64,000 bases of DNA from Chlorobium sp. (lineage in GTDB: Bacteria; Bacteroidota; Chlorobiia; Chlorobiales; Chlorobiaceae). Of the stretch, positions 1-64,000 are shown one piece after another. The stretch is from positions 558,001-622,000 of the forward strand of contig SZXV01000002.1 of assembly GCA_005862225.1 (NCBI GenBank). Direction: 5' to 3'. How positions within the stretch are numbered: the stretch's first letter is position 1; each line of letters starts with the position of its first letter. The notes below the pieces were generated by a model. That model was not told the origin of the DNA and made no database searches. It saw nothing but the letters and a program-made list of their open reading frames with translations. A program made the position numbers and the translations under genes.

Positions 1-984
1 GCAGGCTCGTCCGCAACGGTTGCAACCGACGCAGATCTGCTGGTTGTCATTGGCCGCAAATCCTCTATAATGATGATAGTAGCGGTACTTGAGGCGGTCG
101 CCGGTTTTCGGTCTGAAGTTGTGTCCGCCAGTGACCTGCGCGAAATCAACAAGATTGCACGAATAAAGATGGTTCTGCCTTGTCGATCCTTTGAGATTAA
201 TATCGAAACGCTCTTCAACACTGTAGCAGTAACAAGTTGGGCAGACCATCGCGCAGGAGCCGCAACTGAGGCATTTGTCGCCCCATTTTTGCCAAATCGG
301 AGAGTCGAATTCAATGTCGAGGAAGCAGGGAAGTCCGGATACTTCAATCTTGGTTTCAAAGCTATGCTTGATGTCCTTGCGCCGTTCTATAAGACGGCAG
401 TTATCTTCGTATGCAGGTTCCTGAATGTTGAACTCTTTGAGAAAGCTGAAGGCTTTAGAGGAGTTGATCGACAGGTAGTAGCTGTCACCGATGTCGGAAC
501 AGAAGAGGTTGAAGCCATGATTGACGGTGTGCCGGTTCATCGAATGGCAGAAACAGTCAGGAAGGGGCAGATGGTCCATGCCGATGATAAAAGTATTTTT
601 CCTGCGGGCAAGATAGTAGGGAGAGGGATACGCGCCATGGAGCATTACATCGTCAAGAATATTGACGGCATTGATATCGCAGGGCCTGAGTCCGATAAGA
701 ATGATGGGTTGTACGTCGTATCGTATCTCTTGTTCCCAGTTTCCCTCACTAAAACTGAAGCTGGAAAGTTCGTCCCGGAAAGGCAGAAAAAAGTGTTTGG
801 CCGATGAGTGGGTTACGGTGTAATCGAAATCAATTTCGTCGGCGGATTTTACCGGCATGAACTGGTAGATCGGTTTACCGTCACTGCCGGTATCTACCTT
901 TTGTGGTCCGTAGGAGCTGTTACTCTGGACAAGTGTATCAATAAAAGCCTTGAACTCCGTTTTGGAAATGACTTTGTAGATCAT
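1..984 (-). CDS. Sulfhydrogenase/anaerobic sulfide reductase beta-subunit-like 4Fe-4S protein (HydB/AsrA family), partial
   Basis: Reading the reverse strand from an ATG at 984 gives 328 codons open to the window edge, so the 3' end is missing. The protein opens [11 protein letters not shown], has the family block [16 protein letters not shown] near residue 100, then two ferredoxin-type clusters: [14 protein letters not shown] (about residue 235) and [11 protein letters not shown] at the very edge. This order (N-terminal domain, then two 4Fe-4S motifs) is that of HydB of sulfhydrogenases and AsrA of anaerobic sulfite reductase, cytoplasmic electron-transfer subunits that pass electrons between an FAD/NAD(P)H subunit and a hydrogenase or reductase. 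In green sulfur bacteria such genes usually lead a hydBGDA-like NiFe operon; the partners would lie left of this window. Function is family-based; whether it serves H2 or sulfur cannot be told here. Confidence 0.85.
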
Positions 985-1129
985 TGTTCATGTTCCCGAT
1001 TCAGGCATTGCAGAGAAGCGCTGTAACAACATGGAGACCAATGAATAAAGCTAAACAAAAGGGAGGGTAATTGAAAACACAAAATGCCATTTTCGGGCAG
1101 ATGCTATAGCTTTTTCCTGTTTTTGCAAA

Positions 1130-1170
1130 GAACAAAAAAGCCACCGGCCGAATTGCTAGGGCGGTGGCTG
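1130..1170 (-). terminator. Rho-independent terminator of the first barrel gene
   Basis: Read on the reverse strand, AGCCACCGCCC pairs with a GGCCGGTGGCT arm across a short loop and is followed by a run of T. It lies about 30 bases past the stop of the barrel gene ending at 1199. A close copy is found behind the next paralogue at 2177-2207. Confidence 0.8.
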
Positions 1171-1198
1171 TAAATGAGTTCAGAATCTGTTTAATTCC

Positions 1199-1804
1199 TT
1201 AAAATCCATAACGAACACCAGCAAGGATATTGCTGCTGGAAGCGGTGTACTCACCATAACTATCGCTGAATTTTGATGGCTTCAGGTAGCGATATCCAAG
1301 ATCTACAGTGAGGTTATCTGTTGCTTTAACGCCAATACCAGCGCCAATCTGCCATGCAAAGACAGATGTTGATATTTCTTCTGCTGGATGAAGAATATCG
1401 GCAGCATTTTTTGCAGTAATACTTGCCCCGCCAAGACCAGCCATCACATACGGAGAAATGCTTTTACTTTTTACATCAACATCATAGTAGCCATTGACCA
1501 TGTAAGTGAATGTCGAAACCGAGCTACCAGGATCGGCGTCACCTTCAAATGTCTTTACATCATTTGTCTGATAACCGAGAGCAGCTTCAACCCGGAAAGC
1601 TTCCTGCTTGAGACCGATAGCACCACCAAAAGGCACTCCTGTTTTGTAGGTTACGCCATCGCTACTAGTTGTTCCATCAGGATTCTTAACATCACCGTTG
1701 GCAAAAAATCCAATACCAACCGATCCGCTAACATAAGGAGTAGCGGCTAAAGCCGGAGCTGCCGATATGCCAGCAATCAATGCAGTCAATAATAATTTTT
1801 TCAT
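1199..1804 (-). CDS. Outer-membrane beta-barrel protein, paralogue 1 of 5
   Basis: A 201-residue secreted protein. The start is taken at the ATG at 1804 (MKKLLLTALIAG), because all five paralogues begin there; an in-frame ATG six codons upstream only adds MKKNRA. Residues 1-20 form a signal peptide ending AAPALA. The mature part opens YVSGSVGIGF and alternates short hydrophobic strands and turns, with YMVNGYYDVD, SPYVMAGLGG, AWQIGAGIGVK and LTVDLGYRYLKP. It ends AGVRYGF, with the terminal aromatic residue needed for outer-membrane insertion. The pattern is that of 8-stranded OMP_b-brl/OmpX-Opa-like barrels. No function can be assigned. It is last in a row of five related genes and has its own terminator. 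Confidence 0.85.
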   Translation of the reverse strand: MKKLLLTALIAGISAAPALAATPYVSGSVGIGFFANGDVKNPDGTTSSDGVTYKTGVPFGGAIGLKQEAFRVEAALGYQTNDVKTFEGDADPGSSVSTFTYMVNGYYDVDVKSKSISPYVMAGLGGASITAKNAADILHPAEEISTSVFAWQIGAGIGVKATDNLTVDLGYRYLKPSKFSDSYGEYTASSSNILAGVRYGF

Positions 1805-2176
1805 TGCTCTGTTTTTTTTCAAAATAATTAATAATCAACACTACAGATAACTACATAACTCTATCTATAATTTCCAAAATAATTACTTTTTTTCAAAAAA
1901 GTCTTTATGAATTGAAATTGATTTTGTTATGCTTTTTTCGGTGTCGAAAATACATGCTTCGTTCAGAGATCTTCTTGATCGGATGAAAGCTTGCTCGCGA
2001 GCTGCCGAATTGATGCTTTTACGATAGCTATTAGGATAATTGGTATCTGTTTTATGAGCAAGGATTTTTTGGCTTCCCTTGTATTGATCGTAAAGTTATC
2101 AAATCCATGTTTTGGAGTAATTTACCGTTTTGGTAAAGATACTGCAGCTTCTTCCCGTAGTGGCAAAGAACAAAAA
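1805..2176. other. Intergenic spacer between barrel paralogues 1 and 2
   Basis: A stretch of about 370 bases, rich in A and T at its left end, which should hold the promoter for paralogue 1. An open frame on the forward strand (1991-2215) has no recognisable domain and runs into the terminator of paralogue 2, so it is not called. No other structure is visible. Confidence 0.5.
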
Positions 2177-2207
2177 AGCCACCGACCCAATTGCTCGGGC
2201 GGTGGCT
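2177..2207 (-). terminator. Rho-independent terminator of barrel paralogue 2
   Basis: Inverted repeat AGCCACCGCCC / GGGTCGGTGGCT (reverse strand) followed by six T. It is nearly identical to the hairpin at 1130-1170, so gene plus terminator were probably duplicated together. Confidence 0.8.
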
Positions 2208-2236
2208 GTAAATGAATTCAGAATCTGTTGAATTCC

Positions 2237-2791
2237 TTAAAATCCATAACGAACACCAGCAAGGATATTGGTGCTGGAAACTTTAAATTCGCCATCGCTA
2301 TATTTGAATGCAGAGGGCTTTGTATAACGGACACCAAGGTCAACGGTCAGATCCTTTGATGCCTTGACACCAACACCAGCGCCAATTTGCCATGCTAAGG
2401 CGCTTTTTGAATCACCATTCTCTGGTTTCGCTGAAACGCCCCCTAGACCCACCGTCACGAAAGGAGAAACGCTGGATTTGTCCAGGTTAATATCATAATA
2501 GCCATTAACCATATAACTCAATTCAGAAACAGAGTGAGTACTGTTTTGAAAATCATTTGACTGATGAGCAAGAGCAGCTTCAATCCTGAAATCATCCTGC
2601 TTGATACCGATTGCTCCACCAAAAGCCACTCCGGAATCGAATTTTACGTCCTCCTTTACGCCTCCTGTTGGTGTAAAAGAACCGTTGTTAAGAAGCCCCA
2701 AGCCAATCGAGCCACTAACATAAGGAGTGCCTGCCAAAGCAGGAGCTGCCGACATGCCGGCAATCAATGCTGTCAATAATAATTTTTTCAT
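2237..2791 (-). CDS. Outer-membrane beta-barrel protein, paralogue 2 of 5
   Basis: A 184-residue protein with the signal peptide MKKLLLTALIAGMSAAPALA, then YVSGSIGLGLL, YMVNGYYDIN, SPFVTVGLGG, AWQIGAGVGVK, LTVDLGVRYTKP and a C-terminal AGVRYGF. It is the shortest paralogue: the loops between strands, presumably surface-exposed, are trimmed relative to paralogues 1, 3 and 4, while the strands are conserved. It sits between its own terminator and the decayed U32 fragment at 2986-3353. The fold call is firm; function is unknown. Confidence 0.85.
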   Translation of the reverse strand: MKKLLLTALIAGMSAAPALAGTPYVSGSIGLGLLNNGSFTPTGGVKEDVKFDSGVAFGGAIGIKQDDFRIEAALAHQSNDFQNSTHSVSELSYMVNGYYDINLDKSSVSPFVTVGLGGVSAKPENGDSKSALAWQIGAGVGVKASKDLTVDLGVRYTKPSAFKYSDGEFKVSSTNILAGVRYGF

Positions 2792-2985
2792 GTTTCTAAT
2801 GTTTTTTGAAAATTCACTTTAAAAATGTTTACACAACCATGTAACGATCTTAATTTGCAAAAAAATTACATTCTTTACAAAAATACAAGGTCATTTTTGT
2901 TGGGGAGGGGGGCTTAAGCTTGCTTGCAATATCCATTTAAACTGTTTAAAGGTATGGTGGCTTCACTTCTTTGCTAATAAAACCG

Positions 2986-3353
2986 TACTGTTTTATACTC
3001 TTTTTTCAAGCAGATAGACCTTGTCGTTTTTTCTCACTGTTGTACACTTGATGGTGACACTGTCGCCTTTTTCCGCATCACTATCCGGCTGGTCGTTTGT
3101 GAAAAAAGCATCTGCGGTCACAATGGGCATTCACATTTAGGGCCTCATAATAGAACGCTTGTCGCCTCGTTTGAGGTCACGCGCGTCGATCAGCAGTTCA
3201 GCAACTCCAGTTTTCGGATAATACTTCCTATGCTCTTTTTTCCAATCCCTAAAAGGTTTTCAGGAGGAAAGACCCTTCGAAAATCAAGGCTTATAGAATT
3301 GGAGGAGATCCTTTTTGAGTATCATGGTCAATTGACCGTACTACCTCCTGAAT
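2986..3353 (-). pseudogene. Decayed copy of the 3' end of the U32-family gene
   Basis: From about 2986 the sequence follows 5944-6350, the C-terminal coding part of the intact U32 gene, in the same orientation. The first about 140 bases, beginning at the stop codon, are almost identical. Similarity then falls off, with a deletion of a few dozen bases around 3235, and ends near 3353. No long reading frame is left. It shows that a block containing the end of the U32 gene plus barrel gene(s) was once tandemly duplicated. Confidence 0.85.
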
Positions 3354-3369
3354 CTCTATGGCTCATATT

Positions 3370-3436
3370 CCCCGCCTCTTGAGGCGTAAAGTATGGTAGA
3401 GTTGTCTTCAAAATACCCCGCTGCTTGCGGCGGGGT
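3370..3436. repeat. Paired GC-rich palindromes (REP/BIME-like)
   Basis: Two palindromes lie about 30 bases apart in AT-rich DNA: CGCCTC-TT-GAGGCG (3373-3386) and CCCCGCTGCTTGCGGCGGGG (3416-3435), the latter followed by TTCTTT. The layout resembles repetitive extragenic palindromic units. The second hairpin could also act as a terminator. No other copy is seen in this window, so the repeat status is inferred from form only. Confidence 0.45.
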
Positions 3437-3513
3437 TCTTTATTAGTTTTTCGGTATATCAGGATTAGTTCAGTTTGCCACGATGGAGTTTGCCCTCTAA
3501 CACAACATGTAAT

Positions 3514-3545
3514 CAGCCACCTCACAGGAGATCAGGAGGTGGCTG
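3514..3545 (-). terminator. Hairpin behind barrel paralogue 3
   Basis: A perfect 10-bp inverted repeat, CAGCCACCTC / GAGGTGGCTG, lies 15 bases past the stop of the gene ending at 3560. Unlike the hairpins behind the other paralogues it has no T-run, so termination is likely but less certain. Confidence 0.6.
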
Positions 3546-3559
3546 AATGAGGGTTTCAA

Positions 3560-4183
3560 TTATTGAAAGTCATAGCGAATACCAGCAAGGAAATTGCTGG
3601 TTGAAGCAGTGTACTCACCATAACTATCGTGAAACTTTGATGGTTTCAGGTAACGATAGCCAAGATCAATGGTAATGTTATTTCCCGTCTTGATTCCAAC
3701 TCCAGCGCCAATTTGCCAGGCAAATATAGATGTTGATGTTTCCTCTGCTGCATGAGGAGCCAAGTTTGACTCTGCATTTTTTGCCGTGATGCTTGCCCCA
3801 CCAAGGCCAGCCATCACATAAGGAGAGATGTTTTTACTCTTTACATCAACGTCATAGTAGCCATTGACCATGTAGGTTAACGTCGAAATCGAGTCGTCAT
3901 AGATTGGGACTTCGCCACCTGCGTATGTCTTTAAATCATTGGTCTGATAACCGAGAGCAACTTCAACGCGGTAAGCATCGTTCTTGAGGCCGATTGCTCC
4001 AGCAAAAGGAATACCTGATTTATACGTCTGCCCATTAGCGCCTGTATATAATACACCTGAGGTGTCTTTTGATTCTGAGTTACCAAAAATGCCTAAACCA
4101 ACAGACCCGCTAACATAGGGATGAGCTAATGCAGGAGCTGCCGACATACCGGCAATCAAAGCAGTCAATAATAATTTTTTCAT
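3560..4183 (-). CDS. Outer-membrane beta-barrel protein, paralogue 3 of 5
   Basis: 207 residues from the ATG at 4183 (MKKLLLTALIAGMSAAPALA signal peptide); an in-frame start 17 codons upstream is rejected because it adds a charged stretch before the signal. The mature protein starts YVSGSVGLGIFGNSES and carries YMVNGYYDVD, SPYVMAGLGGASITAKNA, FAWQIGAGVGIK and IDLGYRYLKPSKF, ending AGIRYDFQ. Paralogues 3 and 4 are very similar, including a shared loop with YTGANGQTYKSGIPF. Outer-membrane barrel; role unknown. Confidence 0.85.
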   Translation of the reverse strand: MKKLLLTALIAGMSAAPALAHPYVSGSVGLGIFGNSESKDTSGVLYTGANGQTYKSGIPFAGAIGLKNDAYRVEVALGYQTNDLKTYAGGEVPIYDDSISTLTYMVNGYYDVDVKSKNISPYVMAGLGGASITAKNAESNLAPHAAEETSTSIFAWQIGAGVGIKTGNNITIDLGYRYLKPSKFHDSYGEYTASTSNFLAGIRYDFQ

Positions 4184-4425
4184 TTTTCTAAGGTTTTTTT
4201 GAGAATTATATTTAATACGTAGCCTAACATACAATTAACATCTGTGTATATCAGCTTCCAAAAAAATTACATTCTCACAAATAAAAAAGAAAAAATGTCA
4301 GTTTTTCTCATACACTTCTCATACCGGCTCAAACTACAATACCAGCCACTTTCACCTCAAATCATCCTCAATGATTTTGGTACATTTTCAGCCGAGCATC
4401 TTTATCCATAAAACGAACAAAAAAA

Positions 4426-4455
4426 AGCCACATCCTGATTGTTCAAGAAGTGGCT
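4426..4455 (-). terminator. Rho-independent terminator of the paralogue 5-4 transcript
   Basis: On the reverse strand AGCCACTTC pairs with a GATGTGGCT arm and is followed by eight T, about 30 bases past the stop at 4484. There is no terminator in the 33-base gap between paralogues 5 and 4, so this one probably ends a two-gene message. Confidence 0.75.
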
Positions 4456-4483
4456 AAACGATATGGTGTTCAATGCACGTCAG

Positions 4484-5113
4484 TTACTGAAAGTCATAGC
4501 GAATACCGGCAAGGAAATTGCTGCTGGAAACAGTATATTCACCCCAACTATCATTGTACTTTGATGGTTTCAGGTAACGATATCCAAGATCAACGGTAAG
4601 GTTATTTGCAGCCTTGATGCCAACACCGGCGCCAACCTGCCATGCAAATACAGATGTTGATTTTTCCTCTGCGGGATGACCAATCGGATCAGACGTTGAA
4701 GCTGTATTTTTTGCCGTGATGCTTGCCCCACCAAGGCCAGCCATCACATAAGGAGAGATACTTTTACTCTTTACATCAATGTCATAGTATCCATTGAGCA
4801 TGTAGGTTAACGTCGAAACCGAGTCACCGGAGGTGATGGACTCTCCTTCATATGACTTTAAATCATTGGACTGATAACCGAGAGCAGCTTCAAAGCGGTA
4901 GGCATCGTGTTTGAGGCCGATTGCTCCGCCAAAAGGAATCCCTGATTTATAAGTTTGTCCATTTGCACCTGTATACAAGACGCCTGTATCAGGATCTTTT
5001 AAGTCAGAGTTACCAAAAATGCCTAAACCAACAGACCCACTAATGTAGGGATTCGCTAAGGCAGGAGCTGCCGACATTCCGGCAATTAATGCCGTCAATA
5101 ATAATTTTTTCAT
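4484..5113 (-). CDS. Outer-membrane beta-barrel protein, paralogue 4 of 5
   Basis: 209 residues with the same signal peptide as its neighbours, then YISGSVGLGIFGNSD, YMLNGYYDID, SPYVMAGLGGASITAKN, FAWQVGAGVGIKA, LTVDLGYRYLKPSKY and a C-terminal AGIRYDFQ. It differs from paralogue 3 mainly in two putative surface loops (around residues 95-105 and 150-160). It starts 33 bases after the stop of paralogue 5 and is probably co-transcribed with it. Function unknown. Confidence 0.85.
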   Translation of the reverse strand: MKKLLLTALIAGMSAAPALANPYISGSVGLGIFGNSDLKDPDTGVLYTGANGQTYKSGIPFGGAIGLKHDAYRFEAALGYQSNDLKSYEGESITSGDSVSTLTYMLNGYYDIDVKSKSISPYVMAGLGGASITAKNTASTSDPIGHPAEEKSTSVFAWQVGAGVGIKAANNLTVDLGYRYLKPSKYNDSWGEYTVSSSNFLAGIRYDFQ

Positions 5114-5146
5114 GGCTCTAAGTTTTTTTGAGAATTAAGTTTTCAG

Positions 5147-5761
5147 TTAATGAAACTCATAGCGAATGCCAGCAAGAATATTGGTGTAAGAAAGGGTGCA
5201 TGTACCTCCATTGCTCTCTTTATATTCTCCTGGCTTCAGGTAACGAATACCAAGGTCAAGGGTCAGATTTTTAGCTGCCTGGATACCAACACCAGCACCA
5301 AGTTGCCACGCAAATACTGTGGTAGATCTATCCTCCATCTCTGTGCCAGCAGGGTTCAAAGTAGCTCCACCAAGACCAGCCATCACATAAGGAGAGACGC
5401 TTGACTTGTTGAGGTTAATGTCATAATAGCCATTGACCATATAGGTAAGTGCTGACATAGATTGCGTTGATGCCGGTGTTTCATAAGGTCCGACTGCACT
5501 CGTCCGCCATTTATCAACATCATGAGACTGATACCCAAGCGCAGCCTCAATTCGGAAATCAGCCTGCTTGATACCAACTGCGGCACCAAACGGAACCCCG
5601 AATTTCCATTCAGGGGAATCCTTAATTTCAGTACCACCTGCTGTTGTATAATCAGAGTTCCCCGAAAATCCTAACCCCAACGAACCGCTGACGTAAGGGG
5701 TCGCTAAAGCTGGAGCTGCCGAAATACCAGCAATCAATGCGGTCATCAATAACTTTTTCAT
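5147..5761 (-). CDS. Outer-membrane beta-barrel protein, paralogue 5 of 5
   Basis: 204 residues from the ATG at 5761 (MKKLLMTALIAGISAAPALA signal peptide). An upstream in-frame ATG at 5791 would add ten residues ahead of the signal and is not favoured. Strand motifs are YVSGSLGLGFSGNSD, YMVNGYYDIN, SPYVMAGLGGATLNP, FAWQLGAGVGIQA and LTLDLGIRYLKP, with a terminal AGIRYEFH. It shares YYDINLNKSSVSP with paralogue 2, so 2 and 5 form one subgroup and 1, 3 and 4 another. It lies downstream of the U32 gene on the same strand. Confidence 0.85.
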   Translation of the reverse strand: MKKLLMTALIAGISAAPALATPYVSGSLGLGFSGNSDYTTAGGTEIKDSPEWKFGVPFGAAVGIKQADFRIEAALGYQSHDVDKWRTSAVGPYETPASTQSMSALTYMVNGYYDINLNKSSVSPYVMAGLGGATLNPAGTEMEDRSTTVFAWQLGAGVGIQAAKNLTLDLGIRYLKPGEYKESNGGTCTLSYTNILAGIRYEFH

Positions 5762-5945
5762 TTTTCCAATTAGTTTTTTTGTAAAAAACATAAAACCTCA
5801 TTAAATATAATTAACAAAATCACCATGTTTAAAATTCAAACAAAAAGAATCAAACAACTTCTGTATCTTTTGTTTGCTCAATGATATCCATTAATCTCTT
5901 GCAGATCATGCAGTTTTTTCTCTGCTGGCAAGATGTAATATTGTT

Positions 5946-7235
5946 TTATCCTCTTTTTTCAAGCAGATAGACCTGATCGTTTTTTCTCACTGTTGTACAC
6001 TTGATGGTGACACTGTCGCCTTTTTCCGCATCACTATCCGGCTGGTCGTTTGTGAAAAAAGCATCTGCGGTCACAATGACCACACCTGTTTTCGGACCAA
6101 GAATAGAGAGCTTGTCGCCTCGTCTGAGCCCACGAGCGTAGATCAGTATTTCAGCAACTCCAGCTTTCGGATAATATTTCTTGATATCTCCGATGAAGGT
6201 TTTTTTCTCCTGGGCCAGTGAGCCATACTCTCTTGTCCAGGCGTCCAGAGGTTTGCCGAAATAAAATCCCTCCGAAAATCCACGGTTATAGACTTGGGCG
6301 AGATCATTTTTGAGTCTCATGGTCAGTTGGCTGTAGTTGCTCCTGAATTCCGGATCAGCGCGATGGATGGCACAAAGGTTCAGCGCCTGGCGGTAGGCTG
6401 AGGTGGTTGTATGAACATATTCAGGACTGCGACTTCTTCCCTCAATCTTGAATGCGCTGATTCCTGCATCAATGAGCACATCAAGAAACTCAATGGCACA
6501 CAGATCTTTCGGGCTCATCACGTAATCAGTTCCAAGTTCGAGTTCCTCGTTCTCCTCCGGGTCAGTAATAATATATTGCCTTCGGCACGGCTGCACACAC
6601 TGACCCCGATTCGCCGAGCGGCCGAAAAGTTCCTGCGACATAAAGCAGCGGCCCGAAACGGCCACACACATGGCTCCATGTACAAAGCACTCAATGCGCA
6701 CTCCAAGTCCATCACTTTTGATTTTGCCAGTGATGTGGCGCACCTGCTCAAGGGTGAGCTCTCTTGCAAGGACAATCATCTTTGCTCCAAGAGCGGCATA
6801 AAACTGTACCGCGCTGTAGTTGCTGACAGAGGCCTGGGTTGAGATATGAAACGGCATATCAATCTTTCGGCAAGCTTCAATGACCGCCATATCCGAGCAG
6901 ATGACGGCATCGATTTTAGCAGTTTTTGCGGCTGCGACAGTCTGCGTCATCTTCTTCAGTTCACTGTCATAGACAATTGTGTTCAGAGCCAGATAAGCCT
7001 TTGCGTTGTGCTTTGCGCAAATGTTCATGACATTCGGAAAGTCCGCTGGCGTGAAATTGATGCTTCCGGCACGCATATTGTAGCCATCAGCCCCGAAGTA
7101 GACCGCATCAGCACCAGCCTTGAGTGCTGTGAGCAAACAGGTCATATCGCCGGCAGGTGCGATCAGTTCCAGGGTGGTTGCCATGTTGGAGTTCTCTTTC
7201 ACTATCGAAAGTAACCCTGAGTTGGTCAAAGGCAT
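5946..7235 (-). CDS. Peptidase U32-family protein (TrhP/RlhA-like RNA-modification enzyme)
   Basis: 429 residues. After [13 protein letters not shown] the family signature appears as [19 protein letters not shown], followed by [17 protein letters not shown], giving the four-cysteine set expected for an Fe-S site. Though named peptidases, well-studied members (TrhP, RlhA, UbiU/V) act in tRNA or rRNA hydroxylation or in ubiquinone hydroxylation; length is closest to TrhP, which helps make 5-hydroxyuridine in tRNA. The first ATG (7235) is kept because AAGGAA sits seven bases before it; an ATG at 7184 giving [13 protein letters not shown] is a fair alternative. A broken copy of its 3' end is at 2986-3353. 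Confidence 0.85.
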
Positions 7236-7486
7236 CGGAGGTTTCCTTATTTCTGGCTGTGAGGTGCTATTGAGCAGCTAATGTACTCAAGATGGAAGAG
7301 AAATCCAGTGTTGACTTTGATTTACGGTCTGCCGTGAGTTACATTATCTGCAAGAGTTGGCGGGAGACAGCTTCAATATCCTGATAGCGAATCAGGCGAT
7401 TGGACTTGATGTGGCGCCCTTGATATAGGGGGGGCAAACATAATGCATCCAATAATTTATAACGATATATACAGCAGGTAACTCCG

Positions 7487-8083
7487 ATGAATGAACGTCT
7501 TTTCCTGAAACTTCTTCTTGCGCTTTTTTCCGGGCTTATTGTCGCCGAGCTGCTTGTTGTGCTGCTTTTTGGGTTCAGGCTGGAGCTGTTGCTGTTCTGG
7601 TTCATTCTTGCCGTTGCTTTTGCCGGTATTCTTGTTGTTGTGCGGCTTCTGGATCAGCAGCGGTCGGAGATTGATTCAGTCTCGTCGCGTCGTGCAAAGA
7701 TGAAGCGCTCTGATGTGATGCGCGATCGGCTCAGCGAGTATAGTGTTGATGAGGAGTTTCTTTGCGCAGAGAGGTCCACACAAGGCAAAGGCGATCAGCA
7801 GGAGCCTTCGTCTGCGGAGTCTGTTTCACGACGAGATGCTGAAGGAGCCTGCGGAACCACATTGTCTGTTCTTGAGAGCTGGTCTATGGAGAGGGAGAGT
7901 TTTGATGAGTACATTCGTCGTTCGATGAGTGGTGCTGCGGAGGGCTCGGAATGTGCAGATGCTTTTTCTGTTGATCTTGATGGTGCGGCTCTTTCAAAGG
8001 GGATAGTGAGGCCGCCTGAGGATTTTGAGCACAGTCCGAAATCGGTGATGGCAAGTCTGAAGAGGGCGGGGATGAAATCATGA
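7487..8083 (+). CDS. Small membrane protein of unknown function
   Basis: 198 residues. Residues 5-28 and 31-54 are strongly hydrophobic (LLLALFSGLIVAELLVVLLF and the following LLLFWFILAVAFAGILVVV), giving two membrane helices near the N terminus. The remaining about 140 residues are polar, rich in Ser, Glu and Arg, and presumably cytoplasmic. No family recognised. Its stop overlaps the start of the methyltransferase gene by four bases (ATGA at 8080), so the two are translationally coupled. Confidence 0.75.
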   Translation: MNERLFLKLLLALFSGLIVAELLVVLLFGFRLELLLFWFILAVAFAGILVVVRLLDQQRSEIDSVSSRRAKMKRSDVMRDRLSEYSVDEEFLCAERSTQGKGDQQEPSSAESVSRRDAEGACGTTLSVLESWSMERESFDEYIRRSMSGAAEGSECADAFSVDLDGAALSKGIVRPPEDFEHSPKSVMASLKRAGMKS

Positions 8084-8871
8084 AGCCGGTTGCGCTAAGC
8101 AAGGCCAGGTTGCGGCATTTTGTGAAGCTCCACCAGAAAAAGTACAGGGATGGTGAGGGGCTTTTTCTGGCGGAAGGGCTTCGCACGGTGAGGGAGCTTT
8201 GTCTGCATCTGCCCGAGAAGGATATGCTTGTAGCCCTTTTGATCAAGGATGGGGAAGCTGAGAGCGCCTGCTTTGCTGAACCTTACGGCGGAAAGGTTTT
8301 TGTTGTTACCGAAAAAGAGTGCGCCCAGCTTGCGGCAACTTCGACATCGCAGGGAGTTTTTGGCGTTTTTCGTCAACAACCACTGGAGAGATATGAATCG
8401 GAGGAGAAGCCGGAGCAATCGCTCATTATCGCTCTTGATGATGTTCAGGATCCAGGCAATGTGGGTACCATACTCCGAACAGCCGTCTGGTTCGGAGCTG
8501 ATGCCATGATTTGCAGTTCTGGAACGGTAGATCGCTATAACCCGAAAGTTGTACGTTCGTGTGCGGGAAGCCTTTTTACACTTCTCCATTATGGTGTTGA
8601 GCAGCTTCATGAGGAGCTTCACCGTCTCCAGACTATCGGCTATTCTCTTGTTTGCTCATCACTTGATGGCAGGGATTTCAGGGAGTTAGCTCCAAGGCCA
8701 AACAAAATAGTGCTGGTGATTGGTAATGAGGCCAATGGCATCAGTGAAGCGATAACAGCACAGGCAGATTTTCTTGTGCGAATCCCGCATTGTGGTGAAA
8801 AAGCGGGCGTTGAATCGCTCAATGCCTCAGTTTCAGCCGCCATTCTTTTGGAGCGGCTGACGCTGGGGTGA
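8080..8871 (+). CDS. TrmH/SpoU-family RNA 2'-O-ribose methyltransferase
   Basis: 263 residues. The N-terminal part (KYRDGEGLFLAEGLRTVREL) is the substrate-binding domain of RlmB-like enzymes. The SPOUT catalytic domain shows the three knot motifs: QDPGNVGTILRTA, VLVIGNEANGIS and IPHCGEKAGVESLNASVSAAI. Such enzymes methylate ribose in rRNA or tRNA with S-adenosylmethionine; the exact nucleotide cannot be predicted. Translationally coupled to the upstream membrane protein and convergent with terC, with only three bases between the stop codons and no terminator hairpin. Confidence 0.9.
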   Translation: MKPVALSKARLRHFVKLHQKKYRDGEGLFLAEGLRTVRELCLHLPEKDMLVALLIKDGEAESACFAEPYGGKVFVVTEKECAQLAATSTSQGVFGVFRQQPLERYESEEKPEQSLIIALDDVQDPGNVGTILRTAVWFGADAMICSSGTVDRYNPKVVRSCAGSLFTLLHYGVEQLHEELHRLQTIGYSLVCSSLDGRDFRELAPRPNKIVLVIGNEANGISEAITAQADFLVRIPHCGEKAGVESLNASVSAAILLERLTLG

Positions 8872-8874
8872 AGT

Positions 8875-9630
8875 TCAGGCATTCTCCCCGTCAATGTTCA
8901 TGGTTGAATGCAGATGTACTGGTTTCGCAGCTTTCTTACGCAGTCGGATGTTCAGCATTTCAACCGATACGGAGAAGGCCATGGCAAAGTAAATATACCC
9001 CTTGGGAATTTCAAATCCGACGCCTTCAGCAAGGAGTGTGACGCCGACAAGAATCAAAAAGCTGAGGGCAAGCATTTTAATGGTTGGATGCTCTTCGACA
9101 AAATCACTGATAGATTTGGCGGCCAGCATCATGATGCCGATAGAGATCATGATGGCGATGATCATCACCTGAACATCATTGGCAAGCCCTACGGCGGTAA
9201 TGACAGAGTCAAGCGAAAAGACAATGTCGAGAACTGCTATCTGCACCATGGTCACGATAAAATTGCTGCCAGCCCCCTCTTTTTTAATCTCTTCCTCTCC
9301 TTCAAGACTTTGGTGAATCTCCTGGGTGCTTTTGGCAAGCAGAAAAAGCCCGCCACCAAGAAGAATCAGGTCTCGTCCTGAAAACGTGTGACTGAGCAGC
9401 GTAAAGAGTCCTGATGTCAATCCCATCACCCATGTTATGGAGAGCAGCAGGGCGATTCTGGTCAGCATAGCGAGTCCGAGGCCAATAATGCGACCTTTCC
9501 CTTGCTGGTTTTTCGGTAAACGACCGACGATGATTGATATAAAGATGATATTGTCAATGCCAAGGACTATCTCCAAAGCTGTTAATGTCGCCAGCGCAAT
9601 CCATGCTTCAGGCTGTGTGATCCATGCCAT
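8875..9630 (-). CDS. TerC-family integral membrane protein
   Basis: 251 residues with seven hydrophobic segments and the acidic membrane motifs typical of TerC: LEIVLGIDNIIFISI in helix 1 and VLDIVFSLDSVITAVG in a later helix. TerC/YgdQ/YoaE proteins are linked to metal-ion homeostasis (Mn efflux in some bacteria) and tellurite resistance. Acidic residues within helices suggest metal-ion binding. Divergent from the aldehyde dehydrogenase gene; no ter operon partners are nearby, so tellurite resistance is not implied. Confidence 0.88.
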   Translation of the reverse strand: MAWITQPEAWIALATLTALEIVLGIDNIIFISIIVGRLPKNQQGKGRIIGLGLAMLTRIALLLSITWVMGLTSGLFTLLSHTFSGRDLILLGGGLFLLAKSTQEIHQSLEGEEEIKKEGAGSNFIVTMVQIAVLDIVFSLDSVITAVGLANDVQVMIIAIMISIGIMMLAAKSISDFVEEHPTIKMLALSFLILVGVTLLAEGVGFEIPKGYIYFAMAFSVSVEMLNIRLRKKAAKPVHLHSTMNIDGENA

Positions 9631-9723
9631 TAGGGTCAGAAAAAGGTAAACGTTGTTGTCATGTTTCGCTCTATGTGGTAATGTACAGAACGGATTGGGC
9701 CTGACAAAAAACCCCTCATCTGG

Positions 9724-9751
9724 TTGATTGCCTTTTTCGTTACATTATAAC
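9724..9751 (+). promoter_or_regulatory. Possible sigma-70-type promoter for the aldehyde dehydrogenase gene
   Basis: TTGATT (9724-9729), a 16-base spacer and TATAAC (9746-9751), 44 bases before the chosen ATG, in the gap between two divergent genes. Judged by eye only. Confidence 0.35.
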
Positions 9752-9795
9752 GTGTGGTTTTGGCGGTCTGTGACAACAGGTATCAGTATCTCCCA

Positions 9796-11187
9796 ATGCA
9801 AAAAGATCAGGTGTTGCCCGAATTGGCATTGTTGAGAGAGGCGTTTCAACAGGGTATAACCCGCGAGTTGACCTGGCGTCGATCGCAGTTGCTTGCACTG
9901 GAAACGTTTCTTGTTGAACGCGAAGCTGAGATTGCGTCTGCCGTGCATGATGATTTCAGGAAATCGGCTGCAGAGACTTTTTTGACGGAAACAGGATATC
10001 TTCTTGGAGAGATCAGGTTTACCCTGAAACACCTTAAATCATGGCTGAAGCCTCATCGGGCCTCAGTTCCACTCATCTATCAGCCGGCAAAAGCTTATTA
10101 TTCGCTGGAGCCTTATGGCGTTGTGCTGGTTATTGGCGCCTGGAACTATCCGCTTCAACTTTGTCTTGCTCCCCTCATAAGCGTTATTGCGGCTGGAAAC
10201 TGTGCCGTTATCAAGCCTTCGGAACATGCTCCTCATACTTCGGCAGTTATCGCTGATGGATTGACGCGCTATATGGATCGTCGCGCTCTCTGTGTGGTTC
10301 AGGGTGGTGTGGATGAGGCCAGGGCGCTTCTTGAAGAGCAGTTTGACTACATTTTTTATACCGGAAGTCAGGCGGTTGGCAGAGAAGTGATGGCCGCCGC
10401 CGCCAGGCATCTGACTCCGCTGACCATGGAGCTTGGTGGAAAATGTCCCTGTATCGTCGATGAGCATGCTGATATAAGGGTTGCGGCTCGCCGGATCGTA
10501 TGGGCCAAGTTTCTGAACGCAGGCCAGACATGCCTTGCGCCGGATTATGTGCTGGTGCATAAGAAGCGGGAGGCTGAACTGCTTTGTTCAATGCAGGAGG
10601 CGATCACAGCTTTTTATGGTGATGATCCCCGGATGAGTCCTGATTATCCGAGCATTGTCAATGAGATGCATTTCAGGCGGCTTGAGACGCTTCTTGCGGC
10701 CTCTTCGCTCCCGAATGAGGGGCAGGTTGACGCCGGGCAGCGTTATGTTGCTCCGACGATTCTGCATGGAGTGGTACCATCCTCAGCACTTATGCAGTCT
10801 GAAATTTTTGGCCCCTTGCTCCCTGTTCTCGTTTATCAGAACCTCGGTGAGGCTCTTGGAATTATCCGTGACGGTCAGGAACCGTTGGCTATCTATCTTT
10901 TTTCTTCGAACCGGGATGTGCAGAAGCTGGTGGTCACTCACTCCCGTTCTGGTGGAGTTTGCATCAACGACCTTCTCTTTCAGGCGGCGGTCCATGATCT
11001 TCCTTTTGGCGGGCTTGGAAGCAGCGGATTTGGACGGTATCACGGCAAGGCCGGTTTTGAAACCTTTTCCTCTCCGAGAAGCATCCTTCAACGAGCAATC
11101 TATCCCGATCCAGCTCTGCGTTATCCCCCCTACACCAGCCGGAAACTCAGCTTTCTCAAGCGACTTATTACTTTTTTCCCTTTATGA
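9796..11187 (+). CDS. Class 3-type aldehyde dehydrogenase (NAD(P)+)
   Basis: 463 residues from the ATG at 9796; an in-frame GTG at 9754 is less likely. The ALDH3 layout is clear: [17 protein letters not shown] (cofactor pocket), [17 protein letters not shown] (Rossmann loop), TMELGGKCP with the general-base Glu, [13 protein letters not shown] with the catalytic Cys, and the C-terminal [15 protein letters not shown]. Members oxidise fatty or aromatic aldehydes to acids. It overlaps the following patatin gene by four bases, so a joint role in lipid turnover or aldehyde detoxification is reasonable but inferred. Confidence 0.92.
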
Positions 11188-11945
11188 AAACAACAGGTCT
11201 TGCACTTGGAGGTGGCGCGGTTCTTGGTGCAGCTCATGTAGGAGTGCTCAGGGCATTGGCTGAACTGCAAATCCCGACAGACATGGTCAGTGGCACAAGT
11301 ATAGGCGCTTTTATTGCCGCACTTCATGCTTTTGGAAAAAGCTGGCAGGAGATCCGCGATATTGCGCTCAATCTCGACTGGCTGGATTTGTCGGGTCTTG
11401 CTCTGTCACAGCGGGGTCTTCTGTCGAACAAGAAATTTGGTGGTATTGTAACAGAACTGCTGGGCAATAAAAATATGGAGGATGCACTGATACCACTTTC
11501 AATGATTGCGACAGATATTAGTACCGGGAAAAAAGTTGTGTTGACTCAAGGAGATGTGGCCACTGCTGTTATGGCAAGCAGTTCTATTCCAGGTCTTTTC
11601 ATGCCCGTAGATTATTTTGGGTCACTCCTTGTTGATGGAATGCTTATGGAAAACGTTCCTGTTTCCCCTTTAGTTGAAGGTGGCGCTGAATTGGTTATCT
11701 GTGTTGATCTTCTCGCTCGACATATTTATAAAAAACCTGAAAATATTATTGCGCTTCTGCTGAATGCCTTTTTTACGACTATTTCCAATACAACGGCCAT
11801 GCAGACGGAATGTGTGGATTTATCTATTTTACCGGATCTTTCGGCATTTAATCTGGTTGATGTCGGCCAGATACCCGATATTATTGACGCAGGATACTCC
11901 ACAGCTTTTCCTGTGCTGAAAGGATGGCGTATAGAAAACGGGTAG
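11184..11945 (+). CDS. Patatin-like phospholipase (RssA/NTE type)
   Basis: 253 residues. The oxyanion hole [18 protein letters not shown] opens the protein, GTSIG holds the nucleophilic serine (GxSxG), and [16 protein letters not shown] holds the catalytic aspartate. That last motif reads DGM where DGG or DGA is usual, but the aspartate is intact. No signal peptide, so probably a cytoplasmic lipid acyl hydrolase. Its ATG overlaps the stop of the aldehyde dehydrogenase (TTATGA). Confidence 0.88.
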
Positions 11946-12103
11946 CCAGGTGGTTTGGTCGTATAACAGCAATTTATTACTTTTCTCATAGGCCTTGTGC
12001 AGGTGGCGGGCAAGGTCGTTTTGGTATATGGATCTGCTTCTGAAAAATGGTACACCGGGTTGTTTGACCTTTTCTCATTAACCGTTTAGCTATGGAGGTT
12101 GCG

Positions 12104-12574
12104 ATGCCTATACGCAAATTAAGGGAGTTTCTTGACAGTCATGCGGTCAGGTATTTTGTGGTTAGTCACTCTCCCGCCTACACTGCGCAGGAGATAGCTG
12201 CCGCCGCACATGTTCCCGGAAAAGAGCTGGCCAAAACAGTGATTGTTACCCTTGACGGCAAAATGGCAATGGTAGTATTGCCAGCCTCCCGTCAGCTTGA
12301 TTTTGAGCTGTTACGTGAGCTGACGTCCGCGCGTGAGGTGGAACTGGCAAGTGAGAAAGAGTTTGCTGATTTGTTTCCTGAGTGCGAAATTGGCGCCATG
12401 CCGCCCTTTGGCAATCTTTATGGGATGGAGGTTTATGTGTCAGAGGAACTTGAAGATGATGATGAAATAGCGTTCAATGCCGGCGCGCATACAGAATTGC
12501 TTCGGCTTTCCTATGAGAATTACAAGAAGCTGGTTCATCCGGTCGTTGCAAAGCTCTCTCTTGCCGTGAAGTGA
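12104..12574 (+). CDS. YbaK/EbsC-type aminoacyl-tRNA deacylase-like protein
   Basis: 156 residues from the ATG at 12104, which has GGAGG five bases before it; an ATG at 12092 overlaps that ribosome-binding site and is rejected. The sequence SHSPAYTAQEIAAAAHVPGKELAKTVIV and the later GAMPPFGNLYGMEVYV are typical of the YbaK/ProX fold, whose members hydrolyse mischarged aminoacyl-tRNA (for example Cys- or Ala-tRNAPro). The conserved Lys after the helix (ELAKTV) and the GAMPPFG loop are present. It is a free-standing domain. Substrate cannot be told from sequence. Confidence 0.85.
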   Translation: MPIRKLREFLDSHAVRYFVVSHSPAYTAQEIAAAAHVPGKELAKTVIVTLDGKMAMVVLPASRQLDFELLRELTSAREVELASEKEFADLFPECEIGAMPPFGNLYGMEVYVSEELEDDDEIAFNAGAHTELLRLSYENYKKLVHPVVAKLSLAVK

Positions 12575-12680
12575 CTCCGGCATAGTGATTTTTCGGAGGA
12601 AATGTTACCTTTGGCTTCATGAATATTATTCGTGCAGGGAAATTTATAGATGAGCTTGGCACTATGGCAACTGAATTCTT

Positions 12681-13859
12681 ATGAAGATTGCTTTATACGC
12701 AGGGACCTATGTCAAGGATAAGGACGGGGCGGTAAAATCAATCTACCAACTGGTTGCGTCATTCAGGAAAAATGGTCACGAGGTGGCAGTATGGTCTCCT
12801 GATGTTTCTGCCAGGGATAACCATAACGGGTTATCGGTTCATACGATGCCTTCTGTGCCGATACCGCTTTACCCTGATTATAAATTAGGGTTCTTTACAG
12901 GCGAAACACGTCAGCAACTTGAGGCTTTTGCGCCTGATCTTGTGCATATTTCGACTCCTGATATCATCGGTCGGAAGTTTCTCCTGTATGCAAGGGGGAA
13001 TAACATTCCGGTAGCATCTGCTTTTCATACTGATTTCCCTTCCTATCTTTCTTACTACCATCTCGGGTTTGCCCTGAAGCCAGCCTGGAAATATCTGACC
13101 TGGTTTTATAATAATTGTAACGTTGTGCTTGCGCCGAATGAAAGTGTTCGAGTGAAGCTGTCAGGTTATAATATCCGAAACATTGATATCTGGTCGCGAG
13201 GAATTGACAAGGAGCTGTTTGACCCGTCGCGCCGTTCCGAAACAATTCGGTCTTCGTGGAATGTAGGGGGGAGGACCGTTGTGGTCTATGCCGGACGTTT
13301 TGTGCTTTACAAGGACATCGAGGTTGTTATGAGGGTGTATGACCGGTTTATGCAGGGCCCTTATGCTGATAAAGTAAGATTTGTCATGATCGGTTCAGGT
13401 CCGGAAGAGGAGGAAATGAAGCGAAGAATGCCGGAAGCTGTTTTTACCGGATATCTTACAGGAGTCGAACTGCCTGTTGCTTATGCCTGTGGCGATATTT
13501 TTTTGTTTCCTTCAACAACCGAGGCATTTTGCAATGTTGCGCTTGAGGCGCTTGCGTCGGGCTTGCCTGCCATTGTTTCTGATGCTGGCGGCTGTCGGGA
13601 AATTGTGAACAGGTCGGGTGGTGGACTTGTTGCCTCTGAAGGAAATGTTGGTGATTTTTACAGAAAATGTCTTGAATTGCTTGGTGATTCTCCTCGATAC
13701 AGGGAGCTGAAAGCTCGAGGACTTGCTTTTGCCGAGGCGCAGTCATGGAGCGCAGTTAATGGAGCGTTGATAGATCGGTACCAGAAAATGGTTAACTTGG
13801 CCAAAGGCCACGTGGGGATGCGTGAGCTGTTGGCGGTTTCGGCTCATAAGACGGATTGA
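12681..13859 (+). CDS. GT4-type glycosyltransferase
   Basis: 392 residues with the GT-B fold. The N-terminal domain opens MKIALYAGTYVKDKDGAVKSI and contains HTDFPSYLSYY; the C-terminal domain has VVVYAGRFVLYKD, FVMIGSGPEEEEM and the donor-site motif TEAFCNVALEALASG (E-x7-E), then PAIVSDAGGCREIV. The closest families I recognise are alpha-mannosyl- or sulfoquinovosyl-transferases acting on lipid acceptors (MgtA/SqdX type); the acceptor is not decidable. It starts a run with gnd and zwf (7-base gap to gnd), so it probably shares their message. Confidence 0.85.
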   Translation: MKIALYAGTYVKDKDGAVKSIYQLVASFRKNGHEVAVWSPDVSARDNHNGLSVHTMPSVPIPLYPDYKLGFFTGETRQQLEAFAPDLVHISTPDIIGRKFLLYARGNNIPVASAFHTDFPSYLSYYHLGFALKPAWKYLTWFYNNCNVVLAPNESVRVKLSGYNIRNIDIWSRGIDKELFDPSRRSETIRSSWNVGGRTVVVYAGRFVLYKDIEVVMRVYDRFMQGPYADKVRFVMIGSGPEEEEMKRRMPEAVFTGYLTGVELPVAYACGDIFLFPSTTEAFCNVALEALASGLPAIVSDAGGCREIVNRSGGGLVASEGNVGDFYRKCLELLGDSPRYRELKARGLAFAEAQSWSAVNGALIDRYQKMVNLAKGHVGMRELLAVSAHKTD

Positions 13860-13866
13860 AAGAGTT

Positions 13867-14766
13867 ATGAAAGCAGCGGTTGTTGGGTTGGGGAAAATGG
13901 GCTCCAATATGGCGCAGCATCTTCTCGAATGTGGTCATGAGCTTGTGGTTTTTGATCTTTTTGAAGAGGCAGCTCTCGCTCTTGCTGGAAAAGGGGCGGT
14001 TGCTGCCCGCTCCCTGAATGAGCTTGCGGGTTTGTTGCCAACACCCCGTCTGATATGGCTGATGGTACCGGCCGGTGCTCCTGTGGACAGTACGATTGAT
14101 CAGCTCTCTTCGCTGCTTGAGCCGGGGGACATTCTTGTTGATGGGGGTAATTCTCATTATACCGATTCCAGACGCAGAGCAGTTCGTCTTAAAGAGCAAG
14201 GGGTAAGCTTTCTTGATGCAGGCACAAGCGGAGGTCTTGATGGAGCACGGAATGGCGCATGCATCATGGTTGGTGGTGACAGAATGGCTTATGATGCCAT
14301 TGAACCATTGCTGAATGATCTCTGTGTGAAAAACGGGTATGGCTATATGGGTCAGTCGGGATCAGGCCACTTTGCCAAAATGGTTCATAATGGTATCGAG
14401 TATGGAATGATGCAGGCGATGGGCGAAGGGTTCAACCTGCTTGATGCAAGTGGTTATGATTTTGATCTTGAAGAGGTTTCCCGTGTCTGGGCGAATGGGT
14501 CAGTGATCCGGAGCTGGCTGATGGATCTGATGGTTCAGGCGTTGCAGAAAGATCCAAAGCTCGGTTACCTCAAGGGAGCAATTGCTGATTCGGGAGAGGG
14601 TCGATGGATGGTTGAGGCTGCGCTCGACCATGAAGTTTCAATTCCTGTGATTTCCGCATCTCTTTTCAATCGTTACCGTTCACGTTCCGACGAGAATTTA
14701 TCCGACAGGGTTGTTGCGGCACTGCGCCATGAGTTCGGAGGGCATCCCTTTCTTGAACAACCATAA
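13867..14766 (+). CDS. gnd: 6-phosphogluconate dehydrogenase, decarboxylating (short form)
   Basis: 299 residues from the ATG at 13867 (MKAAVVGLGKMGSNMAQHLL); an upstream in-frame start at 13822 lies inside the glycosyltransferase gene. Visible are the GLGKMG nucleotide-binding loop, VDGGNSHYTDS, FLDAGTSGGLDGARNGACIMVGG and the catalytic KMVHNGIEYGMMQAMGEG with Lys and Asn. The C-terminal half is that of the roughly 300-residue bacterial form rather than the 470-residue enzyme. It oxidises 6-phosphogluconate to ribulose 5-phosphate and CO2, the third step of the oxidative pentose-phosphate pathway. Directly upstream of zwf. Confidence 0.93.
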   Translation: MKAAVVGLGKMGSNMAQHLLECGHELVVFDLFEEAALALAGKGAVAARSLNELAGLLPTPRLIWLMVPAGAPVDSTIDQLSSLLEPGDILVDGGNSHYTDSRRRAVRLKEQGVSFLDAGTSGGLDGARNGACIMVGGDRMAYDAIEPLLNDLCVKNGYGYMGQSGSGHFAKMVHNGIEYGMMQAMGEGFNLLDASGYDFDLEEVSRVWANGSVIRSWLMDLMVQALQKDPKLGYLKGAIADSGEGRWMVEAALDHEVSIPVISASLFNRYRSRSDENLSDRVVAALRHEFGGHPFLEQP

Positions 14767-14778
14767 GATGCCCCCATC

Positions 14779-16218
14779 ATGCAGGTAAAACCTGATAATT
14801 GCTCCATTATCATTTTTGGCGCCAACAGCGATCTGGCTGCCCGCAAACTTTTTCCTGCGCTTTACGAGCTTGCCCTGTGGGGGAATCTTCCGGAAAATTA
14901 TCGGATCATCGGTGTCGGACGCGCTGATCTTTCGCATGAAGGATTTCGCTCAGTGGTTCAGGAAAAGATGGCCAGGTTATTTCCCGAAATCAGGCAGGAT
15001 GAATCTTCGTTTACCTTGTTTTCTGGAAGGCTTTTTTATGTGAGGGTAGATCTTTCCGGGGCTGAGGGCTATCATGCTCTTCATCATGAGCTGATGGATG
15101 TTTCGCGAGAGTCGGGTATCTGCAAGAATCTTCTTTTTTATCTCTCTACTCCTCCCAGTCTTGCCCCGGTTATTGTCAGGGGTTTGGCAGGCGCCGGTCT
15201 TGGAGAAAAGGATGGTATCTGCGGAGGGTGGCGTAAAATTATTGTTGAAAAGCCTTATGGAAGAAACTTGCAGACAGCTCGAGAACTGAATGGTGTGATC
15301 GGAGAGGTTTTCAGTGAAAAGAGTGTTTTCCGGATTGATCATTATCTTGGAAAAGAGACCGTGCAGAACATCATGGTTTTCCGTTTTTCCAACGGAATTT
15401 TTGAGCCGTTATGGAATCGAAACCATATTGCCAATGTAACCATAACTATTGCGGAAGATTTTGGTATCCGTGACCGTGCGGCATATTATGAAGAGGCGGG
15501 TCTGCTTCGTGATATTATGCAGAACCATGCGCTTCAGCTTCTTGCCGCTGTTGCCATGGAGCCACCGGTTGATTTTTCAGCAGATGCGGTGCGTGATGAG
15601 AAAGCCAAGGTTCTTCGTTCAGTCCGTACGTTTACTTCTGAAAATGTGGCGCATTCTGTTGTGCTGGGACAGTACGAAGGCTACCGCTCTGAAAAAAATG
15701 TTTCCCCGGAATCAAGGGTTGAGACCTTTGGCGCGATAAAGTTTTTTGTCGACAACTGGCGCTGGATGGATGTGCCCTTTTTTGTAAAGGCAGGAAAAAA
15801 TCTGGCAGAAACCGTCACAGAAATCGTCATTACCTTTAAATGTCCTCCCAAAAACTATTTTGGTCCTGCTGAAAGTTGCAGCTATACCGCAAACCAGGTT
15901 ATCATGCGCATCCAGCCGGAAGAAACCATTGCCATAAAGTTCGGCGCCAAACGCCCGGGTGAAGCGATCATTACCGATCCCGTATACATGAGATTTGATT
16001 ACAAAACTTCGTTTACCGAAGCAGGTTTGACTCCTTATCACCGTTTGCTGCTTGATGCCATGGCTGGTGAACAGATGAATTTTATTCGTCAGGACAGTGT
16101 CGAATACTCATGGGCCATTGTTGACTCTATCCGGGATGCCGTTGGCGGTCAGCTTCCTGATGCTTATCCAGTTCATTCCGCTGGTCCTGAATCGGTAGAG
16201 CGGATCTACTCGTTGTGA
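14779..16218 (+). CDS. zwf: Glucose-6-phosphate 1-dehydrogenase
   Basis: 479 residues, the usual length. [19 protein letters not shown] is the N-terminal nucleotide-binding fold and [13 protein letters not shown] (about residue 187) the substrate-binding signature with the catalytic His. Later blocks such as [18 protein letters not shown] and YHRLLLDAM also fit. It makes 6-phosphogluconolactone, feeding pgl and gnd beside it, and supplies NADPH and pentoses. The start lies 12 bases after gnd. Its last 92 bases overlap the convergent pgl gene. Confidence 0.95.
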
Positions 16219-17008
16219 ACCAGAAAAGGTTTCCTCTTTTTGGCTTCACATAACTTGCAGGAACGCTTTTTTCCTGTTCGAGAAATATTTTTTCCGCCAG
16301 CATCTTTTTATCATCTCCCGGAGTAAAAAAAAGAACGTTACTGGCATTGTTGATGAGCGGCAGGGTGATTGTCAACCTTTTTCCGGGTGGCTTTGCTGCT
16401 GGTGCATTGACCGAAATCACCCATCGCCTCTTTTCCTGAAGAGCTTCAGCATTATCCGCAAAGAGTGATGCGGTATGGCCATCTGCGCCGATCCCGAGCA
16501 CAACAAGGTCAAAAATCGGGAACCCATCTTGTAAAGGAATCGCTTCTGCAAGAAAAAAAAGACGGATTGCGGTTTCATACTCCCTGGCGGCAAGTTCCGT
16601 GTCAACATTGTTTCCATTCATTCTGATCAAATGATCTTCAGGAATGCCGGATTTTGGCAGCAGCGTCTCGGTAATCATACGATAATTGCTGTCAGAATGG
16701 TTGATTGGAACGCACCGTTCATCACCTGTAAAAAGCCAGGTATTTCGGGGAAGTTGGAGTAGTGTATGGTTGTTTTTCGGGATTTTTTCAGGCACCGGCA
16801 GAGCATAACGCTCAAGTAGCTCAGTCGAAACTCCTTCTGCAAGCTGCGTATAGAGAAGTCGTGGAGAATTTCCTCCGGCAAGCACAAGTGAAAACCGCTT
16901 TTGTTCCGCAAGGGCTCGATAGGCTTCAGCAATAATGAGAGCAGCCGCATGCAAGGTTATTTCGGCGTCATTGTCGGAGAAAAAAAACTTGGTGGCGGGA
17001 GTGTTCAT
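16127..17008 (-). CDS. pgl: 6-phosphogluconolactonase
   Basis: 293 residues. The lactonase blocks are [38 protein letters not shown] and [19 protein letters not shown], followed by [18 protein letters not shown]. It hydrolyses 6-phosphogluconolactone and completes the zwf-pgl-gnd set. The C terminus (after [11 protein letters not shown]) runs about 30 residues past the usual end and is encoded antisense to zwf, giving a 92-base tail-to-tail overlap. A frameshift in this tail cannot be excluded, but the core is intact. Confidence 0.92.
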
Positions 17009-17154
17009 CAGTAATTTTTGGTGTTTGATTGTACAGAATTAACCTTTAGGGGAGCTTGAAAGGTTCCCTTTTGATGATACGGTTTGTCTTCTCTTTGCTT
17101 GTTGTGTAACTTGTATTGCTGAGAGATAATCATCCTGTTACCAGAGAACAAAAA

Positions 17155-17811
17155 ATGGCAGCTTTTGATTTTGGGGAAAAAGTTGACCCGGCACTGTTTG
17201 ACAGACAGTTGCATGAAACCTGCACCATTAATGTGCAGGACTATATTCGGCAGGGCTGGGAAATGTTCAGGGCCAATATTGGTGAATTTGTTGGGTTTAC
17301 CCTTATTATTTTTGCGGTATGTGCGGCAAGTTCCCTGTTTGATGGCGGTAGTTCTCTTCTGTTTTCAGCAATTGCGGCATCCCTCTATGCCGGTTATGGT
17401 ATAGTCGCTTTCCGGATAGCAAGCGGACAGCCATTTCAGTTCAATGATTTTTTCAGAGGATTCAATTACTTTCTTCCTCTTTTTCTTGCCTCGCTGGCCG
17501 GCACTCTTCTGGTCAGTATTGGACTTGTACTGCTGCTTGTTCCAGGAATCTACCTTGCTGTTGCGTATATGTTTACAACTTTTCTTGTCATCGATTACCG
17601 CATGGAGTTCTGGCAGGCGATGGAGACAAGCCGTGCCATTATTACCCGGCACTGGTTCTCTTTTTTTGGTTTTGCCCTTGTTCTTTTCGTGCTTAACTTT
17701 TTTGGAGCGCTTGCTCTTGGTGTCGGGCTGATGGTCACTATTCCTGTGACCTCTTGTGCGGCTGCGATTGCCTACAAAGAGATTGTCGGACTTTGCTCTT
17801 TAGAATGGTAA
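17155..17811 (+). CDS. Integral membrane protein of unknown function
   Basis: 218 residues from the ATG at 17155 (MAAFDFGEKVDPALF). After a soluble N-terminal 40 residues with QDYIRQGWEMFRANIGEFV there are four to five hydrophobic helices: a first pair around residues 45-80, LASLAGTLLVSIGLVLLLVP, then FSFFGFALVLFVLNFFGALAL with VGLMVTIPVTSCAAAIAY. The QGWEMFRAN entry and the short loops resemble bacterial DUF975/glycerophosphoryl-diester-phosphodiesterase-type membrane domains, but I cannot assign a family with confidence. It reads away from pgl and stands 46 bases ahead of the SIMPL gene. Confidence 0.75.
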   Translation: MAAFDFGEKVDPALFDRQLHETCTINVQDYIRQGWEMFRANIGEFVGFTLIIFAVCAASSLFDGGSSLLFSAIAASLYAGYGIVAFRIASGQPFQFNDFFRGFNYFLPLFLASLAGTLLVSIGLVLLLVPGIYLAVAYMFTTFLVIDYRMEFWQAMETSRAIITRHWFSFFGFALVLFVLNFFGALALGVGLMVTIPVTSCAAAIAYKEIVGLCSLEW

Positions 17812-17857
17812 GAGCTTATAACTTTAGAGTCAGAAAACATTTGACCGGAGATTTTTT

Positions 17858-18583
17858 ATGAAAATGAGGCGGTTTATTATTGGTTTTTGTTGTTGTACAG
17901 GATTATTTCTTTCTTCTTTTGTCGCTCATGCTGAAGAGAGCCAGGTCGTGGTATCGGCTACGGGCAAAGTTGCCGTCAAGCCGGATATGGCAGAGTTTGG
18001 TGTTGTGATAATATCGGATGCTAAAACGGCGGACAAGGCCGCCGCTGACACCGCAGAAAGATACCGTATGGTGCAGAACGCGCTGAGAACGGCAGGTATT
18101 CCGCTTGAAGATGCTCCTACTGCTGCATATACGGTTGCTCCGCGTTGGGAATGGGAGCAGTCTCTTGGCAAGAATGTACTGAAAGGTTACAGCGCTCGTC
18201 ACACGATAATGGTTAAAGTGCATTCTCTTGGATCAACCGGGCGGGCTATTGATGCAGCCGTACAGGCTGGAGCGACTGAGGTGCAGAATGTCAGTTTTTC
18301 ATCGAGTAGTTATGAAGTGCTTCGTCAACAGGCCCTTGTTGCGGCAGTCAGTAATGCCCGGAAAGATGCTTCCATTATGGCCCAGGCTGCCGGAGGGGCT
18401 CTTGGTCAGTTGATTGAGGTCACTGTCAGTCAACCGATCTATGGAGACCGGCCTTTTATGGAACCAATGGCATTGCGGGCCTCTCCTGCACAAGCTCCAA
18501 CTGAAATTGCACCGTCGGAGCAGGATATTATTGTTACGGTTAATTCGCGATGGCGTTTTATCGGTTCGCAAGTTTTCAAGTAA
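17858..18583 (+). CDS. SIMPL-domain (DUF541) periplasmic protein
   Basis: 241 residues with a signal peptide cut after AHA (about residue 25). The mature protein opens VVVSATGKVAVKPDMAEFGVVI, the usual entry to the SIMPL fold, and has GYSARHTIMVKV in the middle and AAVSNARKDASIMAQAAGG in the C-terminal half. SIMPL proteins are exported, form oligomers in some cases (BP26) and are tied to oxidative stress in E. coli (YggE); biochemical function is unknown. The start is preceded by CCGGAG. Confidence 0.85.
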   Translation: MKMRRFIIGFCCCTGLFLSSFVAHAEESQVVVSATGKVAVKPDMAEFGVVIISDAKTADKAAADTAERYRMVQNALRTAGIPLEDAPTAAYTVAPRWEWEQSLGKNVLKGYSARHTIMVKVHSLGSTGRAIDAAVQAGATEVQNVSFSSSSYEVLRQQALVAAVSNARKDASIMAQAAGGALGQLIEVTVSQPIYGDRPFMEPMALRASPAQAPTEIAPSEQDIIVTVNSRWRFIGSQVFK

Positions 18584-18810
18584 TCTGTAGGAAGCTTTTC
18601 TTTCTGTTTTCAGCAACTGCCGTTGAGCAGGAACATCGTTGATTTGACCATGCAGAAAAAAAACTTATCTTTTTCGGCCTCATTTTAACCTTCATGGGCA
18701 TGGGGCATCGTTATACCGGGAGGACGGCTACATCAGTGCCGCACTGGGTTTAACATGATAACAATGACAGTGGCCGTTTTTGAGCATGTTTCCTAAAGCA
18801 CTACGTCTGT

Positions 18811-20514
18811 ATGATCGGTATTCTTCTTCTCTGGTTTGCGTTCTCTCCTTTTCAGCTTATTCCAGTAAAACCAGCGCCTTCTCGTCCTGAGCTGAAACAA
18901 CCTGAAAAGAAACGTGTGGTTGATTCGCAACAGATGGTTGTCCGCAATGGAACAGCAGACAGGATCCGAGCCCATTTTGACAGGTTGCTGCAGCAAACAA
19001 GTTCTGAAGGCAATACGGAAAGAGCGCGATTTAACGCCCGTTTCGCGCGCTTCTATAAAGCAATAGGATTCAAGCCCTTATGGACAAAACGAGTGATGGT
19101 TGAGCAATTGATAAAAGCCGTTGAAGAGTCTGCTGATGATGGGCTCGATCCGTCAGATTATCATCTTGCGAAAATCAGGAAGTTGTTCAATACACCACCC
19201 GAAACTCCTCAGCAGGAGGCATGTTATGATCTTCTTCTGAGTGATGCTTTTCTGACTTTGGCGGGGCATCTGCGTTACGGAAAGGTTGATCCGGAGCGCA
19301 TTGATCCAAACTGGAACATCAATGATCTTCGAAGCAACAGCGCTCTTGACAAGATACTTCAACATGCCATTGTCTCAGAACAAATCGATATTGTTTTGAA
19401 AAAACTGCGTCCGCAACACCCCGGATATGTTCAACTCAAAAAGGGTCTTGCTAAATATCGCACTATTGCCAGGGAAGGCGGCTGGCCCGTTCAGCCGGAA
19501 GGCACAAAGCTGCAAGAGGGTGTCAGGGATGTGCGTGTCACGCTTTTGCGCCAACGCCTCATTGTGTCGGGTGATATTGCCGCACTCCCTTCTGATACTT
19601 CGATGGTCTATACCAGGGATCTTGTCGAGGCGGTCCGGCGCTTTCAAAAGCGAAGCGGTCTGGATACTGATGGTGTGGTTGGAGCCGCCACTCGACGTGT
19701 GATGAATATTCCGGTTGAGAAGCGAATCGAACAGATCAGAATCAACCTCGAGCGGTATCGTTGGGTTTTAAATGATCTTGAACCAACCTATATCATGGTT
19801 AATATTGCCGGGTTTAACCTGGAATATGTCGAAAACGGTTTGTATCGTTGGGGAGCACGGGTTATTGTCGGGCAGCCTTATCGTGAAACTCCGGTTTTCA
19901 AGGCCGATATGCAGTATATCGTTGTCAATCCTCAGTGGGTCATTCCTCCAACCGTTCTTGCCAAAGATGCGCTCCCTGCTCTCCGTAAAAGTATCTCATA
20001 TCTCAATCAGAAAAAACTGAGAGTGATTGATCAGAAGGGTAATATCGTTAATCCCGCATCAATCAACTGGTCACAATATTCAGCGGCCAACTTCCCGTAT
20101 AATCTGCTGCAAACTGCGGGGGATAATGGTGCGCTGGGTAGAATAAAGTTTTTGCTGCCGAACAGGCATCTTGTTTATCTGCATGACACGCCAACCAAAG
20201 ATCTGTTTGAAAAAAATACAAGAACATTCAGCTCGGGATGTATCAGAGTTGAAAATCCTTTGGAACTTGCTGAACTGGTGTTACGGGACAGTGTCCGGTG
20301 GAACAGATCGAAATTGCAGGAAGCGGTCAATTCAGGAAAAACAAAAACGATTGCGCTTCAGAAACGCATTCCCGTCTTTATTCTTTATCTTACCGCCGTG
20401 GCCAGAGGGGACGAAATCTTGTTCCGCGACGATGTTTATAATCGTGATGGCATCTTATTGGAAGCACTGAACAAACCTGTTCCTAACTATAAAGCGGAAA
20501 GCTGCGGCTTTTAA
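18811..20514 (+). CDS. L,D-transpeptidase of the YcbB (LdtD) type
   Basis: 567 residues. It has a hydrophobic N-terminal anchor (IGILLLWFAFSPFQLIPV), a large scaffold with AGHLRYGKVDPERIDPNW, a peptidoglycan-binding domain around residues 265-300 (YTRDLVEAVRRFQKRSGLD then TDGVVGAATRRVMN) and a YkuD catalytic domain whose centre reads HDTP...SSGCIRVENP (Cys about residue 477). Family members cross-link peptidoglycan by 3-3 bonds, bypassing penicillin-sensitive D,D-transpeptidases. No good ribosome-binding site precedes the ATG; a stop at 18781-18783 limits any upstream start. Five bases separate it from the next gene. Confidence 0.92.
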   Translation: MIGILLLWFAFSPFQLIPVKPAPSRPELKQPEKKRVVDSQQMVVRNGTADRIRAHFDRLLQQTSSEGNTERARFNARFARFYKAIGFKPLWTKRVMVEQLIKAVEESADDGLDPSDYHLAKIRKLFNTPPETPQQEACYDLLLSDAFLTLAGHLRYGKVDPERIDPNWNINDLRSNSALDKILQHAIVSEQIDIVLKKLRPQHPGYVQLKKGLAKYRTIAREGGWPVQPEGTKLQEGVRDVRVTLLRQRLIVSGDIAALPSDTSMVYTRDLVEAVRRFQKRSGLDTDGVVGAATRRVMNIPVEKRIEQIRINLERYRWVLNDLEPTYIMVNIAGFNLEYVENGLYRWGARVIVGQPYRETPVFKADMQYIVVNPQWVIPPTVLAKDALPALRKSISYLNQKKLRVIDQKGNIVNPASINWSQYSAANFPYNLLQTAGDNGALGRIKFLLPNRHLVYLHDTPTKDLFEKNTRTFSSGCIRVENPLELAELVLRDSVRWNRSKLQEAVNSGKTKTIALQKRIPVFILYLTAVARGDEILFRDDVYNRDGILLEALNKPVPNYKAESCGF

Positions 20515-20519
20515 ACACT

Positions 20520-20984
20520 ATGGCATTTTCTGTCACAATTAACATCCAGAAGGAATTTGAGACATCCTGTACTCCAGACGAGGTATTCGCACTGCTTGCT
20601 GATGTTCCTCGTTCAGCATCTCATTTTCCAAAAGTCGATCAGCTTGTCGATCTTGGGGGCAACTCTTTTCGCTGGGAAATGGAAAAAATCGGAATCGGAA
20701 GCTATACCTTGCAGCAGACAATCTATGCGAGCCACTATGCCTCCGATCCTGCAACACGAAAAGTCACATGGACGCCAATTGCAGGGGTGGGCAACGCTCT
20801 TGTGCAGGGAGAGTGGAACATAACCCCAAAAGAGGGTGGATCAACAGTTGCAATCAACACAAAAGGAGACCTGACCGTTGATTTCCCTTCGTTCTTGCAG
20901 TTCATCATTGCACCACTGGTCGAGATGGAGTTCAACGGTATGGTAGAAACCTACCTCTCGAATATTCAGAGTTCCTTAAAATAA
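20520..20984 (+). CDS. SRPBCC/START-like ligand-binding protein
   Basis: 154 residues. The opening FSVTINIQKEFETSCTPDEVFALLADV followed by PRSASHFPKVDQLVDLG is the classic start of the polyketide-cyclase/CoxG-like SRPBCC fold, a helix-grip pocket for hydrophobic ligands. The C terminus (FLQFIIAPLVEMEFNGMVETYL) forms the long capping helix. No catalytic residues can be named. It follows the L,D-transpeptidase by five bases and is probably co-transcribed. Ligand unknown; in this organism pigments, quinones or lipids are all possible. Confidence 0.8.
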   Translation: MAFSVTINIQKEFETSCTPDEVFALLADVPRSASHFPKVDQLVDLGGNSFRWEMEKIGIGSYTLQQTIYASHYASDPATRKVTWTPIAGVGNALVQGEWNITPKEGGSTVAINTKGDLTVDFPSFLQFIIAPLVEMEFNGMVETYLSNIQSSLK

Positions 20985-21087
20985 AAGGGGAAATTGTATG
21001 CGCGTCTGGCCGCTTTTGATGGATGCGCCTTCAGGTATGTAAAGCCAATGAGTCGGAGCTTGAAAACGGCAGCCATCAAGGAAAAAA

Positions 21088-21124
21088 GAAAAGCGCCCGC
21101 AACCAAAGGTATAAGGCGCTTTTC
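21088..21124. terminator. Bidirectional rho-independent terminator
   Basis: A perfect 10-bp inverted repeat GAAAAGCGCC / GGCGCTTTTC between convergent genes. On the reverse strand it is followed by a run of T, serving the chlorosome-protein gene; on the forward strand it can end the SRPBCC message. Confidence 0.85.
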
Positions 21125-21138
21125 CAATAAAACGGCTC

Positions 21139-21366
21139 TTACTTTTTAGGTGAAAAAGTTGAGGTGATGTTCTGGATAATCTGGCAGCAACTGTTGCAAA
21201 GGTTGCCAATAAGATCAGAAGATGTTTTAACAAGAGGTTCAACAAGCTGACCCGCCGTTTTAATTCCGATATTCAGTAATTCAACCTGCTGCTGGGCCAG
21301 GGTTCCTACAGTTGTCAGAAGATTGTTGAGTGCTACTGAGAAATCGTTGATTGCATCGTTTGACAT
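21139..21366 (-). CDS. Chlorosome envelope protein, CsmB/CsmF type
   Basis: 75 residues: an MSNDAINDFSVALNN opening, a long amphipathic helix region (LLTTVGTLAQQQVELLNIGI), then VEPLVKTSSDLIGNLCNSCC and a C-terminal PKK. Length and pattern (VEPL-KTS-DL-GN with a basic tail) match the small CsmB/CsmF proteins that sit in the lipid monolayer around the bacteriochlorophyll aggregate of green sulfur bacteria. Three cysteines near residues 55-60 (CNSCC) are notable and I do not recall them from the standard proteins. Single gene with its own terminator and an AT-rich upstream region. It is the strongest taxonomic marker in the window. Confidence 0.8.
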   Translation of the reverse strand: MSNDAINDFSVALNNLLTTVGTLAQQQVELLNIGIKTAGQLVEPLVKTSSDLIGNLCNSCCQIIQNITSTFSPKK

Positions 21367-21576
21367 GGTTGTAAATTTTATTTAGGGTTATGGAACTACT
21401 CGGGAAAAAAGAATGACGCTGCTAACCTGCAAGCTCAATAAATTATCAGGTCAGTGACGCCGTATCTGTATATAATAGCAATTTTTTCCTGTTATTCGAT
21501 TTATTTTTCAGTGATGGCATAAGGGATTTTATATCTCTGTTTTTTGTTCATCAAACTTCTACAGGATCATCGTCAA

Positions 21577-24500
21577 GTGAAAATTCTTGAATATACTGGC
21601 CTTGATATTTCCAGTGTTCATGCAAGTTATCAAAAGGTGAGTGAAGCAATCGCCCGTGACGATTTTCGTTCAGCCCAGGTCAAGAAACTGGTCAATCTCA
21701 CGCATGGCAAGTTCTATCGGGCGCGGCTTGATGCGGCAAATCGTCTGCTCTTTACGCTGGTTCGTCATGGTGATGAACTCTGTGCAGTGATGCTTGAGGT
21801 CATTACCAGTCATAACTATGAAAAATCTCGCTTTTTGCGTGGAGCGGTCATAGATGAATCAAAAATCCCTGATATTAATGTCTCCGAAGCGGTGCAAGAG
21901 GCGGAGCAGTTGCGATATCTGCATCCTGAGCATACTGCAATTCATCTGCTTGATAAACCCATCTCCTTTGATGATACCCAGGAATCCGTTTATCGCCAGA
22001 AGCCGCCGCTGATTATTGTCGGTAGTGCCGGGAGTGGCAAAACCGCCTTGATGCTTGAAAAGCTGAAACATGCCGAAGGCGAAGTTCTCTATGTGACTCA
22101 TTCGGTTTATCTGGCCCAGAATGCCCGAAACATATATTATGCAAACGGTTTTGAGCATACCGGACAAGAGGCTCACTTTCTCTCCTACCGGGAGTTTGTC
22201 GAGTCCATTCGTGTGCCAGCAGGCCGAGAGGCGACATGGCGCGATTTTTCTGCATGGTTTTCCAGAATTCAGAATTGGTTCAAGGGAGTTGATGCGCATC
22301 AGGCATTTGAAGAGATTCGGGGTGTGATTACCGCCGGTGAAAGCGGTGTGCTTAGCCGGGAAGAGTATAGGCTTCTTGGTGTTCGGCAATCTATTTTTGC
22401 GGAACAGCAGCGAGATAAGCTCTATGATCTGTTTGGAAAATATCGCCAGTGGCTGGCCGATGAAGAGTTGTTTGACTTGAATCTGATAGCTCATGAATGG
22501 ACAGCAGTTCCACGATATGATTTTGTTGTGATCGATGAAGTGCAGGATTTGACTGTTGCGCAACTCTCTCTGGTGCTTAAAACGCTTAAAAAACCGGGTC
22601 ATTTTCTGCTTTGTGGTGATTCCAACCAGATTGTCCATCCCAACTTTTTCTCATGGAGCCAGGTAAAAACGCTGTTCTGGAATGACCCGAAACTTGCTGG
22701 TCAGCAGCAGTTGAGTGTGCTCACCGCCAATTTTCGTAATGGAACGGAAGCGACCCGTATTGCCAATCAGCTTCTCAAAATCAAGCACCAGCGTTTCGGT
22801 TCAATTGATCGGGAGAGCAATTTTCTGGTTCAGGCTGTTGGAGGGGCGCCTGGTCAGGTGGTGTTGATGGCGGATAATGATGTGGCAAAACGTGATCTTG
22901 ACAAGAAAACAAACCAGTCAACCCGTTTTGCTGTGCTGGTTATGCGTGACGAAGACAAACTGGAGGCACGAAAGCATTTTTCCACCCCGCTCTTATTTTC
23001 GATTCATGAAGCCAAGGGGCTGGAGTATGAGAATATTGTTCTTTTTCGCTTTGTTTCAGGCCATCGCAGTGAGTTTAATGAAATTGTTGACGGGGTTGTC
23101 AAGGATGATCTTGACGTTGATACGCTTGCGTACCGCCGGGCCAAAGACAAGGGCGACAAGTCTCTTGAAGTGTACAAGTTTTTTGTCAATGCAATTTATG
23201 TCGCGTTGACGAGGGCGATCAAGAACATTTACATCATTGAATCTGATACCGGTCATCGTCTCTTTCATTTGCTCGAGCTTTCTATAGCCGGTAAAGTTAA
23301 CGTTGAAGCTGCTGAATCAACGCTTGAAGAGTGGCAGAAGGAAGCCAGAAAGCTTGAGTTGCAGGGTAAACAAGAGCAGGCAGAGGCAATTCGTCGTACT
23401 ATTCTGAAACAGATTCCGCCTCCCTGGCCGATTTTTGATGAAGTGCGTCTTCGGGAAGCGATTGTCAAGGTGTTCCGTGAACAGGTTCCTGGCAATAAAG
23501 TGAAACATCAACTGTATGAATATGCAGCATGCCATGATGAGCCTGTTCTTGCCTTGCGGCTCTCAAAGGAGGTTCAGTTTCAGGCACGGGGCAGTTTTAC
23601 TGATCATCTTGATACTCTCGGGCGCAAAAGCTATCTGCCCTATTTCAGTATGCAGACGAAAGGTATTCTGAAGCAGTGTGATCAGTACAATATCGATCAT
23701 CGGCTTCCGATGAACCAGACACCGCTGATGGCTGCTGCTGGCGCAGGAAATATTCTCTTGACAGAAGCGTTACTGGAGCGTGGTGCTGACAGAGAGCTCA
23801 CTGACCAGTATGGCTATAATGCTCTTCATTGGGCCATGCGTAAAGCCTTTCGAGATGCTGATTATGCAAGGAGAAACTTTGCGATTCTCTATGAGTTGCT
23901 TGCTCCGGCTTCAGTTGATGTCAATACTGGTGACCGTATGGTGCGCCTTGATCGACATCTGTCGGAATATTTTCTATTCCAGACTCTCTGGGTGCTTTTT
24001 AAGTCACGCTTTGTCCAGCAACCGCGTTCTGGTTATGCGGCATTTGATACAAGAAGTGTTCTTGAAGCCTGGGTCAATATGCCAGCCAATGTGGTTATTC
24101 CTGAGCGCAACAGACGTCAGTATCTTTCCGGAGTCCTTGCTCGCAATGAAGTATCGCGGGATTATACCTATAACCGGGCATTGTTTGAGCGAATTACCCA
24201 GGGGTGGTATCAATTCAACCCTAAACTTTTAGTGCGTTCCTCCGAGCCAGACAACAAACAGGGGTGGATTTCCGTTTTTCAGGCACTGAATCTTCCTCTC
24301 ATTCATGAATTTGCCCATGATAATCTGTTGCTTCAGCTTGAACAATGCTTTAAGAAAGCTGGACTGAAGGTGCCGGATCCCTCAGTCAGTGGTGAACAGG
24401 CCCTCGCTCGCAGAGAAGAGCTTAAGAAGATGCGTGAGCAGGCAAAAGAATTTTATCGACAACAGCAAGAGGGCGATGAGCAGTGTAGAAAAGATGTTCT

Positions 24501-24636
24501 GGAGGCTGAGCGCAAGAAAATTGAGCACAAAAAGCAGCTTGTAATCGAAATGCAAGCAAGAAAAGAGACAAGGCGGGAAACAAAGCAGCAAAAACACGAG
24601 CAACTGATGCGTGAGCAGTACGATTTAGAGTTTTAA
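21577..24636 (+). CDS. Fusion protein: RelE-like domain, UvrD-like superfamily 1 helicase, ankyrin repeats
   Basis: 1019 residues from the GTG at 21577 (preceded by ACAGGAT); a TTG at 21544 is the alternative. Residues about 20-95 (LVNLTHGKFYRARLDAANRL, then a MLEVITSHNYEKSRF stretch) resemble the RelE/ParE toxin fold. Helicase motifs follow: Walker A GSAGSGKT (149-156), VVIDEVQD (about 316), a QxxxNFRNGTEATRIA block, HEAKGLEYENIVLF (about 476) and YVALTRA (about 541). Near 711-765 an ankyrin pair reads TPLMAAAGAGNILLTEALLERGAD and NALHWAMRKAF. The last 80 residues are a charged coiled coil. It is a DNA or RNA translocase; the toxin-like and ankyrin parts suggest nucleic-acid stress or defence, which is inference. 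Confidence 0.82.
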   Translation: MKILEYTGLDISSVHASYQKVSEAIARDDFRSAQVKKLVNLTHGKFYRARLDAANRLLFTLVRHGDELCAVMLEVITSHNYEKSRFLRGAVIDESKIPDINVSEAVQEAEQLRYLHPEHTAIHLLDKPISFDDTQESVYRQKPPLIIVGSAGSGKTALMLEKLKHAEGEVLYVTHSVYLAQNARNIYYANGFEHTGQEAHFLSYREFVESIRVPAGREATWRDFSAWFSRIQNWFKGVDAHQAFEEIRGVITAGESGVLSREEYRLLGVRQSIFAEQQRDKLYDLFGKYRQWLADEELFDLNLIAHEWTAVPRYDFVVIDEVQDLTVAQLSLVLKTLKKPGHFLLCGDSNQIVHPNFFSWSQVKTLFWNDPKLAGQQQLSVLTANFRNGTEATRIANQLLKIKHQRFGSIDRESNFLVQAVGGAPGQVVLMADNDVAKRDLDKKTNQSTRFAVLVMRDEDKLEARKHFSTPLLFSIHEAKGLEYENIVLFRFVSGHRSEFNEIVDGVVKDDLDVDTLAYRRAKDKGDKSLEVYKFFVNAIYVALTRAIKNIYIIESDTGHRLFHLLELSIAGKVNVEAAESTLEEWQKEARKLELQGKQEQAEAIRRTILKQIPPPWPIFDEVRLREAIVKVFREQVPGNKVKHQLYEYAACHDEPVLALRLSKEVQFQARGSFTDHLDTLGRKSYLPYFSMQTKGILKQCDQYNIDHRLPMNQTPLMAAAGAGNILLTEALLERGADRELTDQYGYNALHWAMRKAFRDADYARRNFAILYELLAPASVDVNTGDRMVRLDRHLSEYFLFQTLWVLFKSRFVQQPRSGYAAFDTRSVLEAWVNMPANVVIPERNRRQYLSGVLARNEVSRDYTYNRALFERITQGWYQFNPKLLVRSSEPDNKQGWISVFQALNLPLIHEFAHDNLLLQLEQCFKKAGLKVPDPSVSGEQALARREELKKMREQAKEFYRQQQEGDEQCRKDVLEAERKKIEHKKQLVIEMQARKETRRETKQQKHEQLMREQYDLEF

Positions 24637-24707
24637 ATCTTGCAATTGTCTCTGTTGTGAAAATATTTCTGTAGAAATAACCCATACTTTCAAAACGTAC
24701 CTGTGAT

Positions 24708-25271
24708 ATGAAAAAACCTCACATAGTCGATAGAGATGTCATTCCACAATCCATATTGCTTGATGAGGTGCTGTCAACCTACCGGCAACAATTAGGGCTT
24801 GATTATGATGCATACAGAAACCATTGCATGCGTGTTTTCAACTTTTGCATGGCTTTTGCTGGTGATCAAGCTGATGGAGAGGATAAAATCGCTATAGCAG
24901 CTCTCTTTCATGATCTCGGGATATGGAGCGACAGTACTTTTGATTACATTGTACCATCTCAGTTGCTGGCCCGGCGCTATCTTGAAAAAAGTGGCCAGAC
25001 AGAGTGGATTGATGAAATAGAGGCAATGATCGGGGAACATCATAAAATTACGCGCTATCGCAAGAATGAATCATGGCTGGTTGAGGCGTTCAGAAAAGCG
25101 GACTGGATAGATCTTTCAGGAGGATTGCTTCGCTTTCGTTTGCCGGATGATTTTGTTACTGATGTCCTTGAGGCATTTCCCAACGCCGGATTTCATAAAA
25201 AACTGGTTATGCTTTCTTCGGAAAGGCTGAAAACTCATCCATTCAGTCCATTGCCCATGATGAAGCTCTAA
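24708..25271 (+). CDS. HD-domain phosphohydrolase
   Basis: 187 residues. The metal-binding pattern is visible as NHCMRVFNF (first His), LFHDLGIW (His-Asp pair), EAMIGEHHKI (a further His pair) and FRKADWIDLSGG (last Asp). This is the single HD fold of small metal-dependent phosphohydrolases; substrate unknown, with nucleotides most common. It lies 71 bases behind the fusion helicase on the same strand, which may or may not mean a shared role. Confidence 0.85.
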   Translation: MKKPHIVDRDVIPQSILLDEVLSTYRQQLGLDYDAYRNHCMRVFNFCMAFAGDQADGEDKIAIAALFHDLGIWSDSTFDYIVPSQLLARRYLEKSGQTEWIDEIEAMIGEHHKITRYRKNESWLVEAFRKADWIDLSGGLLRFRLPDDFVTDVLEAFPNAGFHKKLVMLSSERLKTHPFSPLPMMKL

Positions 25272-25619
25272 GAGACCTTGAATTGTATTGCAGCATCAGA
25301 GCATCTTTGTGCCATTGTTGGCAGTTGTCGTACTAAAGGTGACTGTAAAGGGCGATTGATGAGATTATGGCTTCAGCGAAGAAGTGTTGCGCTCAGATAA
25401 AAAAGGTATATTTGATGGAGAGTGACTTGGCCTTTTCGGTCACATGCGTGAGTTGCATTATTTAAACGGGCGAATTTCCTGAAGCAGATATGCATGGACA
25501 CTTTTTAGTGAATCGTGATGTTATATTACACATCGCACACCAAAGATATTTTTTTCTTTAATGTATTTGTTTTGTTATTGTTTGTATTCTCTTTTTAAAC
25601 TTTAAACAATGGTGAAAAA
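25272..25619. other. Intergenic region upstream of the OmpA lipoprotein gene
   Basis: About 350 bases without a plausible gene. The last 120 bases are very rich in A and T and should contain the promoter of the downstream gene. ATGGTG just before the start at 25620 is in another frame and stops at once. I see no repeats or hairpins. Confidence 0.5.
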
Positions 25620-26126
25620 ATGAAAACGCTAAAACCTTTATTAAGAACTCTGGTTATTCCAGGAATGTTTTTACTTGGAGCGTGTTCCTGTAAAGATGAA
25701 GTTATTATTGTTCCCCAGCCGATTCCTCAGCCTGCACCAAAGCCGTTGCCACCACCGCCACCGCCTCCAGCACCTGCTCCAAAGCCGGCTCCGGTCATTC
25801 AAATTGGTGACATGTTATTTGATTTTAACAAGTCTGACATTCGCAAAGACGCAATTGTCAGTTTGGACAACATCGTTTTGTGGATGAATGAACATCCAAA
25901 CCAGAATGTTGTTATTGAAGCTCATAGCGATTCAATAGGAACGAGAGAGTATAACCTTGCTCTTGGTCATCGTCGTGCCAACTCTGCCAAGGCTTATCTT
26001 GTGAATCATGGCATTAATCCTGATCGTCTGAAAACCGTAAGCTATGGCAAGGAGAAACCGTTTGTTGTGGGCGACTCAGAACAGGCCAGGGCTCAAAACA
26101 GAAGAGTTCATTTCGTTTTAGAGTGA
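25620..26126 (+). CDS. OmpA-family peptidoglycan-associated lipoprotein (Pal-like)
   Basis: 168 residues. A lipoprotein signal ends at LLGAC with the lipidated Cys22. A proline-rich linker follows (residues about 32-60, PLPPPPPPPAPAPKPAP), then an OmpA C-terminal domain: GDMLFDFNKSDIRKDA, VVIEAHSDSIGTREYNLALG, RRANSAKAYLVNHGI and GDSEQARAQNRRV, which hold the diaminopimelate-binding Asp and Arg. It anchors the outer membrane to peptidoglycan. No tol genes are adjacent. A decayed copy of its 3' end lies at 26362-26454. Confidence 0.9.
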   Translation: MKTLKPLLRTLVIPGMFLLGACSCKDEVIIVPQPIPQPAPKPLPPPPPPPAPAPKPAPVIQIGDMLFDFNKSDIRKDAIVSLDNIVLWMNEHPNQNVVIEAHSDSIGTREYNLALGHRRANSAKAYLVNHGINPDRLKTVSYGKEKPFVVGDSEQARAQNRRVHFVLE

Positions 26127-26245
26127 GCTTTTGTTATTGCATGGAGATGTAGTGATTGCCGCCCACAATAAAGGCGGCAACTCACAATGTTGCCTTATCA
26201 TTTTCATGAAGCGCCGAGCATATAATGAGAGGTAACGCAGTATTG

Positions 26246-26288
26246 CAGCCACTTGATAATCTGATTATCGAGTGGCTGTATGTTTTTT
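26246..26288 (+). terminator. Rho-independent terminator of the OmpA lipoprotein gene
   Basis: A long hairpin CAGCCACT-t-GATAA / TTATC-g-AGTGGCTG (26246-26278) followed by TATGTTTTTT. A smaller hairpin without T-run (TTGCCGCC / GGCGGCAA, 26156-26180) precedes it. Confidence 0.8.
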
Positions 26289-26295
26289 CCCAGGT

Positions 26296-26349
26296 TTATG
26301 CTCGTCCGTAGTTCAAAACCTGCGCAAGCCATTTCTCCGTCTCAATAAT
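26296..26349 (-). pseudogene. Remnant of a second metH 3' end
   Basis: Reverse-strand reading up to the TAA at 26296 gives IIETEKWLAQVLNYGRA, against [17 protein letters not shown] at the end of the intact metH 1 kb away. A stop codon (26350-26352) cuts the frame just upstream and no further similarity follows. Only the last about 17 codons survive. Confidence 0.8.
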
Positions 26350-26361
26350 CTATCTCGTTCA

Positions 26362-26454
26362 AAAGCTATAAGCTAGGGCAAGAAAAAGCCATTGGCGCAA
26401 GGCGATTCAGAATCGGCTCGTGCCCGGCCGGGAAGGCTGCCAGTAGGCGCGTGA
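26362..26454 (+). pseudogene. Remnant of a second OmpA-lipoprotein 3' end
   Basis: Forward reading from 26377 gives GKKKPLAQGDSESARARPGR, against GKEKPFVVGDSEQARAQNRR in the intact gene at 25620. The preceding AGCTAT matches the codons before the glycine in the intact gene but is separated from it by a 7-base insertion. The frame beyond diverges and stops at 26452. It abuts the metH remnant tail to tail, as expected if an ompA-metH block was duplicated and its middle deleted. Confidence 0.75.
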
Positions 26455-26693
26455 CGATCTGACACAAGTGGTGAGCTCTTGTTGTCAAAGCATATTTGAA
26501 TAATATGCCTTGATTTTTTATACCAAGTCACTCAAACCGAACTTCGTTAGCAATTTTTTTTTTCAAGATACCGTTTAGAAGCGTATATTTTAGATAACTC
26601 CTCATGCAAACACTCCGGCAAGAGGTCAGGAAAAGGCAAAGGTGGCTGGAGCAGGGAGGTATTTACACAACACGAAATAAACGGAGAAAAGTA

Positions 26694-27269
26694 ATGAAAA
26701 TCAGAAAAGCCATTTTGGCAGTAGCTTGTGCTCTTATGTTTGGAGCAGGTACATCTTATGCTGCCGTCCAACAAGCGCCTAATGCAGGCAAGTTTGGACT
26801 TGGTTATCAGGGCGTTTTTGGTGGTAGTATTTTGCAGGGCCTCAGCGCACGTTATTTGGTGAATAACAATGTTGGTACGGAACTGAATCTTTACTATGGC
26901 AACGCCAGTATTGATGCTGGTGGTAGTAGTAACTTATTCGACGGAGACCTTCTTCTTGCTACAGCAAAGGTTATGTACGCCCCTGTTGTTAATGCTCACA
27001 GTCGCTTCTATTTTGGTCTTGAAGGTGGTATTGGCAGCGTCGGTCTTAAGCAAAGCGGCGTAGATATCCCTGGTGATGTCAGCGTGTATGTCATTAACCC
27101 ATTTATTGGCTCAGAGTTCAATTTTTCTGAAATTCCTGAACTCGGTTTCAATTTTGAAGTGGGCTACAAGATCCATAACGTTACTTACAGTCCAGACGGT
27201 GCACCTACCGATCTGCAAATTAACCTTGATGGAACGTTTGTCTCTGTTGGTGCTCACTACTACTTTTAA
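26694..27269 (+). CDS. Outer-membrane beta-barrel protein, distinct from the 1-6 kb family
   Basis: 191 residues from the ATG at 26694, which has ACGGAG ahead; an in-frame upstream ATG at 26604 would add 30 charged residues before the signal peptide. Residues 1-23 are a signal peptide ending SYA. The mature part alternates strands (KFGLGYQGVFGGSILQGLSA, VGTELNLYYGNASI, RFYFGLEGGIGSVGL, FNFEVGYKIHNVTY) and ends SVGAHYYF with the terminal Phe typical of outer-membrane proteins. No function recognised. It occupies the scar of the ompA/metH duplication. Confidence 0.82.
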   Translation: MKIRKAILAVACALMFGAGTSYAAVQQAPNAGKFGLGYQGVFGGSILQGLSARYLVNNNVGTELNLYYGNASIDAGGSSNLFDGDLLLATAKVMYAPVVNAHSRFYFGLEGGIGSVGLKQSGVDIPGDVSVYVINPFIGSEFNFSEIPELGFNFEVGYKIHNVTYSPDGAPTDLQINLDGTFVSVGAHYYF

Positions 27270-27313
27270 AGAGTAGCGCATCTGAGATGCTCCAAAAAGC
27301 TGATCATGCAGCA

Positions 27314-27344
27314 AAAAAGGCCTTGCGCGAAGCAAGGCCTTTTT
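27314..27344. terminator. Bidirectional rho-independent terminator
   Basis: AAAAAGGCCTTGC - gcga - GCAAGGCCTTTTT, a perfect 13-bp stem with A- and T-tails, between the convergent barrel gene and metH. Confidence 0.9.
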
Positions 27345-27368
27345 ATTGTGCATAAGCAAAACTTGTTA

Positions 27369-30300
27369 TTATTCCTGTCCATAATTTAAGACCGGCGCCA
27401 GCCATTTTTCTGTTTCTTTAATATTTTTTCCTTTACGAGCTGCGTAATCCTCAACCTGGTCTTTTCCAATTTTCCCAAGCATAAAATATTTTGCCAGCGG
27501 GTTTGCGAAATAGAGGCCGCAGACTGATGCTGCCGGGTTCATAGCGAATGATTCCGTGAGTGTGATGCCGGTATTTTTTTCAGCATTGAGCAAGTCGAAA
27601 AGCTCCACTTTTTCGGTATGATCCGGGCAGGCGGGATAGCCTGCTGCCGGGCGGATGCCTTGATACTTTTCAGCAATGAGATCAGCAATATCCAACGGCT
27701 GGCCTGCGGAGATTTCCGGATGGCATGCGCATTTCTTGTCGTGCTTTTCAATGGGTTCATATCCCCAGAGTTCTCGTCTCACACGCTCATGGAGCATTTC
27801 GGCAAATGCTTCTGCAAGGCGATCGGCAAGAGCCTGCGTCATGATGCGATGGTAGTCATCATGCTCATTGCTGAACTCTTTGAGCACCTTTTCGATGCCG
27901 AGGCCAGCGGTGACGGCGAAGCCACCGATGTAATCATGCACTCCAGATTCGACAGAGGCAATAAAGTCAGCCAAAGCAAGATGAGGCTCACCATCCCCTT
28001 TTTCCTGCTGCTGGCGCAAGGTATGCAGGGTCATGAGCACAGCGGTGCGACTCTCATCGGTATAGACCTCAATATCATCGCCCTTGCTGTTGGCAGGAAA
28101 GATTCCGGCAACACCTTTCAGGCCAAGAAGTTGTTCCTTTTCAATCCGGTCAAGGAGTTTTTTTGCATCGGCCAGAAGTTTTTTTGCTTCTGTGCCGTAC
28201 TTCGCATCATCGAGAATCTGCGGGTAGCGACCGTGCAGCTCCCATGCCATGAAAAATGGTGTCCAGTCGATGTAAGAGCGCAGCTCTTCGACGGTTACAT
28301 TTTCCAGCAGGGTGATGCCCGGTTTCAGCGGTTTGTAGACCGTTGGTGGCAATGAGGCGCGGTTTTTCCGGGCATCAGCCAATGAAAGGTATTTTTTTGA
28401 AGCGCTGTTTGAGGAATGGCTCTCTCTCAATCCTGTTTGCTCCTTTTTGAGAGCTGCGATATATGATGGGCTGAGTGCCGGATTGAGCAGGCTGTTAACC
28501 ACAGGAACGCTCCGGGATGCATCAAGCACCTGGACAACAGCCCCAGAATAGACCGGCGCAATTTTTACGGCGGTGTGCATTCGTGATGTGGTGGCGCCAC
28601 CAATGAGCAAAGGAATTTTCATACCGAGTCGTTCCATTTCGCTGGCGACATGCACCATTTCGTCAAGCGACGGGGTGATGAGGCCACTCAGGCCAAGCAG
28701 ATCAGCCTTTTCGCGCTCAATCGCTTCAAGAATTTTTTCACAGGGCATCATGACGCCGATATCAACCACATCGTAGTTGTTGCAGGCAAGCACAACCGCA
28801 ACAATATTTTTGCCAATGTCGTGCACATCACCTTTCACTGTGGCCAAAAGTACCTTGGCAGCAGCACGGGTGTCCTTGTTTTTCGCCTTCTCTGCTGCAA
28901 TGTAGGGCAGAAGGCAGGCAACGGAACGTTTCATGACACGTGCGCTCTTTACCACCTGAGGGAGGAACATTTTACCGACGGCAAAGAGGTCACCGATGGC
29001 ATTCATCCCATCCATCAGCGGCCCTTCAATGACCTGAAGCGGACTTGGGTAAAGCTGTCGCGCCTCTTCGGTATCCTCTTCGATAAATTCGACAATACCT
29101 TTGATCAATGCGTGGCGCAGCCGCTCTTCAACCGGAGCACTACGCCACTCTGCCGCTTTGGCTTCGATCTTTTCTCCGCCAGTAGCGATGGTCTCGGCAA
29201 AGCTGACAAGCCGTTCCGTAGCGTCAGGGCGACGGTCAAGCAGCACATCCTCAACCCGAACCAGCAATTCCGGTTCAATGTCTTCATAGATGGCGAGCTG
29301 TCCGGCATTGACGATACCCATGTCGAGCCCCGCACGGATGGCGTGGTAGAGAAAGGCGGCGTGCATGGATTCCCTTACCGTTTCATTGCCACGGAAAGAG
29401 AAGGAGACGTTGCTGATACCGCCGGAGACCTTTGCATAAGGGAGGTTTTCCTTGATCCAGCGGACGGACTCAATAAAATCAACTGCGTAGTTATTGTGCT
29501 CTTCGATGCCGGTAGCAACAGTCAACACATTGGGATCAAAAATAATATCTTCAGGAGGAAAACCGACTTCCTGAACAAGAATATCGTAGGCGCGTTTGCA
29601 GATGTCAATGCGGCGCTGATAATTATCGGCCTGTCCCTGTTCGTCAAAAGCCATCACCACGGTGGCAGCGCCGTACTGTAACACTTTACGGGCTCTCTGT
29701 TTGAACAACTCCTCACCCTCCTTGAGGCTTATGGAGTTGACAATGCTTTTGCCCTGCACGCACTGCAGGCCGCTCTCAATAACCGACCATTTCGAGCTGT
29801 CGATCATCACCGGCACGCGGGAGATCTCCGGCTCAGAGGCGATGAGGTTGAGGAACTCCTTCATCACCTTCTCGGAGTCGAGCATCCCCTCATCGACATT
29901 GACATCAATCACCTGTGCGCCACTCTCTACCTGCTGGTGGGCAATGGAGAGCGCTTCATCGTAGTTGCCCTCTTTGATGAGACGGGCAAATTTTTTCGAT
30001 CCGGTTACGTTCGTTCGTTCGCCAATGTTGACGAAGCCTGTTGTGTGGTTGACGAAAAGCGGTTCAAGGCCGGAGAGTTGCAGTTCATGCTTTTTTGCAG
30101 GGCGCTGCCGTGGCGGAAGGTTTTTTACCGCTTCAGCAATTGCCTTGATATGCTGTGGAGTAGTGCCGCAGCATCCTCCAACAATATTGACAAATCCTGA
30201 TGTCGCAAAATCGGCAATCTGTGCGGCCATATATTCCGGGGAGTCGTCATATTCGCCAAATTCGTTTGGCAGTCCAGCATTCGGATAGACGCTCACGTAA

Positions 30301-31094
30301 CTTTCAGCAATGCCCGCCATTGCAGCAATGAAGGGGCGCATCTGCTTGGAGCCAAGCGCACAGTTCAGGCCGATAGAGAGAAGATCAGGCAGATGGGCAA
30401 TAGATGTCCAGAATGCTTCGGTGGTCTGACCGGAAAGGGTACGCCCGCTTGCATCGACTACCGTGCCGGAGACCATCACCGGCACACGCCAGCCGGTGCG
30501 ATCGAAAAACTCTTCAATGGCAAAAAGAGCCGCCTTGCAGTTCAGTGTGTCAAAGACCGTTTCGACAAGCAGCAGATCAACTCCGCCCTCCTTAAGCCCT
30601 TCAAGCTGAACAATGTAGTTATCGACCACCTCACGGAAGGTGACGGCGCGATAACCTGGACGGTTGACATCGGGGGAGAGTGAGAGCGTTTTGTTGGTCG
30701 GGCCAATGGAGCCAGCCACAAAGCGTGGTTTGTCAGGAGTTTTTGCAGAATAGTCGTTGGCTGCGCGTCGCGCAAGGCGGGTGGCCTCTATATTCAGCTC
30801 CTTTACCAGCTCTACGGCATTATAGTCCCCCTGGGATATAGGGTTGGCGTTGAAAGTGTTGGTTTCAATAATATCAGAGCCAGCCTCAAGAAAGTCGCAA
30901 TGGAGGGCATAGATAATCTCCGGTTGCGTTAACACAAGCATATCATTGTTTCCAAGAAGCGGATGGGAGTGAGAGGCGAACCGTTCTCCCCGGTAATCCT
31001 CTTCTTTCAATTTATGACGCTGGATCATGGTGCCCATTGCACCGTCGAGCACAAGAATGCGCTCTTCCAGCAGGCTTAAAAAGGTGTTTTTCAT
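27369..31094 (-). CDS. metH: Cobalamin-dependent methionine synthase, full length
   Basis: 1241 residues with all four modules. The homocysteine domain (about 1-330) has [10 protein letters not shown] and zinc ligands in GLNCALG and GGCCGTTP. The pterin domain (about 350-610) has [16 protein letters not shown]. The cap and B12 domain (about 640-890) has [15 protein letters not shown] with the cobalt-ligand His near 757. The AdoMet reactivation domain (about 920-1200) ends with [17 protein letters not shown]. It methylates homocysteine from methyltetrahydrofolate. No B12 or SAM riboswitch is apparent in the 150 bases upstream. A fragment of a second copy is at 26296-26349. Confidence 0.97.
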
Positions 31095-31248
31095 TCGTTA
31101 AAGCATGGCAGTGATTAAAAAAAACAGAATATACGGATAACGCCGGCAAATACGTTCCTTCAGGCAGCGCTCATCATCTGTTTTTATGCTTCAATGAGTA
31201 GAAGCGGAAGGTTTTTTTTGAGCGGTTTGTGAATGGTCCTGTGCCGTG

Positions 31249-31593
31249 TTAAAAGGATGAAGGCCCTCCAAATGTTTTATTGTAATCACGAATAGTGTCG
31301 GCTTCTCTTTCGATGTACTCTGCGATGACCTTGTTAAAAAGATCGTTGAAGCTTCGGCGTTTCATGTGAGCGATTTTTGTAAAGTCTTCAAAAACAGATG
31401 GTTGTATGACTAAATTGACGCGTTTGGTTTTATGTTCAGCCGGATTTTCTTTATGTGTATATGGAGTGTTTCCTGTATATCCCGTATTCGATGTTCTTGA
31501 TGTATGTTGTGTATGAGATGTATCTCTTTCGGATTGAGCACTACTGATAAATGCCGTGGCCGGATTGAAGTCCTTGAAGGTTTTCTTTGCCAT
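31249..31593 (-). CDS. Ribbon-helix-helix partition partner (ParG/omega-like) with a Thr-repeat tail
   Basis: 114 residues. Residues 1-22 are ordinary, residues 23-46 are eight exact Xaa-Xaa-Thr triplets (RDT SHT QHT SRT SNT GYT GNT PYT), and residues 57-100 form the DNA-binding ribbon-helix-helix: KRVNLVIQPSVFEDFTKIAH then RRSFNDLFNKVIAEYIE. The layout (mobile N-terminal tail plus C-terminal RHH dimer) is that of ParG/omega partners of plasmid ParA proteins, whose tails stimulate the ATPase. It sits two bases behind parA. The triplets are encoded by a 9-bp DNA repeat also found upstream of parA. Partition role is inferred from context. Confidence 0.78.
   Translation of the reverse strand: MAKKTFKDFNPATAFISSAQSERDTSHTQHTSRTSNTGYTGNTPYTHKENPAEHKTKRVNLVIQPSVFEDFTKIAHMKRRSFNDLFNKVIAEYIEREADTIRDYNKTFGGPSSF
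31456..31527. repeat. Iteron array 1: eight 9-bp units inside the RHH coding sequence
   Basis: Forward-strand units in register, no spacers: tgtatatgg, agtgtttcc, tgtatatcc, cgtattcga, tgttcttga, tgtatgttg, tgtatgaga, tgtatctct. Consensus TGTATNNNN. The array equals codons 23-46 of the RHH gene and accounts for its Xaa-Xaa-Thr repeat. Likely binding sites of the RHH protein (centromere or operator). Confidence 0.8.
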
Positions 31594-31595
31594 TG

Positions 31596-32360
31596 TTACA
31601 TTCCCCCTTTTGTCACTTGCAGGTATTCAACAATAAAATCCTGATAATCTTTTGCCGGATTGCTGGCAGGTGCGTAACTGTGCAGTGGCTCGCGTCGTGC
31701 CTGTGCTTCCTTGATGGCTATTCCTTCCCTGATCGTGGTCTTGAAAAGTTTAGTGCCCAATTGCTGTGCAGTTGAATCAATAATGTCTGCCAGATCACGG
31801 CTCAGGATAGTGCGGTTGTTAAAGCGGGTAATCAGAATGCCTTCAACTTTCAGATCGGAGTTGCAGTACTCTTTGACGGCACTGATGGTGCTATAGAGCT
31901 GTGTGATTCCATGGATGCTGTACGTGTCGGCCTGGACAGGAATGATGACTTCGGTCGCAGCAGTCAGCGCGTTTATGGTCAAGGTTCCGAGAGCTGGCGG
32001 GGTATCGATGATGCAGAAATCGTATTTATTCCGGATGGGCCGCAGTGCCTCTTTGAGGCGGTACTCTTTTCCTGTCTGGGTTATTTCAAGGTCGGCGCCA
32101 GAAAGTTGCGGACTTGCCGGAATAATTGCACCCTGTGCTGTATGCTGTGTTGCCTCTTGTGCTGTTGCCTTTTTGGTCAGCACATCATAGGCGGTTGGTC
32201 TCCCTGCTTCGGCTTCCATCGTTGAGGAGAGGTTTCCTTGTGGATCAACGTCGACAAACAATACCCTGAATCCTTGATGCTGCAACCCCTGACCCAAGGC
32301 ATGGGCTGTGGTGCTTTTGCCTGTTCCTCCCTTTTGCAGGGCGATAGTGATGATGCGCAT
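31596..32360 (-). CDS. ParA-family partition ATPase (plasmid type)
   Basis: 254 residues. The deviant Walker A reads QKGGTGKSTTAHALGQGL, with signature Lys at both ends; LFVDVDPQGNLSS is the A' motif and FCIIDTPPALGTLTINAL the Walker B. No N-terminal helix-turn-helix, so it is of the small ParA (type Ib/delta) class rather than P1/F type. It is followed two bases later by the RHH partner and preceded by two iteron arrays, giving a complete parA-partner-site cassette. Such ATPases move DNA by forming gradients on the nucleoid. Its presence beside metH suggests an integrated plasmid or element segment, or a chromosomally adopted system. Confidence 0.9.
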   Translation of the reverse strand: MRIITIALQKGGTGKSTTAHALGQGLQHQGFRVLFVDVDPQGNLSSTMEAEAGRPTAYDVLTKKATAQEATQHTAQGAIIPASPQLSGADLEITQTGKEYRLKEALRPIRNKYDFCIIDTPPALGTLTINALTAATEVIIPVQADTYSIHGITQLYSTISAVKEYCNSDLKVEGILITRFNNRTILSRDLADIIDSTAQQLGTKLFKTTIREGIAIKEAQARREPLHSYAPASNPAKDYQDFIVEYLQVTKGGM

Positions 32361-32364
32361 AGTG

Positions 32365-32418
32365 TGTGTTTTGTGTGTCCAGTGTATTAAGTGTATATGA
32401 CGTATGCTGTGTATAGCT
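32365..32418. repeat. Iteron array 2: six 9-bp units just upstream of parA
   Basis: Forward-strand units: tgtgttttg, tgtgtccag, tgtattaag, tgtatatga, cgtatgctg, tgtatagct. Same TGTATNNNN consensus and 9-bp period as array 1. It starts five bases before the parA start codon, so RHH binding there would cover the promoter or leader and could autoregulate the operon. Confidence 0.78.
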
Positions 32419-32562
32419 TAGGTTGCAACTGCCCATTCGATTCGTTGCAATAATGGGGTAGTTATTGTATAAATATAGGTAAAGAAGAAGAATAACCATC
32501 AATAATGCGCATTATTTCAAAAGAAAGAGTGGGAGAATTTGATGGCAAAGGATGGGGGTTGT

Positions 32563-32616
32563 GTGATTTGTGTGGTCGGTGTATATGACGTTATTTCTGT
32601 ATAAAGTGTATTCTGT
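32563..32616. repeat. Iteron array 3: six 9-bp units, 144 bp beyond array 2
   Basis: Forward-strand units: tgtgatttg, tgtggtcgg, tgtatatga, cgttatttc, tgtataaag, tgtattctg. Like array 2 it has six units, two TGTG units at the left and a CGT variant after a TGTATATGA unit. Placed between parA and the esterase gene. Confidence 0.75.
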
Positions 32617-32707
32617 TGAGCCAAAAGATTGCACGACCGTAATGGCTCAAACAGACGAAACGAGTCAGGTATTGCTTCTGAAACTGGCAGGAAGCACAAA
32701 TGAGCTG

Positions 32708-33370
32708 TTATTCCAGAGATTCTGGCGCCCTTTTTTCAAGCCAGGAGTGGATCAGTTCAATGCCTTTGTCGGCGATCTGGTGCGCTATCGGATATTCACT
32801 ATAGGTGAGATCATTGACACGCTCTTCCAGCCACTCATTTGCCGCTCGTCCTTTTGCAATCTGGAGGATATCATCATAAATCCCATGGAGTACAAGAAAA
32901 GGAAGTTTTTTTATGCTGTTGTCATCTTTTGGACGCATGTCAGGCAACTGTCCTGAACAGGCAATAACCCCGTGAAGCAACTCTGGTTCACTGAAGGCCG
33001 TCATGTAACTCATCACTGCTCCCTGGCTGAATCCCATCAGAAAAACCTTGTTGCCGGCAGGTTTGTATTCTGCAAGAATATCATGGATAAAGCTGATGAA
33101 TTGCAGGCGAGCCTCCTCTGCTGCAACGTAGTCAACAGCAATGCCGGTTGGAGTAAAACTGAGTGGGAACCAGCCGAACATGCCCAAATCAAGGGTGTGT
33201 GGGGCGCGAACGCTGATGTATCTAAGCCCCCCATGAAGCATCGGCGCAAGCTGAATCAAATCTTTTTCATTGCTGCCATAACCGTGCAACAGCATCATGA
33301 TCGGAGCATTGTCAGGCGCGGCAGGGGCAAGATCAAGAAAGGTGAGAGAAAGATGTCTTCGTTGAAGCAT
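32708..33370 (-). CDS. Carboxylesterase/phospholipase-type alpha/beta hydrolase (YpfH-like)
   Basis: 220 residues. The oxyanion region is MMLLHGYGSNEKDLIQLA, the nucleophile motif VFLMGFSQGAVMSYM (GFSQG), the acid in VLHGIYDD and the His in YPIAHQI near the C terminus. This is the carboxylesterase/lysophospholipase family of about 200-220 residues; the true substrate is not predictable. It lies 15 bases behind mnmA on the same strand, so probably shares its message. Confidence 0.87.
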   Translation of the reverse strand: MLQRRHLSLTFLDLAPAAPDNAPIMMLLHGYGSNEKDLIQLAPMLHGGLRYISVRAPHTLDLGMFGWFPLSFTPTGIAVDYVAAEEARLQFISFIHDILAEYKPAGNKVFLMGFSQGAVMSYMTAFSEPELLHGVIACSGQLPDMRPKDDNSIKKLPFLVLHGIYDDILQIAKGRAANEWLEERVNDLTYSEYPIAHQIADKGIELIHSWLEKRAPESLE

Positions 33371-33385
33371 GATGTCAGAATAAAA

Positions 33386-34471
33386 TTATGGTTGAGATTC
33401 GTGAATAACTTTGGAGATAAAGCCGCCTCCGAGCACCTCGGTGTCGTAGTAAAATACTGCCGCCTGCCCGGATGCAATGGCGCTTTTTGGTGAAGCGAAT
33501 GATACGGCAACAGTATTATTTTCAAGGGGCTCAATGGTGCAGGGGGTTTCGCGGTCACGATACCTTATTTTTCCGAGAGCTTCCATTGGCTTGCCAAGAG
33601 ATTCAAGGCCAATCCAGTTGAGGCCGGAGGCCACCAGACGACGGCTTTCCAGCGCAGATTTTGTCCCGACCTGAAGAAGGTTGTGCTCCGAGTCGAGCCC
33701 TGTGACATACAGAGGTACTTTGGCTGAAACTCCAAGTCCGCGTCGTTGGCCGATCGTGTAGAACGGATAGCCCCGGTGCTTGCCGATAACCTTACCGGTT
33801 TCATCCACAATGTCGCCGTTCGCCACCTTTTCTGCGAGGCCGGGGATGGCTCCGGCAAGGTAGCTGCAATAGTCGTCCTGCGGCACAAAACAGATCTCCT
33901 GGCTCTCCTTTTTTTCAGCAGCCCGTACTCCAAAAGTGTGGGCCAGAGCGCGCACCTCCGGTTTGGTCAGTGCGCCAAGCGGCAGAAGCGTTTTCGCCAG
34001 GTCGCTCTGGGAGAGCATCCAGAGGAAGTAACTCTGGTCTTTCTGCGGATCAACTCCCTTGTACAGCCTGTAGCGTCCGTCGCTAAAAGATGTTGAGGCA
34101 AAGTGGCCGGTAGCGACAAACTCCGCATCAAGCATTTTTGCCCCCTCAAAGAGGCCGAACCACTTGATTTTTTTGTTGCAGACCATGCAGGGGTTTGGCG
34201 TCCGACCTGCAAGATAGTCATCATGAAAATAGCTGATAACCTCATCTCTGAATTTGCGGCTGAGGTTCAGCGTAAAGACCGGGATCTGAAAATCAGGATG
34301 GTCACTGATAACAAGCGGCGAAGGCTGAATCGAAGGGTTTTCATCCAAAGAGTCGAGCACCTTGATGTTCAGGCCCGTCACCTGATAGCCCTGCTTCAAG
34401 AGCAGGCACGCCGTAACAGCAGAATCAACCCCGCCCGAAATACCGACAAGAACTTTTTTCTGTGCGCTCAT
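33386..34471 (-). CDS. mnmA: tRNA-specific 2-thiouridylase
   Basis: 361 residues from the ATG at 34471; an in-frame start 19 codons upstream lacks family similarity. The PP-loop reads VGISGGVDSAVTACLLLKQG. The catalytic cysteines are in NPCMVCNKKIKW and SQEICFVPQDDY, and the C-terminal beta-barrel has GQAAVFYYDTEVLGGGFI. It thiolates U34 of tRNA-Lys, -Glu and -Gln. Confidence 0.95.
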   Translation of the reverse strand: MSAQKKVLVGISGGVDSAVTACLLLKQGYQVTGLNIKVLDSLDENPSIQPSPLVISDHPDFQIPVFTLNLSRKFRDEVISYFHDDYLAGRTPNPCMVCNKKIKWFGLFEGAKMLDAEFVATGHFASTSFSDGRYRLYKGVDPQKDQSYFLWMLSQSDLAKTLLPLGALTKPEVRALAHTFGVRAAEKKESQEICFVPQDDYCSYLAGAIPGLAEKVANGDIVDETGKVIGKHRGYPFYTIGQRRGLGVSAKVPLYVTGLDSEHNLLQVGTKSALESRRLVASGLNWIGLESLGKPMEALGKIRYRDRETPCTIEPLENNTVAVSFASPKSAIASGQAAVFYYDTEVLGGGFISKVIHESQP

Positions 34472-34968
34472 GGGGTGAATCCGGGAAAAAGGGTGGGAAA
34501 TAATGTCTCGGCAATGAGAGTGCTGCACTCAGGTTAACAATCTCCGGTTCCAGTGCCATGGGGTGAGATAAGTCAAGAGATACTGAGGCTTTAAAGGTCA
34601 TGTTCTGCCGGTTGTGATGCGGTGTTTTTTATTATTGACATAATACGTTATGAAGGTTAAAGAAGCAAAATCTGCCCATCAATTTGCTTGCCTTGACTTT
34701 GAGCGTTGTTCAGAATTGGTCATTGATGCTGTATTCTATTAGCCTCGTGATTCTCCCAAGCGCATACCAGTAAGGCTCAACAGTTTTAGTGATCTGTTAC
34801 AATGGTTTAATCTTTCCTGCTGAACAGGCAAGCTCAAGCGTTTCGTAATATTGGAGACGCTGTTCATCAGAAAGCTCGCTTGAAGAGATGTGAATTTATT
34901 CAATTATAAGCTGTAAATACACAATATCACCTACGTCCCCCTTGTCACCTTAAACAATCTGTTAAATT
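34472..34968. other. Gene-poor gap with possible relics
   Basis: About 500 bases between mnmA and the ETF-quinone oxidoreductase. On the reverse strand near 34800-34900 a short stretch reads SSELSDEQRLQYYETLELAC and ends at a stop after AGKIKPL, which looks like the last residues of a lost gene. On the forward strand a 30-codon frame (34649-34741, MKVKEAKSAHQFA...) follows TTGACATAATAC but matches nothing I know. Neither is called as a gene. Confidence 0.4.
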
Positions 34969-36642
34969 TTAGCTCACCTTGTACCCCGGCCCTCCGCCAC
35001 CCTCGGGCACTGTCCACATAATCACGCCATACGGGTCAGCAACTTCGCAGGTCTTGCAGTGTAAACAATTCGACGGATTCAGCTTGAGCGCCGGAACGGG
35101 TTCGGTGATGATGTCGTACACCGCTGCGGGGCAGAAGTGCTGGCAGGGGTTGCCGAACTCAATAGTGCATTTTTTCAGGCAGATCTCGGCAATGTCTTCA
35201 GGCTTGATGCGCAGATGGCAGGGCTGGTTCTCTTCGTGCATGACGCCTGAATTGAAAAGACTTCTCTCTTTACTGAACGTTCTGATGTCATCTGCCCTGA
35301 ACTCTGGTATTACGGCATCAGCGCTTTTGTTTTTTTTCAGGCCAGGGTTGGGAAGGGATGAAAAGCCAGGCAGGTTTATATGAGTTTTTTTCATGGAGAG
35401 CCCGGGAAAGCTGAGCTGGAGGCCCGCCTGAATCAATCCGGCATATAAGCCGTTGTCAAACGCTTTGCGGTAGTTTCTGGCGGCGTGAAGTTCGTCGTAA
35501 GCCCATGAAGTTCTGAACTTCTCCTCGCAGCTTTTCAGCCGTTCAGTTGAAAAATCCTCGTGCAGCAGCGCATCAAAGAGGGTTTCGGCGGCAATGATGC
35601 CCGACTTCATGGCGAGGTGTATTCCCTTGTGTCGTTGCATGTTCACCATTCCAGCCGATTCACCGGTGAGGAGATAGCCTGGCCCGTAGAGAGGCGGCAT
35701 GGCGTCAACGCCGCCGGAGGTTATGGTTCTTGCGCCCGCTTCAACCATTGTTCCACTTTTGAGGATGTTGGCCATCAACGGGTGAAGTTTGAAGCGCTGG
35801 AGATTTAGATGGGGGTCGCAAACTGGTGAATCAGGCCCCAGTGATGAAATACATCCGATGGAGACGAGTGTCGGGGAGAAAGCGTAGAGCCATGCGCCGC
35901 CGTAAACATCCGCCTCAAAAGGGAAGCCGAAGGTGTGGTGTACCTCTCCTGCAATAACCCGCCCTTCGGGGATCCGCCATGTCTCTTTAACACCGGATTC
36001 ATAACGCTGGAGAGAGCGGCCAGTCGCAAAGTGTCTGAAAAGCTGTCGCGTGAGCGAGCCGTCTGACCCTTCGCCGATCACCGTTACCTTGCTTTTCAGC
36101 AGTAATCCGGGTTCGTAGCCGGGTTTCTGATGACCGTTTTTATCGACTCCCTTCTCTTCGGTTATAATGCCGGCAAGTCGTCCGTTTTCGATAAAGGGTG
36201 CTGAGGCTGCGGTGTTGTCGAAGAGCTGAATGCCCTCCTTTTCAGCCTTTTCAGCGAGCCATGCACCGAAGCGGCTGAGCGAGACGATGAGTGAGTTTTT
36301 GTTGCTGAACGTTTCTGGCACAAAGGGAATCGGAAATTTCCTTTTGCTTTGCAGGAACCAGATTGTTTCATGGCTGACGGTGGCTTCAATCGGGCAGCCC
36401 TGCTCCCGGTAGTCGGGAAGAACTTCTTCAAGGGCTCTCGGGTCAAGCAGAGCGCCTGAGAGCAGATGTGCGCCCGCATAGCGTCCTTTATCGATCACGG
36501 TTATGGATGGTTCAAGCGGGTTCGCCGAATGGGCGTTGTGGCGCTTGATCAGGCGCTGGAGATGGATGGCCGCAGTGAGGTTGGCAGGTCCCGCTCCGAC
36601 AAAAATAATATCAAATTCCAGTGATTCCCGTTCCTGTTCCAT
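34969..36642 (-). CDS. Electron-transfer-flavoprotein:quinone oxidoreductase
   Basis: 557 residues. FDIIFVGAGPANLTAAIHLQRL is the FAD-binding fold, followed by HLLSGALLDPRALEEVLPDY and the family block GYLLTGESAGMVNMQRHKG. The C-terminal ferredoxin domain has NPCQHFCPAAVYDI and NPSNCLHCKTCEVADPYGVI, which supply the 4Fe-4S cluster. The protein passes electrons from reduced ETF to the membrane quinone pool. No etfA/etfB genes are in the window, so the donor is unknown; a strict anaerobe may use it for menaquinone-linked oxidation of acyl- or amino-acid-derived electrons. mgtE lies 16 bases upstream on the same strand. Confidence 0.92.
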   Translation of the reverse strand: MEQERESLEFDIIFVGAGPANLTAAIHLQRLIKRHNAHSANPLEPSITVIDKGRYAGAHLLSGALLDPRALEEVLPDYREQGCPIEATVSHETIWFLQSKRKFPIPFVPETFSNKNSLIVSLSRFGAWLAEKAEKEGIQLFDNTAASAPFIENGRLAGIITEEKGVDKNGHQKPGYEPGLLLKSKVTVIGEGSDGSLTRQLFRHFATGRSLQRYESGVKETWRIPEGRVIAGEVHHTFGFPFEADVYGGAWLYAFSPTLVSIGCISSLGPDSPVCDPHLNLQRFKLHPLMANILKSGTMVEAGARTITSGGVDAMPPLYGPGYLLTGESAGMVNMQRHKGIHLAMKSGIIAAETLFDALLHEDFSTERLKSCEEKFRTSWAYDELHAARNYRKAFDNGLYAGLIQAGLQLSFPGLSMKKTHINLPGFSSLPNPGLKKNKSADAVIPEFRADDIRTFSKERSLFNSGVMHEENQPCHLRIKPEDIAEICLKKCTIEFGNPCQHFCPAAVYDIITEPVPALKLNPSNCLHCKTCEVADPYGVIMWTVPEGGGGPGYKVS

Positions 36643-36657
36643 AGCTCAAGCGGTTGT

Positions 36658-38040
36658 TCAGAGAAGAATCCCCCCTAACAGAAGCGATGCGACGCTGAAG
36701 TAAATAACAATTCCGGTGACGTCAACAAGTGTTGCAACAAACGGTGCCGAAGAGACTGCCGGGTCGAGGCCAAGCCGTTTCAGCAGCAAAGGGAGCATTG
36801 AGCCAGTCAAAGTGCCGAAAAGCACAATTCCCACCAAAGAGAGGCCTATGGTCAAGGCAATGAAAAACCATTGGGTGTTCATATGGCCGAGGGCCATCGC
36901 CCAAAGGATTACCCTTACGATACCGATAGAACCGAGAATACATCCAAGCGCCAGCCCTGAGGCAAGTTCACGGCGCATCACTTTCCACCAGTCACCAATG
37001 CTGATCTCTCCAAGTGAGAGAGAACGGATGATCAGCGAGGCTGCCTGTGAACCGGAGTTTCCTCCGCTCGACATGATCAGGGGTATAAAGGTTGCCAGAA
37101 CAATAGCTTTTGCCATCTCATCCTGGAAATATGCCATGGCTGAGGCGGTAAGCATCTCCCCGACAAAAAGAATAACCAGCCAGCCAGCCCGTTTTTTTAT
37201 AAGCTGGGGTATTGGCAGGTCAATGTAGGGCTCTTCAAGCGCTTCAATACCGCCGAATTTCTGGATATCTTCAGTCTCCTCCTCTTCTGCCACGTCGAGC
37301 ATATCATCCACAGTAACAACACCGATCAGGTAGCCGTTTGAGTCGACCACCGGAAGCGCAACCGTGTCGTAACGCTTGAAGGCATCAAGCGCATCTGCCT
37401 GGTCTTGTGCAGCAGTCAGGGTGATCATCTTGTCTTCGTCAATAATCTCACTCACCTTTTTTTCAGGCGCGGAGAGCAGGAGCGTTCTTGCCAGCAGTTC
37501 ACCCTTGAGTTTGCCGATGTCGTCCACGACATAGATGACGTTCAGGGTTTCGCTCTCATGGCCGTAGGTGCGGATGTAGTCGAGTACCTGATTGATATCC
37601 CAGTCTTTTTTGACACTGAGGTAGTCGGGCGACATGAGTCGTCCAACACTCCCTTCTGCGTATGCAAGCAGCGTTTTTGCAATTTTGAACTCTTTGAAAG
37701 AGAGCAGTTTCAACAACTCCTGTACAACGGTGCCCGGCAGCTCTTCAAGCAGCGCGGTACGGTCATCTGCCGACATGCTGTTGAGAATGTGGGTAACATG
37801 CTTTTTGGTCAGCGCAGTCAGAAGGTTCTGCTGAGAGTCAAAATCAATGTATTCAAAGGTTTCGGTTGCAAGATCTTTTGGCAGCAACCGAAAAAGAATT
37901 GCCTGTTCATGTTCAGGAAGATCGGAGATCAGCTCGGCCAGGTCAACCGGCAGCCAGTCGTTGAACAGTCTTTGGAGCGCGCTGAAGTTGCGTTGTTCGA
38001 TCAGTTCCCTGATTTCCGGTAATATTGGGTTTCCGATCAT
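36658..38040 (-). CDS. mgtE: Magnesium transporter MgtE
   Basis: 460 residues from the ATG at 38040; an in-frame TTG at 38082 would add 14 residues. The cytoplasmic N domain (helical repeats such as [20 protein letters not shown]) is followed by a CBS pair with [21 protein letters not shown] and [22 protein letters not shown]. The five-helix pore domain has the conserved [20 protein letters not shown] in helix 2 and an Asp in [13 protein letters not shown] lining the ion path. The N and CBS domains gate the channel by sensing intracellular Mg2+. Confidence 0.94.
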
Positions 38041-38147
38041 GAAAGGAGACGTTGCGTGAGGGTTAAGACGACTTCCTGACAAAAATTACTCTGCCCCAAA
38101 AAGAGTTATTTTCCGGAACTTTCCAATAAGCTTTTCTTTTTTTTCAA

Positions 38148-38738
38148 TCATGTAACCTTGCCTTTCGAGACATGCGGATTATTGAGAATGAATTTTCGCC
38201 ATGGCAGCTCCCGGCTTCTTGAAATTCCAATTCTGCAACTGGTGCCTGACAACTCTTTTGGCAGAGGGGGAGCATCTTCCAAATAGAACTCTTCACCAAA
38301 AAGATTTTTTCCATTGCAACTGCTGTCGAGAGCAAGAGCCCTGGCAAGTTTTCCAGGTCCGCTCATAAGATTGGTGAAAATGGCGGTTCCTCTTTGTTCC
38401 TGCATAAATTGCAACCCTTCAACCGGCTCCATTCCTCTTATCAGTACCGCTCCTGCGCTGTTTTCAGGCTCGCTGACAATATTGAGCATATAATGGCTTC
38501 CATAGGTAAAATAGACATACATGGTGCCGGGTGCGCTGAACATCATCTGGTTTCTTGCAGTTTTGCCTCGCCACGCATGGCTGGCTTCGTCATGCTGGCC
38601 GCAATAGGCCTCTGTTTCAACAATCCTTCCTTTCAGGCAGATATTTCCCGGCAGGATGCGGACAAATATCTTTCCCAGCAGTTTTTCAGCAAGTTCAAGT
38701 GTCGGTGTTTCATAGAATTGTTTTTCCAGTCTTTCCAT
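38148..38738 (-). CDS. mpg: 3-methyladenine DNA glycosylase (AAG/MPG family)
   Basis: 196 residues. The family blocks are [37 protein letters not shown] with the catalytic Glu, [18 protein letters not shown] and [12 protein letters not shown]. It removes alkylated purines such as 3-methyladenine and also hypoxanthine in some members. Divergent from the chromosomal parA gene, sharing a 96-base control region. Confidence 0.93.
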
Positions 38739-38754
38739 GAAGCAAGATTAATAT

Positions 38755-38782
38755 TTGTAATGGTTGCTGTAAGTATTATAAT
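38755..38782 (+). promoter_or_regulatory. Possible promoter of chromosomal parA
   Basis: TTGTAA (38755-38760), a 16-base spacer and a perfect TATAAT (38777-38782), 52 bases before the parA start, within the mpg/parA divergent gap. By eye only. Confidence 0.45.
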
Positions 38783-38834
38783 GTATCAGGATATGATAAA
38801 ACTTTCAACTGCTGAAAATTTCCCTGGTTAGTAC

Positions 38835-39632
38835 ATGGGCAGAGTTATTGCGATTGCAAACCAGAAGGGTGGGGTTGGAAAAACAACCACTTCTGTCAAT
38901 ATAGCGGCCTCTATTGCTATTTCTGAGTTCAGGACATTGCTTATAGATATTGATCCCCAGGCCAATGCCACCTCCGGTTTTGGTCTCGAAATCGGAGATG
39001 AGATTGATAATACTTTTTACCAGGTGATGGTAAAAGGCGGGAACATACAGGATGCCATCAAATCCTCCAGTCTGGAGTATCTTGATGTTCTTCCATCCAA
39101 CGTCAATCTTGTCGGGATGGAGGTCGAGCTGGTCAATATGCGGGAACGCGAGTATGTGATGCAGAAAGCGCTCAAGGGTATTCGCGATCTTTACGATTAC
39201 ATCATTATCGATTGTCCGCCCTCGCTCGGGCTGATCACCCTTAATTCACTGACTGCGGCAGATTCCGTGCTTATTCCCGTTCAGGCGGAATATTATGCGC
39301 TTGAAGGTCTGGGAAAACTGCTGAACACCATCAGTATCGTCCGCAAGCATCTCAATCCAAAACTGGAAATCGAAGGGGTTCTGGTGACCATGTACGATGC
39401 GCGGCTTCGTCTTGCATCGCAGGTTGCCGAAGAGGTTAAAAAGTTTTTCAAGGACAAGGTGTACAAGACCTATATCCGCAGGAATGTAAGGTTGTCGGAG
39501 GCGCCCAGTCACGGAAAACCGGCGTTGCTGTACGATGCCCAGTGTATTGGATCGAAAGACTATCTTGACCTGGCTCAGGAGATTTTTGAGAGGGATGGCA
39601 ATATTAAAAAATTTACGGTACGGCAGCCATAG
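38835..39632 (+). CDS. parA: Chromosome-partitioning ATPase ParA (Soj)
   Basis: 265 residues. It opens [20 protein letters not shown] (deviant Walker A), with [18 protein letters not shown] as the A' motif and [18 protein letters not shown] as Walker B, and [19 protein letters not shown] near the end, a block typical of chromosomal Soj. With ParB it segregates the origin region and regulates DnaA in well-studied bacteria. 24 bases separate it from parB. Confidence 0.95.
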
Positions 39633-39656
39633 CTGACCGGTAAGCTGATGGGTGAT

Positions 39657-40550
39657 ATGTCTAAAAACGCATTGGGAAGAGGCCTGAAAGCACTTATTCC
39701 TGATCAAGGTTTTGTCTCTGTTACGCAACAGGATGAGGCACTGGAACTCTCCCGGGATGGGGGGATTGGCACGTTGCCTGTTGCCAAAATACATGCAAAC
39801 CCGTTTCAGCCACGCAAGGAGTTTGATGAAACCGCCCTTGAAGAGTTGAAAAACTCGATTGTTGAAAACGGGGTTATTCAGCCGGTTACCGTGTGCAGGG
39901 ATGGCGAAGGCTATCAGCTCATCAGTGGAGAACGTCGGCTTCGGGCAGTGACGCTGGCCGGTTTCAAGTTTATTCCAGCCTATATTATTGAGGCGCATGA
40001 CGATTCGACCAAGCTTGAGCTTGCTCTTATTGAGAATATTCAGCGTGAAGATCTCAATGCCATTGAGGTTGCGCTTGCCCTCAAAAGCCTGACGACCAAG
40101 TGCAATCTGTCGCAGGAGGAGATAGCACAGAAGGTGGGCAAAAACCGCTCGACCGTCAGCAATTTCCTTCGCCTTCTCAAGCTGCCGCTTCAGATTCAGG
40201 ACAGTATCAGAAACCGGGAGATCTCTTCAGGACATGCACGTGCGCTTATTAATCTCCCCAGTGAACAGCAGCAGGTGAAGGTATGGAAGCAGATTCTCGG
40301 CAATCAGCTTTCGGTTCGTCAGACGGAGGCGCTGGTGAACCGCATGTTCAAGGATCAGTCGTCAAAACCTGTGCGACCAGCCTCTTCGGAACGCTCTTCG
40401 CACCTTGTCGAGCTTGAGTCTGTGTTGAGGAATAATCTTGCGACCAAGGTCCGTATTGTTGAAAAAAAAGAGGGCAAAGGTGAGATACATATCCAGTATT
40501 TCTCACACGATGATCTTGACAGGCTTCTTGAAATCATGCGTCGCGACTGA
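39657..40550 (+). CDS. parB: Chromosome-partitioning protein ParB (Spo0J)
   Basis: 297 residues from the ATG at 39657 (MSKNALGRGLKALIPD); an ATG three codons earlier is equally possible. The N-terminal CTPase domain has IHANPFQPRKEFDE and the GERR box in YQLISGERRLRAVTLAGF, then LALIENIQREDLNAIE. The helix-turn-helix is NLSQEEIAQKVGKNRSTVSN, followed by ISSGHARALINL and a C-terminal dimerisation region. It loads at parS sites and slides as a CTP-bound clamp. I did not find a consensus parS 16-mer by eye nearby. Confidence 0.95.
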   Translation: MSKNALGRGLKALIPDQGFVSVTQQDEALELSRDGGIGTLPVAKIHANPFQPRKEFDETALEELKNSIVENGVIQPVTVCRDGEGYQLISGERRLRAVTLAGFKFIPAYIIEAHDDSTKLELALIENIQREDLNAIEVALALKSLTTKCNLSQEEIAQKVGKNRSTVSNFLRLLKLPLQIQDSIRNREISSGHARALINLPSEQQQVKVWKQILGNQLSVRQTEALVNRMFKDQSSKPVRPASSERSSHLVELESVLRNNLATKVRIVEKKEGKGEIHIQYFSHDDLDRLLEIMRRD

Positions 40551-40588
40551 GTTGCCGCAGTGTTAAGGAAAAATTACAATAACTGAAG

Positions 40589-41332
40589 ATGAGGTTTACT
40601 CTTGTAGGAAATGGGCGAATGGGTCAGCAGGTCGCGATGGTGATCGCCCAATCGGGCCATGAAACGGCCGCCGCTCTTGATATAAACGCGACGATATCTC
40701 CTGAAGTTTTTCAGGGAAGCGATGCCATCATAGATTTTACGGTACGAGAGGCGTTTCTGGCCAATCTTCCGGCCATGCTTGCGTCGGGAGTGCCTGTTGT
40801 TGTGGGTACCACGGGGTGGGATGATGCGAAGGAAGAGGTGAAACGGCAACTTTCGGAGGCAGGCGGGTCGCTGCTCTATTCAGCAAATTTTTCACTTGGG
40901 GTCAACATCTTTTTGCGCACCGTCCGTGAAGCGGCGAGGCTTATCGCTCCGTTTGCACAGTTCGATATTGCCTTTGCGGAGCAGCATCATACCGGAAAGG
41001 CTGACTTTCCAAGTGGTACGGCACTGAGGGCGGCTGACATGATTCTCTCCGCCAACAGCCGCAAGAAGACAGTTGTGAGGGAGTTATCAGACGATAAAAA
41101 GCTTGCACAAGATGAACTGCAGGTTGCCTCACTGAGGCTTGGCAGCGTTTTTGGCAAACACTCAGCGTTTATTGATTCGGAAGCCGATGAAATTGTGATT
41201 GCCCATACAGCCAAAAATCGCTCCGGTTTTGCCGCTGGCGCCGTTGAAGCGGCCGCATGGCTTGCCGGGCGCCACAAAACAGCTCCGGGTTTCTATACGA
41301 TGGAGGATTTTCTTGATGAGAAGTTTTCCTGA
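40589..41332 (+). CDS. dapB: 4-hydroxy-tetrahydrodipicolinate reductase
   Basis: 247 residues. [19 protein letters not shown] is the nucleotide-binding loop, VVVGTTGW follows, and the signature [20 protein letters not shown] holds the substrate-binding His and Lys residues. It catalyses the second committed step to diaminopimelate and lysine, using NAD(P)H. At 247 residues it is slightly shorter than the E. coli enzyme. 38 bases behind parB and 5 before the membrane protein gene. Confidence 0.95.
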
Positions 41333-41337
41333 GGATT

Positions 41338-41883
41338 ATGGCTGCTGAAAAACCGGTTCAATCTCTTTTACCACTTGAGGGTACATTCTACGCTGTCCGG
41401 CTTGGTGCCATACTGATACTGCTGTCGACAACGGTTCCTTATCTGATGCTGCTGAATGGATTTCTTTTTGCGGGTATTTTTCTTGCGGGTGTGGTGGCGC
41501 TTCATAAGACCATTCTGCGTTTTCAGGTCGCGCTGACCTTCAGGGAGGCTTTTGTTCTTGGTTGCATGGTTGGTTTTGCCGGTGGTGTACTCTCAGAAGC
41601 TGTCAGTTTTTTTCTTATTGGATTGTTTCACTACAGGCCGGAAAGAGAAACTCTTGTTTTTGTTATAGATAAAGCATTTGAAATGGCAAAGGGACGCCCG
41701 GATATGCTGGAGCAACTTCAACCATTGGTTGTCATGAAAAAACAGGTTCTTGAGCCCTTATCGTTAACTTTTGTTGATCTCCTGATGAATATCACTGTTG
41801 CCGGCACTTTTTATGCGCCAATAACCGGTCTTGGCGGGGCCTATGCGGTGCGCAGACTCAAGCGTCGTGTGGCGAGAGGCTGA
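41338..41883 (+). CDS. DUF4199-like membrane protein
   Basis: 181 residues with four hydrophobic segments (LGAILILLSTTVPYLMLLNG, LFAGIFLAGVVAL, FVLGCMVGFAGGVLSEAVSFF, and a last one around residues 145-170). RFQVALTFREAFVLGCMVGFAGG resembles the conserved centre of DUF4199 proteins common in Bacteroidetes/Chlorobi, of unknown role. Convergent with menE, one base between the stop codons. Confidence 0.7.
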   Translation: MAAEKPVQSLLPLEGTFYAVRLGAILILLSTTVPYLMLLNGFLFAGIFLAGVVALHKTILRFQVALTFREAFVLGCMVGFAGGVLSEAVSFFLIGLFHYRPERETLVFVIDKAFEMAKGRPDMLEQLQPLVVMKKQVLEPLSLTFVDLLMNITVAGTFYAPITGLGGAYAVRRLKRRVARG

Positions 41884-41884
41884 G

Positions 41885-43342
41885 TCAGGTGAGGCCTGTA
41901 TTTGCAAGATGCTTATAAAAGTTGCGGTTGGTTTTCTGTGATCCCGGCAGTGTTTCCCATTCATTCACCCGATAGTAGTGTATCGGGCTTTTCAGTTTTC
42001 CGGCTATGGAGTGCATGGCTTTGGTGAGCGTGACCTCATCGGGTATATTCTCCTCAATAGTTTTGATGAATGCCACCGGACGTTGGCCATATTCATCATC
42101 ATTTACCGGGACGACAAGCGCTTCAACAACTCCGTTAATCTCCATCAGCGCCTTCTCAATCTCTTCAGGATGAATATTTTCTCCCCCTGAAATGAACATG
42201 TTATCTTGTCTTCCCGCGACGGTGATGGTCTTGTCATCCGCAATAGTTCCGATATCCGAGGTGTGGAACCACCCTTCCTGATCAGTTTGAGGCTCGATTT
42301 TTCCCTCCATGAGGTATCCCTGAAACAGACAGGCTCCCTTTACCACTATTTCTCCATCTTTTAAAACCTTAAGCTCGCGGTAGGGAAGCAATTTGCCGCT
42401 GTTCTCCTGAATGCCTTGTATCGGTGCCGGTGAGGTTGCAATCTGTGAACTCATTTCGGTTGATCCGTAGCTCAGGTAGAGCGGAATATGCTGCCTTACG
42501 GCCTCTTCAATGAGTGATTTTGGCGCTGAGCTGCCACCAAGCAGCACGGCTTTCATCGTTTGCAGTCGCGCTGTGCTTGCCTTGTCTGCAAGCAGGCGGT
42601 AAAGCTGGGTCGGAACAACAGAAAGATGGGTCAGCGGAAAGTTTTGCAGTGACTGTCCGAGAGATTCATCCGGGTTGCCAAGAGCAAGTGCGCCCCCTGA
42701 GATGAGCGATCGGAAGAGGAGAGAGTAACCGCCGATATGGAAAATCGGCAGCGAAAGCAGCCAGCAATCGCCAGCGCCGAATGGAATATTTTCATTGGAG
42801 CCGAGTGCGCTGTACCAGTGGTTGGCAAAACTGTGAACAGCCGCTTTTGGTGCGCCTGAGCTTGCGGAGGTGTGGATAATGGTGACGGGCTGATTCATTT
42901 TTTCCACGCTTTCGTCAATGGAAAGCGCGGCGTTGTCAGGTATTGAAATTGGTGCATCAAGAGCGGTGTTCTGCGAGTCTAAGTCAAGTATTGAAGAGAT
43001 TGTTGTTGTGTTCATGCCTTGAAAGGGCTCTTTTGCTGATGTCAGTACCAGACCGGGATTCAGTTTTTCAAGCGTTTTGCAGATCAGATGTTCTGGAAAA
43101 CGGTTGTTCAATGGTGCAGCAATGATGCCCGCTTTCAGCAAACCAAAAAGCAGCATCACCAGTTCCATGGAGTTTGGTGAGACTATAGCAACAATCTCAC
43201 CGGAGCGAATGCCTCTGCTCCTGAGACGGCTTGCAATGGCACCAGCTATGGAATTGCATTCGTTGAACGAGAGGGTTCCGTTAGCTCTATGCAATGCCGG
43301 AGCGTCGCCGAAAAGATAGCCGGCACGGGTTACAATGTCCAT
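41885..43342 (-). CDS. menE: o-Succinylbenzoate-CoA ligase
   Basis: 485 residues of the acyl-CoA-synthetase (ANL) fold. The P-loop reads IIHTSASSGAPKAAVHSF (usual TSGTTG-x-PK slightly altered), then YLSYGSTEMSSQ, WFHTSDIGTI and VAGRQDNMFISGGENIHPEEIE, with the C-terminal catalytic Lys in LPGSQKTNRN. It activates o-succinylbenzoate for ring closure by MenB. The start overlaps the menC stop by 13 bases, last gene of the men operon. Confidence 0.93.
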   Translation of the reverse strand: MDIVTRAGYLFGDAPALHRANGTLSFNECNSIAGAIASRLRSRGIRSGEIVAIVSPNSMELVMLLFGLLKAGIIAAPLNNRFPEHLICKTLEKLNPGLVLTSAKEPFQGMNTTTISSILDLDSQNTALDAPISIPDNAALSIDESVEKMNQPVTIIHTSASSGAPKAAVHSFANHWYSALGSNENIPFGAGDCWLLSLPIFHIGGYSLLFRSLISGGALALGNPDESLGQSLQNFPLTHLSVVPTQLYRLLADKASTARLQTMKAVLLGGSSAPKSLIEEAVRQHIPLYLSYGSTEMSSQIATSPAPIQGIQENSGKLLPYRELKVLKDGEIVVKGACLFQGYLMEGKIEPQTDQEGWFHTSDIGTIADDKTITVAGRQDNMFISGGENIHPEEIEKALMEINGVVEALVVPVNDDEYGQRPVAFIKTIEENIPDEVTLTKAMHSIAGKLKSPIHYYRVNEWETLPGSQKTNRNFYKHLANTGLT

Positions 43343-44403
43343 AAAGACGTGCGCCGAAGGCTTCTCTGATTGACCTTAACCCCATCCCGATAGAGCTTTT
43401 GCGGATCAAGCAGGGCGTTCTCGGCTCCAAACGGAGTCTCAAGCAGGTCATGTTGCAGGTAGCGGTAAGTGTCGAGGCCACATGCGGCAGGTTTTGTGGA
43501 GGTTGAGGCTGCCAGCCATGTGTAAAAGCTCAGGCTGATACCGCTTTCAAACGCGGAGCTGAATACAGCAAGCAGATTTTTTTTGCAGGCATATCGGGCC
43601 AATTCCAGAGCGACAAAGATTCCGCCCAGGCGGTTTGGTTTCAGGATCAGTGCAGCAAGAGATTCCACCGGAATCTTGAAGAGGAGATCCGGTTTTTGCC
43701 AAAGGGTTTCGTCGAGCGCCGAATGGAGAGCTGTTTTGGCGTAAAACTCACCAATACATTCCGCCTGTTGCAGAGGCTCTTCGATATAGGCAACGCTTCC
43801 CGGAGGAATATTTTTTGCAAAATCTACGGCTTTATCCAGCGACAGCGACTGGTTGGCATCAAGCCGAAGCTCAATATGGTTGCCAAAGGTGTTATGCAGG
43901 GCATGAATGCTTTTGATGGCGTTTCCGGTATTACTCGCTGTGATTTTCAGCTTGAAGGTGCGGTATCCAAGAGCAAAATATTGCTCTGCCCGCTGCATAA
44001 TCAGTGCGGTATCACCAAAGAGCAGCGCATTGACAGGTACATGTTCAAAAACCGCAATCGTTTCGGAAAATGAAGGAAAAGCCCCTGAAATGGCAGAATC
44101 AAGGTTTATCATTGCCATTTCAAGTCCTGTGCGTACCGAAGGATACAGTCCTTCCGGCAAACTATTGTGGTTCGTAATGCCTCGTTTTGAAAGCAGCTCA
44201 ACAAGCTGCGTCTCTGCCTGCTCAAGGGTTTCACTATGCAGTCCCGGAAGAGGGGCTATCTCACCATAAGCGACGTAGCTCTCTTCTGCGGTTTTCAGCG
44301 CAATGATGATACCATCCCGGTGCACGAGTCGTTGCCGTTTTACGGTGATTGGCTCGGTGAAAGGGATGGTATATCGATAGAGAACAACATGCGAAGCGTT
44401 CAA
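43330..44403 (-). CDS. menC: o-Succinylbenzoate synthase
   Basis: 357 residues of the enolase superfamily (MLE subgroup). The barrel carries [12 protein letters not shown] (first catalytic Lys region), [12 protein letters not shown] (metal Asp), [11 protein letters not shown] (metal Glu), HSALDETLW (third metal-ligand region) and [13 protein letters not shown] (second catalytic Lys). It dehydrates SHCHC to o-succinylbenzoate. Four-base overlap with menB upstream. Confidence 0.93.
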
Positions 44404-45221
44404 GGTCGTTTTGGAAATTTGTTGAAATCGGGTTTCCGTTTTTCTACAAAGGCGTTTCTTCCCTCCTGTCCCTCTTCACTCATATAATAGAGCATTGTGG
44501 CATTTCCTGCAAGCTCCTGCAATCCGGATTGTCCATCACAATCGGCATTAAGAGCCGATTTCAGGCAGCGAATGGCAAGTGGAGAGTTGGCCAGGATTTC
44601 GCGGCACCACTGGACGGTCTCCTCTTCAAGGCGCTCAAGCGGCACGACGGTGTTTACCAGTCCCATGGCAAGCGCTTCAGCGGCATTGTACTGGCGGCAG
44701 AGGAACCATATTTCGCGTGCCTTTTTCTGACCCACAAGTCGGGCCATGTAGCTTGCGCCCCATCCTCCGTCAAACGAGCCAACCTTTGGGCCGGTCTGGC
44801 CGAAGATGGCGTTTTCCGCTGCAATGGTGAGGTCGCAGAGCATGTGCAGCACGTGGCCGCCGCCGATGGAGTAGCCTGCAACCATCGCAATGACTGGTTT
44901 AGGACAGGTACGGATATCACGCTGGAAGTCGAGAACATTCAGGCGGTTAACCCCTTTGCCGTCAGCATAACCGGCGTTCCCCCTGATTTTCTGGTCGCCT
45001 CCCGAGCAGAATGCCTTCTCTCCCTGACCGGTGAGAATGACAACACCAATTTTCTCATCATTTCTTGCATCCGAAAGGGCGGCCATCATCTCATCGACAG
45101 TCTGCGGACGGAATGCGTTTCTCACCTCCGGGCGGTTGATGGTGATCTTTGCAATGCCTTCCGCTTTATGGTAGAGAATGTCCGTAAAATCACCTGCAGG
45201 TATCCAGTTCACTGTGCTCAT
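44400..45221 (-). CDS. menB: 1,4-Dihydroxy-2-naphthoyl-CoA synthase
   Basis: 273 residues of the crotonase fold. [31 protein letters not shown] (oxyanion hole), [40 protein letters not shown] and the C-terminal [20 protein letters not shown] are all hallmarks of MenB. It closes the second ring of the naphthoquinone. Overlaps menC by four bases and menH by four bases. Confidence 0.96.
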
Positions 45222-46042
45222 TGATTTTTCTTCTCTTGCTGGTTGAAAAAATGCTTCAAACGATCCAGAAACAGGACCCTGTTTTCAAGCTGCAGGGTAT
45301 GGCCGCAATGCGGAAAGATTTCAAGATCGGATTCAGGAGATAACTTAACCATTTGGTGACCAATCTCAACGTAGCGCTCATCTTTTTCTCCCGTAAAAAA
45401 GCTCACCGGCACACTGTTGTTTTTTAACTCTTCCCAGAATGACGGCTGTCGTCCTGTTCCCAAAAGCCTCAACGCCAGAGCGAGGTTCTGAGGGTCGTTG
45501 ATTTTTCTTTCGCTCTCAACCTCTTTGAAGATCGGATGACTTTTGAGTGTGGCGAAGAGAGGCTGTTCATACCAGGCCTCAATAAAACTGGCAAAGCTCC
45601 GTTCAATTTTCCGGGCCACTTTTTCGTCATGCTCCTGCCGGTCGATGCGCTCTTTCTCTGTTTTGATCCCCGGTGAAGCAGAGATGATAACCGCCTTGCT
45701 GAAGAGTTCCGGGTGACGAAGCAGCAGCGCAAGGGCAATACGGCCACCCATCGAATAGCCCACCAGAGAGCAGGGTGTTGAGGCTGATTGGCGCAGGAGA
45801 GCCGCAAGCGCGTCAACGGTCTGGATAAAAAAATCTTCTGGTGGTTGCGTTTGCAGGAGGTTGGCGCTCCCGTGGCCTGGAAGATCAACCATCATGCAGC
45901 AATAGTCGTTCTGAAGCTCCCTCGTCACGGGAAGCCAGTCGCTGCCTGAGCCGAGAAAGCCGTGCAGAAAGACGATGCGCGGCAGGGATGGGTTGCCGAT
46001 GGTGATGGTGTGGAAAGGGATGGCGTTTATGGTTGTTGGCAT
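45218..46042 (-). CDS. menH: SHCHC synthase (MenH), alpha/beta hydrolase
   Basis: 274 residues. [43 protein letters not shown] (nucleophilic Ser in GYSMGG), FTGEKDERY (Asp) and [11 protein letters not shown] (His) form the triad of the MenH family, which eliminates pyruvate from SEPHCHC. It starts the distal part of the men operon, facing the inserted block at 46211-53959. In an uninterrupted operon menD would lie directly upstream. Confidence 0.92.
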
Positions 46043-46210
46043 TGGAAATGGTGTGGATGGTGTTGTGATGTTGATTTGAATAACTTGTTGTATTATTAAT
46101 TTACTATTTTTTCCTCACGGTTTCGTGTGGTCTTGAACCATGATTTAAGGATCATTTGATTGCATGACAGGAGATTGCGAAGTGTTTGTCTAACCGGTAA
46201 ACCTTTATGT

Positions 46211-47479
46211 ATGAAAAAGGTAGCTAACTTCATCAATCATGAATATTACAGAGAAGCGCTTGCTCGCCTCTGTCGTATTGCTCAACGGTCAGCCCACGAC
46301 GAGCGACTTGTGCTTGATGATTGGGAAAAGCTGCATTTGAGTAATTATCACAGCAGTGAGGAAAAAGCTCATACCATCAAGCAGGTAATGGAGCGTTTCG
46401 GTAATGATGCGTTTATCATTTTATCTGATGAAATCGAAAAAGATCCCTTGCTTTGGTTTCAGGCGGTTGATGAACACTGCAATCGCATATTTGGCCCAGA
46501 CAGCATTTTGCCGCATGACAAGATTGATGATGGCGATGGAGAGTCAATAGTGCTTCCGATTTATCCGGGATTCGGTGGCGGTAAACGACGCGAACAATAT
46601 GGAAATACAGCATTTTGGCTTAAGCACCATCGAGTAATTCCGCTCAATGCACCTCTGTCTGTAGCCGAGATTCCACAAGGCTATAAGGATTGGGCAACCC
46701 AACACTTGATTGGTGAAATGGTCAAGATCGCCATTATCCATTTTGCTGACGGGAGTTATCCAATAACCAGAGATAGTTCTATTCAGTCATTTGTCTTCAA
46801 TGACCTGAGTGATGAGGCAATTCGCCTCGAAAAAGCGCTTGAATGCATCCGCGCAGCCAAAAGTGAGGGGGCACATATCCTTGTGATGCCGGAGCTTACG
46901 ATAACCCCGGTAATTCGCTTGAAAATTACCAATAAACTTGATCTTTTGAATGAAAAGGAGGGTGAGAATCATGCCCTTTCAGTTCCTGTCATTGTACTCG
47001 GAAGTTTTCATGAACAGGTTGAGATGGGGTTGCGAAACCATGCAGAGGCGATTCTTGGGCTGGACGGCACTTACCTTTTCGGTTGTGACAAACGTAGATC
47101 TGTCACCTTCAATAATTGCAGGGAAGGTATTGAATGCGCCTCTACGCCATTGACCTGTTTACTGACACCTCTCGGATTAATGGCTATGGCTATCTGCAAG
47201 GATATGTTCGATGGAAAACCAGCCGCAGCTTTGTCTTCACTATCTCCCGACTGGCTGCTGGTTCCGAGCATGAGTGAAAAGCTGAACCCGCATAGAGCGG
47301 CGGCCAAACAATTGCATGATACGGGAGGAACCGTCGTTGCCGTTGCTAATCAGGAGATGCCCGGAATCAAAGGTTATGATCCGGGTTTTGTACATCACGA
47401 AGAACGTGAGGATTGTACAACTGATATGATGTTTGTAACTGTGGCTCGAAAAGATAATCATCTCAGACGCATCAAATAG
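46211..47479 (+). CDS. Nitrilase-superfamily (carbon-nitrogen hydrolase) protein with extra N-terminal domain
   Basis: 422 residues from the ATG at 46211; a TTG at 46160 with AAGGAT seven bases before it is a real alternative and would add 17 residues. Residues 1-170 match nothing I know. From about 172 (VKIAIIHFAD) the nitrilase fold follows, with the Glu-Lys-Cys triad visible: ILVMPELTI (Glu228), FGCDKRRSV (Lys294) and AMAICKDMF (Cys329). The family hydrolyses nitriles, amides or carbamoyl groups. It is the first of three forward-strand genes between menD and menH; no amine or nitrile pathway is near, so a role with the large NTPase downstream is inferred. Confidence 0.8.
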   Translation: MKKVANFINHEYYREALARLCRIAQRSAHDERLVLDDWEKLHLSNYHSSEEKAHTIKQVMERFGNDAFIILSDEIEKDPLLWFQAVDEHCNRIFGPDSILPHDKIDDGDGESIVLPIYPGFGGGKRREQYGNTAFWLKHHRVIPLNAPLSVAEIPQGYKDWATQHLIGEMVKIAIIHFADGSYPITRDSSIQSFVFNDLSDEAIRLEKALECIRAAKSEGAHILVMPELTITPVIRLKITNKLDLLNEKEGENHALSVPVIVLGSFHEQVEMGLRNHAEAILGLDGTYLFGCDKRRSVTFNNCREGIECASTPLTCLLTPLGLMAMAICKDMFDGKPAAALSSLSPDWLLVPSMSEKLNPHRAAAKQLHDTGGTVVAVANQEMPGIKGYDPGFVHHEEREDCTTDMMFVTVARKDNHLRRIK

Positions 47480-47558
47480 TCGCTGTGGAAGAATTTTTTA
47501 TCCATTAAATAATGTTAAATTATTTTTTGAGTCTAAAACCTTAGAACTGTTTAGTATT

Positions 47559-48194
47559 ATGGACGCGCTCAATTTGAACGTCAGTGACCCGGCAATGCTG
47601 GTCGACCGCTCAACAGCAGCGGAGCTTCTTGCTGCCATCCGTTCACTCGATACATGGAATGAAACCGCACTGAAAGTAGCCAACCGCCTTATATCGGTCT
47701 GGTCGGCGAGAGCTATTGCTGGCGCAGGCGATCGCGAAGGGATATCGGAACTGCAACGTATTATCCATTATGCCCTTAACCGGGCAAATTCAATTGCTAC
47801 TCTCCCGGAAGAGTTTCGATACCGATGGCAGGAGGCCAGTGATATGCTTGAAGCGAGGCGCCTCAATCTTGCTCATGCCAACCCGGAGGGGCAACTCAGC
47901 CGCCTTCATGTTGACAAAATTATTCGATTGCTCTTCAACGCCGGTGGGCGTGAAATGAGTCAGTCAGAACTTGCAAGTCGTCTTGATGTCAAATTAACCT
48001 CTGGACGTATCACCCAGCTTCTCGGGCCGCTCGAAGCCCATGGTTTGATAAGCAAAAGAAAGCATGGACGCGACAATCTGTTGCAGCTTACAGAAACAGG
48101 GCACACGATCGCTGAGCAACAGGAACGCAAGAGTGGCTCCACTGACAATCATAATCCTGAACGGGCTGGGAGCTATCTCAGGAAAAGCGCATGA
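47559..48194 (+). CDS. Winged-helix protein with helical N-terminal domain
   Basis: 211 residues. The N-terminal 110 residues are predicted helical (LLAAIRSLDTWNETALKVANRL and similar) without known motif. Residues about 118-190 read as a MarR/IclR-like winged helix: VDKIIRLLFNAGGREMSQSE, then LASRLDVKLTSGRITQLL (recognition helix) and LEAHGLISKRKHGRDNLLQL (wing). The last 20 residues are polar. Its stop overlaps the ATG of the giant protein by four bases, so the two are made together. It could be the regulator of the block or an adaptor; the N-terminal domain is not that of a classical MarR protein. Confidence 0.75.
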   Translation: MDALNLNVSDPAMLVDRSTAAELLAAIRSLDTWNETALKVANRLISVWSARAIAGAGDREGISELQRIIHYALNRANSIATLPEEFRYRWQEASDMLEARRLNLAHANPEGQLSRLHVDKIIRLLFNAGGREMSQSELASRLDVKLTSGRITQLLGPLEAHGLISKRKHGRDNLLQLTETGHTIAEQQERKSGSTDNHNPERAGSYLRKSA

Positions 48195-51100
48195 CGCCAT
48201 TCATCGTCACCTTCTACAGCTACAAGGGCGGTGTCGGGCGCAGCCTGCTTGCCGCCAATATTGGTGTTCTCACTGCTCGCCGAGGCAAAACGCTGCTGTG
48301 GGATCTTGATATCGAAGCGCCAGGATTGCACAACATTCCGGGGCTGACACCATCAAGGCCTGTCAAAGAGGGTTTTTTTGAATGGATGATTTCATGGCAG
48401 GAGTCCGGAAAAGCATCGAACAAAGCTGATTTCGGCAAACTTGTCAAACTCGCTTGTCAGACGCCTGAGCGGGATCGTCTGTTCATCTTGCCTGCTTATG
48501 GCGACAACAAAGACTTCGCAGGGCTTTTCCAGAGCATTCGCTGGGATGATTTCCTGGTTCGTGACCTCGACAGCGGTCTTGCGCTCTTTCGTGGTATCCT
48601 TGATTCTTTTGGCAAGGCTGGATTTGAAACAGTGCTGCTTGATTCGCGTACCGGTATCACTGACATTGGTGGTCTGCTTGCCGCTCTGTTGTCATACGTC
48701 ACTGTTCTTGTCGGAAATTACGGGAAGCAGAATACCAGAGGACTTGCCCATGTCTGGCAAGCCCTTCAACCGGCCAGCGAGGGGCGCATTCCAGCGCGAG
48801 GTTCATTGCCACCCCTGACTCGGTTGCTGGTTGCATCGCCGATTGCTGATGAACTTGATTTGCGAGCCAAAGGAGAGGAGATCTGGAAGGAGTCCTTTGG
48901 CCTGGTTCCTGCAGAATTGGTCACCATCCCTTTTGATCAGCGTCTGCTCTTCACTGAGGAGCTTTACGCAGCAACACGCCCTGATACTCCGGTTGCCAAA
49001 GCCTATAACGATCTGGAACGTCGAATCGACAAGGTACGCCAGCAGGTAATTGCCGAGAACGAGTCAGCCCGCAGCAACAAAGATAGTCGTGCGCAAGGAA
49101 AAAGTTTCGAGGTGCGAGTTGCTCACCTTTTGCGTCTGCTTGGCTACACCGTCGAGCACGAACAGTTGATCGACAGCAACCGGGTCGATCTTGTTGTACG
49201 CAAACGTGCCGATTTCGGGCGCGAAGAACTTTATTTTGTTGAGTGCAAGGATCATCAGGTCGTCATTCCAAAAGAGACAGTGCAGGTATTCAAAACCTGG
49301 CTTGATGGCCCTGCTGCCAGAGCAATGCAGGCTCGTGGTATGGTGGTTGCTCCAAGCGATTTCAGTCCGGCGGCCCGCAGCTTTGCGCTGGAGCAGGGAA
49401 TCCAGGCGCTTACCTTCGATGAACTCGAACGCAGTCTCTTTGATTTTTCACCCTACCTTGCCCGCATTCGCCAGCGCTACGAAGCAAGTGCTCTTGCAGG
49501 CAACTATGTTGACCAGTATCTGCTTCTTGAAAAGCAGCCCGATGAAAAACCGGTGCCGATGTTGCCTCATGCCCTTCAGTGGGTTTCGGGAGCGGGAAGC
49601 CGGTTGTGGCTTGTGCTCGGTGATTATGGTACCGGCAAAAGCACATTGGTTGAGCGATTTGCCTACGAACTTGCCTGCAACTGCAAAAACGATCCCGAAA
49701 GCCCGATTCCGGTCGAAATCAATCTGCGTCAGTTTCCCAACGCCATCTCACTCGATAGCCTGATTCGCGAGCATCTCGAAACCGAACTGCGCACTGTGCT
49801 TAATCCAGAGATTGTGCTGCACCTGCTCGAAGCAGGGCGCGTGGTACTCCTGCTCGACAGTTTCGATGAAATGGGCGTTGCACAGGCGGGACGCAGTGTC
49901 GAAGAGCAGTTCCGCCAACTGGCCCATCCAACAGCCAACCCTAGTCGCAACCCGCGCGGCAATCGGGTGCTTATTACCTCACGCAGCCACTACTTCTGCG
50001 ACAACAGCAGCGCCAGGCAAGCCATGCAGGATGGCGACAAGCTCTTTGAAGCGGATTTAGCTCTGGGCAAAGCAGCACGTGCCTTCGATGCTATGCGCGA
50101 TACCCTGGCAGTTTTCACACAGGAGCAAATTGCAGAGTACTTGCACAAACGTCTTGGTATGGTCGAAGGCGACGAAGCTCGACGTTTTATCGAAGAGAGA
50201 TATGGGCTTCAGGATATCGCGTCAACACCCCTGTTCCTCGATATGATTGTAGCGTCTCTTCCTGATCTGATAAAACAGGGAGAGAACGTGAGCACAGGTT
50301 CACTCTACCTGACCTACACTATCCGCTGTTTGAATAGCATTCGCTGGAGCCAGGGCAAGCTTAACGTCGAGCTTATGCGCGACCTGCTTGAGCGCATGGC
50401 CTGTGAGCTGTGGAGCAGGCCACGAAACCAGATCCACTATACCGATATCGCCGCACTGTTGCATCGAGGGGCTGGAGTTGCCCGCAGCCTCGACAGTGAG
50501 CAGGTCGACCTCGAACTGCGTACAGTCTCTTTCCTTGTGCGCAGCGCTGATGGCGATTATCGTTTTTCACATCGAAGCTTCCTTGAATTCTTTTTTGCCC
50601 AAGCACTTTTCCGTGCTCTCCAGGAAGGTCATTTCGAAAAAGCTCTGACCTATGGCACTATCAATCCCGAAGTCACCACATTTCTGCTTGACCTGACTGA
50701 GTCAGCGCCTGAGAATTCCGATAAACTGACCGAAGTCATTCGTACAATTTTTGCAAACCCATATAATGAAAGCACTTCAAAATTCAGGCGGTTCCTGAAT
50801 TTGATGCAAAATAATACATCCACTACGCCGCTTGATTTCAAGGGAGTTATGGTTTCGAGCACCTTCACCGACCTGAAGGAGCACCGTGCTGCACTGATCA
50901 ACATCATTGATCGTTCAGGGTTTAAGGCTGTGGTGATGGAGCATGATTCTGCCAGGTCTGACGTGGATGTTATCGACTCTTCGCTTCGGATGGTGCAGGA
51001 TAGTGCTGCGTATATCCTTGTCATCAGCCACAAATATGGGCAGACACCGGTGTGCACCAGCCGGAATCCCGGCAAGCTTTCAATTACCGAGCTGGAGTTT

Positions 51101-53959
51101 AACGAAGCAGTGCGGCTTCGAAGGCCAATTCTGCTCTTTATTATGGGTGAAGATCATGCGATAAAGAAGAGTGACATTGAAAAAGATCCAGAGAAGGAAG
51201 CCTGGTTAAATGCCTTCCGTGAGCGGGCGAAGAAGATGGGGCCCGATTCGGCGGTTCATCGTGTTTATGCCGAGTTCAACAGCCTTGATGAGTTCAAGGA
51301 CAAGGCAGCTAAAGCCATATTCGATCTTCGACTTGTTTTTCACAAACCCGATACCGAACCTTCTGTTGGCAAAGGAACAACACAACCCGATGACAAAAAA
51401 CTTAAAGCTGACGCAGCGTGTTACCAGAACATCCTCAAAGAGGAGTTGGGTTACATCCGTATGCTTGGGCTTCCGGGCATTGAAAGCATTAAGGTCAACC
51501 TGAACAACGATACCTTTGTGCCCTTGCGTCTTTCTGACAGGCAGGAGAGAGTTGGCCCTGTTTCAAAAGAGGGCGACCAGCAAGGGAGTGAACATGTTCT
51601 CTATCCTGATGAGATCATGAAGCAGGCTTTCCACGACCGGCGAGGTCGCCGGATGCTGCTCGTTATCGGCGACCCTGGCGCAGGCAAAACAACGCTTCTC
51701 AAGTATTATGCCCTTTCTGCGATTGATGATTACACGAAGCTTGGATTCAGCGCTCCAGTCAACGTTTTTTACCTGCCCTTGCGTGACCTTGTCCGCGACA
51801 AGGAGGGGCGTTGCACAGAAAAGCTGCCAGCAACCCTTGCCGCCTGGTCAGAAAAACATCATCAACTCATTGATGCAAAGGTTTTCAATGACTGGCTGAG
51901 CAATGACAGCTCTCTTGTGTTGCTTGACGGTCTTGATGAGATCAGCAATACGAATGAGAGAAGAGAGGCATGCTGGTGGATTGACAGCGCCTTCAGCGGC
52001 TTCAGCAAGGCCTTTTTTGTGGTGACATCCCGGGCGACAGGGTACCGCAAAGATGAAGGTATTGAGCTTGAGTCAGAGTACGAACGAGCCGATGTGCAGG
52101 ACTTTACTGCGGCGCAGCAGGAGCGGTTTTTGCGAAACTGGTTCAGTGCAGCATTTCTCAAAGAGCCTTGTGAAAAAGGATTTGACGAAGAAAGGTGGCA
52201 GGAAAAGCAAAAAGCAGAGGCCGAAAAGCGCACCACCACCATTGTTGCGCATCTCAAGGCAGAAAAGAACAAGGGCTTGCGTCAACTGGCTGCTATTCCC
52301 ATGATTCTGCAGATCATGGCTATTTTGTGGAAGGATAGAGACTACATGCCGGAAAGTCGTGTGAAACTTTACGAAGCCGCGCTCGATTATCTGCTTGAAT
52401 TCCGCGACAAACGCAGAGATATTAAACCGCTGCTTTCTGCGATTGATGCCCGACAGGTGCTTGGGCCGGTTTCGCTCTGGATGCAGGTGATGCTCAAAAA
52501 AGATGAAGCGGCAAGAGCCGATATGCACACTCAAATGCAGGAGTGGCTTGATACGCTTGATACTCCACCAACAGCAGAAGCATTTTGTGACTATCTGGTC
52601 AAACGAGCAGGTTTGCTGGTTGAGACAGGCGGCAAAGAGTACCTCTTCAGGCATAAATCATTCCGGGAATATCTCGCTGGTGTTCAGCTCAAGGAAGACC
52701 GTCCGTATGAGCACATCAATACGCTGGTTGCGAATTTTGGTAATGACTGGTGGGAAGAGCCACTCCGCTTTTTTATTGCTTCGGTTGATGCCAGAGTGTT
52801 TGATGCTTTTATGGCAAAACTCTTCGATTCTCCACAAAGTGACGAGATGACACCAAAACAGCAGTTGTTATTGCAGACAATCATTGAAGAGGCAAAAGGA
52901 AAAAAAGTTGACGCATTGTGCAAAAGGTTGCTTGAACCGGCGACAACAGCCAGTCGGCAGCGGGTGATTCTTGACTGTCTCAAAGCCATCAATAAACCGG
53001 CAGCTCTTGGTGCGTTGCTGGAGTTCCGGGAGAAAAAACTTGCCGGAGAGAGGGACATTATCAATCGCACTGAGGAGGTGATTCTGGCGCTCGGAGGTCA
53101 GCTACTGGCTTCAAAAGCTGAAAAAAGTGTCAGCGGGAAACCGGCTTCGTTCCGTAATCCCAATGAACAAGGTGCGGAGTACATCCTTATACCGGGCGGA
53201 AGCTATATCTATTCGGTGACAGAAAAGGAGGAGCGTGTTGAGGATCTCTATGTTGCCAAATATCTTGTAACGAATCGGCTTTACCGCCTTTTTATTGCAT
53301 CATTGCAGCAAAAAGGCACTCCAACGCAGCCACTCGTTACGGAGCTCAATATGATCGCCAAAAACAATAGTTGGGGAAAAGACTTTGGGAACTATCTCAA
53401 CGAGGGTAACAACGATCTTGCCGCTCTGTTTCGTTCTCAATATGATGAAGATCGCAAGTTCGGCTGGGAAGATCAGCCGGTGGTTGGCATTACCTGGTAT
53501 GCCGCACAAGCCTACTGTCTCTGGTTATCACTTTTTGAGCGCAATCAGCCACCGTATCGCCTTCCGACCGAGATTGAGTGGGAGTGGGCCGCCGGGAGGA
53601 AGCAAGGCGCCACCGCAGAGAAAGTTCGCAACTATCCCTGGCGTGACGAGAAGGGTGAGCCCAACTCAACACTTGCTAACTACAATAATGATATCAGAGC
53701 AACAACCCCGGTTGGTAACTATCCTGACGGGGCGACACCTGAGGGGTTGTACGATATGGCAGGCAATGCGTGGGAGTGGATGATAAATGTACATGAAAAA
53801 TACGCTCCTGCCCGCGCGGTGCGCGGCGGTTCGTGGTACAGTGATCCCGGCGTTCTGCGTTGCTCTGCCCGGGACCTCAACAGCCCGGCGCTCAGGTTCA
53901 CCAGTGTCGGTTTTCGGGTTGTCCGTCCCAGTCATCTTCCTGAAGCTCCGGCAATCTGA
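48191..53959 (+). CDS. Giant conflict-type protein: KGGVGR ATPase, PD-(D/E)XK nuclease, NACHT, DUF4062, NACHT, FGE/lectin fold
   Basis: 1922 residues in one frame. 1-290: ParA/MinD-like ATPase with variant P-loop YKGGVGRSLLAANIG, DLDIEAPGL and LLDSRTGITDIGG. 300-415: Mrr-like nuclease, FEVRVAHLLRLLGYTVE, DLVVRK, YFVECKD (Asp333, Glu351-x-Lys353). 470-800: NACHT, GDYGTGKST and VVLLLDSFDE. 884-985: DUF4062, VMVSSTFTDLKEHRAALI. 1155-1500: second NACHT, GDPGAGKTT and LVLLDGLDE. 1658-1913: SUMF1/FGE-type fold, LPTEIEWEWAAG, YDMAGNAWEWM, RGGSW...GFRVVR. NACHT-STAND proteins switch on nucleotide binding after sensing a trigger, so a sensor-switch-nuclease role is likely. The FGE part has one Cys (1891) near its end, not a catalytic pair, so it is probably a binding fold. 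Looks like a fusion of two NACHT proteins at about residue 880. Confidence 0.88.
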   Translation: MTPFIVTFYSYKGGVGRSLLAANIGVLTARRGKTLLWDLDIEAPGLHNIPGLTPSRPVKEGFFEWMISWQESGKASNKADFGKLVKLACQTPERDRLFILPAYGDNKDFAGLFQSIRWDDFLVRDLDSGLALFRGILDSFGKAGFETVLLDSRTGITDIGGLLAALLSYVTVLVGNYGKQNTRGLAHVWQALQPASEGRIPARGSLPPLTRLLVASPIADELDLRAKGEEIWKESFGLVPAELVTIPFDQRLLFTEELYAATRPDTPVAKAYNDLERRIDKVRQQVIAENESARSNKDSRAQGKSFEVRVAHLLRLLGYTVEHEQLIDSNRVDLVVRKRADFGREELYFVECKDHQVVIPKETVQVFKTWLDGPAARAMQARGMVVAPSDFSPAARSFALEQGIQALTFDELERSLFDFSPYLARIRQRYEASALAGNYVDQYLLLEKQPDEKPVPMLPHALQWVSGAGSRLWLVLGDYGTGKSTLVERFAYELACNCKNDPESPIPVEINLRQFPNAISLDSLIREHLETELRTVLNPEIVLHLLEAGRVVLLLDSFDEMGVAQAGRSVEEQFRQLAHPTANPSRNPRGNRVLITSRSHYFCDNSSARQAMQDGDKLFEADLALGKAARAFDAMRDTLAVFTQEQIAEYLHKRLGMVEGDEARRFIEERYGLQDIASTPLFLDMIVASLPDLIKQGENVSTGSLYLTYTIRCLNSIRWSQGKLNVELMRDLLERMACELWSRPRNQIHYTDIAALLHRGAGVARSLDSEQVDLELRTVSFLVRSADGDYRFSHRSFLEFFFAQALFRALQEGHFEKALTYGTINPEVTTFLLDLTESAPENSDKLTEVIRTIFANPYNESTSKFRRFLNLMQNNTSTTPLDFKGVMVSSTFTDLKEHRAALINIIDRSGFKAVVMEHDSARSDVDVIDSSLRMVQDSAAYILVISHKYGQTPVCTSRNPGKLSITELEFNEAVRLRRPILLFIMGEDHAIKKSDIEKDPEKEAWLNAFRERAKKMGPDSAVHRVYAEFNSLDEFKDKAAKAIFDLRLVFHKPDTEPSVGKGTTQPDDKKLKADAACYQNILKEELGYIRMLGLPGIESIKVNLNNDTFVPLRLSDRQERVGPVSKEGDQQGSEHVLYPDEIMKQAFHDRRGRRMLLVIGDPGAGKTTLLKYYALSAIDDYTKLGFSAPVNVFYLPLRDLVRDKEGRCTEKLPATLAAWSEKHHQLIDAKVFNDWLSNDSSLVLLDGLDEISNTNERREACWWIDSAFSGFSKAFFVVTSRATGYRKDEGIELESEYERADVQDFTAAQQERFLRNWFSAAFLKEPCEKGFDEERWQEKQKAEAEKRTTTIVAHLKAEKNKGLRQLAAIPMILQIMAILWKDRDYMPESRVKLYEAALDYLLEFRDKRRDIKPLLSAIDARQVLGPVSLWMQVMLKKDEAARADMHTQMQEWLDTLDTPPTAEAFCDYLVKRAGLLVETGGKEYLFRHKSFREYLAGVQLKEDRPYEHINTLVANFGNDWWEEPLRFFIASVDARVFDAFMAKLFDSPQSDEMTPKQQLLLQTIIEEAKGKKVDALCKRLLEPATTASRQRVILDCLKAINKPAALGALLEFREKKLAGERDIINRTEEVILALGGQLLASKAEKSVSGKPASFRNPNEQGAEYILIPGGSYIYSVTEKEERVEDLYVAKYLVTNRLYRLFIASLQQKGTPTQPLVTELNMIAKNNSWGKDFGNYLNEGNNDLAALFRSQYDEDRKFGWEDQPVVGITWYAAQAYCLWLSLFERNQPPYRLPTEIEWEWAAGRKQGATAEKVRNYPWRDEKGEPNSTLANYNNDIRATTPVGNYPDGATPEGLYDMAGNAWEWMINVHEKYAPARAVRGGSWYSDPGVLRCSARDLNSPALRFTSVGFRVVRPSHLPEAPAI
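53837..53917 (+). other. Segment resembling a diversity-generating-retroelement variable region
   Basis: The 27 codons after GGSW up to GFR follow the spacing of lectin-fold variable regions (three variable, x, two variable, x-R-x-x-x-R, four variable, P-x, one variable, R, three variable, x-GFR). At the 13 positions where template repeats usually carry AAC/AAT, this gene has tac, agt, gat, ggc, gtt, gac, ctc, aac, agc, ctc, ttc, acc, agt, all NNY as adenine mutagenesis would leave. The consensus is from memory, and no reverse transcriptase or template repeat is in the window. Confidence 0.45.
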
Positions 53960-54052
53960 TCTCTGGATCTCTGAAAAAAAAGAGCTTCGGTTTAAGGTGA
54001 ACTCACATGGGGAGATTGAATTTTTTTGTGTGTGTGAAAGGGAAGGTCACAA

Positions 54053-55804
54053 TTAAGCATCGAAATATTCTGCCACAATCCCCATAATCTTCCCCCGCAA
54101 AGCACGGTGCTGAAGCACATTCTCCACTCGCGAACTCTTCACCTCAAGAACAATGCTCCGGGGACTTCCACAGGCCGCACGGTACACTTCGCTGAATTCC
54201 CGGTTGGTTTGCGGGCAGGCATAGTCAAGCCCGAAGGTCTCCGCCGCTGAGCGGACACTGTAGTTCTGTGGCGTCGCAAAGTGGGTTTCAAAAACATCCT
54301 GACATTCTGACACCGGAAGAAAGGAGAAGATGGCGCCTCCGTTGTTGTTCAGGACGATGATCTGTAGCGGAAAGGGGAGTGTGCCGAGCAGCGAAAGGGC
54401 GTTGAGGTCGTGCAGGAAGGCGATGTCGCCGATCATCAGTGTTGACGGTTTCTGGTGTCCATTGGCAAACCCGGCAGTGGTGGAGATGATGCCGTCAATG
54501 CCGCTGACTCCACGGTTGATGGCTGTTGGAATACCGTTAGTGTGGCTGCTGCTGGCGTAGTTGTCCATATCCCTGACTGGCATACTGTTTGAGACAAAAA
54601 GCACCTGTTGCTCCGTGATAAGCTGCGAAACAAGCCGGGCAGCCGAGATATCGGTGACCGGTTTGTCGGGCAGAAGTTCGGTTTGAATCTCTTCCGATAC
54701 GGTTCTGAACAATCTTTCAGATGTGTGGATGTCGAGCTTTGGCGGGGTGGCGCGACACCCTTTAAACTGAGCTGCGGTCAGAGCAATTGAGGCTTCAAGA
54801 CGGCAGGTGACGTTATGGTCGGGGGAAAAGCGGGCAGGTTGTGGCTTGACGACAATGTAGTGTGCGGGTTGCCACTCTTTCAGCGCTGTGGACGGGTGTT
54901 TTGCAATGACACTTCCACCAAAGTGCAGGACAAGGTCAGCCTTGAAGGCTTTCCGGAATTCAGGTGACTGGATCAGGAGTTGCCAGGGCTGTACCGAGGC
55001 AACCATTCTCAGGCCGGATGAAAAATCGGCATAGAGTGGAATGTTCAGATCGTTGGCCAGTTCACTGACCGCCAGGGCATCGGTACGGCTCGTCATGCCA
55101 CCGGCAATGATCATCGGTTGCTTTGCCTCTCTGAGCAGTTGGCGCAGCATGGCGATGGTGCCTGCATCGGGCACTTTTTCGGGGATTATTGAACGGCAGC
55201 ATGGCTTGCCATGTTCAAGCCAATGCTGAAGTGGAGCGACCCAGGGATCGTTCAGATCCGGAGTTGCCGGTTCAAACGGTTCACGGAACGGCTGGTTCAG
55301 ATGGACCGGGCCTGCGGACTCTCCAAGAGATTTTGCAACAGCATAAGCTATTGTCGAAAGGAGCGCGTTCAGCGGAGTATCTGTTGAGGGCGCAGGCAAC
55401 TGCATGTTCCATCGGGTATAGCTACCGAAGATATTGTCCTGCCGGATGGTCTGGTTGGCGCCGCATTCAAGCAGTTCGAAAGGGCGGTCGGCAGAGAGCA
55501 CAATCATCGGCTGAAAGTCTGTTGATGCCTCAACCACAGCGGGAAAGTAGTTCGCGACGGCTGTGCCTGAGGTGCAGATCAGCACAGCAGGTTTTCCGGT
55601 TGCCCTTCCGTATCCGAGTGCAAAAAAAGCTGCGGAGCGTTCATCCACAAACATTTTCCATTGCGCTTTCGGATTTCTTGCAATGGCAATGGTGAGTGGT
55701 GTCGAGCGTGAACCGGGTGAAATGCAGAAAAATCCTGCGCCCTGGCGAATCAGCTCTTCAATAATGATGCTGCTCCAGAGTGAGGTGATTTGCTGGTTGT
55801 TCAT
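54053..55804 (-). CDS. menD: SEPHCHC synthase (MenD), thiamine-diphosphate enzyme
   Basis: 583 residues from the ATG at 55804, which overlaps the menF stop by four bases; a longer in-frame start lies inside menF. The N-terminal domain has FFCISPGSRSTPLTIAIARN, VDERSAAFFALGYGRATGKP with the ThDP-activating Glu, and ICTSGTAVANYFPAVVEAS. The C-terminal ThDP/metal site has MIGDIAFLHDLNAL and IIVLNNNGGAIFSFLP. It joins isochorismate and 2-oxoglutarate. The next men gene (menH) is 8 kb away because of the inserted block. Confidence 0.95.
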   Translation of the reverse strand: MNNQQITSLWSSIIIEELIRQGAGFFCISPGSRSTPLTIAIARNPKAQWKMFVDERSAAFFALGYGRATGKPAVLICTSGTAVANYFPAVVEASTDFQPMIVLSADRPFELLECGANQTIRQDNIFGSYTRWNMQLPAPSTDTPLNALLSTIAYAVAKSLGESAGPVHLNQPFREPFEPATPDLNDPWVAPLQHWLEHGKPCCRSIIPEKVPDAGTIAMLRQLLREAKQPMIIAGGMTSRTDALAVSELANDLNIPLYADFSSGLRMVASVQPWQLLIQSPEFRKAFKADLVLHFGGSVIAKHPSTALKEWQPAHYIVVKPQPARFSPDHNVTCRLEASIALTAAQFKGCRATPPKLDIHTSERLFRTVSEEIQTELLPDKPVTDISAARLVSQLITEQQVLFVSNSMPVRDMDNYASSSHTNGIPTAINRGVSGIDGIISTTAGFANGHQKPSTLMIGDIAFLHDLNALSLLGTLPFPLQIIVLNNNGGAIFSFLPVSECQDVFETHFATPQNYSVRSAAETFGLDYACPQTNREFSEVYRAACGSPRSIVLEVKSSRVENVLQHRALRGKIMGIVAEYFDA

Positions 55805-57204
55805 GCTTCCTGACGGGTTATAGCCAGAATATCCCCTATTTTCTGTTCCACCTCCTCCCATTCAGAAAAGGGGTCTGATCCTTTGACAAGACCAGCGCCG
55901 GAGTATAGATAGGCAAAACGGCCATTGATGAGCGCAGAACGGATGGCAACGCAAAATTCAGAAGCGTCACGGCTGACCCAGCCGACAGGCGCGGCATACC
56001 AGCCACGGCTGAATGGTTCCAGCTCCATAATATGTTCCATTGCCGGAGCTTTCGGGACGCCACCGACCGCCGGGGTCGGGTGAAGCAGGCTCAGCACATC
56101 GTTGTCATGCTCAAACTCAGGTTTCAGTGTTGCGGTACAACGGGTATAGAGGTGCGCAAGGCGGTGCAGTTGCAGAACCTGTACCTTGTCATCCATATCA
56201 ATATCGCTGCATATCTTGAGCAACTCATTGTAGATCATCTCCCGGACGAAATTGTGTTCCCGGATATCTTTTTCTGAATTCAGAAGTGTTTCGGAGGCGT
56301 TATTATCATCTCCGTTGATGCTCTCTTTTGAACAGGTTCCGGCAAGAGCTTCCGTGAGCAGCATATTGCCTTCTCTCCGGTAAAGACGTTCGGGAGAAAA
56401 ACTGAAAAACGCATGGTTTTCAGCAGGTTCAAAATAGAACCTGTAGATAGCATTCTGGGGATAGGGGTAATTCAGCAAAAAATAGAGTGGTGAAAAGCTG
56501 TCGCTGAATTCAAGAACAGTCTGACGCGCAAGCATGATCTTGTCCATCTCATCATTCTCAAACGTCTGGATGGCCTTCTGGCACTGTTCGATCCAGCTTT
56601 TTTCATCCGGGTTATAGGAGATGTTCCGTAATTCTGGCAGTTTGATTGCCGAATGATCAGTACTGACCACAATTCGGTCGAGCATATCGGTTATCTCGCT
56701 GATCTTTGCATGGAGATGATCACCAGGTGCAAGCCAGAGGTTGCATGAAAGCGTATAGGTCTTGTTTTCAAAGGCTAACTGGACAAGTGGCAGCACAAAG
56801 GAAAATGAGGAAAACTTCTCCCAGACAGCATCCTGTGTTTCACTGTTGTTGAACCGGAATCCGCCGAAGTAACGCGTGTCGGGCTTTTTCCCTGCAACGG
56901 ATAGTCCGAATTTCCGGAAGCTTTCACTGTTGTTTCCGGATCCCTCAAATGCTATGGTGTCAGCAATTCCAATACCTGCCACCGAATAATCCTGTTCCCT
57001 GTTCATCCAGAAAAGCCGGGGATAGATCGTCTGGGAGGCAAGCCATTGAGGAATGTCTGTTGGTTGAACCTGTTGACTGAACGTTACAAGCCGGGCCTGA
57101 TGGCTTTGGTTGGTTGATGTGCGTTCCTTCCGATACAGGTTTATCGCTGATAGAAGGCACGAAACCGCCTTTTCTATGGTCAGGGGTTCTATTCCTTTAC
57201 TCAC
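55801..57204 (-). CDS. menF: Menaquinone-specific isochorismate synthase
   Basis: 467 residues from a GTG at 57204 that overlaps the TPR gene stop (GTGA). The chorismate-binding domain has NDEMDKIMLARQTVLEFSD, FFSFSPERLYRREG, LTEALAGTCSK, HNFVREMIYNEL, HPTPAVGGVPKAPAMEHIM and YLYSGAGLVKGSDPFSEWEE, all standard for MenF/EntC enzymes. It commits chorismate to menaquinone. Translationally coupled to both neighbours. Confidence 0.95.
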   Translation of the reverse strand: MSKGIEPLTIEKAVSCLLSAINLYRKERTSTNQSHQARLVTFSQQVQPTDIPQWLASQTIYPRLFWMNREQDYSVAGIGIADTIAFEGSGNNSESFRKFGLSVAGKKPDTRYFGGFRFNNSETQDAVWEKFSSFSFVLPLVQLAFENKTYTLSCNLWLAPGDHLHAKISEITDMLDRIVVSTDHSAIKLPELRNISYNPDEKSWIEQCQKAIQTFENDEMDKIMLARQTVLEFSDSFSPLYFLLNYPYPQNAIYRFYFEPAENHAFFSFSPERLYRREGNMLLTEALAGTCSKESINGDDNNASETLLNSEKDIREHNFVREMIYNELLKICSDIDMDDKVQVLQLHRLAHLYTRCTATLKPEFEHDNDVLSLLHPTPAVGGVPKAPAMEHIMELEPFSRGWYAAPVGWVSRDASEFCVAIRSALINGRFAYLYSGAGLVKGSDPFSEWEEVEQKIGDILAITRQEA

Positions 57205-57800
57205 CGTGCCTCATTGTTGATATGTTTTTGCAGAGAGACGGCAAGATAATTGTTTTTATCAAGAAGCCATTTATAGATAGCCTCGGCATCACTTTTGCGC
57301 CCTGTGTGGCTATAACAGACCGCAAGATTGTAGTGGGCCTCAATAAATGACTCGCTGTTATCAATCGCCGCATTGTAAAGATTGGCTGCTTTGTCAAACT
57401 GTTTCAGTTGCATATAAACATTACCAAGATCGTACAGTCTCAGGGAGTCTTTTGGAGAACGGTCAAGGTTTTGCTGAAAAAATTTCAGAGCTTCGGTATA
57501 ATTTTTCTGGTTGAACGCGACTGCGCCAAGCGCATGGCGGGCGTCGTCGAGTTCGGGATTGATGGCAAGTGCGCTGTTGAACGCCTGTGACGCCTCGGGG
57601 AAGCGTTTGCTGTTTGCATAAGCGTTGCCGAGCTTCATGTAGGCTCTGGCATCTTGAGGTGTTTTCCAGACTTGCTGCTGAAGGCTGTTTATCTCATCCG
57701 GTTTGCTGTTGCATGAACTTAAAAGCCCCAGCCCGATGATCAGGATGAGCGCAATAAAGGAGTGCCAACCGGTTTTTGAATGTGGTATTGAATGATTCAT
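57201..57800 (-). CDS. TPR-repeat lipoprotein
   Basis: 199 residues. Lipoprotein signal with LLSSC (Cys30), then at least four tetratricopeptide repeats between residues 45 and 185: ARAYMKLGNAYANSKRFPEA, ARHALGAVAFNQKNYTEALK, SLRLYDLGNVYMQLKQFDKA and AHYNLAVCYSHTGRKSDAEA. A scaffold protein in the envelope; partner unknown. It heads the men operon by overlap with menF, though its function is not obviously linked to quinones. Confidence 0.87.
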   Translation of the reverse strand: MNHSIPHSKTGWHSFIALILIIGLGLLSSCNSKPDEINSLQQQVWKTPQDARAYMKLGNAYANSKRFPEASQAFNSALAINPELDDARHALGAVAFNQKNYTEALKFFQQNLDRSPKDSLRLYDLGNVYMQLKQFDKAANLYNAAIDNSESFIEAHYNLAVCYSHTGRKSDAEAIYKWLLDKNNYLAVSLQKHINNEAR

Positions 57801-57976
57801 AGTATTTTAATATAAACACTCCCGGTATTATCTGCCAATCTTGATTGCATCCTGTCCTGATTTAACTGAAATATTTCCGAATGGTCTTCAGTGTATGTAA
57901 CTTTATTTCATGGATGGTAGATATCTTTTCTTTACCGAACAGCGTTGAGTTTTCGAATTGAATCAATAAAAGTGTT

Positions 57977-58195
57977 ATGTCAAAAGTCATGAAACATGAA
58001 TTTCGGGTAAGCGGCATGAGATGCAGCAGTTGTGAACTGCTTGTCAAAGAGGCTCTGGAAGAGCTGGAAGGGGTAACTCTCGCTGAGGCTTCGTCTCGTG
58101 ATGGTCTTGTTGCTGTTGCCTTTGATCCTGAAATGACTGGGCTGGAAACCATCAGAGTCGTTATTGAGCAACAAGGGTTCAGGGTTCAGGACTGA
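57977..58195 (+). CDS. Heavy-metal-associated (HMA) domain protein, CopZ-like
   Basis: 72 residues, almost entirely one HMA ferredoxin-like fold: EFRVSGMRCSSCELLVKEAL (metal site CxxC), an internal GLVAVAFDPEM strand and IRVVIEQQGFRV at the end. It binds a soft metal such as Cu(I) or Hg and delivers it. No P-type ATPase is nearby. ATG at 57977; nine bases separate it from the next forward frame. Confidence 0.88.
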   Translation: MSKVMKHEFRVSGMRCSSCELLVKEALEELEGVTLAEASSRDGLVAVAFDPEMTGLETIRVVIEQQGFRVQD

Positions 58196-58233
58196 GCTGT
58201 AATTTGAGCGTTATAAATAAAACGGAAAGTGTC

Positions 58234-58977
58234 ATGGCTGTGGAAAAAACAGAACGTCTTGCGGTGCTTATTGATGCTGATAATACACAGGCAACCATTA
58301 TTGAGGGACTTCTTGCGGAGGTTGCAAAGTATGGAACGTCAAGTGTCAAAAGAATTTATGGTGACTGGACCTCAACAGCCCTGAGAAGCTGGAAGGATGT
58401 GTTGCTGGAGCATTCTATTCAGCCGATACAGCAGTTCGGGTACACAAAAGGGAAAAATGCTACCGACAGCGCCATGATTATTGATGCCATGGATCTGTTG
58501 TATACAGGAAAGTTTCATGGTTTCTGTATTGTTTCGAGCGACAGTGACTTTACGAAACTTGCCTCGCGCATAAGGGAGTCGGGGCTGTTTGTCTACGGTT
58601 TTGGCGAGAAAAAGACCCCGTCGGCATTTGTTTCAGCATGTGACAAGTTTATCTACATCGAAGTCCTTCGGGCAAAAATTAATGAAAATGAACCGATAGC
58701 GAAAAAAACAATGGCAGAACTCAAGCAGGATACCCGGCTTGTTCGGTTGTTGCGGAACGCAGTGGAGGCCTCTTCAGATGAAAGTGGCTGGGCGCATCTT
58801 GCGACGACAGGGAGCAATATTGCCAAACAATCCTCCGAATTTGATCCGCGTAATTATGGTTACATCAGGCTTGGAGAGCTGCTGGCGGCTACGAAACTTT
58901 TCGATTTTGAAGAGCGCCAAATTGGCGAAGGACAGTCAAAAGCCATCTATGTTCGCGACAAACGGAAAAAAAGTTGA
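58234..58977 (+). CDS. NYN-domain protein with LOTUS/OST-HTH-like C terminus (LabA/DUF88 type)
   Basis: 247 residues from the ATG at 58234 (CGGAAAG precedes); an in-frame TTG at 58204 is less likely. The NYN (PIN-like) nuclease domain shows LAVLIDADNTQATIIEGLL, NATDSAMIIDAMDLLYTGKF and CIVSSDSDFTKLASRIRESG, giving the acidic metal-binding set. The C-terminal 75 residues, with GWAHLATTGSNIAKQSSEFD and NYGYIRLGELLAATKLFDF, look like an OST-HTH/LOTUS RNA-binding fold. Likely an RNA-processing or RNA-binding protein. Ends at the bidirectional terminator shared with tRNA-Asp. Confidence 0.87.
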   Translation: MAVEKTERLAVLIDADNTQATIIEGLLAEVAKYGTSSVKRIYGDWTSTALRSWKDVLLEHSIQPIQQFGYTKGKNATDSAMIIDAMDLLYTGKFHGFCIVSSDSDFTKLASRIRESGLFVYGFGEKKTPSAFVSACDKFIYIEVLRAKINENEPIAKKTMAELKQDTRLVRLLRNAVEASSDESGWAHLATTGSNIAKQSSEFDPRNYGYIRLGELLAATKLFDFEERQIGEGQSKAIYVRDKRKKS

Positions 58978-59004
58978 CTGTTTACTCCTCGGAATGTTAC
59001 TAAT

Positions 59005-59040
59005 AAAAAAAGCCTTTCCTGACAAGGGAAAGGCTTTTTT
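59005..59040. terminator. Bidirectional rho-independent terminator
   Basis: AAAAAAGCCTTTCC - tgacaa - GGGAAAGGCTTTTTT, between the NYN gene (forward) and tRNA-Asp (reverse). Confidence 0.9.
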
Positions 59041-59043
59041 ATG

Positions 59044-59118
59044 CGGAGCTGACGGGGCTCGAACCCGCGACCTCCTGCGTGACAGGCAGGCGCTCTAACC
59101 AAACTGAGCTACAGCTCC
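59044..59118 (-). tRNA. tRNA-Asp (anticodon GTC)
   Basis: 75 nt on the reverse strand. The acceptor stem GGAGCTG pairs with CAGCTCC (59045-59051) with G as discriminator; D-loop region AGCTCAGTTTGGTTAGAGC; anticodon stem CCTGC / GCAGG around loop CTGTCAC, anticodon GTC; T-arm GCGGGTTCGAGCCCCGT. The 3' CCA is not encoded (GCAT follows). Confidence 0.96.
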
Positions 59119-59259
59119 ATTAAGAGTGTGGTTAAGGTAAGGAGCAAGCTTTTAATATCCAAAAAGTATTTTTCATTTCTTTTCTTCATCTTTTTGCATA
59201 AACTATTTCACTGGATTTTTATAAATTTGCCCATATAAATTTATTTTATAAGGAACAAG

Positions 59260-60639
59260 GTGTTTTCAACATTAACAATCAAGACAGTTACCATTATGGC
59301 CGATACAGACTCCAGAAATTCTCTGACCGTTACGGATAATCGAACTGGAAAAATTTATGAACTTCCGATTGAAAACGGTTCTGTCAATACCATGGGTCTT
59401 CGTCAGATCAAGGTTTCTGGTGACGATTTTGGATTGTTGGGCTATGATCCGGGTTTTTTGAATACGGCATCATGTAAGAGTCGCATTACGTATATCGATG
59501 GAGATAAAGGCATTCTGCGTTATCGCGGTTATCCTATAGAACAGCTTGCAGAAAAAAGCTCTTTTCTGGAAACAGGATATCTGCTGATCAAGGGCGAACT
59601 TCCTGACAAGGACCGTCTGGCTGAATGGACGTATAATATCCACCATCATACGATGACCCATGCCAATATTGTCAAGTTTATGGACGGCTTTCGCTATGAT
59701 GCTCACCCGATGGGTATTCTTGTTGGTACTGTCGGAGCGCTTTCGACGTTTTATCGTGACGCAAAGGATATCAACAGCGAAGAGTCACGCAAACTTCAGG
59801 TGCGTCGTCTCATCGGCAAAATACCTACTCTTGCAGCGATGAGTTTTCGCCACAGTCTGGGATTTCCCTATGTTTTGCCTGATAATGAATTGAGTTATAC
59901 CGGCAATTTCCTTTCGATGATGTTCAAGATGACGGAGCATCATTACAAGCCAAATCCGGTGCTTGAACATGCTCTTGATGTTCTTTTTATTCTTCATGCC
60001 GACCATGAACAGAACTGTTCAACCAATGCTGTGCGTGCGGTTGGCAGTTCCGGTGTCGATCCTTATACCGCTATAGCCGCAGGTTGTGCAGCGCTTTATG
60101 GTCCTCTTCACGGCGGAGCCAACGAGGCTGTTATTCACATGCTGCTGAAAATCGGTTCAGTTGAACATGTGCCTGCTTTTATTCAATCAGTCAAGGATGG
60201 CGAAGGACGTTTGATGGGATTTGGCCACAGAGTCTATAAAAATTATGATCCAAGGGCAAAAATCATCAAGAAGATTGCTTTTGAGGTTTTTGAGGAGACT
60301 GGGCGGAGTCCGCTGCTCGATATTGCGCTTGAGCTTGAGAGAATTGCCCTTGAAGACGAATATTTTGTTAATCGGAAGCTGTATCCCAATGTTGATTTCT
60401 ACTCTGGTTTGATTTATCAGGCGATGGGATTTCCGATGGATATGTTCCCGGTTCTGTTTGCTATTGGCAGGATTCCAGGATGGCTTGCCCAGTGGACTGA
60501 GCATGTCAAGGATGGGGAGCAGAAAATTGCAAGACCCCGGCAGATCTATCTTGGTGAGGAACAAAGGGATTTTATGCCGATCGAAAAACGTCCAAGAAAC
60601 CGCATGGACGAGAAGGAAGCAGATTTCTGCATGCTGTAG
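59260..60639 (+). CDS. gltA: Citrate synthase
   Basis: 459 residues from a GTG at 59260 that has AAGGAA just before it; an ATG at 59296 (MADTDSRNS) is the alternative. The catalytic set is visible: LHADHEQNCSTNAVRAVGSS with the first His, YGPLHGGANEAVIHML with the second, and MGFGHRVYKNYDPRA, then YPNVDFYSGLIYQAMGFP. It resembles the NADH-sensitive-length type I enzymes. It condenses acetyl-CoA and oxaloacetate. Green sulfur bacteria run a reductive TCA cycle with ATP-citrate lyase, so this enzyme serves the opposite direction, for example glutamate supply or dark metabolism. Confidence 0.95.
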   Translation: MFSTLTIKTVTIMADTDSRNSLTVTDNRTGKIYELPIENGSVNTMGLRQIKVSGDDFGLLGYDPGFLNTASCKSRITYIDGDKGILRYRGYPIEQLAEKSSFLETGYLLIKGELPDKDRLAEWTYNIHHHTMTHANIVKFMDGFRYDAHPMGILVGTVGALSTFYRDAKDINSEESRKLQVRRLIGKIPTLAAMSFRHSLGFPYVLPDNELSYTGNFLSMMFKMTEHHYKPNPVLEHALDVLFILHADHEQNCSTNAVRAVGSSGVDPYTAIAAGCAALYGPLHGGANEAVIHMLLKIGSVEHVPAFIQSVKDGEGRLMGFGHRVYKNYDPRAKIIKKIAFEVFEETGRSPLLDIALELERIALEDEYFVNRKLYPNVDFYSGLIYQAMGFPMDMFPVLFAIGRIPGWLAQWTEHVKDGEQKIARPRQIYLGEEQRDFMPIEKRPRNRMDEKEADFCML

Positions 60640-60698
60640 GAAGTTAAGCGGTCTGTGAATACAGGCATGGTGTTCTTGTAATTTATGAAGGTGTTTTT

Positions 60699-60986
60699 AT
60701 GTCTGTTACTATCAAGGATGTTTCCTATATCGCTGAATTGGCCAAGCTGCGATTCAGTGATGAAGAGATGATGACGATGACCAGTGAGCTGAACAATATT
60801 CTTCATTATGTTGAAAAGCTTAATGAAGTGGATACAGAGGGAGTTCTGCCGCTGAGCAGCATTCATGATCCGGTCAATGTGCTGCGGGAGGATGTTGAGA
60901 TTCAATCGCTTTCGTCAGGAGAGGTTTTGCAGAATGCTCCAGACAGGCAGGATCGCTTTTTCAAGGTACCGAAAGTGATTGGTTAG
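60699..60986 (+). CDS. gatC: Asp/Glu-tRNA(Asn/Gln) amidotransferase subunit C
   Basis: 95 residues. [20 protein letters not shown], the [19 protein letters not shown] block, then [13 protein letters not shown] and the C-terminal FFKVPKVI are the whole GatC pattern. It wraps around GatA and stabilises the GatCAB complex. gatA and gatB are not in the window. The next gene's likely start overlaps its stop. Confidence 0.95.
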
Positions 60987-61284
60987 TCATCTTTTGGTGG
61001 AGCTGCGTGAAAAAAATGGCAGCGTTGTTTTTGTCGTTAAGGCACAACCTCGTTCGTCAAAAAGCAGAATTTGCGGGCCCTATAATGGCGGTTTAAAGGT
61101 GAGTCTGAAGGCCGCGCCTGTTGATGATGCTGCGAACGAGGAGTGTTGCGAACTGTTTGCCAGGCTGTTCCATGTTTCTCAGTCACGGGTCCATATTTTA
61201 TCCGGTCGAACCTCCAGGACCAAGAGTGTCATGATTGAAGGTGTTGGTGCTCAAGCCGCAAGTCTCATTTTTGAACAATTCTGA
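60979..61284 (+). CDS. DUF167 (YggU-family) protein
   Basis: 101 residues counted from a TTG at 60979 overlapping the gatC stop; a GTG at 60997 giving [12 protein letters not shown] is at least as likely. [37 protein letters not shown] and [17 protein letters not shown] are the DUF167 hallmarks. Small conserved protein of unknown function. Its stop is directly followed by the ATG of kdsB. Confidence 0.87.
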
Positions 61285-62034
61285 ATGCCTGTAAAAGCTG
61301 TTATTCTTATTCCCGCAAGGCTTGATTCGAGTCGTCTCGAAAAAAAAATGCTTGCCGATATTGAAGGGGAGCCTCTTATTATTCATACGTGGCGACAGGC
61401 GTTGAAGTCGCGTCTGGCAGAACGGGTTGTTGTTGCCACTGATAGCCGTGAGATAGCAGATGTTCTTGAAGTTCGGGGGGCAGAGGTGGTCATGACCTCA
61501 CCGCAGGCGAGCTGCGGCACCGAACGCATTGCTGAAGCGGCACGCCGGATTGACGGAGATGTGTTTGTCAATTTGCAGGGTGATGAACCGCTTATCAGTC
61601 CTGAAAATATTGATCTTGCCCTTCAGCCGTTCTTTTCTGATAATCCTCCTGATTGCTCAACCCTTGTTTTCCCGTTGCAGCCTGACGATCGTCTTCAAAT
61701 TGAGGATCAGCATCTGGTGAAGGTTGTTATGGATTCAAAGGGGTATGCCCTCTATTTTTCCCGAAGTCCGATTCCCTTCAGGCGAAATGTTCTTCCTTCA
61801 ACCACGTTTTATCGCCATATCGGGCTTTATGCGCTCAGCGCAGGGGTTCTGGAGCAATTTGCAACTCTTCCCCCCTCCATGCTCGAACAGGCGGAGTCGC
61901 TTGAACAACTTCGTTTGCTGGAGAACGGGTTTCGAATTCAGTGTGTCACGACCCTGGTTGATAACCCCGGGGTTAATACGGCAGAGGATCTTGAGCTGGT
62001 GCGCAGTATCATCAGGGCCTCTTCTCACCGATGA
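61285..62034 (+). CDS. kdsB: 3-deoxy-manno-octulosonate cytidylyltransferase
   Basis: 249 residues. [20 protein letters not shown] is the CTP-binding loop, followed by [29 protein letters not shown] and [12 protein letters not shown], then [17 protein letters not shown]. It makes CMP-KDO for lipopolysaccharide inner core, showing a gram-negative envelope. The last 23 bases overlap the convergent xseA gene. Confidence 0.95.
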
Positions 62035-63220
62035 TCATTGCGGGCAGAATTCCATCATGAAACAGAAGGCTTACTTCATCAGAAGCTCCCAGCTTGTTGG
62101 CGCTGGTCATGAATTTCACCTCTTTTTTGACAAGGATATATCCTCGTTCAAGTGTTTTTCGGTAATCGAGAAGCCCCAGTTGCTGTTTTACTGACGTGTA
62201 GCGCTGAACTTGCTGGCTATAGGTGGTCAAGATGGTTCGCGACATCTGGGCAATAAGAGAGTCGAGTCGCTCATGAAACTGCTGCATCTGGAGTGGTGGG
62301 CGGTTGAAAGCAAAACTGTTGCAAATCGAATAGACATGACGGTCAGCGCCGTCAAGTTTTGCCTGTAACGCCCGCTCTTGTCTTGAAATAACAATGTCGA
62401 GATTTCGAAGGAGTTGTTCGGTATCCGGTACTGCGAGTTCGGCTGCAATGGAGGGAGTTCCTGCCCTCAGGTCGGCGACCATATCGGCAATGGTGAGATC
62501 AGTTTCGTGACCGACAGCACTGATGACAGGTATTTTTGAGTGGTAGATGGCATTGGCGACAAGTTCACCGTTAAAAGCCTGTAAATCTTCCAGCGAACCA
62601 CCACCTCTTGCAATAATAATCACTTCCGGTCGGTGGCGCCTGTGTTTTGTAGAGTTAAAATAGGCGATACTGGCGGCTACTTCTTCAGCGGCATTGTACC
62701 CCTGTACTTTAACAGGATACAGAAGCACTTTTGCAGCAGGGAATCGTCGTTCCAGCACGTTGCTCATATCTTCTATTACTGCTCCGGTTGGAGAGGTGAC
62801 AAGTCCGATGGTTTCCGGAATTGCGGGAATTGCTCTTTTGCGTTCAGTGCTGAAGTAGCCTGCTTTGGCAAGTTTCTGCAAAAGCTCGGCAAAAGCTTGC
62901 TGCAAAGCGCCCTGCCCTGCTTCAGTGAGAGAGGTGCAGATGAGTTGGTAGCGTCCTGATGGAGGATAAACTTCAAGACGTCCTTCAGCAACGACATCCA
63001 TGCCGTCTCTGAGTGTAACGCCAAGACGACTGGCGGTTGTTTTCCATATCACTGCAGGTATCTGGGCACCTTCATCCTTCAGCGTCAAATAAATGTGTCC
63101 GGAACCATGCCGCTTGAAATTTGAAATTTCCCCCTTGATCTTTACCTGGGGAAAAAGCGTTTCAAGCCCGGTTTTGATCTGTTGCGTCAGTTGGCTGACC
63201 GATAGAATTTCAGCGCTCAT
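62012..63220 (-). CDS. xseA: Exodeoxyribonuclease VII large subunit
   Basis: 402 residues. The OB-fold starts [19 protein letters not shown] and has [20 protein letters not shown]. The catalytic part has [41 protein letters not shown] and [25 protein letters not shown], with the metal-binding Asp. A coiled region follows and GYILVKK lies near the C terminus. It degrades single-stranded DNA with XseB, which is not seen here. Tail-to-tail overlap with kdsB of 23 bases. Confidence 0.94.
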
Positions 63221-63517
63221 AAAAAGTCGAAGGGAGAAGTGTCAAGGATCATCTTAACTCTTAATATGGGAAAAATTCAATGAGCTTGTTGGTAAAAATA
63301 AAGCATGAATATTTCTCTCCGGCGGGAAAGAAAAAATTGAAAATTAATTATTTAAATTTATACATTTAATCTATACATTATTCTGTTATACCCGGTTATG
63401 GTCAGGAAGGTTTGTAGACCTTAAATATTTTCTGAAGCTGCCGTATATTTGTCTGAAGGTATTTTAGCCATGCTGACTTGATGGGTTCGAAAGGGAATAA
63501 ATTCAACGGCGACCATT

Positions 63518-64000
63518 ATGAAGTTTTTTTCAAAGATACGCTATACAGTCATTGGGATTTCGTTCCTCTTGATCGGCTTGGGCATAGTTTCAGTGTTGGT
63601 ATCAAAACCTGATCTGATTGTTCGAAATATTAAGGCTCTGTTTATAGCTCCTGGTGCAACCGCAATTTCTGAGGCACATAGTCTGACCGTTGGTCAGGCG
63701 ATAACCAGTTTGAAGCCGCTGACAGCCAGCGGAGGAGTGGCCCCTTATAATTATAGCGTGAGTTCAGGTATACTTCCAGAAGGTCTGGTTCTTAATGCAA
63801 AAACTGGTGAAGTGACAGGTACACCAAGCAGGGTTTATTCTACTGCGAATGTAACTTTTTCAGTTAGAGATGCGAATCATCTTGTTGCCTCAACACGGAG
63901 TAGTATAAGCTTTACTGTAAATCCAGCTCCAAAAATTGCTGCTGTAACGAATGTGAAGAGTTTGACAGCGGAACCATCAAAAAACGTTAATACGTTTATT
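63518..64000 (+). CDS. Secreted or anchored protein with a putative-Ig (He_PIG) repeat, partial
   Basis: 161 codons open to the window edge from the ATG at 63518. An N-terminal hydrophobic segment (TVIGISFLLIGLGIVSVLV) acts as signal or anchor. Residues about 55-145 form one putative-Ig module: GVAPYNYSVSSGILPEGLVL, NAKTGEVTGTPSRVYSTANV and TFSVRDAN. Such modules repeat many times in large surface proteins, so the gene is probably long. The roughly 300 bases upstream are AT-rich and hold its promoter region. Confidence 0.8.
   Translation, partial: MKFFSKIRYTVIGISFLLIGLGIVSVLVSKPDLIVRNIKALFIAPGATAISEAHSLTVGQAITSLKPLTASGGVAPYNYSVSSGILPEGLVLNAKTGEVTGTPSRVYSTANVTFSVRDANHLVASTRSSISFTVNPAPKIAAVTNVKSLTAEPSKNVNTFI

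Follow-up and report, generated by a model that had tools for sequence, protein, structure and literature searches.

Organization of the par cassette and its chromosomal site

The window, which is the whole 64-kb stretch of Chlorobium DNA analyzed here, holds a compact par cassette on the minus strand (approximately 31120-32690), between an esterase gene (32708-33370) and metH (27369-31094). The first gene, parA (31596-32360, minus strand), encodes a 254-aa Walker-type ParA ATPase, based on its match to Pfam AAA_31 (E=1.5e-51). The second, rhh, is an open reading frame that begins 2 bp downstream of parA (31249-31593, minus strand) and encodes a 114-aa product that we annotate as ParB-like, of type Ib. 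Arrays of 9-bp units accompany both genes, two of them upstream of parA and one inside rhh.

ParA is of the deviant Walker type, with KGGTGKST at the N terminus and AAA_31 covering residues 1-172, and has no N-terminal DNA-binding domain. Its top NCBIfam match is ParA_partition, with a score below that family's cut-off, and its plasmid relatives are at most 58% identical to it.

The rhh product is predicted to have an N-terminal motif (KKxF..NPAxAFIS), a disordered linker, and a C-terminal RHH-like core. All family members tested (11/11) matched a PHROG Arc-like repressor, with a best E of 4.8e-6, while hits to ParG were weak (E 0.059). A sequence search of the PDB with the protein gave no significant match, and a Pfam search gave nothing above cut-off. 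The AlphaFold model has a mean pLDDT of 61.7, with low values for the N terminus and linker (below 50 for residues 16-50); this low-confidence model places helices at residues 65-75, 79-96, and 98-108, and a Foldseek search with it found no significant fold (best E 3.9). The identity of the product as an RHH protein, which is based on weak profile matches and on its place beside parA, is thus assigned with moderate confidence. The initial annotation of this DNA had described the segment carrying the repeats as a mobile tail, in agreement with the disorder predicted here.

The NPAxxFIS-type motif at the N terminus is kept in 13/13 listed ParA-linked homologues, which include plasmid forms from Lawsonia, Moraxella, Arsenophonus, Streptococcus, Megamonas, and Lactococcus, and is absent from 7/7 orphan relatives that lack ParA. 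Because the motif is present in ParA-linked forms and missing from the orphans, it probably contacts ParA.

The window cassette is chromosomal and has no replication gene. The gap between the esterase gene and metH is 1,613 bp in the window's genome (G000), with the cassette inside, and about 75 bp in G077, where the MetH segment is 95% identical. The cassettes of two further genomes, G055 and G056, are inserted at the same place as that of G000. In a more distant relative (G054; parA dS of about 1.0 versus G000), the cassette lies on a plasmid-like 15.9-kb contig (contig 80, L063:1-15889) with RepA_C, KfrA_N, a resolvase, and a Schlafen AlbA_2 protein. Given the insertion between the esterase gene and metH and the G054 copy on a plasmid-like contig, the cassette looks like a plasmid par module that moved to the chromosome. 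Chromosomal copies of parA have a dN/dS of 0.041, indicating strong purifying selection, which argues that the chromosomal cassette still does something.

The cassette is not linked to the origin. It sits at 589 kb of contig C4, and dnaA and canonical parS (C4:91932) at 92-101 kb; perfect or near-perfect parS palindromes and dnaA are thus about 490-500 kb away (C4:91932, 93836, and 100995). We considered whether the cassette could be the chromosomal ParABS system (Soj-Spo0J-parS, with an HTH/CTPase ParB and palindromic parS) and rejected this identity, as that pair forms a separate locus. The canonical chromosomal parA/soj and parB/spo0J genes are at 38835-40550, about 6.5 kb from the cassette, with parS and dnaA far away.

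Three arrays share one 9-bp motif

The in-gene array (31456-31527, minus strand) consists of eight contiguous 9-bp units with the core ATACA on the coding strand. In order on that strand, the units are AGAGATACA, TCTCATACA, CAACATACA, TCAAGAACA, TCGAATACG, GGATATACA, GGAAACACT, and CCATATACA. They correspond to codons 23-46 of rhh and are read as (Xaa-Xaa-Thr)8, in order RDT, SHT, QHT, SRT, SNT, GYT, GNT, and PYT. The coordinates and frame given in the initial annotation are exact, and all of the units (8/8) encode the Xaa-Xaa-Thr triplets it described. One correction concerns the sequence of the units: the exact TGTAT core is present in only 5/8, and the other three are degenerate (TGTTC, CGTAT, and AGTGT). 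By comparison with homologues, the array occupies the sole unconserved stretch of rhh, between the conserved N-terminal motif and the RHH domain.

Both of the upstream arrays that had been reported to carry the same units are real. The proximal array (32363-32416, minus strand) has six 9-bp units, the last of them 2 bp upstream of the parA ATG; the distal array (32560-32613, minus strand) also has six, some of them degenerate. Both share a single motif with the in-gene array, in the same orientation.

To score the arrays, we trained a weight matrix on the upstream units of G000 alone and scanned the 64 kb on either strand. The 72 bp of the in-gene array scored 47.5, the top place in the window; the upstream arrays scored 47.4 and 42.9, and the best array-free place scored -6.3. 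A pattern search of the whole 2.5-Mb genome for runs of four units, allowing up to 2 mismatches, found none outside the par locus. Searches for a sigma-70-like promoter near the arrays and for Rfam families in the region found none.

Relatives with and without ParA

The ParA-RHH pair is present in 7/98 Chlorobiia genomes, and a ParA search at E 1e-60 in 394 genomes sampled across the phylum added none to these seven, all of them Chlorobium-type. Related cassettes are found on Lawsonia, Moraxella, and Streptococcus plasmids. The viral contigs searched contained no relative, and phage records contained ParA relatives below 45% identity only.

In three lineages, parA is preceded by two arrays, each with five to six 9-bp units. 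The G054 contig carries the three arrays of the cassette and no others, and its in-gene array is exactly two units shorter than that of G000. The order of the units and their spacers are no more alike between G000 and G054 than when shuffled (p 0.58), while core and phase persist. The 9-bp period is thus kept as residues change, a pattern that the initial annotation had named as informative, and this conservation with turnover points to a constraint on the DNA.

The next ParA-linked clade, made up of G039 (two copies), G044, and G076, has ParA proteins about 69% identical and some upstream sites, and no in-gene array was found in these genomes. As the array is absent at 69% ParA identity, it appears to be dispensable for the family, an addition rather than the core of the system. 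The earlier statement that centromere and binder form a single piece of DNA was therefore too strong: two of the arrays are upstream and noncoding, and the 69% relatives do without the one in the gene.

The best upstream sites of this clade are oriented oppositely to those of the window clade (L061:9325-9360, L062:10925-10960, and L059:10411-10446). Its cassettes (L059, L060, L061, and L062) adjoin the same two genes, apparently encoding ATP-citrate lyase subunits, with two different genes on the other flank. This gene neighborhood suggests that these cassettes have a chromosomal home of their own, and an older one.

In a second genus, seven genomes have an RHH relative beside metK or close to it and no matching ParA. 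These orphan genes include L051:5625-6092, L053:7121-7588, L057:7254-7721, L054:10026-10490, and L052:8594-9121. Where the DNA was read, the orphan loci have one or two short groups of 9-bp-spaced sites upstream, and several have Thr-triplet tails. Testing codon choice in the tails with a matrix from the other genus gave a significant signal in G002, G010, and G016 (p 3e-4 to 3e-3, uncorrected for about 15 tests), a borderline one in G004, and none in G003.

These loci bear on the possibility that an RHH-bound in-gene array serves autoregulation alone, as a roadblock or repression loop, and that the chromosomal locus has ceased to work in partition. In its favor, the binding proteins of type Ib systems have flexible N termini, bind upstream iterons, and act as repressors (PMC5016525); the ParA-less orphans with upstream arrays sit beside metK; and the window cassette lacks a replication gene and lies about 490 kb away from both dnaA and parS. 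The plasmid-borne G054 relative carries the same three arrays, however, and the purifying selection on chromosomal parA indicates that ParA is still used for something. On balance, we regard a purely regulatory role as rather unlikely.

Evidence for selection on the array at the DNA level

With the codon usage of neighboring genes and the upstream-only matrix, 0/100,000 synonymous recodings of the array peptide reached the observed score. A second test, with a leave-one-genome-out matrix built from the other genomes and the par locus's own codon usage, gave p values of 2e-5 (G000), 2e-4 (G056), and 1.4e-3 (G054). ACA enrichment is weak by itself (Fisher p 0.03-0.05), and the pairwise comparison of silent sites at the Thr codons of the array involves few sites and is not decisive by itself.

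The residues show the same pattern. Across G000 and G054, residue 2 of the triplet is D, H, N, or Y, encoded by NAY codons, in 13/14 units, against a background of 14.5% (binomial 1.5e-10; 1.1e-5 even if such residues make up 35% of the linker). Residue 1 is one of these four in 1/14 units, so this position is free. The peptide is, on this reading of the sequences, marked by the DNA core in the form of D/H/N/Y before each Thr.

Could a Thr-rich flexible linker have been selected as such, with the DNA repeats arising as a by-product of triplet expansion? Every third residue is Thr in each of the three related loci, the metK-linked orphans also have triplet Thr tails, and the orphan in G003 keeps its Thr triplets although its codon signal is not significant. 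The fit of codon choice to the upstream motif nevertheless goes beyond what the peptide specifies, the restriction of residue 2 to NAY-coded D/H/N/Y joins residues without a shared chemistry, and ParA-linked relatives manage without a Thr repeat. We thus find a purely protein-level origin distinctly improbable. Still less probable, to the point of being very unlikely, is that an upstream array was recently duplicated into rhh and has no function. The motif is common to the three arrays within each genome, as a duplication would produce, but the in-gene spacers align with those of the upstream arrays no better than shuffled unit orders do (p 0.12-1.0, within each genome), so that the alignment test for shared ancestry gave no significant in-register similarity between in-gene and upstream arrays of one genome. 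Moreover, at a dS of about 1 the spacers have turned over and the in-gene array is still present.

The persistence of array core, phase, and D/H/N/Y-Thr despite turnover of spacers and residues points to selection on the DNA as well as on the protein. Selection on the DNA thus seems to have shaped one segment of the protein, the RHH linker. The earlier proposal that DNA site function shaped the tail is borne out as far as a DNA-level signal goes, through the recoding tests and the period kept in homologues.

Proposed function of the in-gene array

We consider it likely, based on the sequence comparisons above, that the chromosomal locus is a type Ib-like ParA-RHH cassette of plasmid origin, whose RHH protein binds three clusters of 9-bp iterons, the third within its own gene. 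The in-gene array is thus most likely a third cluster of sites to which the RHH protein binds. RHH dimers would bind the ATACA iterons cooperatively at all three clusters, with the two upstream clusters acting as operator and centromere. The additional cluster in the gene would probably load more RHH dimers onto the segrosome and could pair with the upstream arrays, at a distance of about 0.85-1.1 kb, or form loops with them. It may also be a roadblock to transcription through rhh, tuning rhh expression. For the in-gene array, then, we infer binding, a role in partition, looping, and repression from its sequence and arrangement.

Iterons could build up in the linker-coding stretch if, as it seems, this is the sole part of rhh without sequence-specific constraint on the protein. 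Units of 9 bp stay in a single reading frame, and in the one used here the core ATACA is translated as (D/H/N/Y)-Thr. More tentatively, the linker may be an overlapping code in which selection on the iterons dictates the residues and the linker drifts with DNA specificity, and the metK orphans with self-encoded sites may be stand-alone regulators; we hold this extension to be possible, though doubtful. If the overlapping code is true, the protein records the history of its own binding site.

The locus would be a natural case in which DNA repeats bound by a protein share their bases with a disordered protein region, and in which the constraint on the DNA can be read from the residues, with D, H, N, or Y preceding each Thr. 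Because homologues differ in whether they have the in-gene array and in whether they have ParA, the family offers a tractable way to ask whether centromere sites within genes contribute to segregation or to regulation only. The cassette is also tractable for the question of how plasmid par modules become domesticated on chromosomes.

Comparison with known systems

The closest likeness is to type Ib systems (TP228 ParFGH, pSM19035 delta-omega, and pCXC100 ParAB), in which parA is followed by a small gene whose product has a flexible N terminus and an RHH-type C terminus, and iteron arrays lie upstream of the operon, as they do here. The pCXC100 centromere consists of direct repeats only (PMC5016525). 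The cassette differs from these in having a further contiguous array inside the binding-protein gene, which writes a peptide repeat, and in being a chromosomal copy without replication genes. Direct repeats in pCXC100 are reportedly 9-nt units. The closest plasmid ParA (58%) is that of the Lawsonia intracellularis plasmid ParA-RHH operon, which likewise has 9-bp-spaced sites upstream of parA; its in-gene stretch is weak and does not exceed synonymous chance (p 0.26). In pSM19035, one RHH protein, omega, has three separate multi-iteron sites (PMC5016525), resembling the binding predicted here, but those sites are described as overlapping promoters rather than lying in the coding sequence of the binder.

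Sites within genes also have precedents. Iterons inside the rep genes of plasmid origins are known. In B. subtilis, a parS site is a single palindrome, recognized by a CTP-dependent ParB of the HTH type. One such site, parS-359, is within the parB (spo0J) gene (PMC4442127), and so shares with our array the location of a centromere site in the gene of its own binding protein, but has no iteron array or peptide repeat. The ParB of pMF1, from the type Ib parCAB system of Myxococcus, binds iterons upstream, downstream, and inside ORFs, as determined by EMSA (PMC3235114). That system differs in its 8-bp-like motif, its three-gene operon, and the placement of the iterons in other ORFs; an in-frame array in the binding-protein gene is not described for it.

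Among open-license papers, we found no described case of a contiguous RHH iteron array writing a peptide repeat in the linker of its own binder. The initial annotation knew of no described partition system with such a layout; among these papers, this holds for the self-written linker but not for intragenic sites, given parS-359 (PMC4442127) and pMF1 (PMC3235114). Intragenic sites for a binding protein are not new in themselves, and in light of these two precedents, the in-gene array of the Chlorobium cassette is a variation on a known theme rather than a wholly new type of system.

Follow-up and report, generated by a model that had tools for sequence, protein, structure and literature searches.

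A two-NACHT fusion protein of a Chlorobium whose lectin-fold tip appears to be rewritten in trans by a distant DGR

How can one bacterial protein come to carry a nuclease, two NACHT switches and a lectin-like tip, and what might that tip recognize? The question is raised by gene 3 (48191..53959; 1922 aa) of a Chlorobium sp. (GenBank assembly GCA_005862225.1), found in a 64,000-nucleotide stretch of contig SZXV01000002.1 (positions 558,001 to 622,000) that is called the window here. All features placed below by window coordinates lie on the forward strand. An initial annotation had read gene 3 as an uninterrupted open reading frame of six conflict-system modules with two NACHT switches. Profile searches and motifs confirm the list and its order in a single ORF without internal stop: KGGVGR ATPase, Mrr nuclease, NACHT1, DUF4062, NACHT2 and FGE/C-type lectin.

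The N-terminal KGGVGR deviant-Walker ATPase of ParA/MinD fold (48197..49045, residues 3-285) is assigned from its predicted fold and from profile NF047398 (KGGVGR-motif ATPase), which matches residues 3-192 with 107.8 bits against a cutoff of 90. Residues 1-290 of the predicted front half match ParA/MinD (VIA Z 23.4, rmsd 2.9 Å, 247 aligned). ATP hydrolysis by this domain is uncertain because an Arg stands in its loop, K12GGVGR17, where the Walker Lys is usual. The Mrr-type PD-(D/E)XK nuclease (49091..49432, residues 301-414; Mrr_cat PF04471, E 3e-14) has D333 followed by E351-C-K353. These three residues, already named in the initial annotation, are intact, and together with the KGGVGR residues and G477, G482 and K483 of NACHT1 they are invariant in 18 sequences with identity down to 43%, a set that includes Desulfobacterota and Burkholderiales MAG relatives at 43-47% identity. 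NACHT1 with its helical arm (49559..50785, residues 457-865) is weak at the level of Pfam and sequence profiles. The assignment is accepted because the motifs (Walker A GDYGTGKST, 477-485; Walker B LLLDSFDEM, 553-561) and a NOD2/NLRP3-like predicted fold (Foldseek match of the predicted front half, E 1e-8) back it. A sequence-profile search of solved structures with the front half returned ParA/MinD-type and related P-loop relatives only; for the nuclease and for NACHT1 it yielded no solved structure.

The back half opens with the TIR-like domain DUF4062 (50846..51109, residues 886-973; PF13271, E 3e-18). Its motif SITELEF (964-970) is also present in stand-alone back-half copies, and Glu967 or Glu969 within it is a candidate catalytic residue. 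NACHT2 (51650..52150, residues 1154-1320; PF05729, E 3e-27) has Walker A GDPGAGKTT at 1160-1168 and Walker B LVLLDGLDEI at 1242-1251; PF05729 matches two separate stretches of gene 3, of which 1154-1320 is the best. The domain search that had been proposed as a check recovers both the nuclease and this second NACHT. The FGE-sulfatase/C-type lectin domain (53180..53926, residues 1664-1912; PF03781, E 5e-36) is the putative sensor, and its profile matches TvpA (2y3c), a DGR variable protein, with E 4e-18. The structure model of the back half is poor, with a mean pLDDT of 57.

Two further genes complete the block to which gene 3 belongs. Gene 1 (46211..47479) encodes a divergent nitrilase-fold (CN_hydrolase-like) protein with a weak match to Pfam PF00795, which is at or above its cutoff in the relatives L149 and L147. 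The Glu-Lys-Cys triad is kept (E228, K294 and C329, numbered from the Met at 46211), and none of the 12 sequences compared, with identity as low as 24%, departs from it. Gene 2 (47559..48194) encodes a winged-helix (MarR/DUF7343-like) protein (PF24034, E 6e-8), shares 4 bp with the beginning of gene 3 and is a conserved neighbour in relatives. The order of nitrilase-fold gene, winged-helix gene and KGGVGR-Mrr-NACHT gene is common to loci of Chlorobi, Desulfobacterota and Burkholderiales and, judged from sequence comparison, the front half of gene 3 is part of a three-gene system with nitrilase-fold and winged-helix proteins. The term KGGVGR was absent from the literature searched, and no description of a KGGVGR-Mrr-NACHT/nitrilase/WD40 system was found in the titles and abstract beginnings covered. 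PADLOC returned weak partial matches and no complete system, and a plasmid search with the locus as query gave no match.

The six modules were proposed by the initial annotation to derive from a fusion of two stand-alone types near residue 880. This holds, with the position nearly right: the junction is at residues 866-872, inside the stretch of linker and former start placed at 50786..50824 (residues 866-878). Front-half homologues, matched at 85-93% identity in congeners (green sulfur bacteria, uncultured Chlorobiaceae MAGs), align through residue 865, after which comes the linker RRFLNL, common to the fusions with small changes. The next residue, Met872 (50804), is the former start of the back half; in the alignment it coincides with the initiation codon of the back-half gene in its stand-alone form (MPNDTSTMPRDFKG versus MQNNTSTTPLDFKG). 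The complete in-frame fusion is found in four congeneric species, namely the source genome, G022, G011 and G079. Front-half and DUF4062 genes are separate and adjoining in G067, G074, G077, G013, G005 and G017, the front half alone was seen in G023, and the back half alone in G036, G012 and G027. The front gene is shortened inside NACHT1 in G013, G017, G074 and G005. The shortened genes (L033:6165-8165, L034:704-2725, L124:8013-10034 and L035:3236-4960) end near residue 660 and adjoin a separate back-half gene, with no downstream trace of the remaining NACHT1.

Pentapeptide repeats and WD40 propellers come after the front half in G077, in L134 and in Chlorobaculum-type, Desulfobacterota and Burkholderiales relatives. 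The G033 contig with the back-half gene also has a WD40 tail, at its end and upstream of that gene. By sequence comparison, the original sensor of the front half is taken to be a pentapeptide/WD40 propeller tail. Since such tails are present in distant lineages, the fusion would have swapped one sensor for another. In the simplest history, the front half lost its WD40 tail in one group of Chlorobium-like species, together with the DNA separating it from the next gene (DUF4062-NACHT2-FGE), which thereby became continuous with NACHT1. Fission of an ancestral long gene is disfavoured: WD40-tailed front halves occur outside the group, and the linker keeps the old start of the back-half gene. Many near-identical repeats make up the WD40 tails of L125:7244-9859 (G077), L134 and L149; such repeats may vary in number, which would be a second possible route to sensor diversification.

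Where contigs are long enough, front-half and back-half loci flank menaquinone genes, and in G020 (L177) the site is empty, with menD directly followed by menH. The menH/menD junction (window 46042-54053) looks like an insertion hotspot, holding the whole operon, parts of it or nothing depending on the congener. In several congeners, the stand-alone DUF4062-NACHT2-FGE gene is followed by a pair of large unidentified ORFs, of about 600-630 and 720-876 aa (L121:51-4102, L122:10751-15270, L124:1-3302 and L127:347-4788).

The C-terminal tip is linked to a cassette elsewhere in the genome. A whole-genome protein search returned an unexpected 44-residue match at C4:536169, inside a 49-aa open frame, which is a DGR template (G000:C4:536170-536297) outside the window and about 75 kb upstream of the variable repeat (VR) of gene 3. 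The template is placed between a reverse transcriptase (RT; C4:536509-537543, 345 aa, RVT_1 E 1.5e-18, YVDD motif) and a 111-aa bAvd protein (Avd; E 4.8e-21), and two NACHT-FGE target genes adjoin the cassette. The VR occupies the last 128 bp (53808-53935), with variable codons mainly at 1883-1906; the sole Cys near the C-terminus of gene 3 sits among them. The VR departs from the template at 18 of the 30 adenines and at none of the 98 other positions (hypergeometric P 2e-14). In the template, most of the variable codons read AAY, in register with the ORF, and the theoretical number of VR variants is about 10^17.6.

A genome-wide pattern search, in which A was replaced by N and three mismatches were allowed, gave exactly four matches, the template and three VRs, and 0 matches with a reversed-pattern control. 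The VR of gene 3 agrees with the two local VRs at 97/97 non-adenine positions, and the flanks are only 64-80% identical to those of the local targets (69-72% over 450 bp upstream, 64-66% over 60 bp downstream). Compared with a congener's template it shows 9 non-adenine mismatches, and with its own it shows 0. Homing in trans is indicated by this identity of the non-adenine positions with the resident template and local VRs next to diverged flanks. Between species, 0/30 template adenines and 9/98 and 20/98 other bases have changed, the pattern that selection on the adenines would produce. An independent replicate is provided by the fusion of G022, which lies on a different contig from its RT; its VR differs from the template of its own genome at 12/24 adenines and 0/64 other positions. 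The VR of the G079 fusion fits the template of its own genome in the core, with a 3-bp insertion relative to it, and no template was found for the VR of the G011 fusion.

Gene 3 thus has the marks of a DGR target, namely an adenine-only VR, an RT/Avd/template cassette in the genome and a VR at the C-terminus of an FGE/lectin fold. Taken together, the comparisons show an FGE tip that is a DGR variable repeat, apparently rewritten solely at template adenines and in trans. The domain also seems to have moved as a unit: between the source genome and G022 the first part of the FGE domain is only 59% identical but the rest of the back half 90-98%, a pattern read as block-wise exchange of the whole FGE domain between orthologous fusions (L029 versus window 53168-53956). 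This suggests recombination importing a domain that fits the resident DGR template. The annotation's proposal that the C-terminal fold does the sensing gains weight, and its modules and fusion stand; it missed the DGR VR, whose cassette lay outside the window, as well as the back-half paralogue family, the TIR-like nature of DUF4062 and the pentapeptide/WD40 ancestor.

With two Walker A/B sets and an N-terminal effector with intact Mrr residues, gene 3 fits a STAND/NLR-like layout. It is probably a STAND-type (NLR-like) defence receptor, made of two joined proteins, with a sensor diversified in trans by a DGR and two candidate effectors. In the proposed mechanism, the FGE/C-type-lectin surface would bind an invader-derived ligand, upon which NACHT2 and then NACHT1 would change nucleotide state and oligomerize. 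The switching would activate the Mrr nuclease for DNA cleavage, with the ParA-like domain perhaps guiding the nuclease to DNA or holding DNA near it. It may also activate DUF4062, leading to NAD+ depletion, and the infected cell would be killed or arrested. A 2026 preprint (PMC13174449) describes DUF4062, both in bacteria and in TEP1, as a TIR-like NADase; for that reason the domain is probably a second effector and not a neutral module. Because the DGR rewrites the sensor, many variants of it would already be present in a population when infection comes. The data suggest a bacterial receptor able to rewrite its own recognition surface. A more ambitious reading, held tentatively and at somewhat less than even chances, is an anticipatory, self-diversifying receptor in which a single chain holds two switches in series and two means of killing, DNA cleavage and loss of NAD+, and in which a sensor that a genome-wide DGR network rewrites in trans has taken the place of a fixed WD40 sensor.

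The reality of the fusion and the continued rewriting of its tip each have to be weighed against alternatives. An assembly or sequencing artefact joining two genes is hardly credible. Both halves do exist as separate genes in congeners, a state that the initial annotation had coupled with a sequencing error here as grounds for rejecting its reading; the split homologues were found, and the error is excluded because four separate species assemblies carry the same in-frame fusion and linker. It is improbable, too, that gene 3 is a relic target, diversified in the past by a cassette that no longer acts on it and left with a fixed FGE domain. The distance of about 75 kb and the missing G011 template would suit such a relic; the variation seen at the VR is between targets and between species. 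The cassette nevertheless has an open RT with Avd and template present, its adenines are conserved across species, and neither the perfect non-adenine match to the resident template nor the full agreement with the local targets between diverged flanks would be expected of a tip left behind.

Two other alternatives accept the fusion or the variation and question what they are for. The halves could act separately, with internal initiation at Met872 also yielding the back half alone and the fusion functionally incidental. The old start codon is preserved in 4/4 fusions and adjoining separate genes persist in six congeners, but all four species keep the linker in frame and no clear ribosome-binding site precedes Met872, as is also the case for the stand-alone back-half genes; on balance, independent halves are unlikely. 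A role outside defence is doubtful to a similar degree. Green sulfur bacteria can form consortia, and gene 3 could be a regulatory or self/non-self receptor, for example towards consortium partners whose ligands the FGE domain would bind. Some bacterial DGR targets are indeed surface or ligand-display proteins (PMC8144416), while the coupling of NACHT modules to a TIR-like domain and an intact nuclease is the layout of antiphage STAND proteins, and no membrane segment stood out in gene 3. The reading as a diversified defence receptor is preferred.

Several known systems share parts of this design. Avs/bNACHT proteins have the same order of effector, STAND NTPase and C-terminal sensor, and nuclease effectors are known in the class. 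The sensors of characterized Avs/bNACHT members are fixed, and we know of no characterized member with two NACHTs or with a sensor rewritten by a DGR. TvpA of Treponema denticola is, like the tip of gene 3, an FGE/C-type-lectin DGR variable protein; unlike gene 3, it is surface-displayed and has no NTPase or nuclease. In TEP1, NWD1 and NPHP3, DUF4062 adjoins NACHT as it does in gene 3, which keeps the Glu-containing motif, and in Swarozyc a short auxiliary domain binds the phage portal where gene 3 has NACHT2 and FGE after its putative NADase DUF4062 (PMC13174449).

The closest counterparts of the back half are the nSTAND-CLec proteins of the Thiohalocapsa PB-PSB1/clade 5D DGRs, with NACHT and a C-terminal lectin/FGE domain carrying the VR (Dore et al. 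2024, PMC10907252). In the available portion of that paper, NACHT-lectin DGR targets are proposed as antigen sensors, each DGR has several targets, and some remote ones match the distant template at all non-adenine sites. The targets described there have one STAND domain and N-termini that are uncharacterized, peptidase or TIR, whereas gene 3 has two NACHTs and two candidate effectors, with a complete nuclease-NACHT protein of another system in front. One DGR with 2-4 VRs has been reported from the green sulfur bacteria Pelodictyon phaeoclathratiforme BU-1 and Chlorobium phaeobacteroides DSM 266, and the part of that account at hand does not describe a fusion architecture or distant trans targets (PMC3521204). 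DGR-FGS domains have been tied to conflict systems (PMC7159879). DGR-diversified NACHT-lectin sensors are thus already known, but the architecture of gene 3 appears new; the literature searched gave no description of a two-switch protein in which a complete nuclease-NACHT system is fused to a self-diversifying sensor.

The locus is of use in two ways. The output of a diversified sensor becomes directly testable, since the sensor and an apparently intact nuclease are parts of one polypeptide, and the existence of split, WD40-tailed and fused states in relatives would make the locus a record of the swap of a fixed sensor for a self-mutating one. With its cassette 75 kb away, gene 3 moreover belongs to a class of DGR target that a large metagenome survey, by its own account, has no means of detecting with its method (PMC8144416).

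The back half has a wide distribution of its own. Four paralogues besides gene 3 were found by whole-genome protein search of the source genome, making five, and the family is present in 38/61 congeners with up to 14 copies each and many different N-termini. RTs related to that of the cassette were matched in 51/61 congeners, where the weaker matches may be other types, such as group II introns. The paralogues at L002 and L005 were considered as targets of the template of gene 3 and rejected; L002 belongs to a second, different DGR of the source genome (G000:C4:268674-272072; L002, L040, L184 and L185), with its RT at C4:269435-270271 and its template at C4:270469-270575. This second DGR has four VRs, of which two are local with 0 mismatches at specified positions, and two are remote, at C4:168117 and C3:58579, with 2 and 3 mismatches.
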